From Cystobacterineae bacterium (GTDB lineage Bacteria; Myxococcota; Myxococcia; Myxococcales; Myxococcaceae): a stretch of 64,000 nucleotides of DNA. Numbering within the stretch: position 1 is the stretch's first letter; every line of letters begins with the position of its first letter. Of the stretch, positions 1 through 64,000 are shown in pieces. Under the pieces are notes generated by a model. That model did no database searches, was not told the origin of the DNA, and saw nothing but the letters and a program-made list of their open reading frames with translations. The stretch covers positions 1 to 64,000 of the forward strand of contig WRKR01000009.1 of assembly GCA_009782175.1 (NCBI GenBank). Direction: 5' to 3'. A program made the position numbers and the translations under genes.

Positions 1-309
1 TGAGCCCCGCAGGGCCCTCGGAGAGTGGCTTTTTTTGGTTACTTTTTTTGTCCAGACAAAAAAAGTGACTCGCCGGGAGGCGAAACCTCCCCCCGCTGAA
101 AGCGAAATGAGCCGGGCCGCAGGCCCCCTCTGAAAAACAACCCTTGCCAAAAACCCTTCGCCGGAGGCGACAAAAAAAACCTATTTAAAATGCCCGCCGC
201 CAGGCGAAAAAACAAAACCAACAGCGAAAAAACTCTCCTGAAGTATTTTGCTTCCTCAAACAAACAAAGAATGCTATATTCTTTTTGCTGCGCAAAAAAC
301 GCGGTTGGG

Positions 310-457
310 CCTCGAAACCCCAGTTAAATTTAAAGGTGGCGGGAGCCACCGGGAGATGCCGAGTGGCTCGTTGCTTTTGAGCCCCCGGTTGACCCGGTGG
401 CCTGAGCGGGAGGCCGTAAGGCCTGCCGGTTTTTTCCTTTAAATTTGCCGGTTTCGA
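310..457. repeat. Large nested palindrome with internal hairpins
   Basis: The outer arms are CTCGAAACC (about 311-319) pairing with GGTTTCGAG (about 450-458), a 9-base perfect match. After a small asymmetric loop, AAATTTAAAGG (326-336) pairs with CCTTTAAATTT (436-446). Inside are GGTGGC-GGGA-GCCACC (6 bp closed by a GNRA-type loop), GGCTC...GAGCC, CCGG...CCGG, and AGGCC-GTAA-GGCCT (5 bp with a second GNRA-type loop) followed by a T run. It could be a structured RNA, a miniature mobile element or a transcription terminator. The pairing is read directly from the sequence; the function is unknown. Confidence 0.55.
407..435 (+). terminator. Hairpin plus T run inside the palindrome
   Basis: CGG-G-AGGCC, the tetraloop GTAA, then GGCCT-G-CCG is followed by six T. 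The stem is 8 pairs with one G-G mismatch. This is the layout of an intrinsic terminator on the plus strand, but no plus-strand gene ends just before it, so it may instead end a small RNA or belong to the repeat. Confidence 0.35.
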
Positions 458-557
458 GCTCGTTTAGGCCACCCTGTGGGTGGTTGCGCGAGTTTGCCCA
501 GCTTCTCCCTTGGAGGGCAGCATTGCTGTTCTACTTTTGCAGACGGAGGAGCGGTTA

Positions 558-935
558 ATGCGTGAAGGAAAATTCAACGAAGGAAACTTAAACCAAGGAA
601 ATTTTTTAAACGATGCTGAGCGCCGGTTGCTTTGCGGCATAGGCGCCATTTTGGAAGTGCTCAGAGCAGAAGGTTTTGAAGAATCCGCCTTTGTGGCGCA
701 AAAAATTTCTACTCTGCTTAAGTGGCCAGGCGGTGGCGTGCACCTGGAAGACATTTTCACCGTGCTGTGTGACGCCATAAAAAAAGAGCACGCTTGCATA
801 ACAAAATATTTGAGCTCCCTCTTGGGAATGCTGAACGAGTCCATTGCTGAAGCCAAAATGCAAGCCAAAAAGGAAGCCCTGCTGCTGTTTTTCCCTGAAG
901 CCACGTCGAAGCAGCCCACCGGAAAGCGGAGCTGA
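558..935 (+). CDS. Hypothetical protein upstream of an ArsR-type regulator
   Basis: A 125-residue protein I do not recognise. The start at 558 is chosen because GGAGGAG lies at about 545-551, whereas the longer open frame from 480 has no ribosome binding site. The N-terminus is Asn/Gly rich (GKFNEGNLNQGNF) and the rest looks helical, with Cys, His and Lys scattered through the middle (GVHLEDIFTVLCDAIKKEH). No signal peptide or membrane segment is evident. Its stop is two bases before the ArsR-type gene at 938, so the two are almost certainly co-transcribed. It may be a partner or target of that regulator, but nothing in the sequence proves it. Confidence 0.6.
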   Translation: MREGKFNEGNLNQGNFLNDAERRLLCGIGAILEVLRAEGFEESAFVAQKISTLLKWPGGGVHLEDIFTVLCDAIKKEHACITKYLSSLLGMLNESIAEAKMQAKKEALLLFFPEATSKQPTGKRS

Positions 936-937
936 GC

Positions 938-1213
938 ATGAAAAACGACGAAGCCTTAAAAATGTTGAAGCTGCTGAGCGGTGCGGTGCGCCTCAAAATA
1001 TTGCGAGCCCTTGCCGAGAGCGAAAAAAACGTAGGCGAGTTGGCGCGCATTGCGCGTGTGTCAAGCAGCACGGCCTCTCAGCAGCTGATTGTGCTGCGCA
1101 AAAGTGGCGCGGTTGCGAGCAGAAAAAGTTCGCCGATGGTTTTTTATTCCCTTGCTGACGAGAAAATTTCTGAACTCCTCAAAACATTGGAGCGGCTATA
1201 TGCACCGAAATAA
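938..1213 (+). CDS. ArsR/SmtB-type winged-helix transcriptional regulator
   Basis: This 91-residue protein has the ArsR fold. An N-terminal helix with VRLKILRAL is followed by VGELARIARVSSSTASQQL, the helix-turn-helix with the recognition helix at about residues 39-50, and by a wing ending SPMVFYSLAD. The family represses operons and releases DNA on binding metals or other signals. The usual CxC metal ligands in the recognition helix are absent, so it probably does not sense arsenic or cadmium that way. GGAG at about 927-930 sits eight bases before the start. The small unknown gene ends two bases upstream, suggesting an autoregulated two-gene operon. A palindromic element begins 26 bases after the stop. 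Confidence 0.85.
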   Translation: MKNDEALKMLKLLSGAVRLKILRALAESEKNVGELARIARVSSSTASQQLIVLRKSGAVASRKSSPMVFYSLADEKISELLKTLERLYAPK

Positions 1214-1238
1214 AGAGAGTAGCATTTGTTGGTAGGGA

Positions 1239-1545
1239 TAGACCGGTTTCAATTTGACATGAGGTCGAGGCGGACGAGGCCCCAGTCCCGAGGGGAAGGC
1301 GCGATGAGCAAGCTCCCTCCCCCCTCCTTTCCGTCATCAAGCTCCACCGGAGCTTGATGGTGGAGCTTGCTGACGGAAGGGTGGAGGTAGGGAGTGCACT
1401 TAAGTGCATGACCTGAGCGAAACCGGAGTCCAATGGAGCGGAGGGAATCATTTGAGAAAGCGTGCTTTCTCAAATAATTCCCGGAGCGGAATAGACGAGC
1501 GAAGCGAGTCTCACGAAGAGATCATGTCAAAGTGGAAGCGGTCTA
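1239..1545. repeat. Palindromic intergenic element, copy 1 (long form)
   Basis: The left end reads TAGACCGGTTTCAATTTGAC and the right end is the inverse of TAGACCGCTTCCACTTTGAC, giving imperfect terminal inverted repeats of about 22 bp. The interior holds perfect palindromes such as TTTGAGAAAGC...GCTTTCTCAAA (about 1451-1475) and CATCAAGCTCC...GGAGCTTGATG (about 1336-1361). Positions 1483-1532 are identical over 50 bases to 24234-24283 in copy 2. No transposase is encoded. It resembles a miniature inverted-repeat or REP-type element. Confidence 0.75.
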
Positions 1546-2028
1546 GTGCTGTGGCCTCCAGTTGCTGTGTTGTGTTTCTTCTTGGGTTTTACCCTGGGCT
1601 ACAAGGGTTGTTAGGGGGGGGCTGTTAGGTGCGGGCGGGTTTATGCTGGAGGCAGCACCACATGGAGTCCACCTCCGGGGACAGCCCGCGCAACAAGCTC
1701 CAGTAGGGCGGGCTTCCGGAAAAATAAACAGCTGACTGCAAAAAAAGAGCAACCTGGAGTGCGTGTTGCGAATTGCAACCCTCCATAAAAACTTTCGTGC
1801 AAAAACAAATGCTTACAAATGTTATCGCACGGGGTGTCACAGCTGTTTTCCATGCCATTCAAAACTTGGTGTCGGGATATATCTGAAAAGTCCGACTTTA
1901 ACCGAGAGGAGGTGAATGCATAGGGAAATGGCGTATTTGGGCGTTGGTGGCGTTGTTTGGAAGAAGGGCCGGCTTTAAAGGCCAATTGAACTATTAAAAC
2001 ACTTTATTGAATTAAAAAGGAATCAACA
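1546..2028. other. Intergenic region, no supported gene apart from a possible tiny ORF
   Basis: About 480 bases separate copy 1 of the palindromic element from the first NHL lipoprotein gene. The minus-strand open frame here has no ribosome binding site or known motif. The only notable content is a 20-codon open frame at 1916-1978, listed separately, and the AAAAAGGA ribosome binding site of the next gene at about 2012-2019. Confidence 0.4.
1916..1978 (+). CDS. Possible 20-residue leader or small peptide
   Basis: ATG at 1916 opens a 20-codon frame, MHREMAYLGVGGVVWKKGRL, ending TAA. It follows AGGAGGTGA (about 1907-1915), a long match to the 16S rRNA tail, but the spacing from GGAGG to ATG is only three bases, which is poor. 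An in-frame ATG at 1928 would be more distant. It ends about 50 bases before the lipoprotein gene at 2029. It could be a leader peptide, or the purine-rich tract may be coincidence. Confidence 0.2.
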   Translation: MHREMAYLGVGGVVWKKGRL

Positions 2029-3192
2029 ATGGAAGTATTCAAAAAGAAAGCAGTTTGGCTGAATGTGGTTATATTCAGCTTGTTTGCAGCTTGTGCGGAA
2101 ATGGGGGAAGGCGAGGCCTTTTGGGGTGGCGAAGAGGCGGCCGTTTTAGAAACTGGAGAGGCGGCCGTTTTGGAAACTGAAGAGGCGGCGGCTCTGGAAA
2201 CCGGGGAGGAGGTGGATTTTGAGGGCAGGCTTCCTGACATAAACAGTGCTCTCCTTAATCCATTGGATATATTTAGGCTATTCTCTACCACCACTGTTAC
2301 AACGGTTGCAGGCGGGCCAAATTCTAAAGCATTTATTGGCCTTGGTGGCATTGTGAGGGATGCATCCGGCAATCTCTATGTGGTGGATAATGGAGCTCGC
2401 AAAATACTCAAGGTTTCTCCTTCAGGAGTTATCTACACCTTTGCCGGAAGTGGCAGAAGCGGCTCTTCCAATGGCCAGGGAAGCAGTGCGCAGTTTTCAT
2501 TGCTTCACGGCATCGCGATAGACAAGGCGGGCAATCTTTATGTGCTGGATGAAAGCAGCAGCAACAGTAGGATCCGAAAAATCTCTCCGTCGGGCTATGT
2601 CAGCACCTTTGTCGATATCAATAGAAATCCTCTCTTGTTTAACAATTCTCACGGCATCGCCGTGGATTCGATGAACAACCTCTATGTGACAACGGCGACA
2701 GGCATCCAAAAAATTACACAAATAGGTACATTCCTTTTAAGCCCAATAGGAATGAACAGCCAATGGATTGATACGTCTTCGATTGCCTCACCTGGGGCCA
2801 TCACCATCGACAAGGATGACAAACTTTATGTGATCTCCAATTACAACAGCATCTATAGGGTGGTGGGGAAGGGAGTTATGTGCGTCTTGTGGGGCGGCTC
2901 GGGAGCAGCTGAACCGCTCTGGGGTTATGGTATTGTTGCAGATACAAAAGGAAACCTTTATGTGACGGATGTAACCAGGCACCGAATTCTAAAGCTTACT
3001 CCTGGGGGATTTGACACCATTGTCACTCCCCTTGCCGGAAGTAGCAGGTGGGGCTTTGTTGACGGTGCTTCTGGCACGGCACAGTTTCATGCCCCTAGTG
3101 GCATCACAATGTCAGGCAACACCCTCTATGTGACGGAAGAGAACAATAAGGCCATTCGGAAGATCTATCTGGGCGGCGAAGATCTTCGCTAA
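2029..3192 (+). CDS. NHL-repeat lipoprotein
   Basis: A 387-residue secreted lipoprotein. The N-terminus has lysines, a hydrophobic stretch and a lipobox LFAAC with the cysteine at residue 22. Next comes an acidic Ala/Glu-rich linker made of three 8-residue repeats (EAAVLETG and variants), then NHL-type beta-propeller repeats from about residue 85 to the end. The repeat units carry the signature GIAIDKAGNLYVLD followed by a basic strand such as RIRKISPSG. NHL propellers usually mediate binding or act as scaffolds; the ligand here cannot be told. AAAAAGGA at about 2012-2019 supports the start. It is followed by a strong terminator and then by a larger lipoprotein with the same repeat type, so the two are probably paralogues. 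Confidence 0.8.
   Translation: MEVFKKKAVWLNVVIFSLFAACAEMGEGEAFWGGEEAAVLETGEAAVLETEEAAALETGEEVDFEGRLPDINSALLNPLDIFRLFSTTTVTTVAGGPNSKAFIGLGGIVRDASGNLYVVDNGARKILKVSPSGVIYTFAGSGRSGSSNGQGSSAQFSLLHGIAIDKAGNLYVLDESSSNSRIRKISPSGYVSTFVDINRNPLLFNNSHGIAVDSMNNLYVTTATGIQKITQIGTFLLSPIGMNSQWIDTSSIASPGAITIDKDDKLYVISNYNSIYRVVGKGVMCVLWGGSGAAEPLWGYGIVADTKGNLYVTDVTRHRILKLTPGGFDTIVTPLAGSSRWGFVDGASGTAQFHAPSGITMSGNTLYVTEENNKAIRKIYLGGEDLR
2134..2205 (+). repeat. Three in-frame 24-base tandem repeats
   Basis: The unit beginning GAGGCGGCCGTTTTAGAAAC occurs three times with a few substitutions and encodes EAAVLETG, EAAVLETE and EAAALETG just after the lipobox of the NHL lipoprotein. The unit length is a multiple of three, so copy-number change would lengthen or shorten the linker without a frameshift. 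Confidence 0.8.
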
Positions 3193-3204
3193 TAGCCCCA
3201 TCCC

Positions 3205-3240
3205 AAGCCCTGCATGCCACCGCGTATGCAGGGCTTTTTC
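3205..3240 (+). terminator. Rho-independent terminator of the NHL lipoprotein gene
   Basis: AAGCCCTGCAT pairs perfectly over 11 bases with ATGCAGGGCTT across a 10-base loop and is followed by TTTC. It begins 12 bases after the lipoprotein stop codon. Confidence 0.85.
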
Positions 3241-3670
3241 TAATACCTTCACACATCCACCCAGGGGATATGCTTGAGCCTCGCATAACTCGCCATCGGC
3301 CCCCTTCAACCTGAAACCCCTCTAAAGCCCGCGACATTTTTGAGCACAGCCCTTGGGTATACTTTCATTGAAGCAGACTGTGGGTGTTTTCAAAGCAACA
3401 GGCCTTGACAACTTGTTGCAGAGCAACACGCAGAATAAAGTTTGGGTTTATTCATTCTTAACTTCGAATTATCTCAGGATACACTTGCCTAACTCAATAA
3501 AATAAAACAGGTTTTTCATTTTCAAAAGTATTTTGTTATTTCAAGGGAAACTTTTTTGAAAATGAGACGACCATTAAATGTGCGTGTAATTCTAAGAAAA
3601 CACACATGTAGTTTTTTGTATTTGGTTTTTGCAGTATAATACCAACGAAGAACAGAAAAGAGGATGGAAA
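3241..3670. other. AT-rich upstream region of the BACON/NHL lipoprotein
   Basis: No gene is supported here. The last 200 bases are AT-rich and carry a good -10 element close to the next gene. An open frame that would begin at TTG 3629 overlaps that promoter, so it is not used as the gene start. Confidence 0.45.
3612..3640 (+). promoter_or_regulatory. Probable sigma-70-type promoter of the BACON/NHL lipoprotein gene
   Basis: A perfect TATAAT stands at 3635-3640, about 30 bases before the ATG at 3671. The -35 region (TTTTTT at 3612-3617, 17-base spacing) is weak. The position implies a transcription start near 3647 and a short leader containing the AAGAGG ribosome binding site. Confidence 0.45.
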
Positions 3671-5926
3671 ATGGGCGTCATACAAAGAAAAAAAGAAGAA
3701 AAAATGGACGTTGCCGAAAGGCAACGTTTTGTTGTTTATGGTGTGTCAATGTTATTGTCCCTGGCCTTTTGGGCCTGCGGACCTGAGAAGGACGACGACG
3801 ACAACCCAGAGCTCCGTGTGGATTTGGCCAGCCTTCATTTTGGCGTGTCAGCCAACCAAACAAAAAGCTTCCACATTTTCTCCAACACGGATTGGAGCCT
3901 CAGCACAAACGGTGCAGATTGGCTCAGTGTGGAGCCAAGCTCCGGCAATGGCAACGCAGAGGTGAGGGTGACGGTGTTGCAAGCCAACACAGGCAGCACC
4001 GAGCGCTCTGCCCAGGTGCTGATAACGGCCGAAAACCTCCAAGAAACAGTAGCCATAACACAGTCTGCACCTGGGCTTGGGCCTGAGCTCCGTGTAGACA
4101 GGACCAGCCTGGATTTTGATGCAGAAGCAGGCAGTGCAACGTTGATATTGCAATCCAACACGCCATGGAGCGCAAGCTGCAGTGAAAACTGGTGCAGTTT
4201 GGATATGGCTTCCGGCAGTGGCAACAGAACGGTGACGGTGAGCGTGTCGGCAAACACCAGCGCGGACGACCGCTATGCCACGGTGGAGATAACAGCCGAA
4301 GGGCTTGAGCCTCTAACCGTGAGCATTATGCAGCGCGCCTTCAACTCGGAACTCAGCGTGAACCCTCAAAGCCTTCACTTTGCTTCGGGAGACACAGCCT
4401 CCAACAACTTCAATGTTTCTTCCAACATGGCTTGGAGTGTGAGGTGTACACAGGACTGGTGCACGGTGAGTGAGGAGCTGACTCAAGGCAGCCACAATGG
4501 CACGGTGAGGGTGACGGTGCAGCGAAACGACGGCACCACCGAGCGCTCTGCGGATGTGATTGTTGCAACAACAGGCAATGCGAATGAAAGAATGGTGCGT
4601 ATAACACAGGCCCCCATCATGCCCACCATCAGCAGCTTCAGCCCCACCCAGACGGGCTATGGTGCTGAAATGACTATTTATGGCAGCCATTTCAGCGACG
4701 TTAGAGCAGAAAATGTGGTGCGCTTGGGCAGTGTAGAAGTTCCTGCGGGCAATATTACCTTCGCGTCGCCCACCACCATCCGGTTGACCGTTCCTTCAAG
4801 CAGCCTCTGCAGGGTGGGCACCACCACTCCCTGCACCGGTCGTGTGCAAGTGACGGTGAATAGAAAAACCGTCACCTCCACGGGCACCTTCACCTATGTG
4901 CTGACCGGAACGGTGAGCACATTTGCCGGCAATGGCACGTCAGGCCTTGTCGACGACGCGATGGCTGCTGCGCGGTTTCGCTATCCTAAAGGCATCGCTA
5001 TAGACCCATTATATGGCCATCTCTATGTGGCGGATAGCGCTAACAATAGCATTCGCAGGGTAACAACAGCTGGAGTGGTTAGTACTTTTGTCCTCGGGAC
5101 GGGTGGTCTGAATGTCCCTAGTGGTGTCAACATTGTTTCAATGAGCGCCCTCTATGTAGTGGACAAGTATAGTCACCGCATCCGCCGCCTAACACCATCA
5201 TCTATCTGCTCATCCATGCCGGGCTCAGTGGCCTCCATATGGAACTGCATACTCCCCTCCATTTCCACGATCGTCGGTGGTGGCAGCAATGGCTATACTT
5301 CAGGCTTTGCTGACAGCAGTGGAACCAATGCACTGTTTTCCTATCCTTCTGATATCGCAATAGATTCAGAGGGAAATCTCTATGTGACGGATACCCAGAA
5401 CCACTGCATTCGCAGAGTTTCATTGACCAACGCGGTCACCACACTTGCCGGTAACTGCAGGAATGCAGGTTTTGCTGATGGCACGGGAGCGGTCGCACGG
5501 TTTAATGAGCCTCATGGCATCACCATCGACTCAGCAGGCAACCTTTATGTGACTGACACCGTCAACCACCGCATCCGCAGAATAACACCAGGCGGAGCGG
5601 TCACCACCATCGCTGGCAGTGGCACTGCAGGCCATCTCGACGGCACGGGGACTGCCGCACGGTTTTATTATCCTAGTGGCATCACCAGAGACTCCGCGGG
5701 CAACCTCTATGTGGCGGATGAATATAACCACCGCATCCGCAGGGTGAGCTCGGCAGGCGTGGTTAGCACCATCGCCGGCACCGCTACAACAGGTCTTGTC
5801 AACGGCGTTGGAAGTGTTGCGCGGTTTAATCGTCCTTATGGCGTCGCAGTAGATGCCGCAGCCAACAACCTCTATGTGACAGATGGCGATAACCACGCCA
5901 TCCGCAGAATAGCCTTGGAAAGATAG
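3671..5926 (+). CDS. BACON-IPT-NHL repeat surface lipoprotein
   Basis: A 751-residue lipoprotein. The start at 3671 is chosen because AAGAGG precedes it and a TATAAT box lies between it and the more upstream TTG. The lipobox is LAFWAC with Cys about residue 36, followed by a short acidic run. Three BACON-type Ig-like domains follow at about 47-133, 139-224 and 227-313 (hallmark: NTDWSLSTNGADWLSVEPSS). An IPT/TIG domain (PTISSFSPTQTGYGAEMTIYG) spans about 316-411. From about 414 to the end are NHL propeller repeats (GITIDSAGNLYVTDTVNHRI). BACON domains are common in Bacteroidetes carbohydrate-binding proteins; a glycan- or surface-binding role is inference. It is followed by two hairpins ending transcription. 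Confidence 0.85.
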   Translation: MGVIQRKKEEKMDVAERQRFVVYGVSMLLSLAFWACGPEKDDDDNPELRVDLASLHFGVSANQTKSFHIFSNTDWSLSTNGADWLSVEPSSGNGNAEVRVTVLQANTGSTERSAQVLITAENLQETVAITQSAPGLGPELRVDRTSLDFDAEAGSATLILQSNTPWSASCSENWCSLDMASGSGNRTVTVSVSANTSADDRYATVEITAEGLEPLTVSIMQRAFNSELSVNPQSLHFASGDTASNNFNVSSNMAWSVRCTQDWCTVSEELTQGSHNGTVRVTVQRNDGTTERSADVIVATTGNANERMVRITQAPIMPTISSFSPTQTGYGAEMTIYGSHFSDVRAENVVRLGSVEVPAGNITFASPTTIRLTVPSSSLCRVGTTTPCTGRVQVTVNRKTVTSTGTFTYVLTGTVSTFAGNGTSGLVDDAMAAARFRYPKGIAIDPLYGHLYVADSANNSIRRVTTAGVVSTFVLGTGGLNVPSGVNIVSMSALYVVDKYSHRIRRLTPSSICSSMPGSVASIWNCILPSISTIVGGGSNGYTSGFADSSGTNALFSYPSDIAIDSEGNLYVTDTQNHCIRRVSLTNAVTTLAGNCRNAGFADGTGAVARFNEPHGITIDSAGNLYVTDTVNHRIRRITPGGAVTTIAGSGTAGHLDGTGTAARFYYPSGITRDSAGNLYVADEYNHRIRRVSSAGVVSTIAGTATTGLVNGVGSVARFNRPYGVAVDAAANNLYVTDGDNHAIRRIALER

Positions 5927-5936
5927 GCGTTGGAGC

Positions 5937-5984
5937 AAGGCCTTGTTGAGCTTGCTCAACGCTGAGTTTGTTAAACAAGGCCTT
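5937..5984. terminator. Nested palindrome after the BACON/NHL gene
   Basis: AAGGCCTTGTT (5937-5947) pairs with AACAAGGCCTT (5974-5984), and inside it GTTGAGC-TT-GCTCAAC forms a second perfect 7-bp hairpin. It starts 11 bases after the stop codon. There is no long T run, so it may act as an mRNA 3' stabiliser ahead of the true terminator. Confidence 0.5.
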
Positions 5985-5993
5985 TCAACAGTG

Positions 5994-6023
5994 GGGACGA
6001 GGTTTGGGCCTCGTCCCTTTTTT
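5994..6023 (+). terminator. Rho-independent terminator
   Basis: GGGACGAGG, a six-base loop TTTGGG, CCTCGTCCC and then six T form a 9-bp perfect stem with a T tail. It terminates the lipoprotein transcript and lies before the convergent minus-strand operon ending at 6100. Confidence 0.85.
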
Positions 6024-6099
6024 GGGCTTCATCTCTTTTGCTTCGTCGCCCACAAAGGAGAGAAGGGGGGGGAGTGGTTATTGAAGGGGAGTTGCTCTG

Positions 6100-6372
6100 T
6101 CAGGAGCATTTCCCTGCAGAGCACCTTTGGTTTGAGGCGCAGGTGTTTCCGCAAAGGCCGCAGTTGTTTGGATCTGTGTTGAGCTCAGCGCGCCCCAGCT
6201 TTTCTGTGCAGCAATGGCGCGAAGGCGTATGGACGGACTCAATGCACACATAGCCCCCGCCTCCACAGTCCTCATCTTCCTCGCAATAGAAGGGCATGCT
6301 TTCATCAAATTCGACTTTGCAGCTGCTTGCCAAAAGCACCAGCAGCCCTAAAACCCAAGAGCGCAGTTTCAT
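6100..6372 (-). CDS. Small cysteine-rich lipoprotein
   Basis: A 90-residue protein starting MKLRSWVLGLLVLLASSC, a lipoprotein signal with lipobox LASSC (Cys 18). The mature part is acidic at first (EEDEDCGGGGYVC) and ends with DPNNCGLCGNTCASNQRC, a dense Cys pattern typical of small disulfide-rich modules in secreted myxobacterial proteins. The start ATG shares one base with the stop of the upstream PEGA gene (TGATG), and GGAGGAACG precedes it, so translation is probably coupled. A longer open frame starting upstream would run into the PEGA gene and is rejected. The function is unknown. Confidence 0.75.
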   Translation of the reverse strand: MKLRSWVLGLLVLLASSCKVEFDESMPFYCEEDEDCGGGGYVCIESVHTPSRHCCTEKLGRAELNTDPNNCGLCGNTCASNQRCSAGKCS

Positions 6373-7565
6373 CAAAACGTTCCTCCTATGTTGATGACGA
6401 CGCCCACTTTTCCGGTGACGTCGTCCAGGGGGTTTTCGGCTATTTTTCCTGGCGCAACAAACATCCAAAGGGTTCCCCCGGCAACCATGGCGCCCCCGCT
6501 CCCCACAAAAATGTTGGAGAGCAAAGCATAAAGCTTCGCCCGGTTGGCTTCCTTGCGCGTAATGTCGATGATGCCGTTGCCAATGCTGTCTATGCCTTTT
6601 TTCTCGATGGATTTGGCGGCAAGTCCAAAATAAACACCTGTACCCGCTGCTGCCAGGCCTGCAATGGCGACATAGAGGCCTGGGCGTACATAGAGGGGTT
6701 TGTTTTTTCTTTGAGCTTCAGCCCCTGTCTCTTTCCACGCTCGAGGATCAAAAGGCTTGTCCAGAGGTTTGGCAATAAGCAGCACTTTTATCAGCTCAAC
6801 CTGGTTGGGCTGAATGTTCACTTCAGCATTAAACGGCAAAAACCCCTCTGCCTCTGCCAGCAAGGAATAGTGGCCTCGCTCCAACAATTTTTCGAAAGAG
6901 CCTTGGCCAATTTCCTTGCCTGAAAGCGTTATTTGCGTCGATCTCTCAAAAGCATCCACCACCAGCTTCCCCAGGCCTGTTTCCAAGTGTGCCGTCATGC
7001 GGCCAAAGGCACTTCTGGCTCTGGAGAGAAATTCTGCTTCTGTTTTGGCTTTAGAGGGTTTCACCAAACCGGTGAAGCCGCTGGTTTGTTGTTTTTGCTC
7101 GCGCTCTGGGCTTTCAGCGGTTTCTATGGCCAGCTGCTCCATGGTAGGCTCATATCCCCAGAGTGTGAGGAGGGAGCCTGGTCCCGAAGGTGTCAGAGAG
7201 GCGGTGAGGATGCGATCAACGCCCAATGTAGCAGCCAGCAACTCCAAGCAAGCTTTGTCCCTGCATTCGGCAGGGGTTTTCTGGAGTGTTTTGAGCACAG
7301 GCAACACTTCTTTGGGGCCCAATATATGAGAGAAGCGGCCTTCTCGAGTGGCTGCAGAAAGCTCGCGTTGGAATTCGGCGTTGAGGCGTTTGGCTCGTTC
7401 CGCTTGGCGGCTCCCTGCAGGTTGAATGCCCACAAAAGCCAGGGAAGGGGCGAAGCGGTTGGTGGGAGAAGCTTCTTCCGTCAAGTCCAACTCCAGCTCC
7501 AGCCCCTGTGCTTGTGCTTGGGAAAGCCAACCAAAAAGACAAACGACAAAAAGGTAAGGACGCAT
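6372..7565 (-). CDS. PEGA-domain protein with signal peptide and C-terminal membrane segments
   Basis: A 397-residue protein. A cleavable signal peptide ends at AQAQG (about residue 20). A region of about residues 40-170 (VGIQPAGSRQAERAKRLNAE, then TLGVDRILTASL) resembles periplasmic domains that follow the copy or level of a component. Residues about 195-262 form a PEGA domain (GKLVVDAFERSTQITLSGKE ... GHYSLLAEAEGFLPF). Two hydrophobic Gly/Ala-rich stretches (about 295-315 and 345-370) near the C-terminus are probable membrane spans. This architecture is common in myxobacteria; its role is not known. It is the first gene of a pair with the Cys-rich lipoprotein and lies seven bases after the acyltransferase gene, so the three may form one operon. 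Confidence 0.8.
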   Translation of the reverse strand: MRPYLFVVCLFGWLSQAQAQGLELELDLTEEASPTNRFAPSLAFVGIQPAGSRQAERAKRLNAEFQRELSAATREGRFSHILGPKEVLPVLKTLQKTPAECRDKACLELLAATLGVDRILTASLTPSGPGSLLTLWGYEPTMEQLAIETAESPEREQKQQTSGFTGLVKPSKAKTEAEFLSRARSAFGRMTAHLETGLGKLVVDAFERSTQITLSGKEIGQGSFEKLLERGHYSLLAEAEGFLPFNAEVNIQPNQVELIKVLLIAKPLDKPFDPRAWKETGAEAQRKNKPLYVRPGLYVAIAGLAAAGTGVYFGLAAKSIEKKGIDSIGNGIIDITRKEANRAKLYALLSNIFVGSGGAMVAGGTLWMFVAPGKIAENPLDDVTGKVGVVINIGGTF

Positions 7566-7572
7566 GGGGAGC

Positions 7573-10119
7573 CTAAATTTCAGGTGAAGTGGTGCTATAG
7601 CTTCTTAAATTTAACTCAAACTCTTTTGGATCTCTCAAAAAGCGCCACTCCTTGCCATGGGCTTCTATAAATTTTTCCTTGGCGAAATAGCGGATGGCGT
7701 TTTCCAGGTTGGGTTTGGACAAAGCCTCAGCCATGGTTATTTTTCCAAGGAGCAAATCCGCCTGCCCCAGGGCAATGGCTTTTTTTAACAACTCTTTTGA
7801 ATCCACACTGCTGTTTTTTTCCATGGTTTGAAGGGCCATGGCCATCAGGCGATAGGACTCGAGATAGTCACGCAACAGGTTTGCCAAAAATTCCAACCTC
7901 AAGACGGCAAAATTTTCTGTCGCAAGCATATAATTGTGGCCCACAATGGACAAGAGCCCCAGCTTTTGAAAGCCCGCCCATTCTAAGTCAAAATTTGGCC
8001 TGGGGTGAGAGACAAATTCAAACTGGAAGAGGGAGCTCAGAAACAAAGCGCGTTGGTTGGCATTTTCAAGCCTGGGCTCCTCAGGGTTGTTTTGAAGGGC
8101 CAAAGCCAGCATGGAATAGGAAGCAAACCAGTGGAGCAGGCTGTTTTTATTGAAAGAAAGCTCCAGGCGTTTTTCTTCTTGGACTTGGAAGATGGTGTTG
8201 TTTTCTGTCTGAATGCGGCGTACCGTTTTTTCTGCAACAAAGCGGTGCAGGGTTTCTTCTATGGGGCCCAGCACACAGGGGGAAGAAGGGGCATTGCCCA
8301 ACGAGGCAGAGAGGGGCGCACCCATGTGGGCTGCCAAAAGCCGCAGGCAACCAATTTTCTCGGCAATTTCATCCCCAAGCAAGCCTCGTTTTCGGTGAGC
8401 GAGCAAAGCTGTTGCCAGCAGGGCATGCGGCGTAATGGTGGTGGCCTGGGCAATGGCATGCATGACTTTGGAGGCCAAGCTTTGCACCAGGGTCGATTTT
8501 TGCTCTCCTTTTATGTTGGAGCGCTGCAGGTTGTGCTCCTGCATCAGCGTTGCCAGGGAGATGGGGTTGCCAAAGCGAAGGTGGATGCTGCCATAGCGTT
8601 TGGTCAGCACTTTGGAAGAGGCCAACAGGCGGCCAATATCCTCATTTTTTTTTGTTTTCCCTTTGAGCTCTGCCGAATAGCTCGACAGCTCCACCACACG
8701 CTCATAGTCAATGGCAATGGGGATGAAGTGTAGATCTTCCCGTACACCCTCCAGGACAGCATCCACCAACCAGGAAAACAAACCCATTTTGGGAGCGAGG
8801 AGCTTGCCATTGCGAGAGCGGCCACCTTCAGGGAAAAACTCGTGCATAATGCCGTCCTGCACAAGTTTTTTTAAATAGGCTTTAAAAGCAGCCGTATAAA
8901 TTTTGTCATCCCTAAAGCTGCGCCTTAAGAAAAAACCACCGCAGCGCCGCAAAAAAGTCCCCAAAGGAAAAAACGAGAGGTTGGCCCCGGCGGCAACCAG
9001 CGGGGCACTATAGCCACGTTGCCACAACACAAAACTCATCACCAAATAGTCCACATGGCTTTTGTGGCTGGGGACCAAAACCACAGGGGTACGCGTGGCC
9101 ACCTTCATGGCTTTTTCCAACCCCACCTCATCCACCTCTATTCCATCATAAATTCGATGAAACACCAAAGAGAGCAGAGGGGCTGTCAATGCAAGCACCG
9201 TGGAGTTTTGCTTGGCGGCAATGGAGCGAAGCGCACGGTTGGCCTCTTTGTGTACAGCCTCAACACTTTTGGATTGCTCCTGGGCAATGAGGGAAAGACG
9301 GTTGCGAAAGTCGCGATCTCTCGTGGTTTCCAGGAGCAGGCGCTCTCTGGATTTGATGGGTGGCCCGAAAACGGCACGTGTTTCTCTGGCCAGGTGCACG
9401 TTTAAAACGCCGCGTACTCTGTGGGCCAAGCGGGGAAGGTCGGTGGTGTCCGCTTCCTGGATGAAGGCGCTGAGGTTGATGGGCTCTCCTATGCGGAATT
9501 GTGCACGGTGAAAATTGGTGAGGAAGGCACCCAGAGAGTGCAGAAAACCCGGGTGCTCAGGTGAGCCGAAAAGGCGGTCGAAAAACCCCGGTGAAATTTT
9601 TTGTGTTGATTTTTCCCAGACAAACAACTCAGGCACCAGGAAAATGGGTTTGTCCAATTGGCCTGCCAGCTCCACCAGGGCGGGAAATGGATCTTCCCGG
9701 ACCAGGGTTCCCCCGGCTTTTCCAAAAACAGTTTCCTTCAGGAAAACCAGGCCACACCCTCCGTTGAGGAAGGCTTTTTGGAAACGCTCCTCAAAGGGGC
9801 CACTGAGGTGGCAGCGGGAAAAGGGGCGCGTAAACCAACGGCGCAAATTGGCAACGGCACGGACAGGGGGCATAGAGTGGACCAACATGGCCCAGCTGAG
9901 GTAGAGATAGTTTACCCAGGCTGTCGTCCTCATGACGTGCACCACATAACCTGTTTGGTGCAGATGACTTAACTCTGAAAGCGCTGCCGCAGAAAAGCGA
10001 ACCCGCTTGAAAAAACGTGAAGACAATTTCCAACTGAGAGGCCCAAACTCTCTCTTAAGTTGCGCTTGAACGAAATGGCTCTCTCGTGCCATGGACAATT
10101 CGCCAACTCGCTTGGTCAA
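7573..10119 (-). CDS. plsB: PlsB-like glycerol-3-phosphate acyltransferase
   Basis: An 848-residue protein with all four acyltransferase blocks in PlsB order: VPSHKSHVDYL (about 350-360, the HX4D catalytic pair), GGFFLRRSFRDDK, EFFPEGGRSRNGKLLAPK and FIPIAIDYERVVE. PlsB transfers an acyl group to position 1 of glycerol-3-phosphate at the inner membrane, the first step of phospholipid synthesis. The length matches the long PlsB family (about 800). The start is TTG at 10119, chosen because GAGGAG lies about six bases before it; the internal ATG at 10092 has no such site. The N-terminal 300 residues are less conserved. Whether the substrate is exactly glycerol-3-phosphate is inferred from motif similarity. 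Confidence 0.85.
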   Translation of the reverse strand: MTKRVGELSMARESHFVQAQLKREFGPLSWKLSSRFFKRVRFSAAALSELSHLHQTGYVVHVMRTTAWVNYLYLSWAMLVHSMPPVRAVANLRRWFTRPFSRCHLSGPFEERFQKAFLNGGCGLVFLKETVFGKAGGTLVREDPFPALVELAGQLDKPIFLVPELFVWEKSTQKISPGFFDRLFGSPEHPGFLHSLGAFLTNFHRAQFRIGEPINLSAFIQEADTTDLPRLAHRVRGVLNVHLARETRAVFGPPIKSRERLLLETTRDRDFRNRLSLIAQEQSKSVEAVHKEANRALRSIAAKQNSTVLALTAPLLSLVFHRIYDGIEVDEVGLEKAMKVATRTPVVLVPSHKSHVDYLVMSFVLWQRGYSAPLVAAGANLSFFPLGTFLRRCGGFFLRRSFRDDKIYTAAFKAYLKKLVQDGIMHEFFPEGGRSRNGKLLAPKMGLFSWLVDAVLEGVREDLHFIPIAIDYERVVELSSYSAELKGKTKKNEDIGRLLASSKVLTKRYGSIHLRFGNPISLATLMQEHNLQRSNIKGEQKSTLVQSLASKVMHAIAQATTITPHALLATALLAHRKRGLLGDEIAEKIGCLRLLAAHMGAPLSASLGNAPSSPCVLGPIEETLHRFVAEKTVRRIQTENNTIFQVQEEKRLELSFNKNSLLHWFASYSMLALALQNNPEEPRLENANQRALFLSSLFQFEFVSHPRPNFDLEWAGFQKLGLLSIVGHNYMLATENFAVLRLEFLANLLRDYLESYRLMAMALQTMEKNSSVDSKELLKKAIALGQADLLLGKITMAEALSKPNLENAIRYFAKEKFIEAHGKEWRFLRDPKEFELNLRSYSTTSPEI

Positions 10120-10332
10120 GAGATCTCCTCAGCACGCAATAAAAATACTCCCTGTTTTGAAACAGAGAAAAGCAATGGATTTGCGCTCAGCCTTGGGGCA
10201 ACAGCCTTCGGGCAGAGAGCAAAAACAACATAAACCCGCCCTCTGCTCTTGGGCAGAGAGCGGCAGATAACTGAAACCATCGACCACGTTAGACTACATT
10301 CTGGTCTATTTATAATGGCTCTGCTTAAAAAT
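10120..10332. other. Short intergenic region with GGGCAGAGAGC repeats
   Basis: GGGCAGAGAGC occurs at about 10210 and again at about 10253, with GCCCTCTGCTC between them. No gene is seen. It separates two minus-strand genes and may hold the acyltransferase promoter, but I cannot pick a clear one. Confidence 0.35.
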
Positions 10333-10542
10333 TTACATCATTTCCTCTTTTCTATCTATCTCCTCGTCTCCATTGACATCATTGACGGAAGGATAGGCTT
10401 TGATGCGTTCCCTCGCTATTTTCCAAGCTTGTTGGACTACCCAGGACAAGGAACGATCCTGTCGGTTCGCCTCATCCTGAATTTCTTTCAGCATATCTTC
10501 TGGAAAATATAATGATTGTTTCCTTTTATCTGTACCCGCCAT
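10333..10542 (-). CDS. Small ribbon-helix-helix type protein
   Basis: A 69-residue protein beginning MAGTDKRKQSLYFPEDML. The pattern of one short beta strand (KQSLYFP) followed by two helices (EDMLKEIQDEANRQD, then SLSWVVQQAWKIARERI) fits the ribbon-helix-helix fold of MetJ/Arc/CopG-type DNA-binding proteins, and very similar short proteins are, to my knowledge, typical of myxobacteria. The start at 10542 is preferred because GGAGA lies eight bases upstream; the ATG five codons earlier has none. The tail is acidic. It is probably a dimeric DNA-binding regulator, with unknown targets. Confidence 0.7.
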   Translation of the reverse strand: MAGTDKRKQSLYFPEDMLKEIQDEANRQDRSLSWVVQQAWKIARERIKAYPSVNDVNGDEEIDRKEEMM

Positions 10543-10971
10543 GCAATAAGTCTCCATTCTAACTGCCAGTTAAGAGGTTAAAGAGATCCATGCCCTCAAG
10601 GAACGACGGCGCCCCCCTCTGCACCGGCACTCTTATAATCTTCAGCTCAGCAATGTGCTCATCAAGTATAACACGAAAAAACATCTTTGTGAACAATTGT
10701 GGATAAAATCAAAAAAAAGGTCTATAAACAGCATGTTTAGAGCCTCATAAGGAGAGCCTCGGCTTTGAGCAAGCACTCAACGTACCTAAAGAGGCCTGAG
10801 CCCGTCCAAGCCCGCCTCAAAGCGCTCCAGCAGGCCCATAGAGCTCCAATAAGGCTTTTTAAAGCTCCACACTTTAGTTAAACTTAAGGCCTTTATTTGT
10901 AGACCCCACCCGCAGCCCAACCCGCCGCAGTTTAACCTGCCACAGCTCAACCCGCCACAGTTTAACCCGCT
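10543..10971. other. Intergenic region with a DnaA-box-like site and a minisatellite
   Basis: This stretch of about 430 bases has no supported gene. It carries TGTGGATAA at 10698-10706 in an AT-rich context, then GC-rich short repeats, and a 15-base tandem array from 10914 that runs into the tilS start. Confidence 0.45.
10698..10706 (-). promoter_or_regulatory. Perfect DnaA-box 9-mer in an AT-rich intergenic spot
   Basis: TGTGGATAA is the complement of TTATCCACA. It is followed by AAATCAAAAAAAAGG. Only one box is present here, so this is not an origin on its own evidence. The same 9-mer also occurs at 12105-12113 over the ftsH start and at 51923-51931 inside lpxK. Confidence 0.3.
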
Positions 10972-10973
10972 AT
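10914..10973. repeat. 15-base tandem repeat ending at the tilS start codon
   Basis: Four consecutive 15-base units, variants of AGTTTAACCCGCCAC, occupy 10914-10973. The last unit diverges at its final bases (CGCTAT) and its last two bases are the first two of the annotated ATG of tilS. A partial further unit precedes the array. Confidence 0.8.
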
Positions 10974-11979
10974 GCCTTTGAACGGTTTATTCTCTTTAAG
11001 CCAAGGAAAACACTTGCTTTCTTTTGAGAAAGCCTTGTGCAATGCCTATATAAAATTGAATTTAAGCAAAGAGCGCCTCTTGTTGGCTGTTTCAGGGGGG
11101 GCTGACTCTCTGGCTTTGTTGCTTGCTACTTGGCGTATTTCCTCAAAACTGGCTTTGCATATGGAGGTAGCCAGTGTCGATCATGGCTTGCGAGAGGAGA
11201 GTGCGGAAGAAGTGGCTTTTGTCCAGGCGCTTTCAAAGAGGCTGGGCGTTGCGTTTCACACACAGCGTCTGAATATATGCGGACAGGTAGCGCTGGAAGA
11301 AGAGGCGCGTCGTCTGCGTTATGCTGCTTTGGAAGAAATTCGCCAGCGCCAGCGCCTCCACTTTGTGGTGACGGCGCACACGGCCTCGGATCAGGCCTGC
11401 ACCTTGTTGATGAAGCTCAGCCGGGGGGCAGCGCTCAGGGGTGCCAGGGCCATTTGGCGACGGTGGGGCTATGTGGTGCGCCCCATGTTGTCCATGAGGA
11501 GAGCAGAGGCAGAGCATTATGTAAGGCAAAGCGCCTTGTCACCCGTCATGGATGCGATGAATGAGGAGCAGCGCTTTTTTCGCGTCAGAATGCGACGTGT
11601 GGTGCTCAAGGCGCTTGAAAACGTCGCCGGCAAATCCGCAACCCTTCATTTGGCTCAGTTTTGTCAATATGCGGACGAAGACGAAGCCTTTTTGCAACAC
11701 CAGGCCTTGCAGGCACTTCAAAACATCCACGTGTCACCTGCAACTTTGGATGCCATGGCCTTTCTTTGTTTAGAAAAACCTTTGCAGCGTCGGATTTTAG
11801 CTGCATTCCTTGGCGAAAATGGCTTGGAAATCAACGCCAACTCCATTGAAAATTCCATGAGGGCCATCCAAACAAAAAAAAATGCGACTTTGGCGAAAGA
11901 TCGCCTTCTCAAAGTTGAAAAAGGACTTATCTTCATTGCAGCAGCCCCACCGCGCAAGAAACGTTGCAAGAAAGGCTGA
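10972..11979 (+). CDS. tilS: tRNA(Ile)-lysidine synthase
   Basis: A 335-residue enzyme of the PP-loop ATPase family. LAVSGGADSLALL (about residues 38-50) is the ATP pyrophosphatase signature, followed by DHGLREES and VTAHTASDQACTLLMKLSRG. TilS joins lysine to C34 of tRNA(Ile) CAU so that it reads AUA; it is essential in most bacteria. The C-terminal lysine-rich end is typical. The start is uncertain: the ATG at 10972 overlaps the end of a 15-base tandem array and has no ribosome binding site, while an in-frame TTG at 11014 has AAGGA (11003-11007) six bases before it and would give 321 residues. It precedes ftsH, a common pairing. Confidence 0.9.
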   Translation: MPLNGLFSLSQGKHLLSFEKALCNAYIKLNLSKERLLLAVSGGADSLALLLATWRISSKLALHMEVASVDHGLREESAEEVAFVQALSKRLGVAFHTQRLNICGQVALEEEARRLRYAALEEIRQRQRLHFVVTAHTASDQACTLLMKLSRGAALRGARAIWRRWGYVVRPMLSMRRAEAEHYVRQSALSPVMDAMNEEQRFFRVRMRRVVLKALENVAGKSATLHLAQFCQYADEDEAFLQHQALQALQNIHVSPATLDAMAFLCLEKPLQRRILAAFLGENGLEINANSIENSMRAIQTKKNATLAKDRLLKVEKGLIFIAAAPPRKKRCKKG

Positions 11980-12105
11980 TTGCCGTGAGCTATTGTCCTG
12001 AGGTATTGTGCTGGAGTATTATACTAAGAAAAACATAAAACTTGTCCGGAAGAGGGGCAAAACCATGCTCTTCATTCAAGGGAGTTTTTAGCCAAGCAAA
12101 GGGTT

Positions 12106-14022
12106 GTGGATAAAGTGCGCTCAAATTTGAAAAACATGGGCATTTGGGTATTGCTCATCATCCTCTTTGTTGTCGTCTACAACGTTTCTACGAAGAGTGA
12201 GAATATCCAGGAAATTCCGATCACGGAGTTTCTTGAAAAGGTGAAGGAGAAGGAGTTTTCTGAGGTTTCTGTCAAAGAGAATGTGTATACGGGGCACCCC
12301 CACAACAACAGCGCAAAGAAACGCTCTATTGGGCCTGTTGCGGATGCCAGCATTTTGCAGAAGCTCTCCGAGGAAAGTGTGGTGGTACGCTTTGAGCGTG
12401 ACGATCAGGGTGGCTTGTGGCTGGGCCTTCTTGCGCAGACCATTCCCATCCTCCTTGTGGTAGGCCTCTTCATTTTTTTCATGCGCCAGTTGCAAGGCTC
12501 CAGCGGAAAGGCGATGAGTTTCGGCAAATCCAAAGCAAAGCTTTTGTCTGAAAGCCACAACAAGCTGACCTTTGCGGATGTTGCAGGTATTGATGAAAGC
12601 AAAGAGGAGCTTGAAGAAATAATTGCATTCCTGAAAGATCCAAAAAAGTTTACGAAGCTTGGGGGTCGCATTCCCAAGGGCGTGTTGATGATGGGGCCGC
12701 CAGGGACAGGGAAGACATTGTTGGCCAAAGCGGTTGCCGGTGAGGCAGGCGTTCCGTTTTTCTCCATTTCCGGATCCGACTTCGTCGAAATGTTTGTAGG
12801 CGTAGGCGCAAGCCGCGTGAGAGATCTCTTCGAGCAAGGCAAGAAAAACGCTCCTTGCATTATTTTTATTGATGAGATTGATGCGGTGGGTCGACACCGG
12901 GGAGCCGGTTTGGGCGGAGGACACGACGAGCGCGAGCAAACACTCAACCAACTCCTTGTTGAAATGGATGGCTTTGAATCCAGCGACGGCGTTATACTCA
13001 TGGCGGCCACCAACCGACCGGATGTTTTGGATCCGGCCCTGCAACGCCCAGGACGCTTCGACAGAAGAGTCGTCGTCCCCCGGCCTGATTTGCGCGGAAG
13101 AGCTGGCATCCTCAAAGTACATACGAAGCGCACCCCCTTGGCCGCAGATGTGGATTTGGACGTTATTGCCCGAGGAACACCCGGAATGACCGGGGCAGAT
13201 TTGGAAAACCTCGTGAATGAAGCCGCTCTCTTTGCCGCACGCAGAAACAAAGAGCGCGTGGAGCTTGTTGACTTTGAAACAGCCAAAGACAAAGTCTTCA
13301 TGGGCCCTGAACGCAAGTCGATGATCATGACGGAAAAAGAAAAACTCAACACCGCCGTCCATGAAGCAGGCCATGCCTTGGTGGGCAAACTGCTTCCCGG
13401 GTGCGATCCGGTGCACAAAGTCACCATCATCCCCCGCGGACAGGCCTTGGGTATTACGTGGTCTCTTCCCGTGGAAGATCAGCTCAACCGCTATCGCAGA
13501 AAATTGAAAGATGAGCTCAGCATGCTTTTGGGAGGGCGCGTAGCTGAAGAGTTGGTGTTTGATGAAATGAGTGCAGGCGCGTCCAATGATATTGAGCGGG
13601 CTACGCAAATTGCACGCGCCATGGTGTGCCGTTGGGGGATGAGTGACAAGCTGGGCCCCTTGTCCTATGTCAACCGCGAAGGAGAGGTTTTTTTAGGAAG
13701 AGACTTCGCTTCACGCCCAGACTATTCAGATGAGACAGCCAAAAACATTGACGAAGAAGTGCGCAGCATTGTTGTGGGGGCTTATGAGCTCGCAAAAACA
13801 TTGCTCTCAGAAAATGTAGAGCTGCTCAAACGCATTTCAGATGCCTTGGTCGAATATGAAACTTTGGATGCGGAAGACTTGGAATTGCTCATGAAAGGGG
13901 AAGCACTGACACGTGAAAAACCCCCGCCGAGGTTGACAACGCCTCCCTCCCAGGAAGAAAAGAAAAACCGAAATATTTTGGACTCTATTGATGGACTGAG
14001 CATGGAGCCAGGAAAGGCCTAG
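12106..14022 (+). CDS. ftsH: ATP-dependent zinc metalloprotease FtsH
   Basis: A 638-residue inner-membrane AAA protease that degrades misfolded membrane proteins and regulatory proteins. There are two membrane spans (about 12-28 and 107-126) with a periplasmic segment between them. Walker A GPPGTGKT is at about 196-203, then Walker [12 protein letters not shown], the SRH region [20 protein letters not shown], and the zinc site HEAGH at about 419-423. Length fits the family. The start is read as GTG at 12106, although the GGG just before it is close; GTG at 12115 is an alternative. It lies between tilS and folP, a conserved neighbourhood. Confidence 0.95.
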
Positions 14023-14040
14023 TAGATCCATAGCCCCCCC

Positions 14041-14910
14041 ATGGACAACCCATTGCCCGTGTTGCTGTCTAAAGAGCGAAGCTGGCGTTGGCCCTCAAAA
14101 CCAACGTTGATGGGAATTATAAACCTCACCGCAAACTCCTTCTCCCAGGATGGTTTTGCAGAGCATATAAACCTGGCTGTGGCCTATGCTCAAAAGCTGC
14201 TTCACGAGGGGGCCGATTGGATTGACATGGGGGCCGAATCCACTCACCCCGGCGCAAAGCCCGTGGAGGAGTCCATTGAAAAAAAACGTATTTTAACGGC
14301 CGTTCACGCTTTTAGGGCGCAAAACAAAAACGCTTTTTTGTCCATAGACACCATGAAGGCTTCTGTTGCAAGAGAAGCACTTTTGGCAGGCGCGGACCTT
14401 ATTAATGATGTTTCTGGAATGTTGGCAGATACAGACATGCCCCAGGTGCTTGCCTCTCAAAAAGCAGCCATATGCATAGGACATATGCCCGGTACACCCC
14501 AAACCATGCAGGCTCAACTCATGGAAGGCAACATTGTTGAGGAGCTGCTTGGTTTTTTTTCCAGACGCATTGAGGTCGCCATGGAAGCAGGCATCCCCAG
14601 GGAGAGCATTCTCATCGACCCATGCATTGGCTTTGGAAAATCCTTCAAGCAAAATTGGTTGCTGCTCCAAAACTTGCCTCGGTTCAGGGTGCTGAATGTA
14701 CGCGTGGCTGTTGGTTTTAGCCGCAAAGCTTTTCTCGGGGAGCTGGCCCACGCTCCAAGGCCCAGCGATCGCGACCAGGCAACTGCCGCCATTGTGGCTG
14801 TGCTGGCAGCTCAATCCGCGGCAGATTTAATCCGCGTCCACAACATAGCCTTGGCGAAAACAGCACTGGAGGCAGGAACACAACTTGCTTCTCAGCCTCT
14901 TCCTGCATAA
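14041..14910 (+). CDS. folP: Dihydropteroate synthase
   Basis: A 289-residue TIM-barrel enzyme that condenses p-aminobenzoate with hydroxymethyldihydropterin diphosphate in folate synthesis; it is the sulfonamide target. Seen motifs are MGIINLTANSFSQDG near residue 24 (pterin/diphosphate loop), DMGAESTHPGAKPV, LINDVSGM and SILIDPCIGFGKSF, then VGFSRKAFLGEL. It begins 18 bases after ftsH and ends nine bases before glmM, so it is in the same operon. The N-terminus has about 20 residues before the first family motif, which is ordinary. Confidence 0.95.
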   Translation: MDNPLPVLLSKERSWRWPSKPTLMGIINLTANSFSQDGFAEHINLAVAYAQKLLHEGADWIDMGAESTHPGAKPVEESIEKKRILTAVHAFRAQNKNAFLSIDTMKASVAREALLAGADLINDVSGMLADTDMPQVLASQKAAICIGHMPGTPQTMQAQLMEGNIVEELLGFFSRRIEVAMEAGIPRESILIDPCIGFGKSFKQNWLLLQNLPRFRVLNVRVAVGFSRKAFLGELAHAPRPSDRDQATAAIVAVLAAQSAADLIRVHNIALAKTALEAGTQLASQPLPA

Positions 14911-14919
14911 GGAGCTTCC

Positions 14920-16284
14920 ATGGCGCGGAAACTCTTCGGAACAGACGGCGTTCGCGGGAAAGCCAACTCACAACCCATGACGGCTGAATTGGCCATGCAG
15001 CTGGGAGCTGCACTGGCACATTTCATTCAAAACGGTGGACACCGACACAAAATTGTCATCGGCAAGGATACGAGGCTTTCTTGCTATATGCTTGAGCAGG
15101 CCTTGGCCAGCGGCATTATGTCCATGGGCGTTGATGTCGCTTTTGTGGGCCCCCTGCCAACCCCCGGCATTGCCAATATTACCACCTCCATGCGGGCAGA
15201 TGCAGGGGCTGTCATTTCTGCCTCCCATAACCACTTTGATGACAATGGCATAAAATTCTTCTCAAGAGATGGGTTTAAACTCCCAGACGAGACAGAAGAA
15301 GAAATTGAGCAGTGGTTAGAGCAAAACTATGCGAGTTGCCAGCGCCCCAGCGGAACACATATTGGCCGGGCTGTACGCTGGGAGGATGCGCGTGGACGTT
15401 ATATTGTTTTTTTGAAAAATACTTTCCCCAGAGAGTTAACCTTAGAGGGGTTGAAGTTGGTGGTGGACTGTGCCCATGGGGCTGCCTATCGCGTTACCCC
15501 CGAGGTGTTGGAGGAGTTGGGTGCAGAGGTTATTCGCCTGAATGTTGCACCCAATGGCGTCAACATTAATGACAACTGCGGAGCCCTCTATCCCCAAAAG
15601 TTGCAAGAAGCCGTTTTGCAACAGGGTGCCAACCTCGGCATTGCCTTGGACGGGGATGCAGATCGCCTCGTCTTGGTTGATGAGAAAGCTCGGCTCGTGG
15701 ATGGCGACGCCATTATGGCCGTTTGCGCCAGAGAGTGGTCCCTTCAAAAAAAACTCAATGCACAAACCTTGGTGGCAACCATAATGAGCAACATCGGCCT
15801 GGAGCAGGCCTTGGCCACTTTTGGCGCCAAAGTTGTACGCACCCAAGTGGGCGACCGTTATGTCGTCGAGCATATGCGACGCCACAGCCTTAACTTGGGC
15901 GGCGAGCAGTCCGGACACATTGTTTTTCTCGATCATGCCCCCACGGGCGATGGGACTTTGGCCGCCTTGCAAATTTTGGCCATTTTGTGCAGACAACAAA
16001 AACCTCTCTCAGAGTTAACTTCTTTTTTTCAACCTTCGCCCCAGGTTTTGCGCAACTTGAAAGTTTCCCAACGGGTTGACTTGGGAGCCTTGCCGAAGCT
16101 CCAAGCCAAACTCCAAAGCGTTGAAGCGGCACTGGGCAAAGAGGGCCGCGTTTTTGTGCGGTTTTCAGGCACAGAGCCGAAAGTGCGCATTTTGGTGGAG
16201 GGCCCAGACGAAGCCAAAATTCAAGAGCATGCCGAAGAAATTGTGCAACTGCTCAAAAAAGCTTTGTCCAAGGAGAAGGAATGA
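14920..16284 (+). CDS. glmM: Phosphoglucosamine mutase
   Basis: A 454-residue alpha-D-phosphohexomutase that converts glucosamine-6-phosphate to glucosamine-1-phosphate for peptidoglycan and lipid A precursors. It starts [13 protein letters not shown], has the phosphorylated serine loop [17 protein letters not shown] at about 97-113, the metal loop DGDADR at about 244-249, the sugar loop [10 protein letters not shown] and the phosphate-binding [15 protein letters not shown] near the C-terminus. AAGGAGC precedes the start. The stop overlaps the pdxJ start by four bases (ATGA), which implies coupled translation. Confidence 0.96.
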
Positions 16285-17006
16285 AAAGAGCACGCCTGGG
16301 TTTTAATGTGGACCATATAGCCACTGTCCGCCAAGCCAGACTTTCCCTGTGGCCGGACCCTATAGGCCTTGCGGCCATTGCTGAAGTTGCCGGAGCAGAG
16401 CAAATAACTTTGCACCTGAGGGAAGACCGCCGCCATGTGCAAGAGCGGGACTATTTCCTCTTGAGAGAAACAAAGAAAGGCCTTTTAAACCTCGAAATGG
16501 CGGCGACTCCTGCCATGCTGGAGTTGGTGTTGAAGCACCCACCGGACATGGTGACTTTGGTGCCAGAGCGCCGACAGGAGTTGACGACAGAAGGGGGCCT
16601 GGAGGTGGTCGCTTGCGAAGAAGGGCTGAAGAAGGCAATACAAAAATTGAAAGAGAAGGGGGTGGTGGTTTCCTTGTTTATAGACCCCAACCTCAGGCAA
16701 GTGGAGGCCTCCTTGAAAGTGGGGGCCCAGCGGGTTGAATTGCATACGGGTTGCTATTGCAATGAAAACAACGTGCAGCTGCGCCTTAAAGAGCAACAAC
16801 GCATTGGCGAAGCAGCGCGCCATGCCCTTCAGCTGGGGCTGGGTTGCGCAGCAGGCCATGGACTTGACTATGCCAATGTAGCTCCCATTGCGGCCATGGA
16901 AGAGATAGATGAGCTTAACATTGGCCATTCCATTGTTGCACGTGCCCTCTATGTGGGCATGGAGCGAGCCATAAAGGACATGTTGCAATGCATGCTTCGC
17001 CCTTGA
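16281..17006 (+). CDS. pdxJ: Pyridoxine 5'-phosphate synthase
   Basis: A 241-residue enzyme of the DXP-dependent vitamin B6 pathway. It joins 3-amino-2-oxopropyl phosphate to 1-deoxyxylulose 5-phosphate. Family motifs are [15 protein letters not shown] at the N-terminus, [41 protein letters not shown] and the C-terminal [22 protein letters not shown] precedes the ATG inside the end of glmM. Its stop overlaps the next gene by 19 bases. In many proteobacteria acpS follows pdxJ; here nnr follows directly. Confidence 0.95.
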
Positions 17007-18538
17007 GACAAGCCTTAAATGCACGACAGATGCAAGCCTTGGAGCGCTGCGCAGAAATATTGGGAATGCCCCCCTCCATTTTAATGGAAAACGCAGGAAG
17101 AGCTTTGGCAAAAGCAGCACTTGAGTTGGCCAAACCCCACTCCTGTTTTTTTGTTGTTTGTGGGCCCGGCAACAACGGAGGAGACGGTTTTGTCTGCGCC
17201 CGCGTGTTGGCAAGCCATGGCCTCAAAGTATTTTTGACTTCCTCCCGCCCTGTTGAGCAACTCAAAGGGGATGCTTTGCGCAACGCCAAGCTATGCCAGG
17301 TTTATACGGACATTGTTTGGACGGATACCTTGGACTTAAACCAACTCCGCCCGGAAGATCTGGTGGTGGATGCTGTGTTTGGTACCGGTTTGTGGCATGC
17401 CCCTCAAGGTGTTGAAGCCTCCCTCATTGAGGCCATTGTTTTAAGCCGACGAAAAGGTGCCAAAGTGTTGTCGGCCGACTTGCCTTCTGGCCTGCAGGCC
17501 GACGAGGGGCGAGCGGACTTTGCACATGTGCAGGCAGACTTAAGCCTTGCTTTGGGAGCCCCCAAACCTTGCCATTTCCTCTACCCTGCAGCCATGGACT
17601 GCGGCAAGGTGCTGAGTGCGGACATAGGCATTCCGCTGGCGGCATGGGAAGCCATTGTGCAGCCAGGCCTTTTTTTGCTTGAAGAGACGACAGTCCGCCC
17701 CTTGTTTTCCAAACGCCCTCAGGACAGCCACAAGGGGAGTTTTGGACATGTGCTGGTTGTTGCAGGAAGCCCCGGGAAAAGTGGTGCAGCCTCCCTCTGT
17801 GCAAAGGCCGCTTTGCGCGCCGGTGCAGGCCTTGTGACGCTGGCCTCTTCAGAGGGGGTGCTTTCTCAAGCACTCCATAACACGCCTGAGTTAATGGGGC
17901 ATGGCCTCCCGGGAAAAACTGCTTTGGGGCTTTTCCACCAGGAGCTTTTGTTGCACCTGGGGCAGAACAAGGCTGCCATCGCCATAGGCCCTGGCATTCA
18001 AACAGGCCCGGAAACCGCCGAGCTGCTGTTTTCTCTCATAGCCCAAACACCCATCCCCGTGGTTTTGGATGCGGATGCCCTCAATGCCTTGCCCTATGCT
18101 CAGCTGGAACGCCTCCAAAGCGCTCGCTGCCAACCCATACTGAGCCCTCACCCGGGAGAAATGGCCCACCTGATGAATATGTCCACCTCCGAGGTGCAGG
18201 CACGACGCGCTGAAGCGGCCATGGATTTGGCACGCCGTACTTTGGCTTTGGTGGTGCTCAAAGGCGCCGGCACACTCATTGCGAGCCCTGAGGGGACACT
18301 CACTGTGAATACCAGCGGCACTCCAGGCATGGCAACCGCCGGCAGCGGAGATATATTGACAGGGCTGTTGGTAGGGCTTTTGGCTCAAGGCATGTCCACG
18401 GTGGAGGCATGCCAGGCAGCTGTTTTCCTGCACGGGGCGGCAGGGGAGTGGGCTTCTTGCCAACATGGTGAGCGCGGAATGTTAGCCAGCGACATTTTGG
18501 AGGGGGTTGGCCACACTTATGCCGAGTGGAAGTTGTGA
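16988..18538 (+). CDS. nnr: Bifunctional NAD(P)HX epimerase/dehydratase
   Basis: A 516-residue fusion. The N-terminal epimerase half (NnrE/YjeF, about 1-215) has MENAGRALAKAAL and VVCGPGNNGGDGFVCARVL. The C-terminal ADP-dependent dehydratase half (NnrD, about 225-510) has HKGSFGHVLVVAGSPGKSGAA, VVLDADALNAL, LSPHPGEMAHLM and TSGTPGMATAGSGDILTGLL. Together they repair hydrated NADH and NADPH. The fusion is the common bacterial arrangement. It overlaps pdxJ by 19 bases and tsaE by 13, so the run is translated from one transcript. Confidence 0.95.
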   Translation: MHASPLRQALNARQMQALERCAEILGMPPSILMENAGRALAKAALELAKPHSCFFVVCGPGNNGGDGFVCARVLASHGLKVFLTSSRPVEQLKGDALRNAKLCQVYTDIVWTDTLDLNQLRPEDLVVDAVFGTGLWHAPQGVEASLIEAIVLSRRKGAKVLSADLPSGLQADEGRADFAHVQADLSLALGAPKPCHFLYPAAMDCGKVLSADIGIPLAAWEAIVQPGLFLLEETTVRPLFSKRPQDSHKGSFGHVLVVAGSPGKSGAASLCAKAALRAGAGLVTLASSEGVLSQALHNTPELMGHGLPGKTALGLFHQELLLHLGQNKAAIAIGPGIQTGPETAELLFSLIAQTPIPVVLDADALNALPYAQLERLQSARCQPILSPHPGEMAHLMNMSTSEVQARRAEAAMDLARRTLALVVLKGAGTLIASPEGTLTVNTSGTPGMATAGSGDILTGLLVGLLAQGMSTVEACQAAVFLHGAAGEWASCQHGERGMLASDILEGVGHTYAEWKL

Positions 18539-19026
18539 AAGCCTCCCTTTTAAGCCCAGAGCTGTTGATAGAAACGCCTGACAAAACCCGCAGGCTCGCC
18601 AAGCACCTTGGGGGCTTGCTTGCCCCGGGGCATTGCCTTGCCCTGTGTGGCCCTTTGGGGGCCGGGAAAACACTGTTTGCCAAAGCCGCAGCAGAAGGCA
18701 TGGGTTTGCCTTTTGAGCTTTTGTCCAGCCCCAGCTTTGCCATTGTCCACAGCTATGAGAGCCCCCGTGGGCTTTTGTCTCATGCTGACTATTTTCGCTT
18801 GGACTCCTTGGATGAGCTTTATATGGCAGGGGTTTTTGAGCTTGACTGGACCGGCAACATTTCCTTGGTGGAATGGGCTGACAAATTCCCCTCTGCTTTG
18901 CCTGAAGAATTTCTTCTTCTCTCTTTTGCTTTTGTTGAAGGGGAGCCTCAACAACGAAAACTCTTCGCCTTGCCCCATGGAGAAAAGCATGAGGCCTTGC
19001 TCAAAAGTTGGGTTGAGTTTTTTTGA
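18526..19026 (+). CDS. tsaE: tRNA threonylcarbamoyladenosine biosynthesis ATPase TsaE
   Basis: A 166-residue P-loop ATPase that drives turnover of the TsaD/TsaB complex making t6A37 in ANN-reading tRNAs. The Walker A is CGPLGAGKTLFAK at about 43-55. LSSPSFAIVHSYES, HADYFRLDSLDELYMAGVFE and LVEWADKFPSALPE follow, all family signatures. The start is GTG inside the end of nnr; a GTG three codons later is also possible. Adjacency to nnr is widespread in bacteria. Confidence 0.93.
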   Translation: MEVVKASLLSPELLIETPDKTRRLAKHLGGLLAPGHCLALCGPLGAGKTLFAKAAAEGMGLPFELLSSPSFAIVHSYESPRGLLSHADYFRLDSLDELYMAGVFELDWTGNISLVEWADKFPSALPEEFLLLSFAFVEGEPQQRKLFALPHGEKHEALLKSWVEFF

Positions 19027-19115
19027 AGTTTGAGCGGTTTTGCTCCTTGGCGTTGGGCTTGTTTTAGGGAAATAAGAATAAGAACGGATATACAACCTGC
19101 TTAGAAAGAGTTGGC

Positions 19116-20156
19116 ATGAGCCTCACAGAAAATAATGTACGAAAAGCCCTGGCTGAAGTTTTGCTCCCCGGGACGGAGACGAAATTGCTGGACACGTCCA
19201 TGCTTGAAGGGCTGAAAATAGAGGGCGACAAATTGTCTCTGACACTGAAGCTGCCTGCTGCTGACATCAACAAAGAAGCGCTCAGGCAAAGCCTGGACGC
19301 TGCATTGGGAAAAGTACCGGGGCTTGCACGTTTTCAAATAAGCTGGGCGTTTGCCAAAAAAATGCCCCCACCTTTGCTTGCTGGGGTGCGCCACATTCTC
19401 CTGGTGGGGGCCGGCAAAGGAGGCGTAGGCAAAAGCACCATAGCCGTCAATTTGGCCTATGCATTGGCAGCGGAAGGGGCAAAAGTAGGGCTTTTGGATG
19501 CCGACTTTTATGGCCCTTCTTTGCCGTTAATGTCCGGGGTGAAGGAGCCTCCCTATAGCAAAGATGGCAAAACCATGGAGCCCTTGGAGGCGCATGGGGT
19601 GAGGATGATCTCCATCGGTTTTTTGGTAGAGCCCAACCAGGCATTGGTGTGGCGTGGCCCCATGTTGCATGCCGCGCTGAGCCAGCTGATGAGGGATGTC
19701 AACTGGGGAAGCCTGGATTGGATGGTGGTGGACTTGCCACCAGGCACAGGCGATGTGGTGCTGAGCATTGCCCAGCACGTTCATGCCTCAGGCGCCATTT
19801 TGGTTTCTACGCCGCAGAAAGTGGCTTTGGCCGATGTCATCCGAGCCAGGCAAATGTTTGCAAGCATTCAGGTGCCTGTTTTAGGCATGGTTGAAAATAT
19901 GAGCCGTTTTATATGCCCATGCTGTGGCACTGAAACCCCCATTTTTGACGCTGGTGGCGCCCGTGCCGCGGCCAAACAAATGGACATTCCTTTTTTGGGA
20001 GAAATTCCCATGGATATGAAAATTCGCCAAGGAGGAGACACAGGCCTCCCCCTCGTCCTCGGGCACCCCGAAAGCCCGGAAGCCAAACAGTTTAGAGCCA
20101 TTGCCAGGCAACTGGCGTTGAGTGTGAAAGAGCGAAACCTGGAAAGCCCCCATTGA
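19116..20156 (+). CDS. apbC: Mrp/ApbC-family iron-sulfur carrier ATPase
   Basis: A 346-residue MinD-like P-loop protein. An N-terminal MIP18-like domain (about 1-85) is followed by the deviant Walker A VGAGKGGVGKSTIAVNLA at about 95-112, LLDADFYGPSLPLM, WMVVDLPPGTGD and a CPCCG pair (Cys about 269 and 272) that binds a bridging 4Fe-4S cluster at the dimer interface. These proteins carry iron-sulfur clusters to target enzymes. The gene follows tsaE after a 90-base gap with no clear terminator, so it may have its own promoter. Confidence 0.92.
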   Translation: MSLTENNVRKALAEVLLPGTETKLLDTSMLEGLKIEGDKLSLTLKLPAADINKEALRQSLDAALGKVPGLARFQISWAFAKKMPPPLLAGVRHILLVGAGKGGVGKSTIAVNLAYALAAEGAKVGLLDADFYGPSLPLMSGVKEPPYSKDGKTMEPLEAHGVRMISIGFLVEPNQALVWRGPMLHAALSQLMRDVNWGSLDWMVVDLPPGTGDVVLSIAQHVHASGAILVSTPQKVALADVIRARQMFASIQVPVLGMVENMSRFICPCCGTETPIFDAGGARAAAKQMDIPFLGEIPMDMKIRQGGDTGLPLVLGHPESPEAKQFRAIARQLALSVKERNLESPH

Positions 20157-20243
20157 GTTTCCAAAGGCCGGAGAAAAAATTTAAAATAAAAGCCCTAAGC
20201 CATAGGTGAAGGCATTGTTTCGAAGTTTTGTCAGGAGATAGCA

Positions 20244-20618
20244 ATGGAATCAGAAGAAGTTTCAGAAAACCAAGAGAGAGGCGTTGTCTCCGAGCTCATT
20301 CGAAAGCTGGCAGTAGCAGGGTTGGGGGCCGCCGTATTAACAGAAGAGGGGCTTCGTCAATTGGCAGGGCAGTTGCGGCTTCCCAAGGATTTATTGAGTG
20401 GAATTTTGTCACAAGCCGACAAAACCAAAGAGGAGTTGGCGCGCATTATTGGAGAGGAAATCCGCCAGTTTTTAAATTCAGAGTTGGCGCGTGAGGGCAT
20501 GGCAAAATTGCTTGAAGACATGAAGCTGGAGGTGAAGGCTGAAATTCAGTTGGTTCCAAGAAACAAAACGGGGCCAGCAGAGCCTGCTAAAAAAGCGAAC
20601 CCAAGGAGGGGAGGGTGA
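20244..20618 (+). CDS. Hypothetical helical protein
   Basis: A 124-residue protein I do not recognise. It is mainly amphipathic helix (VVSELIRKLAVAGLGAAVLT, then AGQLRLPKDLLSGILSQADK) and ends in a basic, Pro/Lys-rich tail. The overall look recalls phasin-like or other small helical scaffold proteins, but there is no decisive motif. AGGAGA seven bases before the ATG supports the start. Its stop overlaps the next gene's GTG start (GTGA), so the two are translationally coupled. Confidence 0.7.
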   Translation: MESEEVSENQERGVVSELIRKLAVAGLGAAVLTEEGLRQLAGQLRLPKDLLSGILSQADKTKEELARIIGEEIRQFLNSELAREGMAKLLEDMKLEVKAEIQLVPRNKTGPAEPAKKANPRRGG

Positions 20619-20953
20619 AGCGTTTGGGGGTATTGTTACTCCTGGCCCTCGGCGGAGGCTGGCTCTGGTATGGAGCCGGGGGTTTGTTTCCCTCAAAACG
20701 CACCCTCAGGTGTACACTGGAAAGCCCCCCTCCCGTGCTGCAGGCTGAATTCCAACTTTGGCGAGAAGAAACTTTGTTGTTTCGCTCTGTGCTGCAAAAC
20801 CTGAGCAGCCACTCGTGGACCCAAGAAGTACAACTCAAACCGGGGCGCCACTGGGTGCAGCTGCTCACGTGGGCTTCAGAAGGACAAAGCCCACACGTCC
20901 ACAAACAATTTTTGGAGGTTGGCGACCAAAAAGAGTTGCACCTCCGCTTTTGA
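20615..20953 (+). CDS. Hypothetical membrane-anchored or secreted small protein
   Basis: A 112-residue protein with an N-terminal hydrophobic segment (LGVLLLLALGGGWLWYGAGG, residues about 4-23), either a signal anchor or a signal peptide. The remainder looks like a beta-rich domain (LRCTLESPPPVLQAEFQLWR ... VQLKPGRHWVQLLTW). The start is GTG overlapping the previous stop. I cannot assign a family. It sits between two other unknown genes in the same direction. Confidence 0.65.
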   Translation: MKRLGVLLLLALGGGWLWYGAGGLFPSKRTLRCTLESPPPVLQAEFQLWREETLLFRSVLQNLSSHSWTQEVQLKPGRHWVQLLTWASEGQSPHVHKQFLEVGDQKELHLRF

Positions 20954-20994
20954 CAAGAATTTTTTAGAGAAACAAATTGTTTAGAGAAACAGGG

Positions 20995-22524
20995 ATGACG
21001 GACTTTTCCAAGCTGAGCACCTATAGCCCCTCAGGCCACGTGAGTTGGCGCTTTCCTGTGAGCATGTGCTTGTTGGGCTTGCCTTTCCTCGCCACGTTGG
21101 CTTGGCTTTATGCCCATGCATTGTTGTTGTCTCCACCTGTTTTGCTAAAACCCATCATTGCGGTTTTCTTTTTGCTGGCCTGTGCTGTTTTCGTCCCTTG
21201 GGCAATAGAGAAGGGGCATTCGCGTTCCATAGCCGCAAGCACAATAGCAGCCATTCTCTTGAGCCTTGCCTTCATGTGGATACATTGGCTGGTCATTTTT
21301 GGAGGGCTGGAGAGCGGCGAGGCCATGCGTTTTGCATTGAGCAGTCCTTGGGGAGGACTTCACATGCTTTGGGAGTTGGCCGTCGCAGAGTCCAAAGCAA
21401 ATCCACGCATGCTCTCTCCTGTGGTACGCTGCATGGTTTGGGTTGCAGAAGCCGGGCTCTTCGCGCTTTTTATGGTGTTTTTTTCACGCCTTCAAACGCG
21501 CAAGCCCTATAGCGAAACGGCAGGCTGTTGGGCCACAGAAGAAAAGCTGGGTGAGTGTGTTCTTTTTTATGAAGCCACCAACAAAGAGTTGTTGCTCAAA
21601 AAGCTTGCGGCGCAACGCATAGGCGCGCTTTTGGGCATGGTTCCCGCCGACAGAATGCAGCCGAATTTTGTTGCTTCAGAATGGTTCACCGTGAAGCTCA
21701 CTGGATATAAGGCCGAAGGCAACGCGCAAGAGCGCTGGTTGGATGTTGAATGGCTTAGCCACCAAAGGGACAGTGAAGGAAAAATAAAGACGCGAAGCAG
21801 TGAGTTGCTCAAAGCGTGGATATTGACGCATGAGGAATATGCTGCATTGGCCAAGCATATGGGCACAGAGTCACCTTCGTCTGAAACCACGGAGAAGCCG
21901 ACGCCTCGGGAATTAAGGCCTGCTGTCGAAGCGCTGGAAGCAGGGGACTTTGGCAAAGCCATTGCGATGGCAGAGCCCTATAGAAAGCACTCTGAAATAC
22001 CCGTGCGCATGGATGCCTTGCGTTTATGCGCGCTTGGAAAAAGCCGACAAAAGCAGTGGGTGGAGGCCTATGCCGCCTTTCATGAGCTTTTTGAGTTGGA
22101 GCCCAATGTGCACAATGCCATGGAATTGGCAACAACCTCCGTTATGGCCGGAGAGTTGCTTCGTGGTGAGGCCTGGTTTAAACGCGCTGAGGAATTGAAT
22201 GTTGAGTTCCGAGACACACCCCCACCTCAATTGAGGACGCGCTTCCTCTCCGCTTTGGAGCAGGCGAATGAGCTTGCTGCGGCCAAGCCTCATGTGGATT
22301 GGCTTGCCGAGGGCTATAGAGCACTGGCTATTACAGACAGCCATTTTGTTTTCACAAGAGGCTTTCCTTTTTTTGGAGTTTTCCTGGAAAAGTCTTTGCC
22401 CATATTGCAAGCCTCATGCTCAGAAGCAGAAATCCGCACCTGGTATGAAAAACTTCGCGAAGGCGTTGACGAAGAAGGAAAAACGGCCGTGGATGCTTTG
22501 CTCAAAGCCGCTTTTGGCCATTGA
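20995..22524 (+). CDS. Hypothetical multi-span membrane protein with a helical repeat domain
   Basis: About 509 residues. Four hydrophobic segments lie in the first 190 residues (LLGLPFLATLAWLYAHALLL; PIIAVFFLLACAVFVPWAI; IAAILLSLAFMWIHWLVIFG; AGLFALFMVFFS). The cytoplasmic or periplasmic remainder has a central domain of about 100 residues and a C-terminal TPR-like helical array (EALEAGDFGKAIAMAEPY, YAAFHELFELEPNVHNAMEL). The start is taken as ATG 20995 rather than the TTG at 20977, neither having a strong ribosome binding site. No family is recognised. It follows the two previous unknown genes and precedes guaB. Confidence 0.65.
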   Translation: MTDFSKLSTYSPSGHVSWRFPVSMCLLGLPFLATLAWLYAHALLLSPPVLLKPIIAVFFLLACAVFVPWAIEKGHSRSIAASTIAAILLSLAFMWIHWLVIFGGLESGEAMRFALSSPWGGLHMLWELAVAESKANPRMLSPVVRCMVWVAEAGLFALFMVFFSRLQTRKPYSETAGCWATEEKLGECVLFYEATNKELLLKKLAAQRIGALLGMVPADRMQPNFVASEWFTVKLTGYKAEGNAQERWLDVEWLSHQRDSEGKIKTRSSELLKAWILTHEEYAALAKHMGTESPSSETTEKPTPRELRPAVEALEAGDFGKAIAMAEPYRKHSEIPVRMDALRLCALGKSRQKQWVEAYAAFHELFELEPNVHNAMELATTSVMAGELLRGEAWFKRAEELNVEFRDTPPPQLRTRFLSALEQANELAAAKPHVDWLAEGYRALAITDSHFVFTRGFPFFGVFLEKSLPILQASCSEAEIRTWYEKLREGVDEEGKTAVDALLKAAFGH

Positions 22525-22539
22525 AATTTTGGCCATTGA

Positions 22540-24114
<1,575 letters not shown>

Positions 24115-24145
24115 GCCGCTTTCACTTAGAACTGATTTGATTATC

Positions 24146-24378
24146 CAGACCGGTTTCAATTGAGGCAAGCTAAAGCTTGCCTGCACTCCGCTCCATGAAG
24201 GAAGAAAAAGCATGCTTTCTCAAACTGATTCCTGGAGCGGAATAGACGAGCGAAGCGAGTCTCACGAAGAGATCATGTCAAAGCGGAGCGTAGGGAAGAA
24301 TGCGAGAGCGAAGCTTTCGCATTCTTCCTGGAGCGTAGTGCAGGCGAGCTTTAGCTTGCCTCAAGTGAAACCGGTCTA
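24146..24378. repeat. Palindromic intergenic element, copy 2 (long form)
   Basis: The left end AGACCGGTTTCAATTGAGGC and the inverse of the right end AGACCGGTTTCACTTGAGGC extend to about 36 bases of near-perfect terminal inverted repeat, including AAGCTAAAGCTTGCC. Positions 24234-24283 are identical to 1483-1532 in copy 1. An internal palindrome AGAATGCGAGAGCGAAGC...TTCGCATTCT lies near 24298-24328. It lies between the convergent guaB and lipoprotein genes, and its last three bases are the TAG stop of the minus-strand gene. Confidence 0.8.
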
Positions 24379-24954
24379 GCGACCTCTGCGGGATGTTGGT
24401 TTTGTGGGGCCGAGTTTTTGCTCTGCGTTGTCCAGGTTGCGCAGCAACTCTTGTTTGCCATCCAAGTCGATCGCTTCAATGGCGCGGCGCAATATGGAAA
24501 AATCCACACGCGTCACAATAACCGTTGAATTTCCCTTAATTTCTTGGACGGTTGGCGTTTCTGCCAGGTCGCGGGTGAAGCGTTCTGTTTCAATGCGCAC
24601 GTCGGTGACGAGCCTTGAGCAGGTTTCCTGGCTGTCTAAAATGGCTTGAGAGCCCTCTTGGTATGCCAAGTCAGAGTTGCGGGCGATAATTTCTTCCAGT
24701 CTGTTTTTGCGATCTAACAAGGAGAGATAGAGATCGACATAAGTTTTAAGTCGTTCCGTTTCGTGTTTGCTCTCATCCCTGGCTTTGAAAAGCAAGTTGG
24801 ATGCATCATCACAGCGTGCGCCCAAAAATTCGTCAGAGGAAAGCAGTTTATCGATGTTGGTTTTCTGCGTGGACTCATCCAATCTGGAAATTTCCTTGGG
24901 GCAAGCTTGAATGAGAAGAGCCATGGCTGCGAGGATCGAAATTTTTTTAAGCAT
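24376..24954 (-). CDS. Hypothetical lipoprotein with coiled-coil
   Basis: A 192-residue protein starting MLKKISILAAMALLIQAC, with a lipoprotein signal and lipobox LIQAC (Cys 18). The mature part is highly charged and helical (residues about 45-150: ESKHETERLKTYVDLYLSLL, DRKNRLEEIIARNSDLAYQE) and likely forms a coiled coil, ending in a basic tail. I do not recognise the family. The TAG stop codon coincides with the outer end of a palindromic element, so the original C-terminus may have been altered by its insertion. Confidence 0.7.
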   Translation of the reverse strand: MLKKISILAAMALLIQACPKEISRLDESTQKTNIDKLLSSDEFLGARCDDASNLLFKARDESKHETERLKTYVDLYLSLLDRKNRLEEIIARNSDLAYQEGSQAILDSQETCSRLVTDVRIETERFTRDLAETPTVQEIKGNSTVIVTRVDFSILRRAIEAIDLDGKQELLRNLDNAEQKLGPTKPTSRRGR

Positions 24955-25008
24955 TGTCGGATAAGATCTCATAAAACACAACATTCTGAAGTTTTAAGGG
25001 GTTTCAAA

Positions 25009-25137
25009 ATGGATTTCAGCGGTCACTATGAAGCCGTCTATTTTAATTCATTTATTGTTCGTCGGGAATGTAAATTTTTTGCTAAACCCTCTGGCACAAG
25101 TGTTTTGAAAAGCACTCATAACCCAGAAAGGATTTAA
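25009..25137 (+). pseudogene. 42-codon frame before guaA: probable trace of its lost glutaminase domain, or a leader ORF
   Basis: ATG 25009 has AAGGGG at 24996-25001 (7 bases spacing) and opens MDFSGHYEAVYFNSFIVRRE, which loosely recalls the DFGSQYTQLIARRVRE start of GMP synthase amidotransferase domains. It ends HNPERI then TAA in the same frame as guaA. After the stop come the codons for SELIFRNFLQGACT, which align with the end of the domain (LRNFLFEVC) that normally joins the synthetase domain. A whole glutaminase domain (about 190 residues) cannot fit. The similarity of the second part is good, the first weak. Confidence 0.4.
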
Positions 25138-25165
25138 AGTGAGCTTATTTTTCGGAATTTTCTCC

Positions 25166-25171
25166 AAGGTG
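25166..25171 (+). promoter_or_regulatory. Ribosome binding site deciding the shortened guaA start
   Basis: AAGGTG stands eight bases before ATG 25180. It supports initiation at the linker between the lost glutaminase and the synthetase domain. Confidence 0.45.
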
Positions 25172-25179
25172 CGTGTACC

Positions 25180-26130
25180 ATGAGGGAGAAGCCGGCCCAG
25201 GAGGTGGCTAAGGAGGCCATTTTAGCTATCCATAGCCAAGTAGGGGAGGGCAAAGTGTTGTGTGCTCTTTCCGGAGGCGTAGACAGTACAGTGACGGCGG
25301 TGTTGGTGCACAAGGCCATAGCTGAGCGTTTGCAATGCATTTATGTAGATACAGGCCTGATGCGCGAAGGTGAAACGCAGGCCGTCGCTCAAATGTTTGC
25401 GCGCTTCAACATACCGCTTGAGGTGGTGGACGCTCGAGAGCGCTTTATGAAGCAACTTGCGGGCGTGACGGATCCTGAAACCAAACGCAAACGTATAGGT
25501 GCTGAATTTATTTCGGTTTTTGAAGAAGCCGCTGCCCGGTTTTCGGATGTTGCGTTTTTGGCGCAAGGCACCATCCTCTCTGATGTGGTCGAGTCCAGGC
25601 CTTCGCACGGGGGTGCTCCCGTCAAAAGCCACCACAATGTGGGCGGCCTTCCGGAGCGCATGAAGCTCAAACTCGTTGAGCCCCTCAAAAACCTCTTCAA
25701 AGACGAGGTGAGGGAGCTTGGCAAGCACCTGGGGCTTGAGGCTGCTTTTGTAGAGCGCCAACCCTTCCCGGGGCCGGGTTTGGCTGTGCGCGTTTTGGGA
25801 GAAGTCACCAAAAGCAAGCTGGCTGTGCTGCGCAAAGCCGATGCCATTGTGCAAGAAGAGGTGGCCCACTTAGAGCACAAACCCTGGCAAGTGTTTGCAG
25901 TGCTTTTGCCTGTACAAAGCGTCGGCGTTGTGCGCGAAAGGCGCACCTATTGCCAAACATTGGCTTTGCGCGCCGTTGAAAGCGAAGATGGCATGACAGC
26001 CAAGCCCACGCACCTGCCCTGGTCCTTTTTGGACTGTGTCTCACAGCGCCTGCTGGCAGAAGTGGAGGGCATTAACCGCGTTGTCCTGGATATTTCTTCC
26101 AAGCCGCCTTCCACCATTGAGTGGGAATAA
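25180..26130 (+). CDS. guaA: GMP synthase, synthetase domain only (glutaminase domain missing)
   Basis: A 316-residue protein that aligns with the C-terminal part of GuaA. VLCALSGGVDSTVTAVLVH is the ATP pyrophosphatase P-loop (about 27-45), followed by DPETKRKRIGAEFISVF, LAQGTILSDVVES, VKSHHNVGGLPERMKLKLVE, ERQPFPGPGLAVRVLGE and the C-terminal dimerisation domain ending SSKPPSTIEWE. Normal bacterial GuaA is about 510-525 residues with an N-terminal glutamine amidotransferase; that domain is absent. The protein could use free ammonia or a separate subunit, as in archaea. The usual VGVMGD before the Arg-x-Tyr is VGVVRE here. guaB lies upstream. Confidence 0.88.
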   Translation: MREKPAQEVAKEAILAIHSQVGEGKVLCALSGGVDSTVTAVLVHKAIAERLQCIYVDTGLMREGETQAVAQMFARFNIPLEVVDARERFMKQLAGVTDPETKRKRIGAEFISVFEEAAARFSDVAFLAQGTILSDVVESRPSHGGAPVKSHHNVGGLPERMKLKLVEPLKNLFKDEVRELGKHLGLEAAFVERQPFPGPGLAVRVLGEVTKSKLAVLRKADAIVQEEVAHLEHKPWQVFAVLLPVQSVGVVRERRTYCQTLALRAVESEDGMTAKPTHLPWSFLDCVSQRLLAEVEGINRVVLDISSKPPSTIEWE

Positions 26131-26169
26131 GCGTGCGCCTGGCTAAGCTCAACTCTGCTTGAGGCAAGT

Positions 26170-27570
26170 CTAGCGATAAGCTGTGCCAACCAGGGCTTCT
26201 ATTTCTGCAATTTGTTTGGGGATCATCGAGCTTAAAACAATGGGCTGTGTCTGTGTACACAGCACATTGTCCTCAATCCTTATGCCCCCAAAGCCGCGCC
26301 CGCCATTCATTTCCAAATAGCGTTCCGCCTCTTCAAAATCTATAAACTCCCCAAAAGTATTTTGGAATTCCACAGAGCGAATTCTCTGTGGAATAAAATA
26401 AACCCCGGGCTCCACAGTGCACACCATTCCCTCTTTGAACTCAACATTCATCCTCAAGAGGGGTTGGCCTGAAGAAGTTTCTGCTGATGGGGATGAGGGC
26501 TCAGAGAGTATGTCCCCGAAGTTGCCCAGATCATGCACATCCAAGCCCAGAGGGTGGCCTATGCCATGGGGAAAAAAAACACCCAGCGCCCCCACCGTCA
26601 AAATGTCTTCTATGCGGCCTTTGAGCAAGCCCAGCTCCAACAAACCCTCTGCCAATATTTGTGAGGCCAAATGCTGCAAAGCAGCAAAACCAACCCCCGG
26701 GCGTACCGCTTCCAGGCAACGTTGGTTGGCCGCCAACACCACCTTATAAATGGCCTTGGCTGTCGCCGAAAATTTTCCCGAAACGGGCCAGGTGCGCGTT
26801 ATGTCCGCAGCATAGCCGCTGGGCCTCTCGGCGCCTGCGTCCACCAACAGCAAATCCCCTTCTTTTAAACGGTTGGAGCGAAGGGTGTTGTGCAACACTT
26901 CCCCGCGTACACTCAAAATGGTGGAATAGGCCTCTTGGCAAGCATGCCTCGTGAAAGCAGCCAACAAGTGGGCATATACCTCATACTCAAAAATGCCAGG
27001 GCGGGTATAGAGCATGGCTGCAAGCTGCGCCTCATGCGTTATGTGGGCCGCGCGACCTATTTCCTCTACCTCGTCCTCCTCCTTGCATAAACGCATGCTC
27101 CCCAGCGCCCTCAATAACTCGGGAGGGCCCAACTGCCCTGCTTTGAAAAAGGACATTTCCTGGCCTATAAGCTTTTGCGCCCTCTGCGTTGTACGCTCAT
27201 CTGCCACCGCCAAAAAATGGAGTGGGCGCCCCCTCCTCAAATGCCCTATATGCTCTTCCAGACGCTCTACCTCGAGGACTTCGTCTACACACAGGCCCTG
27301 CTTCAAATCCTCAAAAGAGGGGCGAGGGCCCGACCACAGGGCCGCCTGCAGTGTGCGCTGTGGGGCAAAAAAACTCACTTTGCCATTGTCTGAATCAAAA
27401 AACGCGGCACACCCCGGCTCACAAGGGCCAAACAAATAGAGGAAGTTGCTGTCCGCTCGGAATGGGTAGGTGGTGAAGGGTGCATTCCTCGCTATTTCTC
27501 CCCCTGAAAAAAGCAGCAAGGGCTGTTGGAGTTGGCTTAACAGCCGTGCACGTCTGAACACATGTCTCAT
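26170..27570 (-). CDS. pepP: Xaa-Pro aminopeptidase (aminopeptidase P)
   Basis: A 466-residue metallopeptidase of the pita-bread fold that removes an N-terminal residue preceding proline. The N-terminal domain (about 1-170) starts with PFRADSNFLYLFGP, typical of PepP. The catalytic domain has the five metal ligands: LLVDAGAERPSGYAADITRT (two Asp), FPHGIGHPLGLDVHD (His), MVCTVEPGVYFI (Glu) and RIEDNVLCT (Glu). Length fits the family. It converges with guaA, only 39 bases away; the junction contains GAGGCAAGTCTAG, reminiscent of the end of the palindromic element. Confidence 0.92.
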   Translation of the reverse strand: MRHVFRRARLLSQLQQPLLLFSGGEIARNAPFTTYPFRADSNFLYLFGPCEPGCAAFFDSDNGKVSFFAPQRTLQAALWSGPRPSFEDLKQGLCVDEVLEVERLEEHIGHLRRGRPLHFLAVADERTTQRAQKLIGQEMSFFKAGQLGPPELLRALGSMRLCKEEDEVEEIGRAAHITHEAQLAAMLYTRPGIFEYEVYAHLLAAFTRHACQEAYSTILSVRGEVLHNTLRSNRLKEGDLLLVDAGAERPSGYAADITRTWPVSGKFSATAKAIYKVVLAANQRCLEAVRPGVGFAALQHLASQILAEGLLELGLLKGRIEDILTVGALGVFFPHGIGHPLGLDVHDLGNFGDILSEPSSPSAETSSGQPLLRMNVEFKEGMVCTVEPGVYFIPQRIRSVEFQNTFGEFIDFEEAERYLEMNGGRGFGGIRIEDNVLCTQTQPIVLSSMIPKQIAEIEALVGTAYR

Positions 27571-27765
27571 GGGCGAGAGATTAACGCATAAAGAGAGGCA
27601 CCCTAGCTTAAAAATGGAGTGCCAACTCCAGTTTGAAATTGGCCATGGCTTTTATAGGAGGCGAGGTTTTGCGAGGGGAGTGCACTCTCCTGTAGGAGCT
27701 TCAGCAAAAACAAAGTATAAAGCAGCTTGGCGACGCCGTATGACGGCAAAAGGAAGGCAGCAGCG

Positions 27766-28749
27766 ATGAAAGCCATTTGTATGACGGATACCTCCGGGCC
27801 CCAAGGGTTGAAGCTCCTCGAGCGCGCCCAAGGCCCGCTTGGCCCTGAAGAAGTCCTCGTTGAAGTGAAAGCCAGCGCCCTCAACCGGGCGGACTTGCTG
27901 CAAACACGCGGCCTCTACCCCGCTCCCTTCGGCGTGCCCGCGGACATTCCAGGCCTGGAGTTTGCCGGCAAAGTGCTGCACACAGGAGAAAGGACACAGC
28001 GCTTTCAGCCCGGAGACAGGGTTATGGGCCTTATAGGCGGAGGTGCCTGGGCAGAGCGCCTGGCCGTGCACGAGGCGGAGCTTTTGCCCATACCTTCGCA
28101 CCTTAGCTTTGCGGAAGCCGCCGCCATTCCCGAAGCCTTTATGACGGCTTTTGATGCCATGGTGCTCCAGGGGGGGCTTGGCCGTTTTGGCCGTCTCCTC
28201 ATCCACGCCATAGGCAGTGGTGTAGGCACCGCAGGCCTGCAAATAGCGAAGGCCATGGACTGCTCCGTAGCAGGCACCTCAAGGACGGCGGACAAATTGG
28301 AGAAGGCCAAGGCCCTGGGCTTGGATGTGGGGGTGCTGGTTGAAGAAAAGCCGGCAAAGTTTGCAAACAAACTCAAAGCCGAGTGGCCCGGCGGTGCTGA
28401 AGTGGTGCTGGAGTTGGTGGGTGGCCACTATGTGGCAGAATCCATACTCTCCATGGCCCCCGGTGGACGCCTGCTTTTGGTGGGCCTTTTGGCAGGCGCA
28501 AGCGCTGAGTTGCCCCTGGGGGCGGTGCTGACAAAAAAAGTGCAGCTTATAGGCACCACGCTGAGAAGCCGCCCTTTGGCTGAAAAAATTCTGCTTGCGC
28601 GTGCATTTTCTAACTCGGTGCTTCCCCTGTTTGAGAAGAAAATGCTTTGGCCTGTGGTGGCCAAAACCTGCGCGTTTTCCGAAGTGGCCACTGCGCTTTC
28701 GGAGATCTCCAAGAATGACTTTTTTGGGAAAATTGTTTTAGAGTGGTAG
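27766..28749 (+). CDS. Zinc-less quinone oxidoreductase (MDR family, PIG3-like)
   Basis: A 327-residue NAD(P)H-dependent oxidoreductase. The GroES-like half has EVLVEVKASALNRADLLQTR and YPAPFGVPADIPGLEFAGKV, close to the PIG3-type quinone oxidoreductases. The Rossmann half has IHAIGSGVGTAGLQIAKAM and GGRLLLVGLLAGASAELPLG. No structural or catalytic zinc cysteines are present, consistent with the zinc-less branch. The start at 27766 is chosen because AAGGAAGG precedes it; the frame is open further upstream without a site. The physiological quinone is unknown. Confidence 0.87.
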   Translation: MKAICMTDTSGPQGLKLLERAQGPLGPEEVLVEVKASALNRADLLQTRGLYPAPFGVPADIPGLEFAGKVLHTGERTQRFQPGDRVMGLIGGGAWAERLAVHEAELLPIPSHLSFAEAAAIPEAFMTAFDAMVLQGGLGRFGRLLIHAIGSGVGTAGLQIAKAMDCSVAGTSRTADKLEKAKALGLDVGVLVEEKPAKFANKLKAEWPGGAEVVLELVGGHYVAESILSMAPGGRLLLVGLLAGASAELPLGAVLTKKVQLIGTTLRSRPLAEKILLARAFSNSVLPLFEKKMLWPVVAKTCAFSEVATALSEISKNDFFGKIVLEW

Positions 28750-28790
28750 GCCTCTCCTGCCCCAGCGCCTCCTGCTCCAGGGTTGCATTT

Positions 28791-28917
28791 TATTTTGACA
28801 TGCTTTCTTCGTTGGACTTCGTTTTTGCTTAAGCTCACCCCCTCAAGTGCGCTCCCTTCTACCCACCTTCCGAAAGCCCGCTCCACCGGAGCTTCTCTCG
28901 CCTCCATGAGCGGTTTA
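28791..28917. repeat. Degenerate copy of the palindromic element
   Basis: TTTTGACATGCTTTCTTCGT resembles the inner end of copies 1 and 3 (CTTTGACATGATCTCTTCGT), and AAGTGCGCTCCCTTCTACCC followed by CCTTCCG and GCTCCACCGGAGCTT resembles the middle of copy 1 read on the other strand. Similarity is clear but broken by small gaps. It lies in the 245-base gap between the oxidoreductase and ureohydrolase genes, both on the plus strand; the rest of that gap shows nothing recognisable. Confidence 0.5.
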
Positions 28918-28994
28918 TAAAATACCAGAAAACGGTCGAGCCCTATTCAACCCCATTCCCCTGCAATATTCAGCCCTCTTTCCCCTGTACTGCC

Positions 28995-29993
28995 ATGCCT
29001 ATTTTAAACCCGGATGAGCCTGCCGCTGAAGGCTCTGGCCTCTTTGGCCTTCCCTTCTCCCCGGAGGAGGCCAAGCTTGTTATTGTCCCCGTACCTTTTG
29101 ATGCGACCACCTCCTATGGGCGTGGCGCCGCCGCCGCCCCCGAGGCCATTTTGAAAGCCTCCCACCAGGTGGATTTGTTTGATCTGGAAACCGGCAAGCC
29201 CTATGCCGCCGGCATTGCCATGTTGGAAATACCTCAGCAGGTGAAGGCGTGGAATGAGCAGGCCCATGCGCTTTTGGCCAAAGCCCCGGGCGCGCCCTGC
29301 ACTTTGGATGCCATAAACGCGCTGTGCGAGAAACTCAACCACTGGGTATATGCCAGGTGTGCAGACTTGCTCTCCCAAGGGAAACATGTGGGGGTGCTGG
29401 GTGGGGACCACTCGACGCCTTTGGGCAACATTCAAGCGCACGCGGAGAAATACCCGGGGATGGGGGTTTTGCAGATTGACGCGCATGCGGATTTGCGGGT
29501 GGCTTTTGAGGGACTCACCTACTCCCATGCCTCCATTATGCACAATGTATTGGAGCGCCTGCCGGAAATTTCCATGCTTGTACAAGTGGGCGTGAGGGAC
29601 ATGGGTGAGGCGGAGGCCCAACGCATCCACGCTGAGCCGCAGCGGATTAAAACCTTCTTCGACATAGACATTGCCGAGCACCGCATGGAGGGCCTTCCCA
29701 TGCACGTGCTTTGGTCCCGCGTTGCGGCCACGCTGCCAAAGCACCTTTATATTTCCTTTGACATTGACGGATTGGAGCCAAGCCTCTGCCCCAACACCGG
29801 CACACCCGTGCCTGGAGGCCTCTCTTTCCACGAGGCCTGTGCCCTGCTCAAGGCGCTGGTATCCGCCGGCAAACAGGTGGTGGGCTTTGACTTAAATGAA
29901 ATAGCCCCCGGGGACTCAGAGTGGGACGCCAACGTAGGGGCCCGTATACTTTATAAACTTGCAGGGTGGCTCATCAAAAGCCGCAACCTTTAA
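28995..29993 (+). CDS. speB: Ureohydrolase, probably agmatinase
   Basis: A 332-residue arginase/agmatinase-family enzyme that hydrolyses a guanidino compound to urea using two manganese ions. The metal ligands are seen in VLGGDHSTPLGNIQ, LQIDAHADLRVAFEG and YISFDIDGLEPSLCP, and NTGTPVPGGLSFHE and GFDLNEIAPGDSEWDANVGA are family signatures. Agmatinase (agmatine to putrescine) is more likely than arginase by motif style, but close relatives act on other guanidino substrates. No ribosome binding site is obvious before the ATG. A 15-base tandem array follows the stop. Confidence 0.85.
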   Translation: MPILNPDEPAAEGSGLFGLPFSPEEAKLVIVPVPFDATTSYGRGAAAAPEAILKASHQVDLFDLETGKPYAAGIAMLEIPQQVKAWNEQAHALLAKAPGAPCTLDAINALCEKLNHWVYARCADLLSQGKHVGVLGGDHSTPLGNIQAHAEKYPGMGVLQIDAHADLRVAFEGLTYSHASIMHNVLERLPEISMLVQVGVRDMGEAEAQRIHAEPQRIKTFFDIDIAEHRMEGLPMHVLWSRVAATLPKHLYISFDIDGLEPSLCPNTGTPVPGGLSFHEACALLKALVSAGKQVVGFDLNEIAPGDSEWDANVGARILYKLAGWLIKSRNL

Positions 29994-30015
29994 GAGAGAG
30001 GGCTTTCTCTTTATG

Positions 30016-30105
30016 TTTTGCCACGCTGCGTTTTGCCACGCTGCGTTTTGCCACGCTGCGTTTTGCCACGCTGCGTTTTGCCACGCTGCGTTTTGCCACG
30101 CTGCG
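30016..30105. repeat. Six perfect 15-base tandem repeats
   Basis: TTTTGCCACGCTGCG is repeated six times without variation between the convergent ureohydrolase and FHA genes. The identity of the copies points to recent expansion. In the forward frames it would read as a five-residue repeat in a spurious open frame, which is not considered a gene. Confidence 0.9.
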
Positions 30106-30128
30106 CTCAAGCCAACAGGGAGCGGGCC

Positions 30129-31400
30129 TTAAAAGTCCCCGAAAGCTTTGTCAATGGCACGTCGTTTCTCCTGAAGTGCCTTAGAGGATGAAGCGGGTTG
30201 TTTGGTGCCGGGGGCTGTTGTACCAGGGGAGGAGGCGCGTGGAGTTTTTGGAGGTGCAGCCGGCTTTTTGGGAGCCATTTTTTTGAGGGAGGCGATGCGG
30301 GTTTTGAGCTCCTGGCTATAGTGGCTGTCCGCGGATATGCGTATAGCGGCAAGCAAGGCTTCTTCCTGTGCGGCCAAAGCAGGGCGTATAGTGGAAGGCT
30401 TTGTTGAAGAAACTTCTTCCCAGGCGTTTTCCGCTGTTTTCCATTTGGGCAAAAACGCGGTGAGTTGCTCAGCAAGGAGGACTTGTTTGGCCTCCCTGGC
30501 TTGTTGGAGCGCATTTTCAGCAAACCCCATTTGGAAAGCTTCAAGGGTGTTGGGTGGGCTTGGAGCAGGAGCCTCTGGAGCCGTGGAGCTTTGGGGCTGT
30601 GGGGCCTTTTCAGCCGGGGTTTTTAAGGGCGCGTTGAGGGCGTCCATGGGGTTGGGAGGGGGCACCTCCCAAGGAGCTTCAGAAGGCAGGGTGAAGGCAA
30701 GAGTTGGAGGCTCTGAAGAAGGGGGAGCAGGCATGATGGGGGCCTCTATAGAAGAGGCGGGGGAATAGAAGAAGAGCTTCAACAGCACCATGGCAAGCAG
30801 GGTTGTGAGGCTGGCGGTGAGGCTGGTAACCAGCACCGTATAATAAGAAACCCCAGCTGCGGGCTTGTCCGGCAGCATTTCCTCCAGAGGCTCATCCTCC
30901 AGGGAAAGAGAGTCCTTAATCCGCAACAGGGAGGTGCCAATAATAATGGAATCACCGGCAAAAACCTCTGTCTCACTCACTATGCGTTGTTGGTTGACAT
31001 AAGTCCCATTTTGGCTGCCCAAATCTCTCACATAGAGGTGGTCCCCCAAGCGTTTGAGTTGGGCATGGCGGCGGCTGACGGAAGGGTGTTTCAAGCACAA
31101 GTCCACATTTGAAGCTCTGCCGGTAATGCAGCTGCCTTGCACAATTTGAAAGGCTTGTCCGGCTGCCGGGCCTTGGTCAATCAGCAGGAAAAGAGGCTGA
31201 GTGTTTTGCTCCTCGGGGCTAATATTTGTATATAGGTGGGGCGCGTTGGCTTCAGCCAGAGGGTTTTCTTTGGCAAGCGCAAATAACTCAGGCAAAACTT
31301 TTTGGAATGAGTCCCGTTCCAGGCTTTGAACGCCGTGCTGAGGCTTTAGAGCCTCGTTATTTGGGTGCGGAAACGCAGGTTTGTTGAGAGGAGCAGTCAT
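30129..31400 (-). CDS. FHA-domain membrane protein
   Basis: A 423-residue protein. A forkhead-associated domain spans about residues 68-162, with GSCITGRASNVDLCLKHPSV, SRRHAQLKR and LGSQNGTYVN giving the Gly-Arg, Ser-x-x-His and Asn-Gly phosphothreonine-binding signatures. A membrane segment follows (about 190-212, TASLTTLLAMVLLKLFF), then a Pro/Ala-rich stretch (about 215-300) and a charged C-terminal helical region. Such proteins link serine/threonine kinase signalling to envelope processes in myxobacteria. Its kinase is not in this window. It diverges from cysS over a 78-base gap. Confidence 0.85.
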   Translation of the reverse strand: MTAPLNKPAFPHPNNEALKPQHGVQSLERDSFQKVLPELFALAKENPLAEANAPHLYTNISPEEQNTQPLFLLIDQGPAAGQAFQIVQGSCITGRASNVDLCLKHPSVSRRHAQLKRLGDHLYVRDLGSQNGTYVNQQRIVSETEVFAGDSIIIGTSLLRIKDSLSLEDEPLEEMLPDKPAAGVSYYTVLVTSLTASLTTLLAMVLLKLFFYSPASSIEAPIMPAPPSSEPPTLAFTLPSEAPWEVPPPNPMDALNAPLKTPAEKAPQPQSSTAPEAPAPSPPNTLEAFQMGFAENALQQAREAKQVLLAEQLTAFLPKWKTAENAWEEVSSTKPSTIRPALAAQEEALLAAIRISADSHYSQELKTRIASLKKMAPKKPAAPPKTPRASSPGTTAPGTKQPASSSKALQEKRRAIDKAFGDF

Positions 31401-31478
31401 CAGCTAAGTCATGTTTTCCGGCCATAACACTGAAGGATACCACAAAGCCCCAAGAACCGACTATACCCTCCCAGCAAT

Positions 31479-32942
31479 ATGATCGAACCTATGCCCATTG
31501 CGCCCATTCGAGTCTTCAACACCATGAGTCAGAGCAAGGAGGAGTTTAAACCTCTTCGGGCCTCACAAGTGAGTATATACGTTTGTGGCCCCACAGTCTA
31601 TGACTTTATTCATATAGGAAATGCCCGGACATTTACGGTTTTTGATACCGTTGTCCGCTTTTTAAGTTTTGTTGGGTATGAAGTTAACTATGTGCGAAAT
31701 TATACAGACGTAGATGACAAAATTATTCAAGCCGCCATGCGTATGGGAGAGCGTCCCCTGGCGTTGGCAGAGCGTTTTATTGAGGCTTTTGAGGAGGATG
31801 CGGCCCATTTGAAGTTGCTTGTGCCCAGGGTGGCGCCCAGGGTTTCTATGCACATGGAGGAAATTATAGAAATGGTTGGTGTGCTGGAGGCCAAGGGTTT
31901 TGCCTATGCTTCCGGAGGGGACGTTTATTTTTCGGTTTCGAGTTACCCTGGCTATGCTGAGCTTTCCAAGCGTGAGTTGAAGGAGATGCGGGCCGGGGAG
32001 CGCATAGCCGTGACGGAGCAGAAGCGGGAGCCCTTGGATTTTGCATTGTGGAAGGCGGCAAAACCTGGGGAGCCGAGTTGGCCAAGCCCCTGGGGGCCAG
32101 GGAGGCCGGGGTGGCACATAGAGTGCTCAGCCATGTCAGCCAAATATTTGGGGGAGACTTTCGATATACACGGGGGTGGCGGAGACTTGATTTTTCCTCA
32201 CCATGAAAATGAGCTTGCACAATCTCAAGCGGCCTCAGGAAAACCACTGTGCAATTATTGGATGCATTGCGGATTTTTGGATTTGGCCGGCGCCAAAATG
32301 TCCAAGAGTTTGGGAAACACCATAGGCCTGCGCGATGCACTTTCGCGCGTGGACGCAGACAGCCTGAGGTTTTTCTTTTTGTCGACACACTACCGTAACC
32401 CCTTAAAGTTTTCCGACAAGTCCCTGGGAGATGCCCAGGCGCGCATAGGTTATTTTTATGAGAGTTTGCAGCTTTTGGAAACGCTTGCTTTGCCACCCAC
32501 CACAGAAGAGCCCAAAGCGGAACGCCCCTATTTAGAGGAGTTTCAAACGGCCATGTGTGATGACTTCAACACGGCCTCTGCGCTGGCTGTGCTCTCTGAG
32601 CTGTTTAATGAAGTAAACCTGCTTGGACGCAAACACCTGCCCCATAAAGCCAACGCAAAAACATGGGCGAGGCTGAGCCATTTGCGCTCCCAGGCGAAGG
32701 CCATGGGAAAAATATTGGGCCTGTTTGAAGAGGAGCCTTCCGTTTGGCTGGACAGAAGAAAGCAGGCTTTGATAGCGGCGCGAAAGGTGGATGTTTTAAA
32801 AATAGAAGAGCTGGTGGCCTTGCGACAAAAGGCAAGGGAGGCGAAGGATTTTGCGCAGGCAGATGTTTTGAGAAGAGAGCTGGGTGAGCTGGGCGTGGAG
32901 CTACGTGACACGCCCAAAGGCCCCGAGTGGAAACTGGTTTAA
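31479..32942 (+). CDS. cysS: Cysteine-tRNA ligase
   Basis: A 487-residue class I aminoacyl-tRNA synthetase. [18 protein letters not shown] contains the zinc cysteine and the HIGH-type motif (HIGN), WHIECSAMS and [17 protein letters not shown] carry the further zinc ligands, and KMSKSLGN is the ATP loop at about residues 273-280. The C-terminal DALR-like domain ends PKGPEWKLV. Two possible start codons (31479 and 31491) lie close together and neither has a clear ribosome binding site. It is followed one base later by uvrB. Confidence 0.96.
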
Positions 32943-32943
32943 T

Positions 32944-35031
32944 ATGAGCCGAACAAGCTTTCAACTGGTGAGCACATACCAACCCAAGGGAGATCAACCC
33001 CATGCCATTCGCCAGTTGACAGAGGGCCTCCTCAGGAATGACGCACACCAGGTTTTGCTGGGCGTCACAGGCTCCGGGAAAACCTTCACCATGGCCAACG
33101 TTATTGCCGCACTCAACAGGCCCACGTTGGTTATTGCGCACAACAAAACCTTGGTTGCGCAGCTTTATGGCGAGTTTAAGCATTTGTTTCCGAACAACGC
33201 GGTGGAATATTTTGTCAGCTATTATGACTATTATCAGCCCGAAGCCTATGTCCCCGCTTCGGACACCTTTATTGAGAAGGATGCCTCCACCAACGAAGAG
33301 ATTGAGCGCATGCGCCATGCCGCAACGCACGCACTCCACACGCGCAGAGACGTTATTGTGGTGGCTTCCGTCTCCTGCATTTATGGCCTGGGGACAGCCC
33401 GCGTCTATGTGGACATGGCCATTCAACTGAAGCGGAGGGAGGTTTTTGGAAGAGATGCCCTCATGCGTCGCCTCGTGGAATGCCAATATACGCGCAATGA
33501 CATGGACTTCCACCGTGGCACCTTCAGAGTGCGCGGAGACAGCATTGAGGTTTTTCCTGCCTATGAAGAAGAGCGCGCCATCCGCATTGAGTTTTTTGGT
33601 GACGAAATAGAACGCATTTCCGAGTATGATCCGCTCAGAGGAACCCTGCTTTCTGAGCTGGAACAAATCCGCATTTTCCCGGGAAGCCACTATGTCACGG
33701 ATGATGTACAACGCCGCCAAGCCATTGTCAGCATACGCGAAGAGCTCCAAGAGAGGCTTTCGGAGCTGAGCTCTGCCAACCAATTGCTGGAAGCACAGCG
33801 TTTGCAGCAACGCACGTCCTATGATCTGGAAATGTTGGAACAGCTTGGGTTTTGCAATGGCATAGAGAATTATTCCAGACACCTCTCCGGCCGACCCGCA
33901 GGTGAAGCACCGCCCTGCCTCATTGATTATTTCCCAGAGGACTTGCTGGTTTTTGTGGATGAGTCCCACCAAACCATTCCGCAAATTGGCGCCATGTACC
34001 GCGGTGACCGCTCCCGCAAAGAAACCTTGGTCCACTATGGGTTTCGCCTCCCTTCCGCGTTGGATAACCGCCCCCTCAAGTTTTCCGAATATATGCGCCT
34101 TGTCCCCCAATCCATTTATGTTTCTGCAACACCTGCGGAATGGGAACTTGAAAAAGCCCAGGGCGTTGTTGTTGAACAAATCATTCGGCCTACAGGCCTT
34201 GTGGACCCTAGGGTTGAAGTCCGCCCGGCCAAAAACCAGGTGGACGACCTGCTCGAAGAAATCCACCTCCGCGTCAAAAAAAACGAGCGTGTGTTGATTA
34301 CGACGCTGACAAAGCGAATGGCGGAAGACTTGACAGAATTTTTGTCGGAAGCAGGCGTTCGCGTTCACTATTTGCACTCAGACATTGAAACCATCGAGAG
34401 AACAAAAATAATTAGCGAGCTGAGGACAGGTGTTTTTGACGTCCTCGTCGGAATTAACTTGCTTCGAGAAGGCCTCGATATGCCCGAAGTCTCTTTGGTG
34501 GCTATTTTGGATGCAGACAAAGAAGGTTTTTTGCGCTCGCATGTCTCGCTGATCCAAACCATAGGGCGCGCCGCTCGAAATGTGAATGGTTTCGTGTTGC
34601 TCTATGCAGACAAACTCACGGACTCTATGCGCAAGGCCATTGACGAGACAGAGCGCCGAAGAAAACGCCAAAGCGAATTTAACCTCCAACATGGAATAAC
34701 GCCGCTCTCAACCCAGAGAAATATGTCGGACTTGGCACAATATATAGAAGGAGAACAAAAAGGCCATGCACCCATTTTGGAGATGAATGGCGTGGGAATG
34801 ACGGCGAAGGAAATTCAACTTGAAATGGAGCAAACCAAAAGCCGCATGTTGAAATTTGCCGACGACATGGATTTTGAGCAAGCAGCCGTTGAGCGTGACA
34901 AACTGGCTTTGCTGAAAGAAATGGATTTGGGACTTAAACCGCCACTGCGAAGCTTGCTTTTAAATGTGGAACAGAACAAGCCATTTCCAGAAAAAACAAA
35001 GCGAAGCAGAGCACGGATGCGACGGAGATGA
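32944..35031 (+). CDS. uvrB: Excinuclease ABC subunit UvrB
   Basis: A 695-residue DNA-damage-verifying helicase of nucleotide excision repair. The start at 32944 gives [19 protein letters not shown], the normal N-terminus. Walker [17 protein letters not shown] is at about 39-54, the beta-hairpin [16 protein letters not shown] lies at about 92-107, followed by helicase motifs including [14 protein letters not shown] and [11 protein letters not shown], and a C-terminal UVR motif ([19 protein letters not shown]) that contacts UvrC. Length is standard. It sits between cysS and uvrC with one-base gaps. Confidence 0.97.
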
Positions 35032-35032
35032 G

Positions 35033-36910
35033 ATGGACAGGCTGCTCCACATCCAACAGCAAACCCAACTGAGAGAGAAAATAAACAACCTCCCTCGAGC
35101 GCCGGGTGTCTATTTGATGAAGTCCGCTTGTGGCGACATTATTTATGTAGGCAAAGCCATCAATTTGCACGCTCGCGTTCGCTCCTATTTTTCACAAACC
35201 CCCTCGGATGGACGAGCTTTTGTGGCACTCCTTGACAAAGTGCTTTTTGACATAGAGGTGGTGGTTGTCCATTCTGAAAAAGAGGCTTTGCTCCTTGAGA
35301 ATGAGCTGATTAAAAAACACCAACCCAAATACAATATTCGGCTGCGTGACGACAAAACCTATTTAAGTTTGCGCGTGGATTTGCGCCATGAATTTCCAAG
35401 AATTGAAGTGGTCCGAAAAACAAAGGATGATGGTGCAACCTATTTTGGCCCCTATGGGTCGGCCACGGACATTCGCGAGGTTTTGCGGATGATACACCGG
35501 TATTTTCAGCTGCGCATTTGCACAGACAAAGCACTTGCCACAAGAAAACGCCCCTGCCTGGCTTATCAAATGGGCAGATGTCCAGCGCCTTGTGTTTTTG
35601 AAGTGCCCGTCCATGAATATAGGCGCAATGTGGATGCGGCCATGTTGCTTTTGGAAGGACGCTCAAAACAGCTGGAAGATTTTCTCAAAGGACGAATAAA
35701 ACAATGCTCCAATGCGTTGAAATTTGAGGAGGCGGCAAGGCTTAGAGATCAGCTGAGTGCATTGCTTCGGAGCCAGGAGAAGCAGCTTGTTGTTTTGGAG
35801 GGTTTGGATGACAAGGACTTTGTGGGTTTCGCTCAAAACAGCCACATGTTTTCCATTTATGTGTTGCAACTTCGCCAAGGGCACCTTGTGGGTGGACGCC
35901 CTTTTTGTTTTAGGCAGCAGGGAGTTCCTGTCGAAGAGGTTTTGTCTTCTTTTTTAAACCTCTATTATGCGTCGGAAAACTTCATTCCGAAGCAGATATT
36001 GTTGCCGATTCAGCTGAAGGAAGACGAAGAAGCCTTGGCTTTGCTTTTGCGTGAAAAGAAAAAGGCAAAAGTTGAAATCCGCATGCCTCATCGAGGAAAA
36101 TGGTTGAGCTTGCTCAAAACAGCCCAGGAGAATGCCCACAACAACCTGAATGAGCATGAGCAAAAGGAGGAGGATGTTGAAAAACTGCTGGCGGAGCTTC
36201 AGCAAAAACTGGCTTTAAAAAAACTTCCGCGTTGGGTGGAGTGCTTTGATGTTTCTCACTTCCAAGGCAACTCAATAGTCGGCTCGAAGGTGGCGGCCAT
36301 AGATGGCAAGCTGGACAAGTCGCTCTATCGCCGCTTTCACCTCAGGACGGTTGTGTCCAATGACGACTTTAAAAGTTTATATGAAGTGGTTTTTCGGCGA
36401 CTTAAGCAAGGGAAAGAGGAGGGGGCGCTTCCGGATTTAATTGTCGTCGACGGGGGGAAGGGGCAGCTTTCTTCTGCAATGGCGGCGGCGAGAGACTTGC
36501 AGGTGACGGATGTTGAGTGGGTGGGGCTGGCCAAGAGCCGCTTGCTTGGCCAAGCGTTGCCTGAGGAAATGCCCCAGAAAAGCGAGGAGCGCATTTTTCT
36601 GCCGGGCAGGAAAGAAGCTTTGGTGTTGCCTCAAAGCCTGGCGGAGCTGCTTTTTTTGGTGCGCCTTCGTGACGAGGCGCACCGTTTTGCAGTGGCTTTT
36701 CAGAGAAAAAGCGCCCGCAAGCAAGCGCTCCGAACGCGGTTGGATGAGGTTTGGGGTGTTGGGGACGCCAGAAAGAGAAGCCTTCTCCAACATTTTGGCA
36801 GCCATAAATGCTTGGAAAAAGCGAGTTGCGCGGAAATAGCTCAAGTGGCGGGCATTGGAGAGCAGCTTGCAGCGAAAATATTTAATTCTCTACATAAACC
36901 AAAAGCGTGA
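35033..36910 (+). CDS. uvrC: Excinuclease ABC subunit UvrC
   Basis: A 625-residue nuclease making both cuts in nucleotide excision repair. The GIY-YIG domain at the N-terminus reads APGVYLMKSACGDIIYVGKA, then a UVR motif KFEEAARLRDQLSALL (about 225-240), the RNase H-like C-terminal nuclease (ECFDVSHFQGNSIVGSKVA, LIVDGGKGQLSSA) and helix-hairpin-helix DNA-binding repeats at the end. The start at ATG 35033 has GGAG eight bases upstream inside uvrB. Adjacency of uvrB and uvrC is less common than separate loci, but consistent with joint function. Confidence 0.96.
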   Translation: MDRLLHIQQQTQLREKINNLPRAPGVYLMKSACGDIIYVGKAINLHARVRSYFSQTPSDGRAFVALLDKVLFDIEVVVVHSEKEALLLENELIKKHQPKYNIRLRDDKTYLSLRVDLRHEFPRIEVVRKTKDDGATYFGPYGSATDIREVLRMIHRYFQLRICTDKALATRKRPCLAYQMGRCPAPCVFEVPVHEYRRNVDAAMLLLEGRSKQLEDFLKGRIKQCSNALKFEEAARLRDQLSALLRSQEKQLVVLEGLDDKDFVGFAQNSHMFSIYVLQLRQGHLVGGRPFCFRQQGVPVEEVLSSFLNLYYASENFIPKQILLPIQLKEDEEALALLLREKKKAKVEIRMPHRGKWLSLLKTAQENAHNNLNEHEQKEEDVEKLLAELQQKLALKKLPRWVECFDVSHFQGNSIVGSKVAAIDGKLDKSLYRRFHLRTVVSNDDFKSLYEVVFRRLKQGKEEGALPDLIVVDGGKGQLSSAMAAARDLQVTDVEWVGLAKSRLLGQALPEEMPQKSEERIFLPGRKEALVLPQSLAELLFLVRLRDEAHRFAVAFQRKSARKQALRTRLDEVWGVGDARKRSLLQHFGSHKCLEKASCAEIAQVAGIGEQLAAKIFNSLHKPKA

Positions 36911-37036
36911 GAAGAGAATTTGGAGCTATAAGGCGCCAGACCAAATGTATGCAGGAAAATTTTCTCGAAATTTCGTTGAGGGTTGACTTATGCTGGCATA
37001 AACCTTTGTTGTTGAATTCACGCCAAGGAAAAATTC

Positions 37037-37555
37037 ATGAGGTTATACCCTAAAGTTATTCCCAACATAGCCCGTGAAATTGTCGCACGCTTAATGCAGG
37101 ATGGCGACATTGAGGTAGAGCCATTGAGGATTGCGGATGCGGAGATGGATTTTGTAGCCATCATGCGTGAATATTTGGCCGGGGAGGAGCGCGTCAACAA
37201 GGCGGCACGAGAGGCGCTTGAGCGGCGTGGATACGATCAATCCAAGTTTGGTCAGCTGAAAAGAGAAATGGCCGATGTTCGCGGCTTCAAAACGGGCGAT
37301 GAGGGCATTGAATATATTATTGAGCAGATGATAGAGTTTTTGCTGATCAGCCGAAACGTTGAAGAGGTTTTTTCAGAAGACAATGTCCTTAGGAAAAAGA
37401 TTTTTGAGTTGATGAAAAAACACCTCAGGGTGGATGATGATATTGACAGAGAAGCCCGGGTGCGCCTTCGACACCTCCAGGAAGGAACACCTTCCTTCGA
37501 GGTTGAATATTCAAAAGTAGTCGACCAGCTCAGGCGCTCCAGAGGGCTCATTTAG
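37037..37555 (+). CDS. DUF507 family protein
   Basis: A 172-residue helical protein matching the DUF507 family, known mostly from Deltaproteobacteria-type lineages and Aquificae. It starts MRLYPKVIPNIAREIVARLM, with two related halves: a second segment (IIEQMIEFLLISRNVEEVF ... VDDDIDREARVRLRHLQEG) resembles the first (IVARLMQDGDIEV ... EERVNKAAREALERRG). The function of the family is not known to me. AAGGA lies eight bases before the ATG. It is a single gene between uvrC and a convergent operon. Confidence 0.85.
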   Translation: MRLYPKVIPNIAREIVARLMQDGDIEVEPLRIADAEMDFVAIMREYLAGEERVNKAAREALERRGYDQSKFGQLKREMADVRGFKTGDEGIEYIIEQMIEFLLISRNVEEVFSEDNVLRKKIFELMKKHLRVDDDIDREARVRLRHLQEGTPSFEVEYSKVVDQLRRSRGLI

Positions 37556-37758
37556 GCGCAAAGAGAGAAAGAAAAAACGGCTCCCTCACTGTGCCTGTTG
37601 CTTTAGGGGCAACGTAGGCTTCCTATTCCTCATGTTGTTGAGCTTGCAAAACAGGGCCCAAAACAGGGCTCTTGAGCAGCTCCCCAAGCGCAAAGCCTCC
37701 GTGGAGTGTTGGGAATGTCCGCTTCAGTTGGCATGATGTCCCGGGTGGAAGGAGGTCC

Positions 37759-38514
37759 TTATGTTGGGGGCTCCCCGGGCACATATCGAACAATTTCGAC
37801 CACCAATTTGCCCAATACGAGGTCCGCTTCAATCAACAGTGGAATGTGTCGCTCATCCGCCGAGACAAAAATGCGAATGTCGCGCTTGGGGGCCAAGCTT
37901 CCATCAAACTCAGGGCGAGCTAAAATGAGCACAGCCTCCATGGTGCCAAGGCGGGTTTGCAGCTGTTGTTTTTGTGCAACACGTATTTTCAGGTTGAAGT
38001 TTTTTCTCCCCGTGAAAATGGGCAACTCAAAAGTTTGGCCTTTGTGCAAAGCCTGGTGGCGCAAGAAGAGTGCTGCAGCAGCCACCTCCGTGGTTTCTGG
38101 GTTGATGGTATATCGAGTTGAGTTGGGGGATTCGCCTTCTTTTTGGCGGGTGACGAAAGCCGTATTGCTTTGGTGGTTGAGCTTTATTTTTTCGCGTCGG
38201 CGTTTTTTGTTTTCGTCGATGAATAAGTCTATGCCAGTACTTTTTTTCGTCTCTGGGTTCCAATAAGTGACGAGCTTGTCGTTAATTTGATAGGGCTGAA
38301 AGGGCTTGGTCCTGCCGATGAAAATGACAGGCCATACCCGCTGCTCTGCTTGCTGAAGGGCTGCCCCCACTTTTATTTGCGCCTCTCCCATGGGGATTCC
38401 AAAATAGCTGACCTCATAGGAGCTTGTCTCCCCAGGAGCAAAGGGGGTGCTCTGCGTTGCCCATGCTTGCATGGCCAGGCATAGGCCTATGCAAAAGGTT
38501 TTTCGCACACTCAT
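37759..38514 (-). CDS. DUF3108 secreted protein
   Basis: A 251-residue protein with a cleavable signal (MSVRKTFCIGLCLAMQAWA). The mature part matches the DUF3108 pattern: APGETSSYEVSYFGIPMGEA near the N-terminus, a repeated beta structure, and a C-terminal IRIFVSADERHIPLLIEADL. The family is widespread in Gram-negative bacteria and thought to lie in the periplasm or outer membrane; its role is not established here. The ATG overlaps the stop of yggS by four bases (ATGA), so it belongs to the same operon; a longer frame upstream would overlap that gene. Confidence 0.82.
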   Translation of the reverse strand: MSVRKTFCIGLCLAMQAWATQSTPFAPGETSSYEVSYFGIPMGEAQIKVGAALQQAEQRVWPVIFIGRTKPFQPYQINDKLVTYWNPETKKSTGIDLFIDENKKRRREKIKLNHQSNTAFVTRQKEGESPNSTRYTINPETTEVAAAALFLRHQALHKGQTFELPIFTGRKNFNLKIRVAQKQQLQTRLGTMEAVLILARPEFDGSLAPKRDIRIFVSADERHIPLLIEADLVLGKLVVEIVRYVPGEPPT

Positions 38515-39218
38515 GTCCCTTGGGCTCCCCTTCCAGCGTTGTTGGGACGTCCCCCAAAGAGAGCTGTGCCCACCCTCACCCATGTTGCCCCCTCTTCAAT
38601 GGCAATGTGAAAGTCCTGAGTTGTCCCCATAGAAAGCTCCTTGAGTTGATGTGCGTGGGCCAATGCCGCCAAAGCTTTAAAATAGGGTCGGCTTTTTTCA
38701 GGCTCTTTAGAGAATGGTGGCAAGCAAGAAAGTCCGCATATGGACAGTCCACGCAAAGTGGAAAGGGCTTCGAGGAAGGAGGCAAGCTTTGCCGGTTGAA
38801 TGCCGCTTTTTTGAGGCTCATCGGCTACATTGAGTTGAATGAAGCAGCGCAGAGGCTCACCTTGGCGTTGCTGGGAAAGTTTTTCTGCAAGGCCCAAGTC
38901 GTCAAGTGCATGGAATGCCCAAGCGGATTGGGCAATATATTTTGCATTTTTTTTTTGCACAGGCCCAATGGCGTGCCATTTGAGGGCATGGAGTCCATGG
39001 AGTTGCGCAGCCTTATCCCTCAGCTCCTGAGCATAATTTTCACCAAAGTGCAAAAGCCCAAGCTCCCACGCTTGTTGGATGTGGGTTGTGGGTTGGTATT
39101 TGGATACGGCAAGCAATTGCACAGAGTGGGGAGCTCTGCCTGAGCGCAAACAAGCTTGGTGAATGCTGGTTTGCACTTGGGCGATGCGCTCGCAAAGCAT
39201 GCTCTGGTCGCAGCTCAT
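38511..39218 (-). CDS. yggS: YggS-family PLP homeostasis protein
   Basis: A 235-residue PLP-binding barrel protein (PLPBP/YggS). LLAVSKYQPTTHIQQAWELG carries the lysine that binds pyridoxal phosphate, followed by HFGENYAQELRDKA, WHAIGPVQKKNAKYI, CFIQLNVADEPQKSG and the C-terminal SMGTTQDFHIAIEEGATWVR. It keeps free PLP in balance and has no enzyme activity. Canonical members have GPLQ in the WHFIGxLQ motif; here it is IGPVQ. It lies between the PPIase and DUF3108 genes, with overlaps at both ends. pdxJ, a B6 synthesis gene, is elsewhere in the window. Confidence 0.9.
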   Translation of the reverse strand: MSCDQSMLCERIAQVQTSIHQACLRSGRAPHSVQLLAVSKYQPTTHIQQAWELGLLHFGENYAQELRDKAAQLHGLHALKWHAIGPVQKKNAKYIAQSAWAFHALDDLGLAEKLSQQRQGEPLRCFIQLNVADEPQKSGIQPAKLASFLEALSTLRGLSICGLSCLPPFSKEPEKSRPYFKALAALAHAHQLKELSMGTTQDFHIAIEEGATWVRVGTALFGGRPNNAGRGAQGT

Positions 39219-40810
39219 GAGTCAGAAGGAGAAGGCCTTTTGAGTTTTTCGGGAAAAAGCTGCGGTTGCTCTTGCGCTTTCATTTGTTGAATGAGCTCAG
39301 CCTGTGCTCGTTGCATCCTATATTTTTGCAATATTTCCCGGAGGTTGTTTTTCTCGTTCTGAAAACCCTCCTCGGTGGGGTGTTGGCGTTCCAGCACCTC
39401 CAGGACGAGAAGATCGTTCCCTAAGGTTTGGATTTCCCGGATGGGGCCTGGTGTTGTGGTTTGGAAAATGAGGCGTTGGAGGGCTTCATCCTCACCCAGT
39501 TTGGGGATGGAGCTATAGTTGATGCCAAACAAACCCGTAGAAACCGCTGTGGGCTTTTCCTGGGCAGGCTGTTGAGGAGGGAGGGAAGCGCCAAGTTGCC
39601 CCAATTCAGCAGGTGTAGGCGGAAAAAGCAGCTCCAAAGGTTTTCCATTTAAGAGTTCTGCCAAAGCTTTTTGGGCTTCTGTACGTGCGAGCATTTCACT
39701 TTTTTGTTGGGTCCACAGCCTGAGGGCAATTTCCTGCTGAACCGCTGGGAAAGGCTTGGGGTGGCTTTCGCTGCGCTCTTCAATTTTATAAATAAAATAG
39801 CCGTTTTGGGTTTCCAGAAGGGAGCTTGTTTCACCCACTTTCATATTAAAAACGGTATTTGCCAGCAGGGGAGGCAATTGGGGAGCCTCCACCCAGCCCA
39901 TGTCTCCGCCCTTGTCTTTGGTTTCCAGCTGCTCGGAGGAGTTGCGTGCCAGGCTCGCAAAATCGGCGCCTTGTTGCAGAGCAGTCCACAGTTCCTCTGC
40001 TTTTTTTCGGGCCAGCTCGTCTGCCTCTTTTGGCGCAGGCTCCGTCGTTTCAGGCGTGCTTGCCGGGCGCTCAATGAAAATTTGGCGCAGCCGCAAACGC
40101 TCCGGCTCTGTGTGCTCTGCAATGTTTTTTTGATAGTCCTCCTCGAGGGTTTTTAAGTTTTTTTCAATAAATTTAGAAAGTTCTTTTGGAGTTGGCTTGC
40201 CGATGTTGACGGCCAGTTGAGCTGGAGAAAAGCGCACAAAGCGCACATCGGCTTTATTGGCGCTCAGCAGATATTCGGCATGTATTTCCTCTTCGGAAAC
40301 ATAGCCTAAGTGGCCGAGGAATTGGTATAATTTCTCGCGAGCCATGTCGGCGCGCAGCTCTTGTTCAAAAGCGACGGTTGTGCGTCCTGGGCGGGATTGG
40401 GTAATTTGTTGTTGGTAGGTTGTTGGATCGAATCGGCCTTCTTTGTGGAACCGCGGATATTGCTGCAAGTGGGCAAGCAGCTCTGCGTTGGAGATGGCAA
40501 TGCCCTCGCGGGGAGCTTGTTGCTCCAAGAAGGCGGCATCAACCAATCTATCTAAAATACTGAGATAATAGCCCTCGACGAATGTGGCGAGTTCAGGGCT
40601 GCTTAGGCGCTGTTGCGTTTCCGGGTCGATGTTTTGGCGAATGTCATTCAGCGTAATTTTTTTATTGCCGACAAGGGCGACAACTTCACCCGAAACCTTT
40701 TGTGCTGTGGTTCCCCGCTGTCCAGGGCCGAACTCCAGGGTGAAGACCGCGGCTAAGACGAGAATGAAGGTGAAGATGGCTATGCGTTTGAAGTTGAAGG
40801 GCTTGCTCAT
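39215..40810 (-). CDS. SurA/PpiD-like peptidyl-prolyl isomerase
   Basis: A 531-residue protein. An N-terminal membrane anchor (IAIFTFILVLAAVFTLEFG, about 10-28) is followed by a SurA_N-like chaperone domain (about 40-215), a parvulin domain at about 255-370 (AEELWTALQQGADFASLARN, KGGDMGWVEAPQLPP, GETSSLLETQNGYFIYKIEE), and a C-terminal helical segment. The layout matches PpiD: a membrane-anchored chaperone for exported proteins. It is the first gene of a three-gene minus-strand operon and diverges from mreC across 119 bases that I cannot resolve into promoters. Confidence 0.88.
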   Translation of the reverse strand: MSKPFNFKRIAIFTFILVLAAVFTLEFGPGQRGTTAQKVSGEVVALVGNKKITLNDIRQNIDPETQQRLSSPELATFVEGYYLSILDRLVDAAFLEQQAPREGIAISNAELLAHLQQYPRFHKEGRFDPTTYQQQITQSRPGRTTVAFEQELRADMAREKLYQFLGHLGYVSEEEIHAEYLLSANKADVRFVRFSPAQLAVNIGKPTPKELSKFIEKNLKTLEEDYQKNIAEHTEPERLRLRQIFIERPASTPETTEPAPKEADELARKKAEELWTALQQGADFASLARNSSEQLETKDKGGDMGWVEAPQLPPLLANTVFNMKVGETSSLLETQNGYFIYKIEERSESHPKPFPAVQQEIALRLWTQQKSEMLARTEAQKALAELLNGKPLELLFPPTPAELGQLGASLPPQQPAQEKPTAVSTGLFGINYSSIPKLGEDEALQRLIFQTTTPGPIREIQTLGNDLLVLEVLERQHPTEEGFQNEKNNLREILQKYRMQRAQAELIQQMKAQEQPQLFPEKLKRPSPSDS

Positions 40811-40929
40811 AATTTGGAACCAAAAACTCGAAAATGTCAGGATAGAGCTCTAGAATCTACACCAGGAACATGCAAGTAGTTCATGCAAGTGGTTAAATAT
40901 CTAAGTAGCCGAAACGAACAAAACCTTTT

Positions 40930-41781
40930 ATGCGCCCTCTTTTAAAGCACAACAAACAGAAACTGCTGGTGGTATTTCTGTTGGTGGGCCCCCTGTTGGC
41001 TTTTTTGACGACGGGGCACAAGGGCAGGTTGCCCAATGAGGTTGACAAGTGCTTGCTGAGTGCTGCAGTCCCCATCCAGAAGGGTTTTGAATGGATAGGC
41101 GCAGGTGTTTTCCGCACAGTGGAAGAGCATTGGGCACTCAGGCAAGCGCGGGAGGAAAAAACCCAATGCACGGTTGAGCTGGGGGAGATGAAGTCCAAAA
41201 TGTATTTGCTGGAGGAGACGCAGCTGGAAAACCAGCGTTTGCGGGAGTTTTTGGCTTATACGCGCACAACACCGAGCACAGAAATTGTCGGCCGTGTTAT
41301 AGGCATCAACCCCTCGCCTCATTTTTTGTCTTTTCGAATGGATAGAGGCGAAAAGGACGGTGTTCGCGTTGACATGCCTGTGGTGACACCTGCGGGAATT
41401 GTTGGGCGTGTCGTGCGAACCATTGCTCATGCCTCGGATGCAATGTTGGTGAGCGATCCGCGAAGCCATGTTGCTGCGGTTGTCCAACGCTCGCGCGTGC
41501 GTGCTACGGTCGTTGGGACAGGAGGAGGAAAGCTGCTCAGTGTCACCAACGTGTTGCGGGCGGATGATCTGGTCGAGGGAGATGTGGTGGTCACCTCAGG
41601 GACGGATGGGATTTTTCCCCCGGGGCTTATGGTGGGCACCATTCAGAATGTGCAACGCGGGACGGGGATGTTTCTGAATGCGGATGTTGAGCTTTCTGCG
41701 GATTTAAAACGTCTTGAAGAGGTTTTGCTTTTGCCGGAAGCTGCCGTGGCCTATGGGTTTGGAAAGGAAGTTTTGAAGTGA
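40930..41781 (+). CDS. mreC: Rod shape-determining protein MreC
   Basis: A 283-residue elongasome protein. It has a cytoplasmic tail, one membrane span (LLVVFLLVGPLLAFLTTG, about 12-29), a coiled coil (about 65-100), and two beta domains in the periplasm with VGRVIGINPSPHFLSFRMDR, DMPVVTPAGIVGRVVR, AMLVSDPRSHVAAVVQRSR and GDVVVTSGTDGIFPPGLMVG, all family signatures. MreC organises PBP2 and RodA. mreB, which usually precedes it, is not in this window. The stop overlaps mreD (GTGA). Confidence 0.93.
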   Translation: MRPLLKHNKQKLLVVFLLVGPLLAFLTTGHKGRLPNEVDKCLLSAAVPIQKGFEWIGAGVFRTVEEHWALRQAREEKTQCTVELGEMKSKMYLLEETQLENQRLREFLAYTRTTPSTEIVGRVIGINPSPHFLSFRMDRGEKDGVRVDMPVVTPAGIVGRVVRTIAHASDAMLVSDPRSHVAAVVQRSRVRATVVGTGGGKLLSVTNVLRADDLVEGDVVVTSGTDGIFPPGLMVGTIQNVQRGTGMFLNADVELSADLKRLEEVLLLPEAAVAYGFGKEVLK

Positions 41782-42281
41782 GGGCTATAGTTTATTTGTT
41801 GCTGGCCTTGGTTGTCCTGGCTGCTCAGTCTGTCATCGTCAAGTCCTTGGGGCTTCAATTGACGCGCCTGGAAACAACGGCTGCATTTGTTGTTTTTGCA
41901 GGTCTTCGCTTGCCGGGAGCCAAAGGTGCAGCGCTTGCCTTTGCCATAGGCTATATGGCCGATGTATTTACGGGCCGCCCGACTTGGCTTTATGTGTTTT
42001 TGGGCGTTTTGGGTTTTTTGTGCACACGCATGCTTGTGCATTGGGTTGAGGTTCGAAAACCCATGCACTACTCCTTGCTCACCGCGATGGTTTCTTCGCT
42101 GTGCACCCTGTTGGGTTGTTTTTTGTCATGGCTTACGGCCAAACCCAATGAGTTGTCCGCATGGCCCTTGGCCAGTTTGCCTTTTGAAGCCTTCGTTGCC
42201 CTCTGTTCTGCCGCCTTGTTGTGGCCATTTTTAAATCGACTTTATCCTCGTCAAGAAAGCAAAGAAGTTTATATCCATTAA
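41778..42281 (+). CDS. mreD: Rod shape-determining protein MreD
   Basis: A 167-residue hydrophobic protein with about five membrane spans (YLLLALVVLAAQSVIVKSLG; AAFVVFAGLRLPGAKGAAL; GYMADVFTGRPTWLYVFLG; MVSSLCTLLGCFLSWLTA; AFVALCSAALLWPF). It matches MreD in length, topology and position, although sequence motifs in this family are weak. The start is GTG overlapping mreC. It is co-expressed with mreC, the PBP2 gene and rodA. Confidence 0.85.
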   Translation: MRAIVYLLLALVVLAAQSVIVKSLGLQLTRLETTAAFVVFAGLRLPGAKGAALAFAIGYMADVFTGRPTWLYVFLGVLGFLCTRMLVHWVEVRKPMHYSLLTAMVSSLCTLLGCFLSWLTAKPNELSAWPLASLPFEAFVALCSAALLWPFLNRLYPRQESKEVYIH

Positions 42282-42287
42282 TATTTT

Positions 42288-44294
42288 ATGCGCCTTGGAA
42301 AACATGCTGCCGGCAAAGAGCTGCGGGTGCGCTATATTGCCCTGGGGGCTTTTTTTATGGTGGGGCTGCTTATATTGGTTATCAGCCTCTATCGCCTCAT
42401 GGTTGTGCGCCACGATGAGTTTCTTGCCTTGTCTCAAGACAACCAGTGGAAGGACGTGCGCATCCGCGCGCCGCGTGGGCAAATCCGAGATTCAAGAGGC
42501 CAAATTGTTGTCGAAGGGCGTCCCTCATTCAACGTATATATAACACCTACTTTTTGTTTGGAGTGCATTCGAGAAGTATTGCCTCGGTTAGCGGAGTGGC
42601 TTCGTTGGGATAATGCGCATTTTGAAAAAATCTCTAAGCAGATTCAGGAGGCGACAGGCCTCTTGCGCTATCAAGCCATGATGGTTTCCGGCGATCTAGC
42701 CAGAAATGAGTTGGATATACTCAATGCGCGTTTGCAGGAGTTGCCTGGAGTAGAAATTGAAGTTGTTCCACAGCGGCACTATAGAGCCAAAGCGCTTCTT
42801 GCTCACCTAACGGGTTATATGAATGAAGTAACCCGTCAAGAGCTTGAAGACAGTCGGCAGAAGACGAGAATAGAGCGTCCTGTTTATGCACCTGGAGATT
42901 TTATTGGGCGTACAGGGATTGAGCGTGCATTTGAAGAGGAGCTTCGCGGGGTGGATGGTTGGAAAAAAGTGGTTGTTAATGCGCGTGGCCAGGTTGTGCG
43001 CGATGACCAAAACAACATTATTGAACGTCGTGAGGCTGCTCCTGTTCCGGGGAATACGGTGGTGTTGTCTCTTGACTTGCGCCTGCAGGCCGCTGTGGAG
43101 CAGGCCTTTGAAAAAGCTGAAGCCGGCGTAGCCGTTGTCGTTGATGTGAAGACGGGGTTTTTGCTTGCGCTTTTTTCGAAGCCCTCGTTTGATCCAAACC
43201 TCATTGTTGGGCGGCAGTCTTCAAGAGTGCTTGCTGAGTTGTTTAATGATCCGATGCAGCCCATGTTGCTGAGAGCAACGCAACAACATTATCATCCAGG
43301 TTCCATTTTCAAGCCGATCAGTTTGCTGGCAGCGCTGCGCACAGAAGTTATGAATGAGCATACGCTTGTCAATTGCTTAGGGGGATATCGCCTGGGTTCA
43401 CGCACCTGGCGTTGCCACAAGGATTCAGGGCATGGATTTGTCAATGCAAAGTCAGCCATGCAGAAAAGTTGCGACACCTATTTTTATAGAGCGGCCGATC
43501 TCATGGGGATTGATGCCATAGCAGAAGAGGCGAGGTTGTTTGGTTTAGGTCAACCCAGCAGGTTGGGCATTTCATCTGAGGCAGCGGGGGTTATGCCTGA
43601 TTCTGCTTACCATGACAGCATGACACCTGGTGGCTATTCAAAAGGAATGGCTCTCAACACCGCCATTGGTCAAGGAGACGTCAACACCACGCCTTTGCAG
43701 GCCGCGATGCTCTATGCCGCCATTGCAAACAAAGGAACACTCTTTCAACCTCAACTTGTCAGAAGGGTGGAGTCTTTGGATGGACGCGTTTTGAAAGAGT
43801 TTTCTCCAAAAATAGTCCACCATATTCCAATGACAGAAAAGGAATACCGTCTGATGGTCGACTCTTTGAGTGCGGTGGTTAATGAAACAGGAGGGACGGC
43901 GTTTCGATATAGGCTTTCTCATATTCGAGTTGCAGGCAAAACAGGAACAGCTCAAGTTGCTCGCCTTGGAAAGAAGCGACTGAAGAAAGAGGAAATTCCT
44001 TTTTTTCAGAGAGACCATGCTTGGTTTGCCGCATTTGCTGCTGTCGATGAACCTGAGATTGCCGTTCTGGTTTTGAATGAGCATGGGGGGCATGGAAGTT
44101 CAGATGCTGCTCCCATTGCGATGAAGATTATTGAAAAATATTTTGAGCTCAAAAAATTGGATGAAACAGGGCTCGGCTCTCCAGAGTTTCCCTACAAAAC
44201 GGATGAGGTTCCTCCGGCATTGCCGGGCAATGCTTCTCAATTCGCACAAAATAAGTTTTCGGAATTGAATAAAACTCATGAAGGTACGCATTGA
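42288..44294 (+). CDS. mrdA: Penicillin-binding protein 2 (elongation transpeptidase)
   Basis: A 668-residue class B PBP. The anchor (about 15-38, IALGAFFMVGLLILVISLYR) is followed by RGQIRDSRGQIVVE in the pedestal, then the transpeptidase domain: YHPGSIFKPISLLAAL carries the catalytic Ser-x-x-Lys, QKSCDTYFYRAAD the Ser-x-Asp motif usual for PBP2, and VAGKTGTAQVARLG the Lys-Thr-Gly motif. It crosslinks peptidoglycan during cell elongation together with RodA, whose gene overlaps its end. The C-terminal 45 residues are Lys/Glu rich. Confidence 0.94.
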   Translation: MRLGKHAAGKELRVRYIALGAFFMVGLLILVISLYRLMVVRHDEFLALSQDNQWKDVRIRAPRGQIRDSRGQIVVEGRPSFNVYITPTFCLECIREVLPRLAEWLRWDNAHFEKISKQIQEATGLLRYQAMMVSGDLARNELDILNARLQELPGVEIEVVPQRHYRAKALLAHLTGYMNEVTRQELEDSRQKTRIERPVYAPGDFIGRTGIERAFEEELRGVDGWKKVVVNARGQVVRDDQNNIIERREAAPVPGNTVVLSLDLRLQAAVEQAFEKAEAGVAVVVDVKTGFLLALFSKPSFDPNLIVGRQSSRVLAELFNDPMQPMLLRATQQHYHPGSIFKPISLLAALRTEVMNEHTLVNCLGGYRLGSRTWRCHKDSGHGFVNAKSAMQKSCDTYFYRAADLMGIDAIAEEARLFGLGQPSRLGISSEAAGVMPDSAYHDSMTPGGYSKGMALNTAIGQGDVNTTPLQAAMLYAAIANKGTLFQPQLVRRVESLDGRVLKEFSPKIVHHIPMTEKEYRLMVDSLSAVVNETGGTAFRYRLSHIRVAGKTGTAQVARLGKKRLKKEEIPFFQRDHAWFAAFAAVDEPEIAVLVLNEHGGHGSSDAAPIAMKIIEKYFELKKLDETGLGSPEFPYKTDEVPPALPGNASQFAQNKFSELNKTHEGTH

Positions 44295-45426
44295 AAAACG
44301 GATGTTCGCAAACTGGCCGTGGAGTTTGATTGGCTCCATGTTGCTTATTGCTGTTATTGGTTTGTGGAACATGGCGTCTGCTTCGCGTGCGTCTCATGCA
44401 CCTTTGGCAGGTGCTCAAGCCACGTTTCTTGTGGTGAGTTTGGTTGCGGCCATCATCGTTGCCTTGTTGGACTATCGCTGGGTTCGGCGCATGGTTGTGC
44501 CTGTTTATTTTCTCAATTTGGCTGCTTTGGTTGCGCTGAGGTTTTTTGGACATCAAGCCAAGGGAGCCACGAGTTGGTTTCTCATTGGACCGTGGAGTGT
44601 GCAGCCTGCCGAATTTATGAAGCTGAGTTTGGTGATGATGTTGGCAAAGTTATTTCATGACGACTTTAAGCCAGAATCTCCAACCTATGGTTTTAGGCGG
44701 TTGTTGATTCCAACCATCGTCACTCTTGTCCCAGCAGTGCTTATTTTGAAGGAGCCTGATTTGGGGACAACGCTGATGATGCTTCTGACAGCGATGAGCA
44801 TGATGGTGTTTGCCAAGCTCCGGTGGACGGTTGTTCTCACATTGTGTTTGGCGGGAATAGCTGTTGTGGGTGTTTTGTGGAATGATTATGTTCGAGAACA
44901 GTCTGAGCCACGATGGACTCTTGTCCGTCGAGGCTTGAAACCTCACCAGGATGTTCGCGTTTCAGGGTGGCTTTCTCCGGAGACAGACTTGCGCGGGGCA
45001 AATTATCACCAACACCAATCGCGCATTGCTGTTGGCTCCGGTGGTTTAACTGGAAAGGGTTGGCAAAGAGGCTCTCAATCGGGCTTGCGCTATTTGCCGG
45101 AGCAGCATTCGGATTTTATTTTTTCGGTGTGGGCAGAGGAACAAGGCTTTGTCGCTTGCCTGGCTTTAATCATCTTATATGGAATTGTTTTTGTTTCCAT
45201 TCTGCTGGTGGCTTATGGCTCGAGAGATCGCTTCGGTGCATTTGTGGCCGTTGGGTTTTCCGCAATGTTGTTTTGGCAGATTTTTGAAAACATTGGCATG
45301 GGAACGGGGCTTTTGCCTGTGACAGGAATAACGCTTCCCCTTTTTTCATATGGAGGCAGCTCCATGCTGAGCACCATGCTAGCGATGGGTCTGCTGATGA
45401 ACATCAGCATCAACCGACGTCGCTAA
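44278..45426 (+). CDS. rodA: Peptidoglycan polymerase RodA
   Basis: A 382-residue SEDS-family glycosyltransferase with about ten membrane spans. Signatures include ATSWFLIGPWSVQPAEFMKL, LILKEPDLGTTLMML, NYHQHQSRIAVGSGGLTGKG, YLPEQHSDFIFSVWAEEQGF and GTGLLPVTGITLPLFSYGGS, all standard for RodA/FtsW. Position after the PBP2 gene identifies it as RodA. The start overlaps the PBP2 stop by 17 bases. Immediately after its stop comes a short palindromic element, then the convergent lpxB. Confidence 0.95.
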   Translation: MKVRIEKRMFANWPWSLIGSMLLIAVIGLWNMASASRASHAPLAGAQATFLVVSLVAAIIVALLDYRWVRRMVVPVYFLNLAALVALRFFGHQAKGATSWFLIGPWSVQPAEFMKLSLVMMLAKLFHDDFKPESPTYGFRRLLIPTIVTLVPAVLILKEPDLGTTLMMLLTAMSMMVFAKLRWTVVLTLCLAGIAVVGVLWNDYVREQSEPRWTLVRRGLKPHQDVRVSGWLSPETDLRGANYHQHQSRIAVGSGGLTGKGWQRGSQSGLRYLPEQHSDFIFSVWAEEQGFVACLALIILYGIVFVSILLVAYGSRDRFGAFVAVGFSAMLFWQIFENIGMGTGLLPVTGITLPLFSYGGSSMLSTMLAMGLLMNISINRRR

Positions 45427-45427
45427 G

Positions 45428-45494
45428 CCGCTTCCACTTTGACATAACCTCTTCGTGAGGCAAGCTAAAGCTTTCCTCAATTGAAACCAGTCTG
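45428..45494. repeat. Palindromic intergenic element, short form (rodA/lpxB junction)
   Basis: CCGCTTCCACTTTGACAT, then CTCTTCGTGAGGCAAGCT, and CTCAATTGAAACCAGTCT are the two ends of the long element joined with almost no interior. It begins two bases after the rodA stop. A second, poorer end (TTTGAACCAGCCTAG, about 45509-45523) follows, whose last three bases are the lpxB stop. Confidence 0.75.
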
Positions 45495-45520
45495 GAGAAT
45501 CAATTCAACTTTGAACCAGC

Positions 45521-46717
45521 CTAGCAAATTTTAGACGGGGACACGGCTGTTTTGGGGGAGTTTGCAAGCGCTTCGAGCAATTTTTCTTCAGGTGGTTTAA
45601 GCCAGTGAAGGAGGTGCTCTGCGACGCGAAGGGAGGTGGGGGTTGCTCCAAGCTGGGCAGCCAGCGCCTCTAATTGCTCAAGCATTTTTTCTCGAGCTTC
45701 ACCTTCCCAGAGAGCGAGCGCATGAGCTGCAAGGTTTCGAGGGGTGGCTTTGAATTGTGCCAATTCGGGGACCATGGGTTTTCCGAAAGCCAGGTTAGGC
45801 AAGCTGAAATGTTTTATGCGTATAAGGCATTTGGCGACACACCAGTTGAGAAATGACATGCGGTAGGCCACAACCATAGGAATGCGCATGAGTGCTGTTT
45901 CCAAGCTTGCTGTTCCGGAAGTGACCAATGCGACATGGGCTGTAGCGACGACTTCGCTCAGACGCTCACTGCGGAGGTGGTATGGAGGAATCAGCTTTTG
46001 GAGGTGTGGAGCAAGCATCTCCTGGGGGAGGTTGGGTGAAAGAGGAATGACAATTTCCAAACGAGGTATGTGTTTAGCGATGAGGTTTGCGGCCTTGACG
46101 AAGACGGGGAGCATTCTGTGGATCTCCATACGTCGGCTTCCCGGGACGAGGGCCAGCAAGGGAGCTCTCAAAGAGAGGCCTAGCGTTTTTTTGAAATCTG
46201 CTTGAGGTTTAATGCTTGGCATTTGTTCAGCAATGGGGTTGCCGACGAAATGGGTGTTGACACCGCTTCCTTTATAGAAGTCAGGCTCAAACGGCAAAAT
46301 ACACAGCAGGGAGTCGGTGACTTTGGACAGGGTTTTGATTCTGCCTTTGCGCCATGCCCACACGCTTGGGCTGATGTACCAGACAACGGGGATTTTCATG
46401 GCTTTGAGGCGTTTGGCAAGGCGGGTGTTGAAGTCTGGAAAATCCACCAGCAGCGCAACCACAGGCTTTCTTTTTTGAGCTTCCAGAGAAAGTTTTTTGA
46501 GTGCACCAAAAATTTTGGGGAGTTTGGGGATGACGGCGCTGATTCCCATGACGGATATTTCATCCAGAGGCACCAACAGCTCCACACCCTGAGCTTGCAT
46601 TTTCCTGCCCCCCATTCCAAAGAAACGAGCCTTTGGGCAAAATGCTTTGAGATAGGCAATAACGCGGGCAGTATGTTGGTCTCCGGAAACTTCTCCGGCA
46701 ACAACAAGGACATCCAT
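45521..46717 (-). CDS. lpxB: Lipid-A-disaccharide synthase
   Basis: A 398-residue GT-B glycosyltransferase that joins UDP-2,3-diacylglucosamine and lipid X. It starts MDVLVVAGEVSGDQHTARVI, with FGMGGRKMQAQGVELLVPLD, VVWYISPSVWAWRKGRIKTL, HFVGNPIAEQMP, LALVPGSRRMEIHRMLP and VTSGTASLETALMRIPMVVA, all LpxB signatures. It diverges from msbA with only 51 bases between. The stop TAG lies within a sequence resembling the end of the palindromic element, so its last residues (SKIC) may have been set by that insertion. Confidence 0.95.
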   Translation of the reverse strand: MDVLVVAGEVSGDQHTARVIAYLKAFCPKARFFGMGGRKMQAQGVELLVPLDEISVMGISAVIPKLPKIFGALKKLSLEAQKRKPVVALLVDFPDFNTRLAKRLKAMKIPVVWYISPSVWAWRKGRIKTLSKVTDSLLCILPFEPDFYKGSGVNTHFVGNPIAEQMPSIKPQADFKKTLGLSLRAPLLALVPGSRRMEIHRMLPVFVKAANLIAKHIPRLEIVIPLSPNLPQEMLAPHLQKLIPPYHLRSERLSEVVATAHVALVTSGTASLETALMRIPMVVAYRMSFLNWCVAKCLIRIKHFSLPNLAFGKPMVPELAQFKATPRNLAAHALALWEGEAREKMLEQLEALAAQLGATPTSLRVAEHLLHWLKPPEEKLLEALANSPKTAVSPSKIC

Positions 46718-46768
46718 GCTGCAGAATTAATGGTTAGAGCCAAACAAGTAAAGCCTTCGAGAGGTGCT

Positions 46769-48583
46769 ATGCAAGAAAACGTGCAGCAAAGCATGCAGCA
46801 AAGCATATGGTCTTCAGTTATAAGTCTTTTGGTTTTAGGGAAGCCTCACTGGCGCAGCCTGGCCATTTCGTTTGTTTTCATGGCAATTCTTGGCATGGCG
46901 ACAGGGCTTTTGGCTTTTTTAATGGGCCCGGCCATTCAGTTTGTTTTATCGGGTGGTGCAGAAGGCCTGGGTTTGTTGTCCCGCTATTGGCCTGAGGTTG
47001 CGGCTTTGCCCAAGGAGAAATTGGCTTGGTTGTTGCCAGGCATAGCCATTGTGGTGGGGGCGGTGAAGGGCTTGGCCTATTTAGGTCAATTTTATTTTTC
47101 GGGTTGGTTTGGTGAATTGACGGTTTCGGATTTGAGGAGGCAGTTTTTTTTAAATGCCTTGCAACTGAGTCCAAGCCAAACCAGCCAGCTGCAAGTGGGG
47201 GATTTGCTCAGTCGGTTTTCCACGGATATTTCTGCTGTTGAAGCTGCGGCCACGTGGACCATTGCTTCTTGGTTGAGGGATTCCATTCAAGTTGTGGTGT
47301 TGTTGTGCGTGGCATTTTTTCTTTCTTGGCAACTTTCTCTTGGGTTGTGCCTTGCCATTCCCCTTATTGTTTTCCCTGCAATTCGGTGGATGCGGAAGTT
47401 GATGGCGCGCATGCGTGAGAGCCAAATAAGCCAAGGCGTTGTTGCCGCACAAGTTGCGCAGAGCCTAGCGACGCTTCGAAGTTTGCAGGCCTATGGAGCT
47501 GAAGCTTTTGAGCAGCGTCGTTTTGAGAAATGTGCAACGCAAACAAGCAAAGCTCTCAGGCATGCGGCGTGGACGCGCGCCAAAGGGCCGGCGTTGATGG
47601 AAATTCTTATAGCGATAGCATTGGCTGTTATTTTGGCCGGAGTTGGCAGTTTTTCGTGGCTGGAGACCGACGTGCTTTTGTCTTTTGTAGCGACATTGCT
47701 TCTCATCTACCACCCTGCCAAAGAGTTAGGCCGCCTCAGCCAACTTGCGATTCCGGCAGCGACGGCGCTTGAGCGCATTTTGGCGGTTTCACCCAAGAAA
47801 GAGAAGGAAACGGGGCTTCCTTCAAAAGCATCCTCCCTAAAAATGGAAGAGGGCATTGTGTTTGACATTGTATTTGAGGATGTGAGTTTTTCTTGGGGAG
47901 AAAGGCAAGTTCTTGAGCACTTAAGTTTTAAAATTCCGCAGGGAGGCATTACCGCGTTGGTGGGGCAAAGTGGAGGAGGAAAAAGCACCATTATTCATTT
48001 ATTGATGGGGTTTGAGAAGGCTCAAAAAGGTCGAATTTTGATAGGAGGTGTTTTATTGGAAGAGTTTTGTTTGCAAGAAATACGTTCCAAGTTTGCATTG
48101 GTGACGCAGGAGGCGATGTTATTTTCTGGAAGCATTTTAGAAAATCTTCTGCTTGCAAAGCCCAAAGCCCAATTGGAAGAAGTGGAGCAGGCGTTGAAAG
48201 TGGCTCAGTTGCATGAGTTTGTTTGTCAGCTTCCGGATGGGCTTGACACACGCATAGGAGAGAAGGGGTTTTGGCTGAGCGGAGGTCAAAGACAGAAACT
48301 TTGCCTTGCTCGCGCATTGTTGTCGGATGCCCCCATTTTGGTTTTGGATGAGGCCACCAGCAATTTGGATGCAGAAAGCGAGCGTGAGTTTCAGATGGCT
48401 TTAGAGGAGGCGTGGAAAGACAAAACGACTTTTGTTGTTGCGCACCGCATAGCGACAATTCAAAAAGCAGATCAGATCTGTGTTCTCGAAGGAGGCCGCA
48501 TTATAGAATCAGGAACGCATGCCGAGTTGCTCACTTCTGGTGGAATTTATGCAGACTATTGCGCAGGCCAAACAAGGAGCTAA
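46769..48583 (+). CDS. msbA: Lipid A export ABC transporter MsbA-like
   Basis: A 604-residue half-transporter. Six membrane spans lie in the first 320 residues. The ATPase domain has Walker A LVGQSGGGKSTIIHLLMG (about 390-407), the Q loop LVTQEAMLFSG, the signature WLSGGQRQKLCLARALLSDA, Walker B ILVLDEATSNLD and the H loop VVAHRIATI. Context with lpxB, waaA and lpxK makes flipping of lipid A-core the likely role, but MsbA-like exporters have several substrates. The start at 46769 has GAGAGG just upstream; the frame is open further, overlapping lpxB on the other strand, which is not used. Confidence 0.9.
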   Translation: MQENVQQSMQQSIWSSVISLLVLGKPHWRSLAISFVFMAILGMATGLLAFLMGPAIQFVLSGGAEGLGLLSRYWPEVAALPKEKLAWLLPGIAIVVGAVKGLAYLGQFYFSGWFGELTVSDLRRQFFLNALQLSPSQTSQLQVGDLLSRFSTDISAVEAAATWTIASWLRDSIQVVVLLCVAFFLSWQLSLGLCLAIPLIVFPAIRWMRKLMARMRESQISQGVVAAQVAQSLATLRSLQAYGAEAFEQRRFEKCATQTSKALRHAAWTRAKGPALMEILIAIALAVILAGVGSFSWLETDVLLSFVATLLLIYHPAKELGRLSQLAIPAATALERILAVSPKKEKETGLPSKASSLKMEEGIVFDIVFEDVSFSWGERQVLEHLSFKIPQGGITALVGQSGGGKSTIIHLLMGFEKAQKGRILIGGVLLEEFCLQEIRSKFALVTQEAMLFSGSILENLLLAKPKAQLEEVEQALKVAQLHEFVCQLPDGLDTRIGEKGFWLSGGQRQKLCLARALLSDAPILVLDEATSNLDAESEREFQMALEEAWKDKTTFVVAHRIATIQKADQICVLEGGRIIESGTHAELLTSGGIYADYCAGQTRS

Positions 48584-48585
48584 GG

Positions 48586-49860
48586 ATGCGAGCTCTTTAT
48601 GTATTTTTAAGTTATATTACATTCTTTTTGGTTTCTCCCCTTCTTTTGCTCAGCCGCAAGACACGCATGGGATGGAAAGAGCGCTTGGGTTTTTATCCAA
48701 AAGAATTGTTTTTAGAAAAAATGGAAGGGTGCATTTGGTTTCATGGGGCCAGCGCAGGAGACTTGTTGAGTTTGTTGCCGATGGTGAAGCTCATGCGCAA
48801 GCAATGTCCGGACCGAAAAATTGTGCTCTCAACCTTGACGAACAGTGGTCGTTTCATGGCACATAGCCGCCTTGAGAAACATGTGGATGCCATTGTTTTT
48901 GCTCCTTGGGATATTGAATGTGCCGTGCGCAGGGCTATTCGTCACATTTCCCCGGAGCTTCTTGTGTTGGAATACACAGAAATGTGGCCAAACCTCATTT
49001 GGGAAGCGAAGGCTCATGGAGCAAAAATAGCGCTTACCAATGGGCGTTTTTCCAAAGAGCGTCTGAGTGCCTATCGTCTTTTATTGGCATTGTCTGGAAT
49101 TTCACTTTCTGCATTTGATGCATTGATGATGCGAGAGAAAGAGGGGCTAAAACGAGCTCGTCTTTTGGGGGCACGCCCTGAGGCGACTGTGGTCACTGGA
49201 AGCACGAAGTTTGATGTATTGGCTGACACGGGCTCAGAAGAAGAGCTGGAAGCACTTCGTTGTGCATTTGGTTTTCCTGCGGGTGCACGAATTTTAGTTG
49301 CGGGAAGCACACATGAGGGAGAAGAAGAGTTGTTGTTGGATGTGTTTTTGCGACTGCGTTCAAAGTTTCAGACGCTTCGACTTGTTTTGGCTCCTCGTTA
49401 TATCGATCGTGTTGATCGAGTTTGTGATTTGGCGAGCCAACATAAATTGAAAGTGAAACGGCGCAGCCGAGCTGTTTCTGGAGAAGTGGATGTTGTTGTT
49501 TTGGATACAATGGGCGAGTTGTCAAAAGCATATCAACTTTCGGAAGTGGTTTTTGTTGGAGGCTCTTTTGTTTCTCGAGGTGGGCAGAACATTTTGGAAC
49601 CAGCAGCTCAAGGGCGGGCCGTTCTTTTTGGTCCCCACATGAAAAATTTTGAGGATTGCGTTGCTGTTTTGGTTGGCAGGGGGGGCGTTCAAGTGAACAG
49701 CAAGGAGAATTTAGAGAATGTGCTCTCTAAACTTCTCGCTCAGTCAGATGAGCTCCGGCAATTGGGAAAAATGGCGAAGGCAGCAGTGGAGCAAGTTTCT
49801 GGAGCAAGCGAGCGCAACGTTTATTTTTTAAGAGAATGCCTTAAAACGCATGGGGACTAG
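48586..49860 (+). CDS. waaA: 3-deoxy-D-manno-octulosonic acid transferase (Kdo transferase)
   Basis: A 424-residue GT-B enzyme that attaches Kdo to lipid IVA at the inner membrane. It has an N-terminal membrane anchor (YVFLSYITFFLVSPLLLLS), then IWFHGASAGDLLSLLPMVKL, VLSTLTNSGRFMA, LVLEYTEMWPNLIWEAKAHG, LVAGSTHEGEEELLLDVFLR and VVFVGGSFVSRGGQNILEPA, all family motifs. AAGGAG precedes the ATG in the end of msbA. The next gene, a glycosyltransferase, overlaps its end by 11 bases. Confidence 0.94.
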   Translation: MRALYVFLSYITFFLVSPLLLLSRKTRMGWKERLGFYPKELFLEKMEGCIWFHGASAGDLLSLLPMVKLMRKQCPDRKIVLSTLTNSGRFMAHSRLEKHVDAIVFAPWDIECAVRRAIRHISPELLVLEYTEMWPNLIWEAKAHGAKIALTNGRFSKERLSAYRLLLALSGISLSAFDALMMREKEGLKRARLLGARPEATVVTGSTKFDVLADTGSEEELEALRCAFGFPAGARILVAGSTHEGEEELLLDVFLRLRSKFQTLRLVLAPRYIDRVDRVCDLASQHKLKVKRRSRAVSGEVDVVVLDTMGELSKAYQLSEVVFVGGSFVSRGGQNILEPAAQGRAVLFGPHMKNFEDCVAVLVGRGGVQVNSKENLENVLSKLLAQSDELRQLGKMAKAAVEQVSGASERNVYFLRECLKTHGD

Positions 49861-50905
49861 CTTGCGCATTTTGCATTTATTTGCGAGCCCATTTTTTAGT
49901 GGTCCTGCCGAGTTTATTGCGCAACTGGCTTTAGCTCAACGAAGCCTTGGACACTCTGTTTCTGTTGCGATTGACAGAAGACGTCAGCGGGCACACTCTG
50001 AAGAGCTGGCAGCAGCTCGGTTTCGCTCTTTGGGTTTATTGGATGAGTCTGGTCTCGAGTTGTCTGTTAAGCCTTCGTTTTGGGGTCCATGGAAGGACGT
50101 TGCTCGGCTGCACTCATTGAATGTGGATATATTGCATTGCCACTTCAGTCACGATCATTGGGTGACGCGTCTTGCGAGGCCCAAATGGGGTGTATTGGTG
50201 CGTTCGTTTCACGCGCCTCGTTCATTAAACCGTTGGACGCCTAAAGCGGATGCATTTACGGTGGCCACACCCGAAATGCTGAAGGAACTAAAGCTCCGTT
50301 TCCCAGGTGTCAGCAGCATATTGCATGCGCCTATTATTGATGATGCGTTTGTCCCTGCGTTGAGCATTTTGGCTTTGAGGAAACAACTTGGATTTCAGGG
50401 CAACCCGGTTGTTGGGATGATTTCAACATTTCAGGAATCTCGCCGACACATGCTTGGACTCAGCGCATTTAAGGCGTTGAGTGCAGAATTTCCGCAAGCT
50501 CAGTTTGTTTTGGCTGGAGACGGTGTTTTAGAGAATAAGTTAAGGCTAGAAGCGCGGCGACTTGAAATAGAAGAGAGCGTCTTATTTTTGGGTTACCAAA
50601 CTCAGGAAAAATTTGTTGAGGTGTTAAAAGCGCTCGATGAGGTTTGGATTTTAGGGCTAGGGAATGACCATGCGGCGAGGGCGGCGGTGCAAGCACGTGC
50701 TTGTGGAGTCCGCATATTGGGTGTTGCACAAGGAGCCTTAAGTGCTTGGGTAGATGAAGTTGTTGAGCCGAATGAGGAGAGCATTTTGAATGCGCACCGA
50801 AGGAAAGGGCGAAGAGAAGTTGTGGTGCCATCCAAATGGGAAATAGCCAAGGGGATATTAGAACTTTATGAAAAAGCTCGAGGGAGAAGTGCATTCCAAA
50901 CTTGA
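49850..50905 (+). CDS. GT4-type glycosyltransferase
   Basis: A 351-residue glycosyltransferase of the GT-B fold. RILHLFASPFFSGPAEFIAQ at the N-terminus is the donor/acceptor site start of group 1 enzymes, VDILHCHFSHDHWVTRLA is typical, VVGMISTFQESRRHMLGLSA opens the C-terminal domain, and VLAGDGVLENKLRLEARRLE plus SVLFLGYQTQEKFVEVLKAL follow. The E-x7-E motif near the end is weakly kept. Its place between waaA and lpxK suggests an LPS core sugar transfer. The sugar is unknown. Confidence 0.85.
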   Translation: MGTSLRILHLFASPFFSGPAEFIAQLALAQRSLGHSVSVAIDRRRQRAHSEELAAARFRSLGLLDESGLELSVKPSFWGPWKDVARLHSLNVDILHCHFSHDHWVTRLARPKWGVLVRSFHAPRSLNRWTPKADAFTVATPEMLKELKLRFPGVSSILHAPIIDDAFVPALSILALRKQLGFQGNPVVGMISTFQESRRHMLGLSAFKALSAEFPQAQFVLAGDGVLENKLRLEARRLEIEESVLFLGYQTQEKFVEVLKALDEVWILGLGNDHAARAAVQARACGVRILGVAQGALSAWVDEVVEPNEESILNAHRRKGRREVVVPSKWEIAKGILELYEKARGRSAFQT

Positions 50906-51956
50906 GCAATTTTGGTATAAGCCGTTGCAAGGCTTTGGCTATTTTTTTGCCTTTCTGCTTTTGCCTTTCTCATTGTTGTTTGCATCCATTGTTGCTTTGA
51001 AAAATTGGATGTACACGTTGGGAATTCGAAAACCCAAAGTTGTCTCTGGGGCTTTTGTGGTTTCCGTTGGAAACATTCATGTTGGAGGAGCCGGAAAAAC
51101 ACCAGCCGTTATTTTCCTCGCCAATTGGATGAAGGCTTGTGGACATAAGGTTGCCGTTCTTTCAAGAGGCTATGGAAGAAACTCTCGAGAGATTTTTTGT
51201 GTGCGCGCAGAAGAAAAAAGCGTGCCCAATGCTGAGGCAATGGGTGATGAGCCGAGGATGATTGCTTTGCGTTGTCCAGGTGTGTTTGTTTGGGTGGGTC
51301 CCAATAAGGTGGAGTTGGCCAAGCGTGCTTGCAAAGCGGGGGCAAACTATCTCATTGTTGACGATGGTTTCCAAACGCGAGGCTTGCACAGGGATGTGGA
51401 TATTGTTGTTTTGGATGAAGCTGTTGGTTTTGGCAATGGCCATTTGCTCCCTTGTGGGCCTTTGCGAGAAAAAAAATCATCCTTATGTCGGGCAAGTTTT
51501 TTATGGCTTCGAAAGACATATTCAACCAACCGACTTGGAATGTCTTCTCCAATAGAGGCAGAGCATTATTTGTCGGGTTTATGGAATTCTCATCAGCATT
51601 TTCCTGTTGAGCATTTGAAGCAAAAACAAGTTTTCGCTTTAAGTGCGTTGGCCAGACCATCAGCCTTTATACAATCCTTAGAAAGGCTAGGTGCAAATAT
51701 CGTCGGAAATTGTTTTTTTAAGGATCATCATCCTTTTTCAAAAGAAGAAATAAGTTGTGTTGTTAAACAAGCGGAGAAAATGCAGGCACTCCTCATAACG
51801 ACAGAAAAAGATTTTCAACGTGTGGCTTCTTATCCAGAATTTTTGCCAAGCATTTGGGTGCTCACCATGGATGTGAAGCTGCTCAATGGAGCGCCGCTTC
51901 TTGCGAAAGCCATGAAGCTTTCTGTGGATAAATTGCCTGGACCGCTTCCCCTTTGA
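50868..51956 (+). CDS. lpxK: Tetraacyldisaccharide 4'-kinase
   Basis: A 362-residue membrane-associated kinase that phosphorylates the 4' position of the lipid A disaccharide. An N-terminal hydrophobic segment (GYFFAFLLLPFSLLFASIVA) is followed by SVGNIHVGGAGKTPAVIFLA, the P-loop (about 67-86), VLSRGYGR, GDEPRMIALRCPGV, ANYLIVDDGFQTRGLHRDVD and LSALARPSAFIQSLERLGAN. It overlaps the glycosyltransferase by 38 bases. The last codons (PGPLPL then TGA) lie inside a copy of the palindromic element, so the C-terminus is element-derived. Confidence 0.94.
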   Translation: MKKLEGEVHSKLEQFWYKPLQGFGYFFAFLLLPFSLLFASIVALKNWMYTLGIRKPKVVSGAFVVSVGNIHVGGAGKTPAVIFLANWMKACGHKVAVLSRGYGRNSREIFCVRAEEKSVPNAEAMGDEPRMIALRCPGVFVWVGPNKVELAKRACKAGANYLIVDDGFQTRGLHRDVDIVVLDEAVGFGNGHLLPCGPLREKKSSLCRASFLWLRKTYSTNRLGMSSPIEAEHYLSGLWNSHQHFPVEHLKQKQVFALSALARPSAFIQSLERLGANIVGNCFFKDHHPFSKEEISCVVKQAEKMQALLITTEKDFQRVASYPEFLPSIWVLTMDVKLLNGAPLLAKAMKLSVDKLPGPLPL

Positions 51957-52009
51957 CAGAAGCTCTTCGTGAGGCAAGCTTTAGCTCGCCTCCATTGAAA
52001 CCAGTTTGG
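51940..52009. repeat. Palindromic intergenic element, short form (lpxK/DUF58 junction)
   Basis: GACCGCTTCCCCTTTGACAG, CTCTTCGTGAGGCAAGCTTT and CCATTGAAACCAGTTTGG match the short copy at 45428 closely. The first 17 bases are the end of the lpxK coding region including its TGA. The convergent DUF58 gene stops five bases after the element. Confidence 0.75.
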
Positions 52010-52013
52010 CAAG

Positions 52014-53321
52014 CTATAGGAGTCCACGCCGTTTTGCTTCTAAATAATGGTTAACTGCGGCAAGAGGCAATTGGTCGTGTTCAACATCCGCAACAACAGT
52101 TCCCTGACGCTCTATTTGTTTCTTGAAAAGCTCCCGACGTGAGAGCGTTTCAGAAGCCACGGCATATTGCCAAGCTTCATCTGGAGATTTTGGAGTTTGA
52201 TAAAGAATGTCTCTATGGATAGCGTCTCTAATATTGAGGCAGAGTGAGAGGTGGCGTTTTGTCAAAAGAGGAAATACTTTGTGCATATTTCCAAAATGTT
52301 CTTCCTCTCCAGTGTCCGTGAAAACACATAGCAACGAGCGGCGTCTAATGCGTTTGCTTGTTTCAAGAAAGAAATGGTTCCAGTCAAAATAGGAGAGGTG
52401 CAAATTCACTTTATAAAGTGCATCGGCAATATATTTATAGTTTTCTCTATCGCTTCGTGGTGGCACATAAGAGATGAGCTCGTCTGAGAAAACAATGAGC
52501 CCAACGCGGTCTTTGTTTTTAAGTGCAACGAATGCAAGAAACAGCGCTGCATTGATGGCATGGTCCAACTTGGATGTGCCTTTGACAAGAGGAGCCATGA
52601 CTCGGCTTGCATCAACAGCAATAAGCACCAACTGTGAGCGTTCTGATTCATGAACGCGTGTTGTGGGTTTGCGATGTCTGGCAGTCGCCTTCCAGTCTAT
52701 ATCTCTCAGCGAATCTCCGGGCGAATAATCACGCAAACGAGAAAATTCCGTTCCACTTCCATCCTGTCGAAAATTGCGTATGCCGAGGTTGGAAAAATTG
52801 AGAAGAGCATCTGCAGTCAATAATTTTTGAGGGCCACGCAAATCTGGGAAAACGGTAACCCATTCAGGAAGAGGTATTTCAATTTGTTTCCATACCGCTC
52901 CGAGCGGCCCACGAATACGAATGTGCAGAGTGGAGAAAGCAAAGCGGCCACGCTGCAGAGGTTTTACCATATAAGAGAGGGTGGTCCATGTTTTGGGTTG
53001 AATATCTGCCTTTAATTTGCGCGTGGCGCTCAAAAACAAATCAGGAAAATCATCAACCAGGTCGATTTGAACAACTCGTTTGCTGTTATGTCGGACGCGA
53101 ATTTTTATTTTGTTAGAAACGCCAACCAGCATTTTAGGGGGCAAAATGCGGGAAGCGTCAATCTGGATATTTTTAAGAAGCCAACCATCGACAAGAATAA
53201 GGGCAACCAAAAAAGCATCTATTCCAAGGACAATGCCCAGAAGCCCTGGAAAAAATCCTCCAAGCAGTGTTGGGATGGATAGCAGTGCCAACGTTGTCCA
53301 GAGCCATCGTGAGAAGATCAT
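52014..53321 (-). CDS. DUF58 domain protein
   Basis: A 435-residue protein with two N-terminal membrane segments (LWTTLALLSIPTLLGGFFPG; LLGIVLGIDAFLVALILVDG), a beta domain, and the DUF58 core TEFSRLRDYSPGDSLRDIDW followed by KATARHRKPTTRVHE and a von Willebrand A-like region (LVLIAVDASRVMAPLVKG). DUF58 proteins are regularly paired with MoxR ATPases, as here (stop four bases before this start), and are thought to act with them in envelope or complex-assembly functions. The start at 53321 follows the MoxR stop directly; a longer frame would overlap moxR. Confidence 0.85.
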   Translation of the reverse strand: MIFSRWLWTTLALLSIPTLLGGFFPGLLGIVLGIDAFLVALILVDGWLLKNIQIDASRILPPKMLVGVSNKIKIRVRHNSKRVVQIDLVDDFPDLFLSATRKLKADIQPKTWTTLSYMVKPLQRGRFAFSTLHIRIRGPLGAVWKQIEIPLPEWVTVFPDLRGPQKLLTADALLNFSNLGIRNFRQDGSGTEFSRLRDYSPGDSLRDIDWKATARHRKPTTRVHESERSQLVLIAVDASRVMAPLVKGTSKLDHAINAALFLAFVALKNKDRVGLIVFSDELISYVPPRSDRENYKYIADALYKVNLHLSYFDWNHFFLETSKRIRRRSLLCVFTDTGEEEHFGNMHKVFPLLTKRHLSLCLNIRDAIHRDILYQTPKSPDEAWQYAVASETLSRRELFKKQIERQGTVVADVEHDQLPLAAVNHYLEAKRRGLL

Positions 53322-53325
53322 CACT

Positions 53326-54315
53326 TCACCTGGGGACATCGATTTTATCAACGACTTGGCTCAACGCGTGTTTCGCTGTTTCTCCACCAAGCTCAGCGTC
53401 AGCAGAAAGGAGGAGGCGATGCTGCAAAACAGGGTGGATGAGCGCGCGTACAATGTCTGGAGTTACAAAATCAAATCCTCTTAATGCAGCCAAGGTTTTT
53501 GAGGCGAGCAGCAAATGCACTCCAGCTCTGGGGCCAGCTCCCAGACGGATGCTGGAAGATTGGCGAGTTGCAGTTAAAAGTTGGCGAATGTATTGGAGGA
53601 TGCTGGGTTCGACGCGAACATGGATGAGTGCTGTGCGTGCTTGCAGAATTTCACTGGGGGAAACAACAGCATTGATGGTGATATGGGTTTCTTTTGAATA
53701 GGCTCCAACATTTGCTGAAGCCAAAATGGCGTCTTCCTCTTCTTCCGTTGGATACCCAATTTCTATTTTGAACATAAACCGGTCCAATTGTGCCTCAGGA
53801 AGAGGATAGGTTCCTTCGGATTCAATTGGGTTTTGAGTTGCGAATACACTGAAGAGAGGGCCAAGAGCTATTTGTTTTCCTTCGATGGAAACCGTGCGCT
53901 CTTGCATGGCTTCCAGCAATGCGGATTGGGTTTTGGCAGGGGCGCGGTTAATCTCATCTGCAAGCAAAATATCTGTGAAGATAGGCCCATGCACAAGTGA
54001 AAATGCCTGAGTTTTTAAGTCAAACACGCTGGTCCCTAAAATATCCGCAGGCATCAAGTCCGGCGTAAACTGAATGCGCTTGAAGCTGGCATCGATGGAT
54101 GAGGCCAGCGTCTTGGCCATCAATGTTTTTGCAACACCAGGAACGCCTTCAAGCAACGCATGGCCTCTTGACAACAGAGCGCAGAGCATGAGCTCCAACG
54201 CATGCTCTTGCCCCACAATGAGTTTGCGAAGCTCATTGAAAACCAGCTCTCGAAAACGAGATATGGTTTCAAGCGATTGTTGGGCGGGGGTTGACACCAA
54301 GCTATCCAGATTCAT
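53326..54315 (-). CDS. MoxR-family AAA+ ATPase
   Basis: A 329-residue chaperone-like ATPase. [20 protein letters not shown] is followed by Walker [19 protein letters not shown] (about 53-70), the sensor and Walker B region [40 protein letters not shown] and [20 protein letters not shown]. The family acts with DUF58 and VWA proteins to mature or activate protein complexes. The start at 54315 overlaps the end of the DUF4350 gene by 14 bases. It belongs to a six-gene minus-strand run beginning with rho. Confidence 0.92.
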
Positions 54316-55561
54316 TTTCTTTGTCTTTCTTAGCGAAGAAATGTTGTCGAATGGCAGTTGCTTGACGTGCAAGAGCAACCAGCGATTTGTTTGATTGAAC
54401 TTCAGTGGCTGCCTGGCTTAAAGCCGCTAAAGCCTGGGCTGCTTTTTTTTCATGCAGAGCGTTTAAACATTCAACAAGCGCTGAAGTCTGCGTTTGCAGC
54501 TGAATAGAAAAATGTTGGCTTAATTCTTCTGAAAGCCGTTGTACAATGGCATTGGCAGCGTGGGAATAGTGCTTGCCTGCCTGCAACACATGACTTTGGC
54601 CCTGGAAATAAATAGTGCTTTCATATTGAGCCACACCAGCAGAGGCCTTGGGACGTCCAAAATATTTGAGAGAGAAAAACCACAACATGGCAGCTAAAAT
54701 GAGTTGGAGGATGACATATTGAAGGTTGTGCCCGGTGCCCAGTTTTGCGATGGTGATTTTTTCCTCAAAGCCGTGGTGAAATTCATCAAACAAAATGGTT
54801 CGACTTTCTTTTGCGAGTGTTTGCACCATGCGCAACCAAAACCCCGCATTGTCTTCAGAGAGGAGGTTTTGGTTGGCAGCCAATGCAGGGGCGGCAATAA
54901 AAATGAGTTTCCCTTTTCCCCGAGGAGCGATGATGGCCGCGTGTTCTGTCCCCTGAGGGGTGTTGACAGAGAGCAATGGCAACGCTTTTGTTGGGTTGAA
55001 CTGAATGAAATAAGTTGGGGTGGCTTTGAGTTTGTTAACCCCCATTAAATAAGGGCTTGGGAAAGCCGGGAACAAAATTTCCGAGGGAAGCTCGTCTTCT
55101 TCAACTTTAAAGAGCTGAATGTCGAATGCGTTAAGAAATTCCTCTGTTGCCTCATTGGGCAGAGATTCAAGGCCAGCGTTTTGAGGGTGGCTGTCCTTGG
55201 TTGCAGAACCGTGGATGACAAAAACCACAGTCATTCCATTTTGGATTAACCGAAGAAGAGTGTCGACTTCGCTTTCTGAAGTGCGCCATGCAGGCTCATC
55301 CTGAGGTTTTTGGAGATTTGCACCAAGGATGATGAGGGCGTCTTTTTCAGACATTTGTTTGAAGGGTATTTGGCTGCGCCGGACAGGAAGGTGGTTGGAT
55401 TGGGCAAGCAAGAAGATTCCGCGCGCACCATCAGGCAGAGCGCGGTAGGTGGATAAAGTTTCCGCGTGCTCTGAGCGTTTTGCACTGGAAGCGAGGTAGT
55501 TCCACACAACATAGCTCGCGAGGAGAATGCCCACAGCTATCCATGGAAATCTGTCACGCAC
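54302..55561 (-). CDS. DUF4350 domain membrane protein
   Basis: A 419-residue protein with an N-terminal membrane segment ([20 protein letters not shown], about 7-26), an extracytoplasmic DUF4350-type domain (about 40-250) with [20 protein letters not shown], and a second membrane segment around [20 protein letters not shown] (about 279-298), followed by a cytoplasmic helical domain. DUF4350 proteins are found with MoxR and DUF58 partners, as here. It overlaps the DUF4129 gene by eight bases. Confidence 0.82.
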
Positions 55562-57332
55562 TGGAGCTCTCAGCAGTTAGAATCCGTTGGCACAGATTTT
55601 TGTATTCTACAAACGTAGAAGCGTTTATGGCTCGGCCCCCATACCACGAAAATTCAAACCCCAGAATGGCTCGTTTAAAGTCTTTTTTGGTTTCTTGTGA
55701 GCCGCGGAAACGCTCTAGGTTTTCAAAGTTGCTGAGCGTTGGCTCAAAATCAAGTTGGCCGTTATTTTGTGTTTGAACCAGAACCCCCCAATAGAGGCTG
55801 CGGATGGCTTCTCGGAATTGCCCTTCTGTGCATAGTTTTTCTGCATGAGCAATCCAGTGAGAAACAGGTTTCGTGAATGCATGCTCAAGCTCATTTGTTT
55901 TTGAAAGTGCTGTTTCCTGTTTGTCAGAAGTCTTTTTTTTGTGAGGAGAAAGAAAAATAAAATAGAGGATGATGACGACGATGGCTAACCCAACGACCAG
56001 TGCAACAGTTGCCCATCCTCCAATGGAGAAATTTTTAAATGGACTTGCTGGCTCATAGGATGAGGTTTCATGAGGAGTATTTTTTTTAAAAAACTTGTTT
56101 AGAGTTTCCAAGAGCCATTCAAACAAGCGTCCCAACCAAGAGCTCGTATTTTCTTTTTTTATTGGGTTTGAAGGCTTAGGTTGTGCCTGTTGAAATTCGT
56201 CTTGGCTTAAAATGCGCTCTGCCATTTGGGTGGGCTGCGACTCTTCCACAGTTGCCGAATGCTTAATGAGCTGCCTGAGGGGTTGAATGGCGAGTGCAAG
56301 CTCTCTTTGAATGAGTTCACAGCTCTCTTCTTCGCTGAGAAAATCAATCCAATATTCTGTTGCTTGTGGGGATATTTGGTGGGCTTGCTCAATGAAGCGA
56401 AGAACGGGTTGGAATGTTTGAGGGCAGTTTTGTGTCAATGTCTGCAGTTGCTGATTCCACGCGGAAGAAGCTTCCGCGTTTGCCAATGTTGGCAAAAAAC
56501 AAACCAAAACCAAAGAGGTGCCTATAAACTTGTTTCGCCTTGGAAGACGTTCAATGGCGCCTGACAAATCCAACCCTTCTCGTCGCGTGCGTGCACTGGC
56601 CAGGAGCAAGCTTGTCAGACAGGCTCGGATAGGCTCAAAAAGCCCAAAAGCAACCATGGCAACAATGAAATACCAGGAGGGGTTTTTGGAGGAAGTCAGT
56701 TGCACAAAGAAACTGGTGTTGATGCCAATGAGTTGATTGAGGAGTTCAAGCCCCCATGCGGTGGATTGAATAAGGCCTAATATTATTATCAAGTTGGATA
56801 GGCTAAACAAGCTGAGCCCCATGGTTTGCGAATGGAGGGGAGCCAGTGCTCGAGAGCAGGTGGAATATAGGGACCAGGTTTTTCCTTGGCCTTGTTGCGC
56901 GACGCCATAGGCCACAAAATGTGCATTGAGCCAAATGAAGAGCAAACCCCCGCTCAGACAAAAAATGAAGGTGTTCAGCCAGAAGCACATTCCTGCTGCA
57001 AAAACCAAGCTGGGCAGACGGGCAAAGGCCGCTTTCCAGCATGCCAGAAACTCGGCACTGTTTTGCTCAAAAAGCAGGCTGTTGACATAGTGAGTGGCAG
57101 CGCCTTGTCCGCACGCGCGGAAGCACCAGGCCAGGCAAAGCAAGGCTGAAGCCCAGCCCACATTTGAATTCAGCCGAATGGCATCCATCCAAAATATGAA
57201 AGCTGCCAACAAAGCTGCACTTGGAAGCAAGGTGATGGACCAAAGCCTCGCATCGCGCATGCCCAGGTGAATAGCTGCATCGAAGGTTGCTAATGCATTG
57301 GGCAATCGAAGCTCTGCTGGGTCTACGGCCAC
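55554..57332 (-). CDS. Multi-span membrane protein with C-terminal DUF4129-type domain
   Basis: A 592-residue protein. The first 280 residues carry about six membrane spans (LLPSAALLAAFIFWMDAIRL; FAAGMCFWLNTFIFCLSGGL; LSNLIIILGLIQSTAWGLEL). A secreted helical region follows (about 285-420), then a further span (GWATVALVVGLAIVVIILYF, about 452-471) and the DUF4129-like end (HAEKLCTEGQFREAIRSLYW ... RFRGSQETKKDFKRAI). DUF4129 domains occur with MoxR/DUF58 systems and with transglutaminase-like proteins. The start is four bases after the B-box-like gene's stop. Confidence 0.78.
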   Translation of the reverse strand: MAVDPAELRLPNALATFDAAIHLGMRDARLWSITLLPSAALLAAFIFWMDAIRLNSNVGWASALLCLAWCFRACGQGAATHYVNSLLFEQNSAEFLACWKAAFARLPSLVFAAGMCFWLNTFIFCLSGGLLFIWLNAHFVAYGVAQQGQGKTWSLYSTCSRALAPLHSQTMGLSLFSLSNLIIILGLIQSTAWGLELLNQLIGINTSFFVQLTSSKNPSWYFIVAMVAFGLFEPIRACLTSLLLASARTRREGLDLSGAIERLPRRNKFIGTSLVLVCFLPTLANAEASSAWNQQLQTLTQNCPQTFQPVLRFIEQAHQISPQATEYWIDFLSEEESCELIQRELALAIQPLRQLIKHSATVEESQPTQMAERILSQDEFQQAQPKPSNPIKKENTSSWLGRLFEWLLETLNKFFKKNTPHETSSYEPASPFKNFSIGGWATVALVVGLAIVVIILYFIFLSPHKKKTSDKQETALSKTNELEHAFTKPVSHWIAHAEKLCTEGQFREAIRSLYWGVLVQTQNNGQLDFEPTLSNFENLERFRGSQETKKDFKRAILGFEFSWYGGRAINASTFVEYKNLCQRILTAESSSA

Positions 57333-57335
57333 GAG

Positions 57336-57644
57336 TCACCCTAGGGTAGGCGCAAAAAAAATTGAGAGGCAATAAGCAACCAAAAGCGTCATGCCGAACA
57401 TGCTTGCCAATGCCAATCCAGCTCCAAGGGCACCAGCGATTCCCCAGTCATTGCGCAAACTCAGTGGGGCAGAAAATGCGGAGAGAAAATATTCAAGGCA
57501 GGAGGTGCAGCGGTGAATGCCGTCGAATTGGGTTGTACATTCTGCGCAAATGACGCAATAACAGGAAACGCAAACGGCAACGCCTGGTCGTGTTTGATGA
57601 TAATTACAATGGATGGGGAGTGCGGACATAAAGCAACGGCTCAT
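57336..57644 (-). CDS. Small membrane protein with a B-box-like zinc finger
   Basis: A 102-residue protein. Residues about 13-50 hold CNYHQTRPGVAVCVSCYCVI, then CAEC and HRCTSC, the Cys/His pattern of B-box-type zinc fingers. Two hydrophobic stretches follow (GIAGALGAGLALASMFGMTL and LLVAYCLSIFFAP). The ATG overlaps the rho stop by four bases (ATGA), so it is translated with rho; an in-frame ATG at 57629 or 57626 is also possible. B-box-like fingers fused to membrane segments occur in several bacterial groups without a known role. Confidence 0.75.
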   Translation of the reverse strand: MSRCFMSALPIHCNYHQTRPGVAVCVSCYCVICAECTTQFDGIHRCTSCLEYFLSAFSAPLSLRNDWGIAGALGAGLALASMFGMTLLVAYCLSIFFAPTLG

Positions 57645-59098
57645 AGCTCATCTAAAAACTCATCATTATAGGTATAGCGAGACAGACGTTTTATCAATGC
57701 TTCCATGGCTTCGACGGGTTTGACTTGAAAAAGCATTTGTCGGAGTTTTTTAATTTTCTCATATTCTTTGAATGACAGCAGTTTTTCTTCTTTGCGCGTG
57801 CCTGACTGCGCAATATTCACCGCTGGCCAGATACGTTTTTCTGCCAACAACCTGTCGAGGGTAATTTCTAAATTGCCGGTGCCTTTAAACTCTTCGAAAA
57901 TGACTTCATCCATTCGGCTGCCGGTGTCGATGATGGCAGTTCCAATAATGGTGAGTGTGCCGGCTTCTTCTGTTGCGCGAGCTGCGCCAAAAATACGTTT
58001 TGGTCGTTCAAGAGCGCGCGAGTCCACGCCACCTGTGAGTGTTCTCCCGGAGGAGTCGACTTCTTTGTTGAATGCGCGTGCCAGTCTGGTGATCGAGTCC
58101 AACAGCACAACAACATCTCTTCCGCTTTCTGTCATTCGGCGAGCTCGTTCCAGTGCGAGCTCTGCTACTTTGAGGTGGTCGGCCGCATGCCGGTCTGAGC
58201 TGGAAGCGAGGACTTCAGCCTGAATGCTGCGGCGCATGTCGGTAACTTCTTCTGGGCGTTCATCCACGAGCACAACCATAATGTGTGTTTCTGGATGGTT
58301 GACGAGAAGTGCTTGGGCAATGCGTTGCAGCATGATGGTTTTGCCCGTCTTGGGAGGTGCAACAATAAGAGCGCGCTGCCCTTTGCCAAGTGGTGCAATC
58401 AAGTCTAACACGCGCGTTACCATTTCTCTGTGAGAGTGCTCGAGTCTCAATTGCTCAATGGGGTCGATGGAGGTGAGATCTTGAAAATGAGGAAGCCTTG
58501 TCGCTTGCTCCAGGGGAAACCCTTCTACCATGTCAACACGTTGGATAATTCGCTTGTTGCCTTTGGCGAGTGCCTGAGCAGAAATATATTGGCCGGGGCG
58601 CAGTTTTAGTTTTTGGACAAGGTTTTTGGGCAACTCAGGATCATCCCCTCCGGGAAGCAAGTTGCGTTTCAGTTGTCGCAAAAAAGCGTTGGGGCCTTTT
58701 ACGTCAATGTCAAGCACGCCTTCGACAGTCACAACAGGTGAAGGTACATTTTCAGAGGGAGTGCGTTGTGTCTGTTGCTGGAGAACCCGTTGTTGGTGTT
58801 GCTGCAATTCCTGTGGTGTCAAAAAAACCTGGACGCGTTGCCCATCCGGCTGAACAACCATGCGATAGGCTTGTCCGTCGGGAGAGAAGAGGATGGGGTT
58901 GTTTTTGCGGCGCCTGCGTTTGCGTTTTCGCTTTGAGTTTGAAGAAGGTTGTGTTTCTGCTTCGTCGTCACCCTCTGCATCATTGCCTTCGTTTTCTGCA
59001 GGCGCTGGGGCATTTCCCTGGGGAGTGGTTTCCTTTTCAGGAGTTGTTGGGTCCTCAGGCTGGGACTGAAAATCTGTATCGTCAGAAGAGTCATTCAT
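57641..59098 (-). CDS. rho: Transcription termination factor Rho
   Basis: A 485-residue hexameric RNA helicase. The first 65 residues are a disordered acidic tract followed by a basic patch (KRKRKRRRRKNN), before an RNA-binding domain (about 115-190). The ATPase core has IVAPPKTGKTIMLQRIAQ (Walker A, about 246-263), VLVDERPEEVTDMRRS, LLDSITRLARAFNKE, TGGVDSRALERPKR and IWPAVNIAQSGTRKEEKLL. The primary RNA-binding region departs from the usual GFGFLR (here KGPNAFLRQLKRN). It is the promoter-proximal gene of the rho-B-box-DUF4129-DUF4350-MoxR-DUF58 run. Confidence 0.95.
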   Translation of the reverse strand: MNDSSDDTDFQSQPEDPTTPEKETTPQGNAPAPAENEGNDAEGDDEAETQPSSNSKRKRKRRRRKNNPILFSPDGQAYRMVVQPDGQRVQVFLTPQELQQHQQRVLQQQTQRTPSENVPSPVVTVEGVLDIDVKGPNAFLRQLKRNLLPGGDDPELPKNLVQKLKLRPGQYISAQALAKGNKRIIQRVDMVEGFPLEQATRLPHFQDLTSIDPIEQLRLEHSHREMVTRVLDLIAPLGKGQRALIVAPPKTGKTIMLQRIAQALLVNHPETHIMVVLVDERPEEVTDMRRSIQAEVLASSSDRHAADHLKVAELALERARRMTESGRDVVVLLDSITRLARAFNKEVDSSGRTLTGGVDSRALERPKRIFGAARATEEAGTLTIIGTAIIDTGSRMDEVIFEEFKGTGNLEITLDRLLAEKRIWPAVNIAQSGTRKEEKLLSFKEYEKIKKLRQMLFQVKPVEAMEALIKRLSRYTYNDEFLDEL

Positions 59099-59241
59099 AA
59101 GAGGAATTCACCTGCTAGGTTGTTAGCTTTGGGGCAACTTTTTAGAGGCAAACGCTGATGGGCGTAGCAAATGCAAGCTTTAAAGGAAAACCACTTGAGC
59201 ACTCAACAACATTGCTAAGGCCATGTGGCTTCGATTCTTTC

Positions 59242-59270
59242 TTATGCAAGGGCTATATAAATTCTATAAT
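59242..59270 (+). promoter_or_regulatory. Possible promoter pointing toward the topoisomerase genes
   Basis: TTATGC at 59242-59247 and a perfect TATAAT at 59265-59270 are separated by 17 bases. The distance to the parC start is about 680 bases, so it would give a long leader through both minisatellites or serve a small RNA. Confidence 0.3.
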
Positions 59271-59501
59271 AGCTGCGCAAGTTGTGTTTTCAACCTACAG
59301 GCATTAAGCCTGCTTTTCCCGCTATAGAGTGGTGTTGTTTCCAGAGGAAGTTATTCCCATTCTTCCATTTTGGAATGAGCTCTGAAGGAGGCGGCTGATG
59401 TGAAGGGAGTTTAAAAAAACACCCCATGGGGGTGCTCAAATGCTTATACTCCCGCTCCTTTGAATCAGAGAAAAGACATTTCATGTCCATGACAGCCCAA
59501 A

Positions 59502-59683
59502 GAGAGTGCCAAAGGAGAATGGCAAAGGACAATGGTAAAGGAGAATGCCAAAAGAGAGTGCCAAAGGAGAATGGCAAAGGACAATGCCAAAAGACAATGC
59601 CAAAAGACAATGCCAAAAGACAATGCCAAAAGAGAGTGCCAAAGGACAATGCCAAAAGACAATGCCAAAGGAGAATGACAGTG
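59502..59683. repeat. 13-base minisatellite
   Basis: Thirteen full units of GACAATGCCAAAA and close variants (GAGAATGGCAAAG, GAGAGTGCCAAAG) run from 59502 to 59670, with a decayed fourteenth to 59683. There are no spacers, so it is not a CRISPR array. The period is not a multiple of three. Confidence 0.9.
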
Positions 59684-59893
59684 AAAGCAGCAAGAGAGGG
59701 TGTCATGCTGTCTTGTATGTTTTGGTTTTGAAAGAGCTACTATACAAAGAAGGCCAAAGAAGGCCTTTGCTTGAGTTAGAGCAACGCATTTATTCGTCTT
59801 GAAAACGCAATTCTGTTTCTTTACTTCGGCTGGCCCGTCACTATATTTCTCGACGCTCGGCGGATTTTAGCTAAAAAGTGGCCTCTGCATGAG

Positions 59894-59957
59894 AAAGAAC
59901 AGCCATAAAAAAGAACAGCCATAAAAAAGAACGGCCATACCAAAGAACAGCCATGAA
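59894..59957. repeat. 16-base tandem repeat carrying the topoisomerase A start codon
   Basis: Four units of AAAGAACAGCCATAAA or variants stand at 59894, 59910, 59926 and 59942. In units 1-3 the triplet after CC is ATA; in unit 4 it is ATG and forms the start codon at 59953. Confidence 0.85.
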
Positions 59958-62319
59958 AAAGAGCAGCAAGGGAAGCACGCGCAAGCAGGAGAGTGGTTCG
60001 AACAGCGGCCAACTGAATTTGATGCAGACTTCAGAGTCTCTGGTGAACTTGGCGACTGAAACGCAGCGGCGCTATATTAACTATGCCTTAAGCGTCATCA
60101 CCTCGCGTGCGCTTCCGGATGTGAGGGATGGGTTGAAGCCGGTCCAGCGCAGAATCCTCTATGGCATGCATCACGACTTGCACCTTGCGCACGACGCCAA
60201 ATATCAAAAATGCGCTCAGGTTGTTGGCGCCATCATGGGGCGCTATCACCCGCATGGTGACGCCTCCATTTATGAAGCGCTGGTCCGCATGGCTCAGGAC
60301 TTTTCATTGCGCTATCCATTGATAGAGGGGCATGGGAATTTTGGCTCTCTGGATGGGGATGATCCTGCTGCATACCGTTATACGGAGTGCAGGCTTCAGA
60401 AGTTGGCGGGGGAGCTTTTGGCGGAGTTATCCGGGAAGACGGTGGATTTTCGGCCAAGCTATGACGGGACACGGTTTGAGCCCATTGTCATTCCGGCAAA
60501 ACTCCCTCAGCTGCTGATGAATGGAGCCACGGGCATTGCTGTTGGGATGGCAACCCACATTCCTCCGCACAACCTTGGGGAGCTCACGAATGCCTTGCTT
60601 GCTTTGGTTGAGAACCCTGAGCTTAGGACGAAGGAGCTCCTTCGTTTTGTCAAGGGGCCTGATTTTCCGACGGGGGGGCAAATTTTCAACAGCAAGCAGG
60701 AGCTTTTGGAGATTTATGAGACGGGGCAGGGGGGGATTCGTCTGCGCAGTGAGTGGAAGATAGAGCCTTTGCCGCGGGGGGGGAAGCAGATAATCATCAG
60801 CTCCATCCCCTACATGGTGGACAAATCCGCATTGGTTGCCAAGCTTGGGGAGATTGTTCGCGAGAGGCAATTGCCCTTGCTTTTGGACGTACGCGACGAA
60901 TCCACAACGGACGTGCGCATTGTCCTGGAGATTAAGCGGGAGGCGGAGCCGGAGCTTGTCATGGCCTACCTCTATAAGCACACCCAGTTGGCGATGAAGT
61001 TTAACGTCAACATGACGTGTTTGGTTCCGACGGAGAATCCGGATGTTGGAATGCCCAAGCGGCTTGGCCTCAAAGAAGCGCTGCAGCATTTTTTGCAGTT
61101 CCGCTTTGAAGTCACCACGCGAAGGCTTGAGCACAACCTGGCGGAGCTTCGGGCCAGGCTGCATATTTTGGAGGGCTTTGAGCGGATTTATGATCTTTTA
61201 GACGAAGTCCTCCGAATCATCCGAAAGTCTGACGGCAAGGCAGACGCTTCACAAAAATTGCAGTCACGTTTCAAGTTGGATGCGGAGCAAGTGGACGCCA
61301 TTTTGGAGATGAAGCTTTATCGCCTGGCCAGGCTTGAAATTCTCATTGTTGAAAAAGAATTGAAAGAGAAGTCCAAAGAAGCAAGTCGCATGGAGTTGCT
61401 TTTGAAGAGGCCGAGTGCGCGCTGGAAGCTTGTTGCCGAAGAAATTTCTGAGGTTGCCAAAAAATATTCTGACAAGCGGCGGACAAAAATAGGTGGAGAG
61501 CTTGAGGAAATAGCTTTCGACGAGGAAGCCTTTATTGTCGACGAGGATTGTCAGGTAGTTTTGACGAAGGATGGGTGGATAAAGCGCGTGAAGGAGTTGA
61601 AGTCCGCGTCGGCGACGCGGCTTCGCGAAGGCGATGTGGTGGCCTACAGCCTGAAGGGCACATTGAAGTCCACGCTGACGCTTTTTTCGAATTTGGGAAA
61701 GGCCTACAGCTTGCGTTGCAACGACGTTCCAGCCTCTGTGGGCTATGGGGATCCGGTGCAAAAGCTTTTCCGTTTTGAGGATGGTGAGCGCGTCATAGGC
61801 GCGCTTTCTGTGGATGCGCAAGGCGCCCAAAGCACTCAGGGTGTTTCAGAGGAGTTTGTCATTGTCACCAAGCATGCCTATGGCATGCGAATGGACTTAG
61901 CTCCTTTTTTTGAAATATCCACGCGCTCCGGGAGGCGTTTTGTCAAACTGCAGGAAGGAGATGAAGTATTGGGTTTGTCGAAATATTCAGACAAGTGTTT
62001 GCTTGGTTTTTTGTCGAAGAAGACTTCCACTTTGGTTTTTCGGGGCAATGAGTTGACGAAGCTTGCCAACCCCGGGAGGGGTGTGAAGCTGATGTCCTTG
62101 GGGGCGGAAGACGTGCTGCTTGCCTTTTTATGCAGCGAGGACAGAGGCATGTTTTTAAACTTTGAAACGCAGAAGAAGCGGAAATTGCGGTTTCAGCTTG
62201 GGGCTGTTGCCGTGACTTCTCGTGGAGGGAAAGGCCGGGAAATGTCCAAGAATGACTTCATAGAGCTGATCCACCTGCCGGAAGATGTTAAAGACACTTC
62301 CGCTAAAGGTATGCCCTAA
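59953..62319 (+). CDS. parC: Type IIA topoisomerase subunit A (topoisomerase IV ParC-like)
   Basis: A 788-residue protein. [20 protein letters not shown] and [15 protein letters not shown] open the breakage domain, [20 protein letters not shown] is the quinolone-resistance region, and [10 protein letters not shown] carries the catalytic tyrosine (about residue 140). The C-terminal beta-pinwheel has a degenerate first blade ([20 protein letters not shown]) instead of the GyrA-box; a related SRGGKG lies in the last blade near residue 757. This and the B subunit gene next to it favour topoisomerase IV over gyrase, but a GyrA assignment cannot be excluded. The start lies in a 16-base repeat and has no clear ribosome binding site. 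Confidence 0.9.
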
Positions 62320-62340
62320 ACAAAGGGAGGAGGCCAGGCG

Positions 62341-64000
62341 ATGGCACAGTCCAACAAGGCCAGCAAGAGTTATACGGGTGCAGACATTCAAGTCCTCGAG
62401 GGGCTGGAAGCCGTCCGCAAGAGGCCGGCCATGTATATTGGCGGCATAGACTCGACGGGTTTTCACCATTTGCTGTGGGAGATTTTAGACAACTCCATTG
62501 ACGAGGTGATGAATGGCTTTGCCTCTTGTGTGAGCATACGTCTGCATGCCGGCGGGAAAATGGTGAGTGTGTCGGATGATGGCAGGGGCATTCCGTTTGA
62601 TGAAATGCCCAAATACAAGAAGTCCGCGTTGGAGCTTATTTTCACCACGCTGCATGCCGGGGGGAAATTTGAAAAAACCAACTATATGCACTCTGGGGGC
62701 TTGCATGGTGTGGGCTCCTCCGTCGTCAACGCGCTTTCCTCGCAGCTTTATGTGGAGGTGTGCAAAGACGGCCAACGTGTAGAGCAGACCTTTTCGCGCG
62801 GGAAGCCCACGGGGAAACTCAAGTTTAAGGGGGGTTGCCGGGGCACGGGGACAACGGTTGCCTTTCAGCCGGACGAGGAAATATTTGGCGCCAAAATGTG
62901 TTTTGACGCGAGGGTTATTGCCGACGTCCTCGAAGCCAAAAGCTATTTGCACCGGAACCTGACGGTGCGCTTTAGGAATGAAGCGGTGCGCCCTGCGGTG
63001 GAGACGGTTTTTCGCCATGAGGGTGGCATTGAGGATTTTATTCAAGCGCTGCTTGGGCAAAAAAACCTGGTGACGGTGCCGGAGGGTGCAGCCCCTTTTT
63101 ATAGGCACAATGACAATGGCCTGCGCATGGAGGTGGCCTTATGCTGGACGCAGGCCACCGACGAGTTTGTCCGAAGCTATGTGAATGGGATACCCACGCC
63201 CAATGGTGGCACGCACGAGCTTGGCCTTCGAGGTGGCCTGGTGAAAGCCGTGCGCAACTATGTGGAGACGCACAACCTTGCGCCGAAGGGTTTGAGCCTC
63301 ACGGCCGAGGACATACGCGAGGGCATGGTGGCGGTTTTGTCCGTATATGTTTTGGAGCCTCAATTCCAAGGGCAGACGAAGACAAAACTCAACAACCCGG
63401 AAGTGCAAAACCAGGTGGACTCGGTGGTACGTCCCTCGTTGGAGAAGTGGTTAAACGACAACAAGACATTGGCGGACGCGGTGGTGGCGAGGATTATATT
63501 GGCGGCGAAGGCGCGGGAGGCCTCGAGGGCGGCCTCTGCCGTCCTGCGCAAGACAGCGGTTTCGCACCGTTTGAATTTACCGGGGAAGCTTGCGGACTGT
63601 GCCTCAAACAACCCGGAGGAGTCCGAGTTATTTATCGTGGAAGGGGACTCTGCTGGCGGCTCTGCCAAGCAAGGCAGGGATCGGCGGACGCAGGCCATAT
63701 TGCCTTTGCGCGGCAAGGTACTCAACGCGGAGCAAGCCTCCCTGGACAAGGTTTCTCAAAACCGCGAGTTACAGGACATTGCGAGTGCATTGGGGTGTGG
63801 GCTTGGCAAGGACTGTGACATTCGCCGTCTGCGTTATGGGAAAGTTTTTTTGTTAATGGATGCGGACAGTGATGGCCACCACATTGCGACTTTGCTTTTG
63901 GCATTTTTTTGGCGGCATTTGCGCCCGCTGATTCAAGCTGGCCGCATATATATTGCGCAGCCTCCGCTTTTCCGTGTGGACATAGGCAAAGAAACCTATT
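62341..64000 (+). CDS. parE: Type IIA topoisomerase subunit B (ParE/GyrB-like), partial at window end
   Basis: The first 553 codons of an ATPase subunit that continues beyond the window. It starts [20 protein letters not shown] after GGGAGGAGG at 62324-62332. [29 protein letters not shown] (catalytic Glu and Asn), [35 protein letters not shown] and [14 protein letters not shown] form the ATPase and transducer domains. TOPRIM motifs [15 protein letters not shown] and [11 protein letters not shown] are present. It follows the A subunit after 21 bases, so the two make one operon. Confidence 0.93.

Follow-up and report, generated by a model that had tools for sequence, protein, structure and literature searches.

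The window analysed here is the 64,000-nt stretch formed by positions 1 to 64,000 of contig WRKR01000009.1 of a Cystobacterineae bacterium, and its nucleotides 310-457 form a nested palindrome; the question raised by this locus is whether the palindrome belongs to a structured RNA, to a mobile DNA element or to neither. The window is contig 9 of the 65 contigs of a 2.70-Mb genome (G000), which we compared with two genomes of the same genus (G001 and G002) and with more distant relatives; the host is a close relative of termite-gut myxobacteria. Our data show that the element is wider than the palindrome, which is the middle of a leader of about 270 nt (about 283-557) that precedes a gene for a 125-aa protein and is one of a family. 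We consider it very likely that a small operon has this element as its 5' leader and that the leader contains a divergent C4-type antisense RNA, which would pair with two targets, a1 and b1, and keep the first gene, ORF1, low. The operon has the order promoter-like sequence, 5' hairpin, a1, b1, spacer hairpin, C4 (b', a'), ribosome-binding site, ORF1 and ArsR-type gene (Table 1).

Table 1. Features of the leader and its operon, in window coordinates.
Feature	Position	Strand	Basis
Promoter-like sequence: weak -35-like TTCCTC (252-257), extended -10-like TGC-TATATT (272-280)	252..280	+	Read from sequence
5' hairpin near the inferred transcript start	287..305	+	Conserved; compensating changes by eye in relatives; P1 equivalent by eye
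a1, target of the a' arm (CTCGAAACC)	311..319	+	Complementary to 450-458; order as in annotated P1 a1
b1, target of the b' loop (AAATTTAAAGG)	326..336	+	Complementary to 436-446; order as in annotated P1 b1
Spacer hairpin with short T tract in the b1-C4 interval, possible weak terminator	343..378	+	dG -17.5; tail GTTGCTTTT
C4-type antisense RNA	390..479	+	RF01695, 39.3 bits at 396-473, E 6.3e-6; model R1, 77.6 bits (the copy is itself in the R1 training set)
b' antisense loop of C4, paired part	436..446	+	Pairing letters, P1 comparison
a' antisense arm of C4	450..458	+	Pairing letters, P1 comparison
Conserved 3' leader segment with hairpin	496..540	+	Matches at eight further G000 places
Shine-Dalgarno-like GGAGGAG	545..551	+	Read from sequence
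ORF1, 125-aa protein, predicted helical, family without assigned function	558..935	+	No Pfam or PHROG match
AAGGAAAA, ORF1 codons 3-5, complement of TTTTCCTT in the b' loop (432-439)	565..572	+	Weak candidate for a second target; no copy specificity
ArsR-type winged-helix protein, second gene	938..1213	+	PF01022, 43.8 bits

The outer stem is maintained through compensatory change

The segment 300-470 folds with -83.8 kcal/mol, whereas 200 dinucleotide-shuffled versions average -64.9 (sd 4.6) and none of them folded as well (z -4.10); the nested palindrome reported in an earlier note on this DNA is thus real and not a product of chance. Its outer stem of 9 + 11 base pairs was found as described there, with CTCGAAACC (311-319) paired to GGTTTCGAG (450-458) and AAATTTAAAGG (326-336) paired to CCTTTAAATTT (436-446). 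Two GNRA loops had also been proposed: the GTAA loop (GGCC-GTAA-GGCC, within 390-479) is real, while the GGGA hairpin (GGTGGC-GGGA-GCCACC, 335-350) is possible, but the best fold employs GCCACCGGG otherwise. The run of six T that had been noticed behind one hairpin is read here as part of the b' loop of C4 and not as a terminator tail.

Four further copies of 300-470 are present in G000 (83-88% identical), and the alignment of the G000 copies shows a leader that runs from the 5' hairpin to the start codon of the gene. Both sides have changed in 9 of the 95 predicted pairs in the alignment of five G000 copies, all nine in the two outer arms. The outer stem is maintained through compensatory change, and the covariation on which the proposal of a structured RNA had been made to hang is therefore present. 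A faint likeness of arm TCGAAACC to another repeat family is probably due to chance, because other copies have different letters there; that other family, inverted repeats with GACCGGTTTCAATT-like arms, lies in the window at 1240-1560, 24133-24377, 45423-45507 and 51972-52009. Readings of 1-700 as a riboswitch, an intron or a tRNA found no support from Rfam or ARAGORN.

Homology to C4 antisense RNA

The whole window gave no Rfam match at the gathering threshold, and C4 emerged only with the use of relatives and a permissive threshold. The curated cut-off of the C4 family (RF01695) is 45 bits; the window copy falls below it, and 5 of the 35 matches in the genus pass it with 45.2 to 49.1 bits. 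One relative from G001 or G002 lies above this cut-off (45.2 bits), and others match C4, c4-a1b1 and isrK below cut-off. The isrK model (RF01394) matches 287-373 of the window weakly (14.6 bits) and its best relative with 33.9 bits, both below the cut-off of 50. Matches to RF01695 were found in 3 of the 60 related genomes, 17 in G000, 3 in G001 and 15 in G002, and none were found in 14 control genomes.

Our own model, R1, was built from 35 copies. With an E limit of 0.01 it has 40 hits in the three genomes (19 in G000, 5 in G001 and 16 in G002), with scores down to 30.9 bits. No hit came from the remaining 192 of the 195 phylum genomes when the E limit was 1e-4 and filtering was tighter, a setting at which weak matches are lost. 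R1 also recovers the C4 of P1 at its annotated place (31.3 bits) and that of SfV (49.8 bits), so that homology to C4 is seen whichever of the two families supplies the model, and joins covariation in bearing out a structured RNA. Testing the Rfam structure of C4, as transferred via one relative, over the 35 copies, we found its 26 pairs to be paired in 93.8% of 893 cells and changed on both sides in 12 of the 26, with 0 of 500 shuffles as high on either measure; further pair types were not in excess (181 of 500 shuffles). The outer stem is formed by the C4 antisense arms paired with the targets a1 and b1, as the annotation of P1 has them, and the order in the window matches that of P1 (a1, b1, C4, a2, b2, icd) up to C4.

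Some further candidates did not hold up: cmscan found C4 in none of 3 pattern matches in viral contigs, and one of the matches in genome contigs (L116) also lacks C4. Phage DNA similar to the leader of one relative amounted to 9 records covering at most 15% of the query, and a protein scan of genome contigs found no relative.

Arms and targets co-vary copy by copy

Following the naming used for P1, the loop is called b' and the other arm a'. Pairing was computed for the copies found by RF01695, 34 of the 35, with g2C3b (61 nt upstream) left out; the five other R1 matches (two each in G000 and G001, one in G002) lie outside this set. Summed over both arms, pairing energy is -24.6 kcal/mol with a copy's own target and -14.9 with foreign targets, and this own-target sum was reached by 0 of 10,000 permutations. 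The own target is the best one in 30 of the 34 copies (15 of 17 within G000, 14 of 14 within G002); C12 has lost its pairing, and for the three others a foreign target is better by 0.3-1.3 kcal/mol. When the arms are scored one by one, the b' loop pairs at -13.8 kcal/mol with its own target vs -7.0 with foreign ones, and in 28 of 34 copies no foreign target beats its own; the a' arm pairs at -10.8 vs -7.8, and its own target is unbeaten in only 12 of 34. Paired arms are retained in 33 of the 34 testable copies, C12 being the exception, despite most letters differing; no two copies have both extracted arms identical, although the loop is shared in 3 pairs of copies and the a' arm in 10. By this computation arms and targets co-vary copy by copy.

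The pairing could be cis-only, and the leader might be purely cis-acting, with the outer stem serving as a structural helix of an attenuator or riboswitch from which C4 is never released. A strong and co-varying outer helix is what such a leader would have, and the corresponding cis pairing in the IsrK locus is itself described as the silent state in the relevant passages of PMC4825925. We consider this improbable all the same, as the C4 body matches phage C4 RNAs and has its own fold with compensatory changes, which competes with the best cis fold. Unlike a ligand-binding core, the arms also vary more than their surroundings: in 11 close pairs of copies, 130 of 532 aligned positions (24%) have changed in the arms compared to 197 of 1662 (12%) elsewhere, with 2 of the 11 pairs showing the opposite and with a Fisher p of 1.1e-11 that is overstated because the 11 pairs overlap.

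Second target and terminator

In an operon of the P1 type, second targets a2 and b2 lie around the ribosome-binding site. The 34 copies show no copy-specific excess of P1-type a2/b2 there: downstream of C4, no copy-specific complementarity was found by energy (-8.31 vs -8.29 and -8.67 vs -8.59 kcal/mol) or by the length of the best exact match (5.09 nt vs 5.06 and 4.59 nt vs 4.38). Run on P1, the energy test makes b2 visible (-11.7 vs a mean of -6.0) and a2 not (-9.2 vs -8.8), and is thus a weak control for a2; only the exact-match test reveals both, with 8 and 7 nt.

Matches of 7-8 nt within 110 nt downstream occur in 6 of 34 copies and are A-rich in four. One of them is that of the window, where 8 nt of the b' loop match inside ORF1 and the best match of a' is 4 nt. 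The letters of 565-572 pair in copy C33a; in C44 they do not, its gene start being identical and its loop different. The absence of a2/b2 makes the P1 route, in which the ribosome-binding site is covered, less likely, and the match at 565-572 leaves that route open for the window copy. A terminator-like hairpin, by the criterion that describes 343-378, was present in 15 of 34 copies and was not found in 19; attenuation is thus unsupported across the family.

The promoter-like sequence of the window has similar counterparts, judged by eye, in the G000 copies except C12, C14 and C22, and TTGACA..TTAAT stands at this position in several G001 and G002 copies. A consensus scan for promoters found no promoter-like site.

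The genes behind the leader

In 33 of the 35 copies C4 is followed, at a distance of no more than 110 nt, by the start of an ORF of 90 aa or longer, the exceptions being g2C30, which is cut by the contig end, and g1C205. ORF1 of the window has no match in Pfam or PHROG, no protein of its type was found in phages, and no homologue of icd or of the antirepressor gene ant was recognised downstream. It is 40% identical to the ORF1 of an island at a tRNA-Lys gene (see below), and a profile of eight ORF1-type proteins, run on 60 genomes, matches three, which all belong to this genus. The combination of ORF1 and an ArsR-type gene occurs in the window and in copy C33a, and other C4 copies precede other small proteins. 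ORF1 is predicted to be helical with low confidence (AlphaFold on one sequence, mean pLDDT 58), which makes the fold search against the PDB (best E 2.1) meaningless. Past the module, window positions 2029-5926 encode two large proteins, the first with NHL repeats (Pfam) and the second NHL-like by eye.

The genes bear on a second alternative, namely that C4 is a fossil of phage immunity, now functionless and in neutral decay in a repeat-rich genome. Decayed copies do exist: C15 is degenerate (44.1 bits, positions 12-76 only), the copy at C1:99220 consists of the 3' part only and has a stop in its gene, and C12 lacks the pairing. Neutral decay is difficult to reconcile with the retention of paired arms in all other testable copies or with the open reading frames that follow C4, and dN/dS is below 1 in 18 of 18 pairs. 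For nine ORF1 genes compared within two groups these values are 0.35-0.91, with 13 at or below 0.52 and no significance test attached, and the ORF1 of the window has 0.35 compared to C33a and 0.39 compared to C44. We therefore regard a fossil as quite improbable.

That the palindrome is a REP-like or folded single-strand mobile DNA element, as the earlier note alternatively proposed, is highly implausible, for although palindromic repeats lie just upstream (window 1-230) and upstream segments of more than 60 nt are common to most G000 copies, nine G002 copies as well as C12 and C28 have the leader without shared upstream segments, what is conserved stands before a gene as its leader in 33 of 35 copies, and the sequence here has the make-up of a leader, with a promoter-like sequence and C4 RNA and then a ribosome-binding site and an open gene, even if one related copy lies within an integrative island.

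Proposed mechanism and known systems

The reading as a leader with a C4-type antisense RNA implies a transcript that would start at the 5' hairpin and from which C4 would be cut by analogy with P1 (mechanism in PMC8198154), where this is done by RNase P; processing of phage C4 by RNase P is reported in PMC11143913 and PMC5320573. The window C4 has GGT at the expected 5' end of its stem. Once released, C4 may pair with a1/b1 of its own or of sister transcripts. Because targets and arms have changed in step, the control exerted by each copy would fall chiefly on the operon to which it belongs. There are two potential ways in which ORF1 could be kept low: first, by premature termination, and second, by holding the leader in an untranslatable fold, comparable to the P4 CI RNA and the IsrK locus, for which silencing by termination or a silent fold is reported in the relevant passages of PMC4825925.

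Phage P1 silences genes of its own with C4. The C4 RNAs of P1 and P7 (RF01695) share with the copies described here the fold with a GNRA-like hairpin, two antisense arms, a small gene directly downstream, and a1 and b1 about 80 nt upstream in identical order. The family differs from the c4-icd-ant operon of P1 in lacking copy-specific second targets and a recognised icd or ant, and in its many chromosomal copies. The IsrK/orf45/AnrP locus of Gifsy-1 (RF01394) is similar in its succession of 5' hairpin, target-bearing hairpin, spacer hairpin and complementary segment, and isrK and C4 adjoin each other in SfV; here, the isrK cut-off is missed, the genes are others and the terminator-like hairpin was not found in most copies. 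In P4 (seqA-CI-seqC) the CI antisense RNA is cut from a leader and has an upstream target (PMC4825925), as proposed for the copies here; no downstream seqC-like target was found in them.

C4 RNA itself is already known, best from P1, and is listed for Proteobacteria and phages in Table 1 of PMC2864571. Chromosomal C4-like RNAs are known from Acinetobacter baumannii, where the Group 1 sRNAs comprise 21 in one genome with a variable a' loop, and where reads begin at a GG motif, as if processed (PMC5320573). There they are treated as sRNAs whose upstream stem-loop resembles P1 only to a limited extent, and the passages concerned mention neither co-varying a1/b1 nor downstream genes (PMC5320573). 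A full-text search for C4 antisense RNA in myxobacteria listed one paper, which is on phage P1. Apparently new, within the literature searched, are whole C4 operons multiplied in a myxobacterial genus, with co-varying targets, no copy-specific second target and an attached protein family.

Forty matches in three small myxobacterial genomes amount to a natural experiment in which an antisense RNA and its target change specificity jointly, and the family bears on how many antisense-target pairs are able to coexist in a cell. That no second target lies at the ribosome-binding site raises the question of the silencing route, and the attached small proteins, which had no Pfam or PHROG match where searched, could be candidates for growth inhibition or antirepressor action.

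Genomic surroundings

Among 18 flanking proteins given to Pfam, nine of them picked as recognisable-looking, 11 look like housekeeping proteins (MnmA, a succinate-dehydrogenase-type Fe-S protein, GatB, AlaS, SMC, CDP-alcohol phosphatidyltransferase, GpsA, GHMP kinase, SerS, endonuclease III and SecA) and the other 7 are one primase, four proteins with repeat or VIT-type domains and two without a domain. A PHROG scan of 45 flanking proteins gave 61 mixed families, with primase, endolysin and enzymes among the matches listed, and neither proves nor excludes phage remains.

Copy C28 lies in an island of about 7.4 kb (locus L127, 10167-17647, G000 contig 28). In it tRNA-Lys and an integrase are succeeded by a 279-aa protein and a Prim-Pol/DUF3987 primase; C4 comes next, then two ORF1-type genes and, as seen by fuzzy match, a repeat of 17 nt from the 3' part of the tRNA. 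The module follows integrase and primase at a tRNA gene, and we take the island to resemble a P4-type satellite without structural genes. Its integrase and primase have no match in the window contig, which begins 395 nt before C4. An integrase-primase element beside tRNA-Leu (L140, G000 contig 19, 16000-30000) has a primase 43% identical to that of contig 28 and gave no C4 match. In G001 contig 188 (L146, 2281-3560) a C4 copy stands ahead of an ORF1-type gene and of an integrase-like fragment that contains a stop, which gives the look of a decayed island.

A further reading takes the C4 operons as a bank of mutually insulated modules, descended from tRNA-integrating satellite-like elements, whose two-arm addresses would be under selection to differ and whose C4 RNAs would silence incoming elements with matching a1/b1, an RNA-based repertoire of host immunity. 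This reading is supported by the fact that no copies share both arms and that the arms change about twice as often as the rest in close pairs. The island target is paired by its own C4 at -29.6 kcal/mol, compared to -20.0 for the best other C4 of G000 and -21.0 for the best of all, and that no other C4 of the set matches it speaks against a bank, as do the maintained downstream genes, needless for immunity alone; we consider it unlikely.

The contig upstream of C4 is shorter than 700 nt in 14 of 17 G000 copies, probably because shared palindromic repeats break the assembly. Dense palindromic repeats with tracts such as GGTTACTTTTTTTGTCC lie upstream of many G000 C4 copies, as at window 1-230 and L128 8680-9600. 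Two C4 copies have a 5' half seemingly replaced by similar foreign sequence (G000 contig 15 near 58342-58404 and L141 near 11500-11900), one of them near what is presumably an IS110-type transposase-like gene. C4 modules also stand by the same housekeeping genes with different small proteins in G000 contigs 22 and 35 and G002 contigs 60 and 27 (in G002, GatB and PssA were identified with Pfam; CinA and the genes of G000 were recognised by eye), as if modules had been exchanged at fixed sites in two species.
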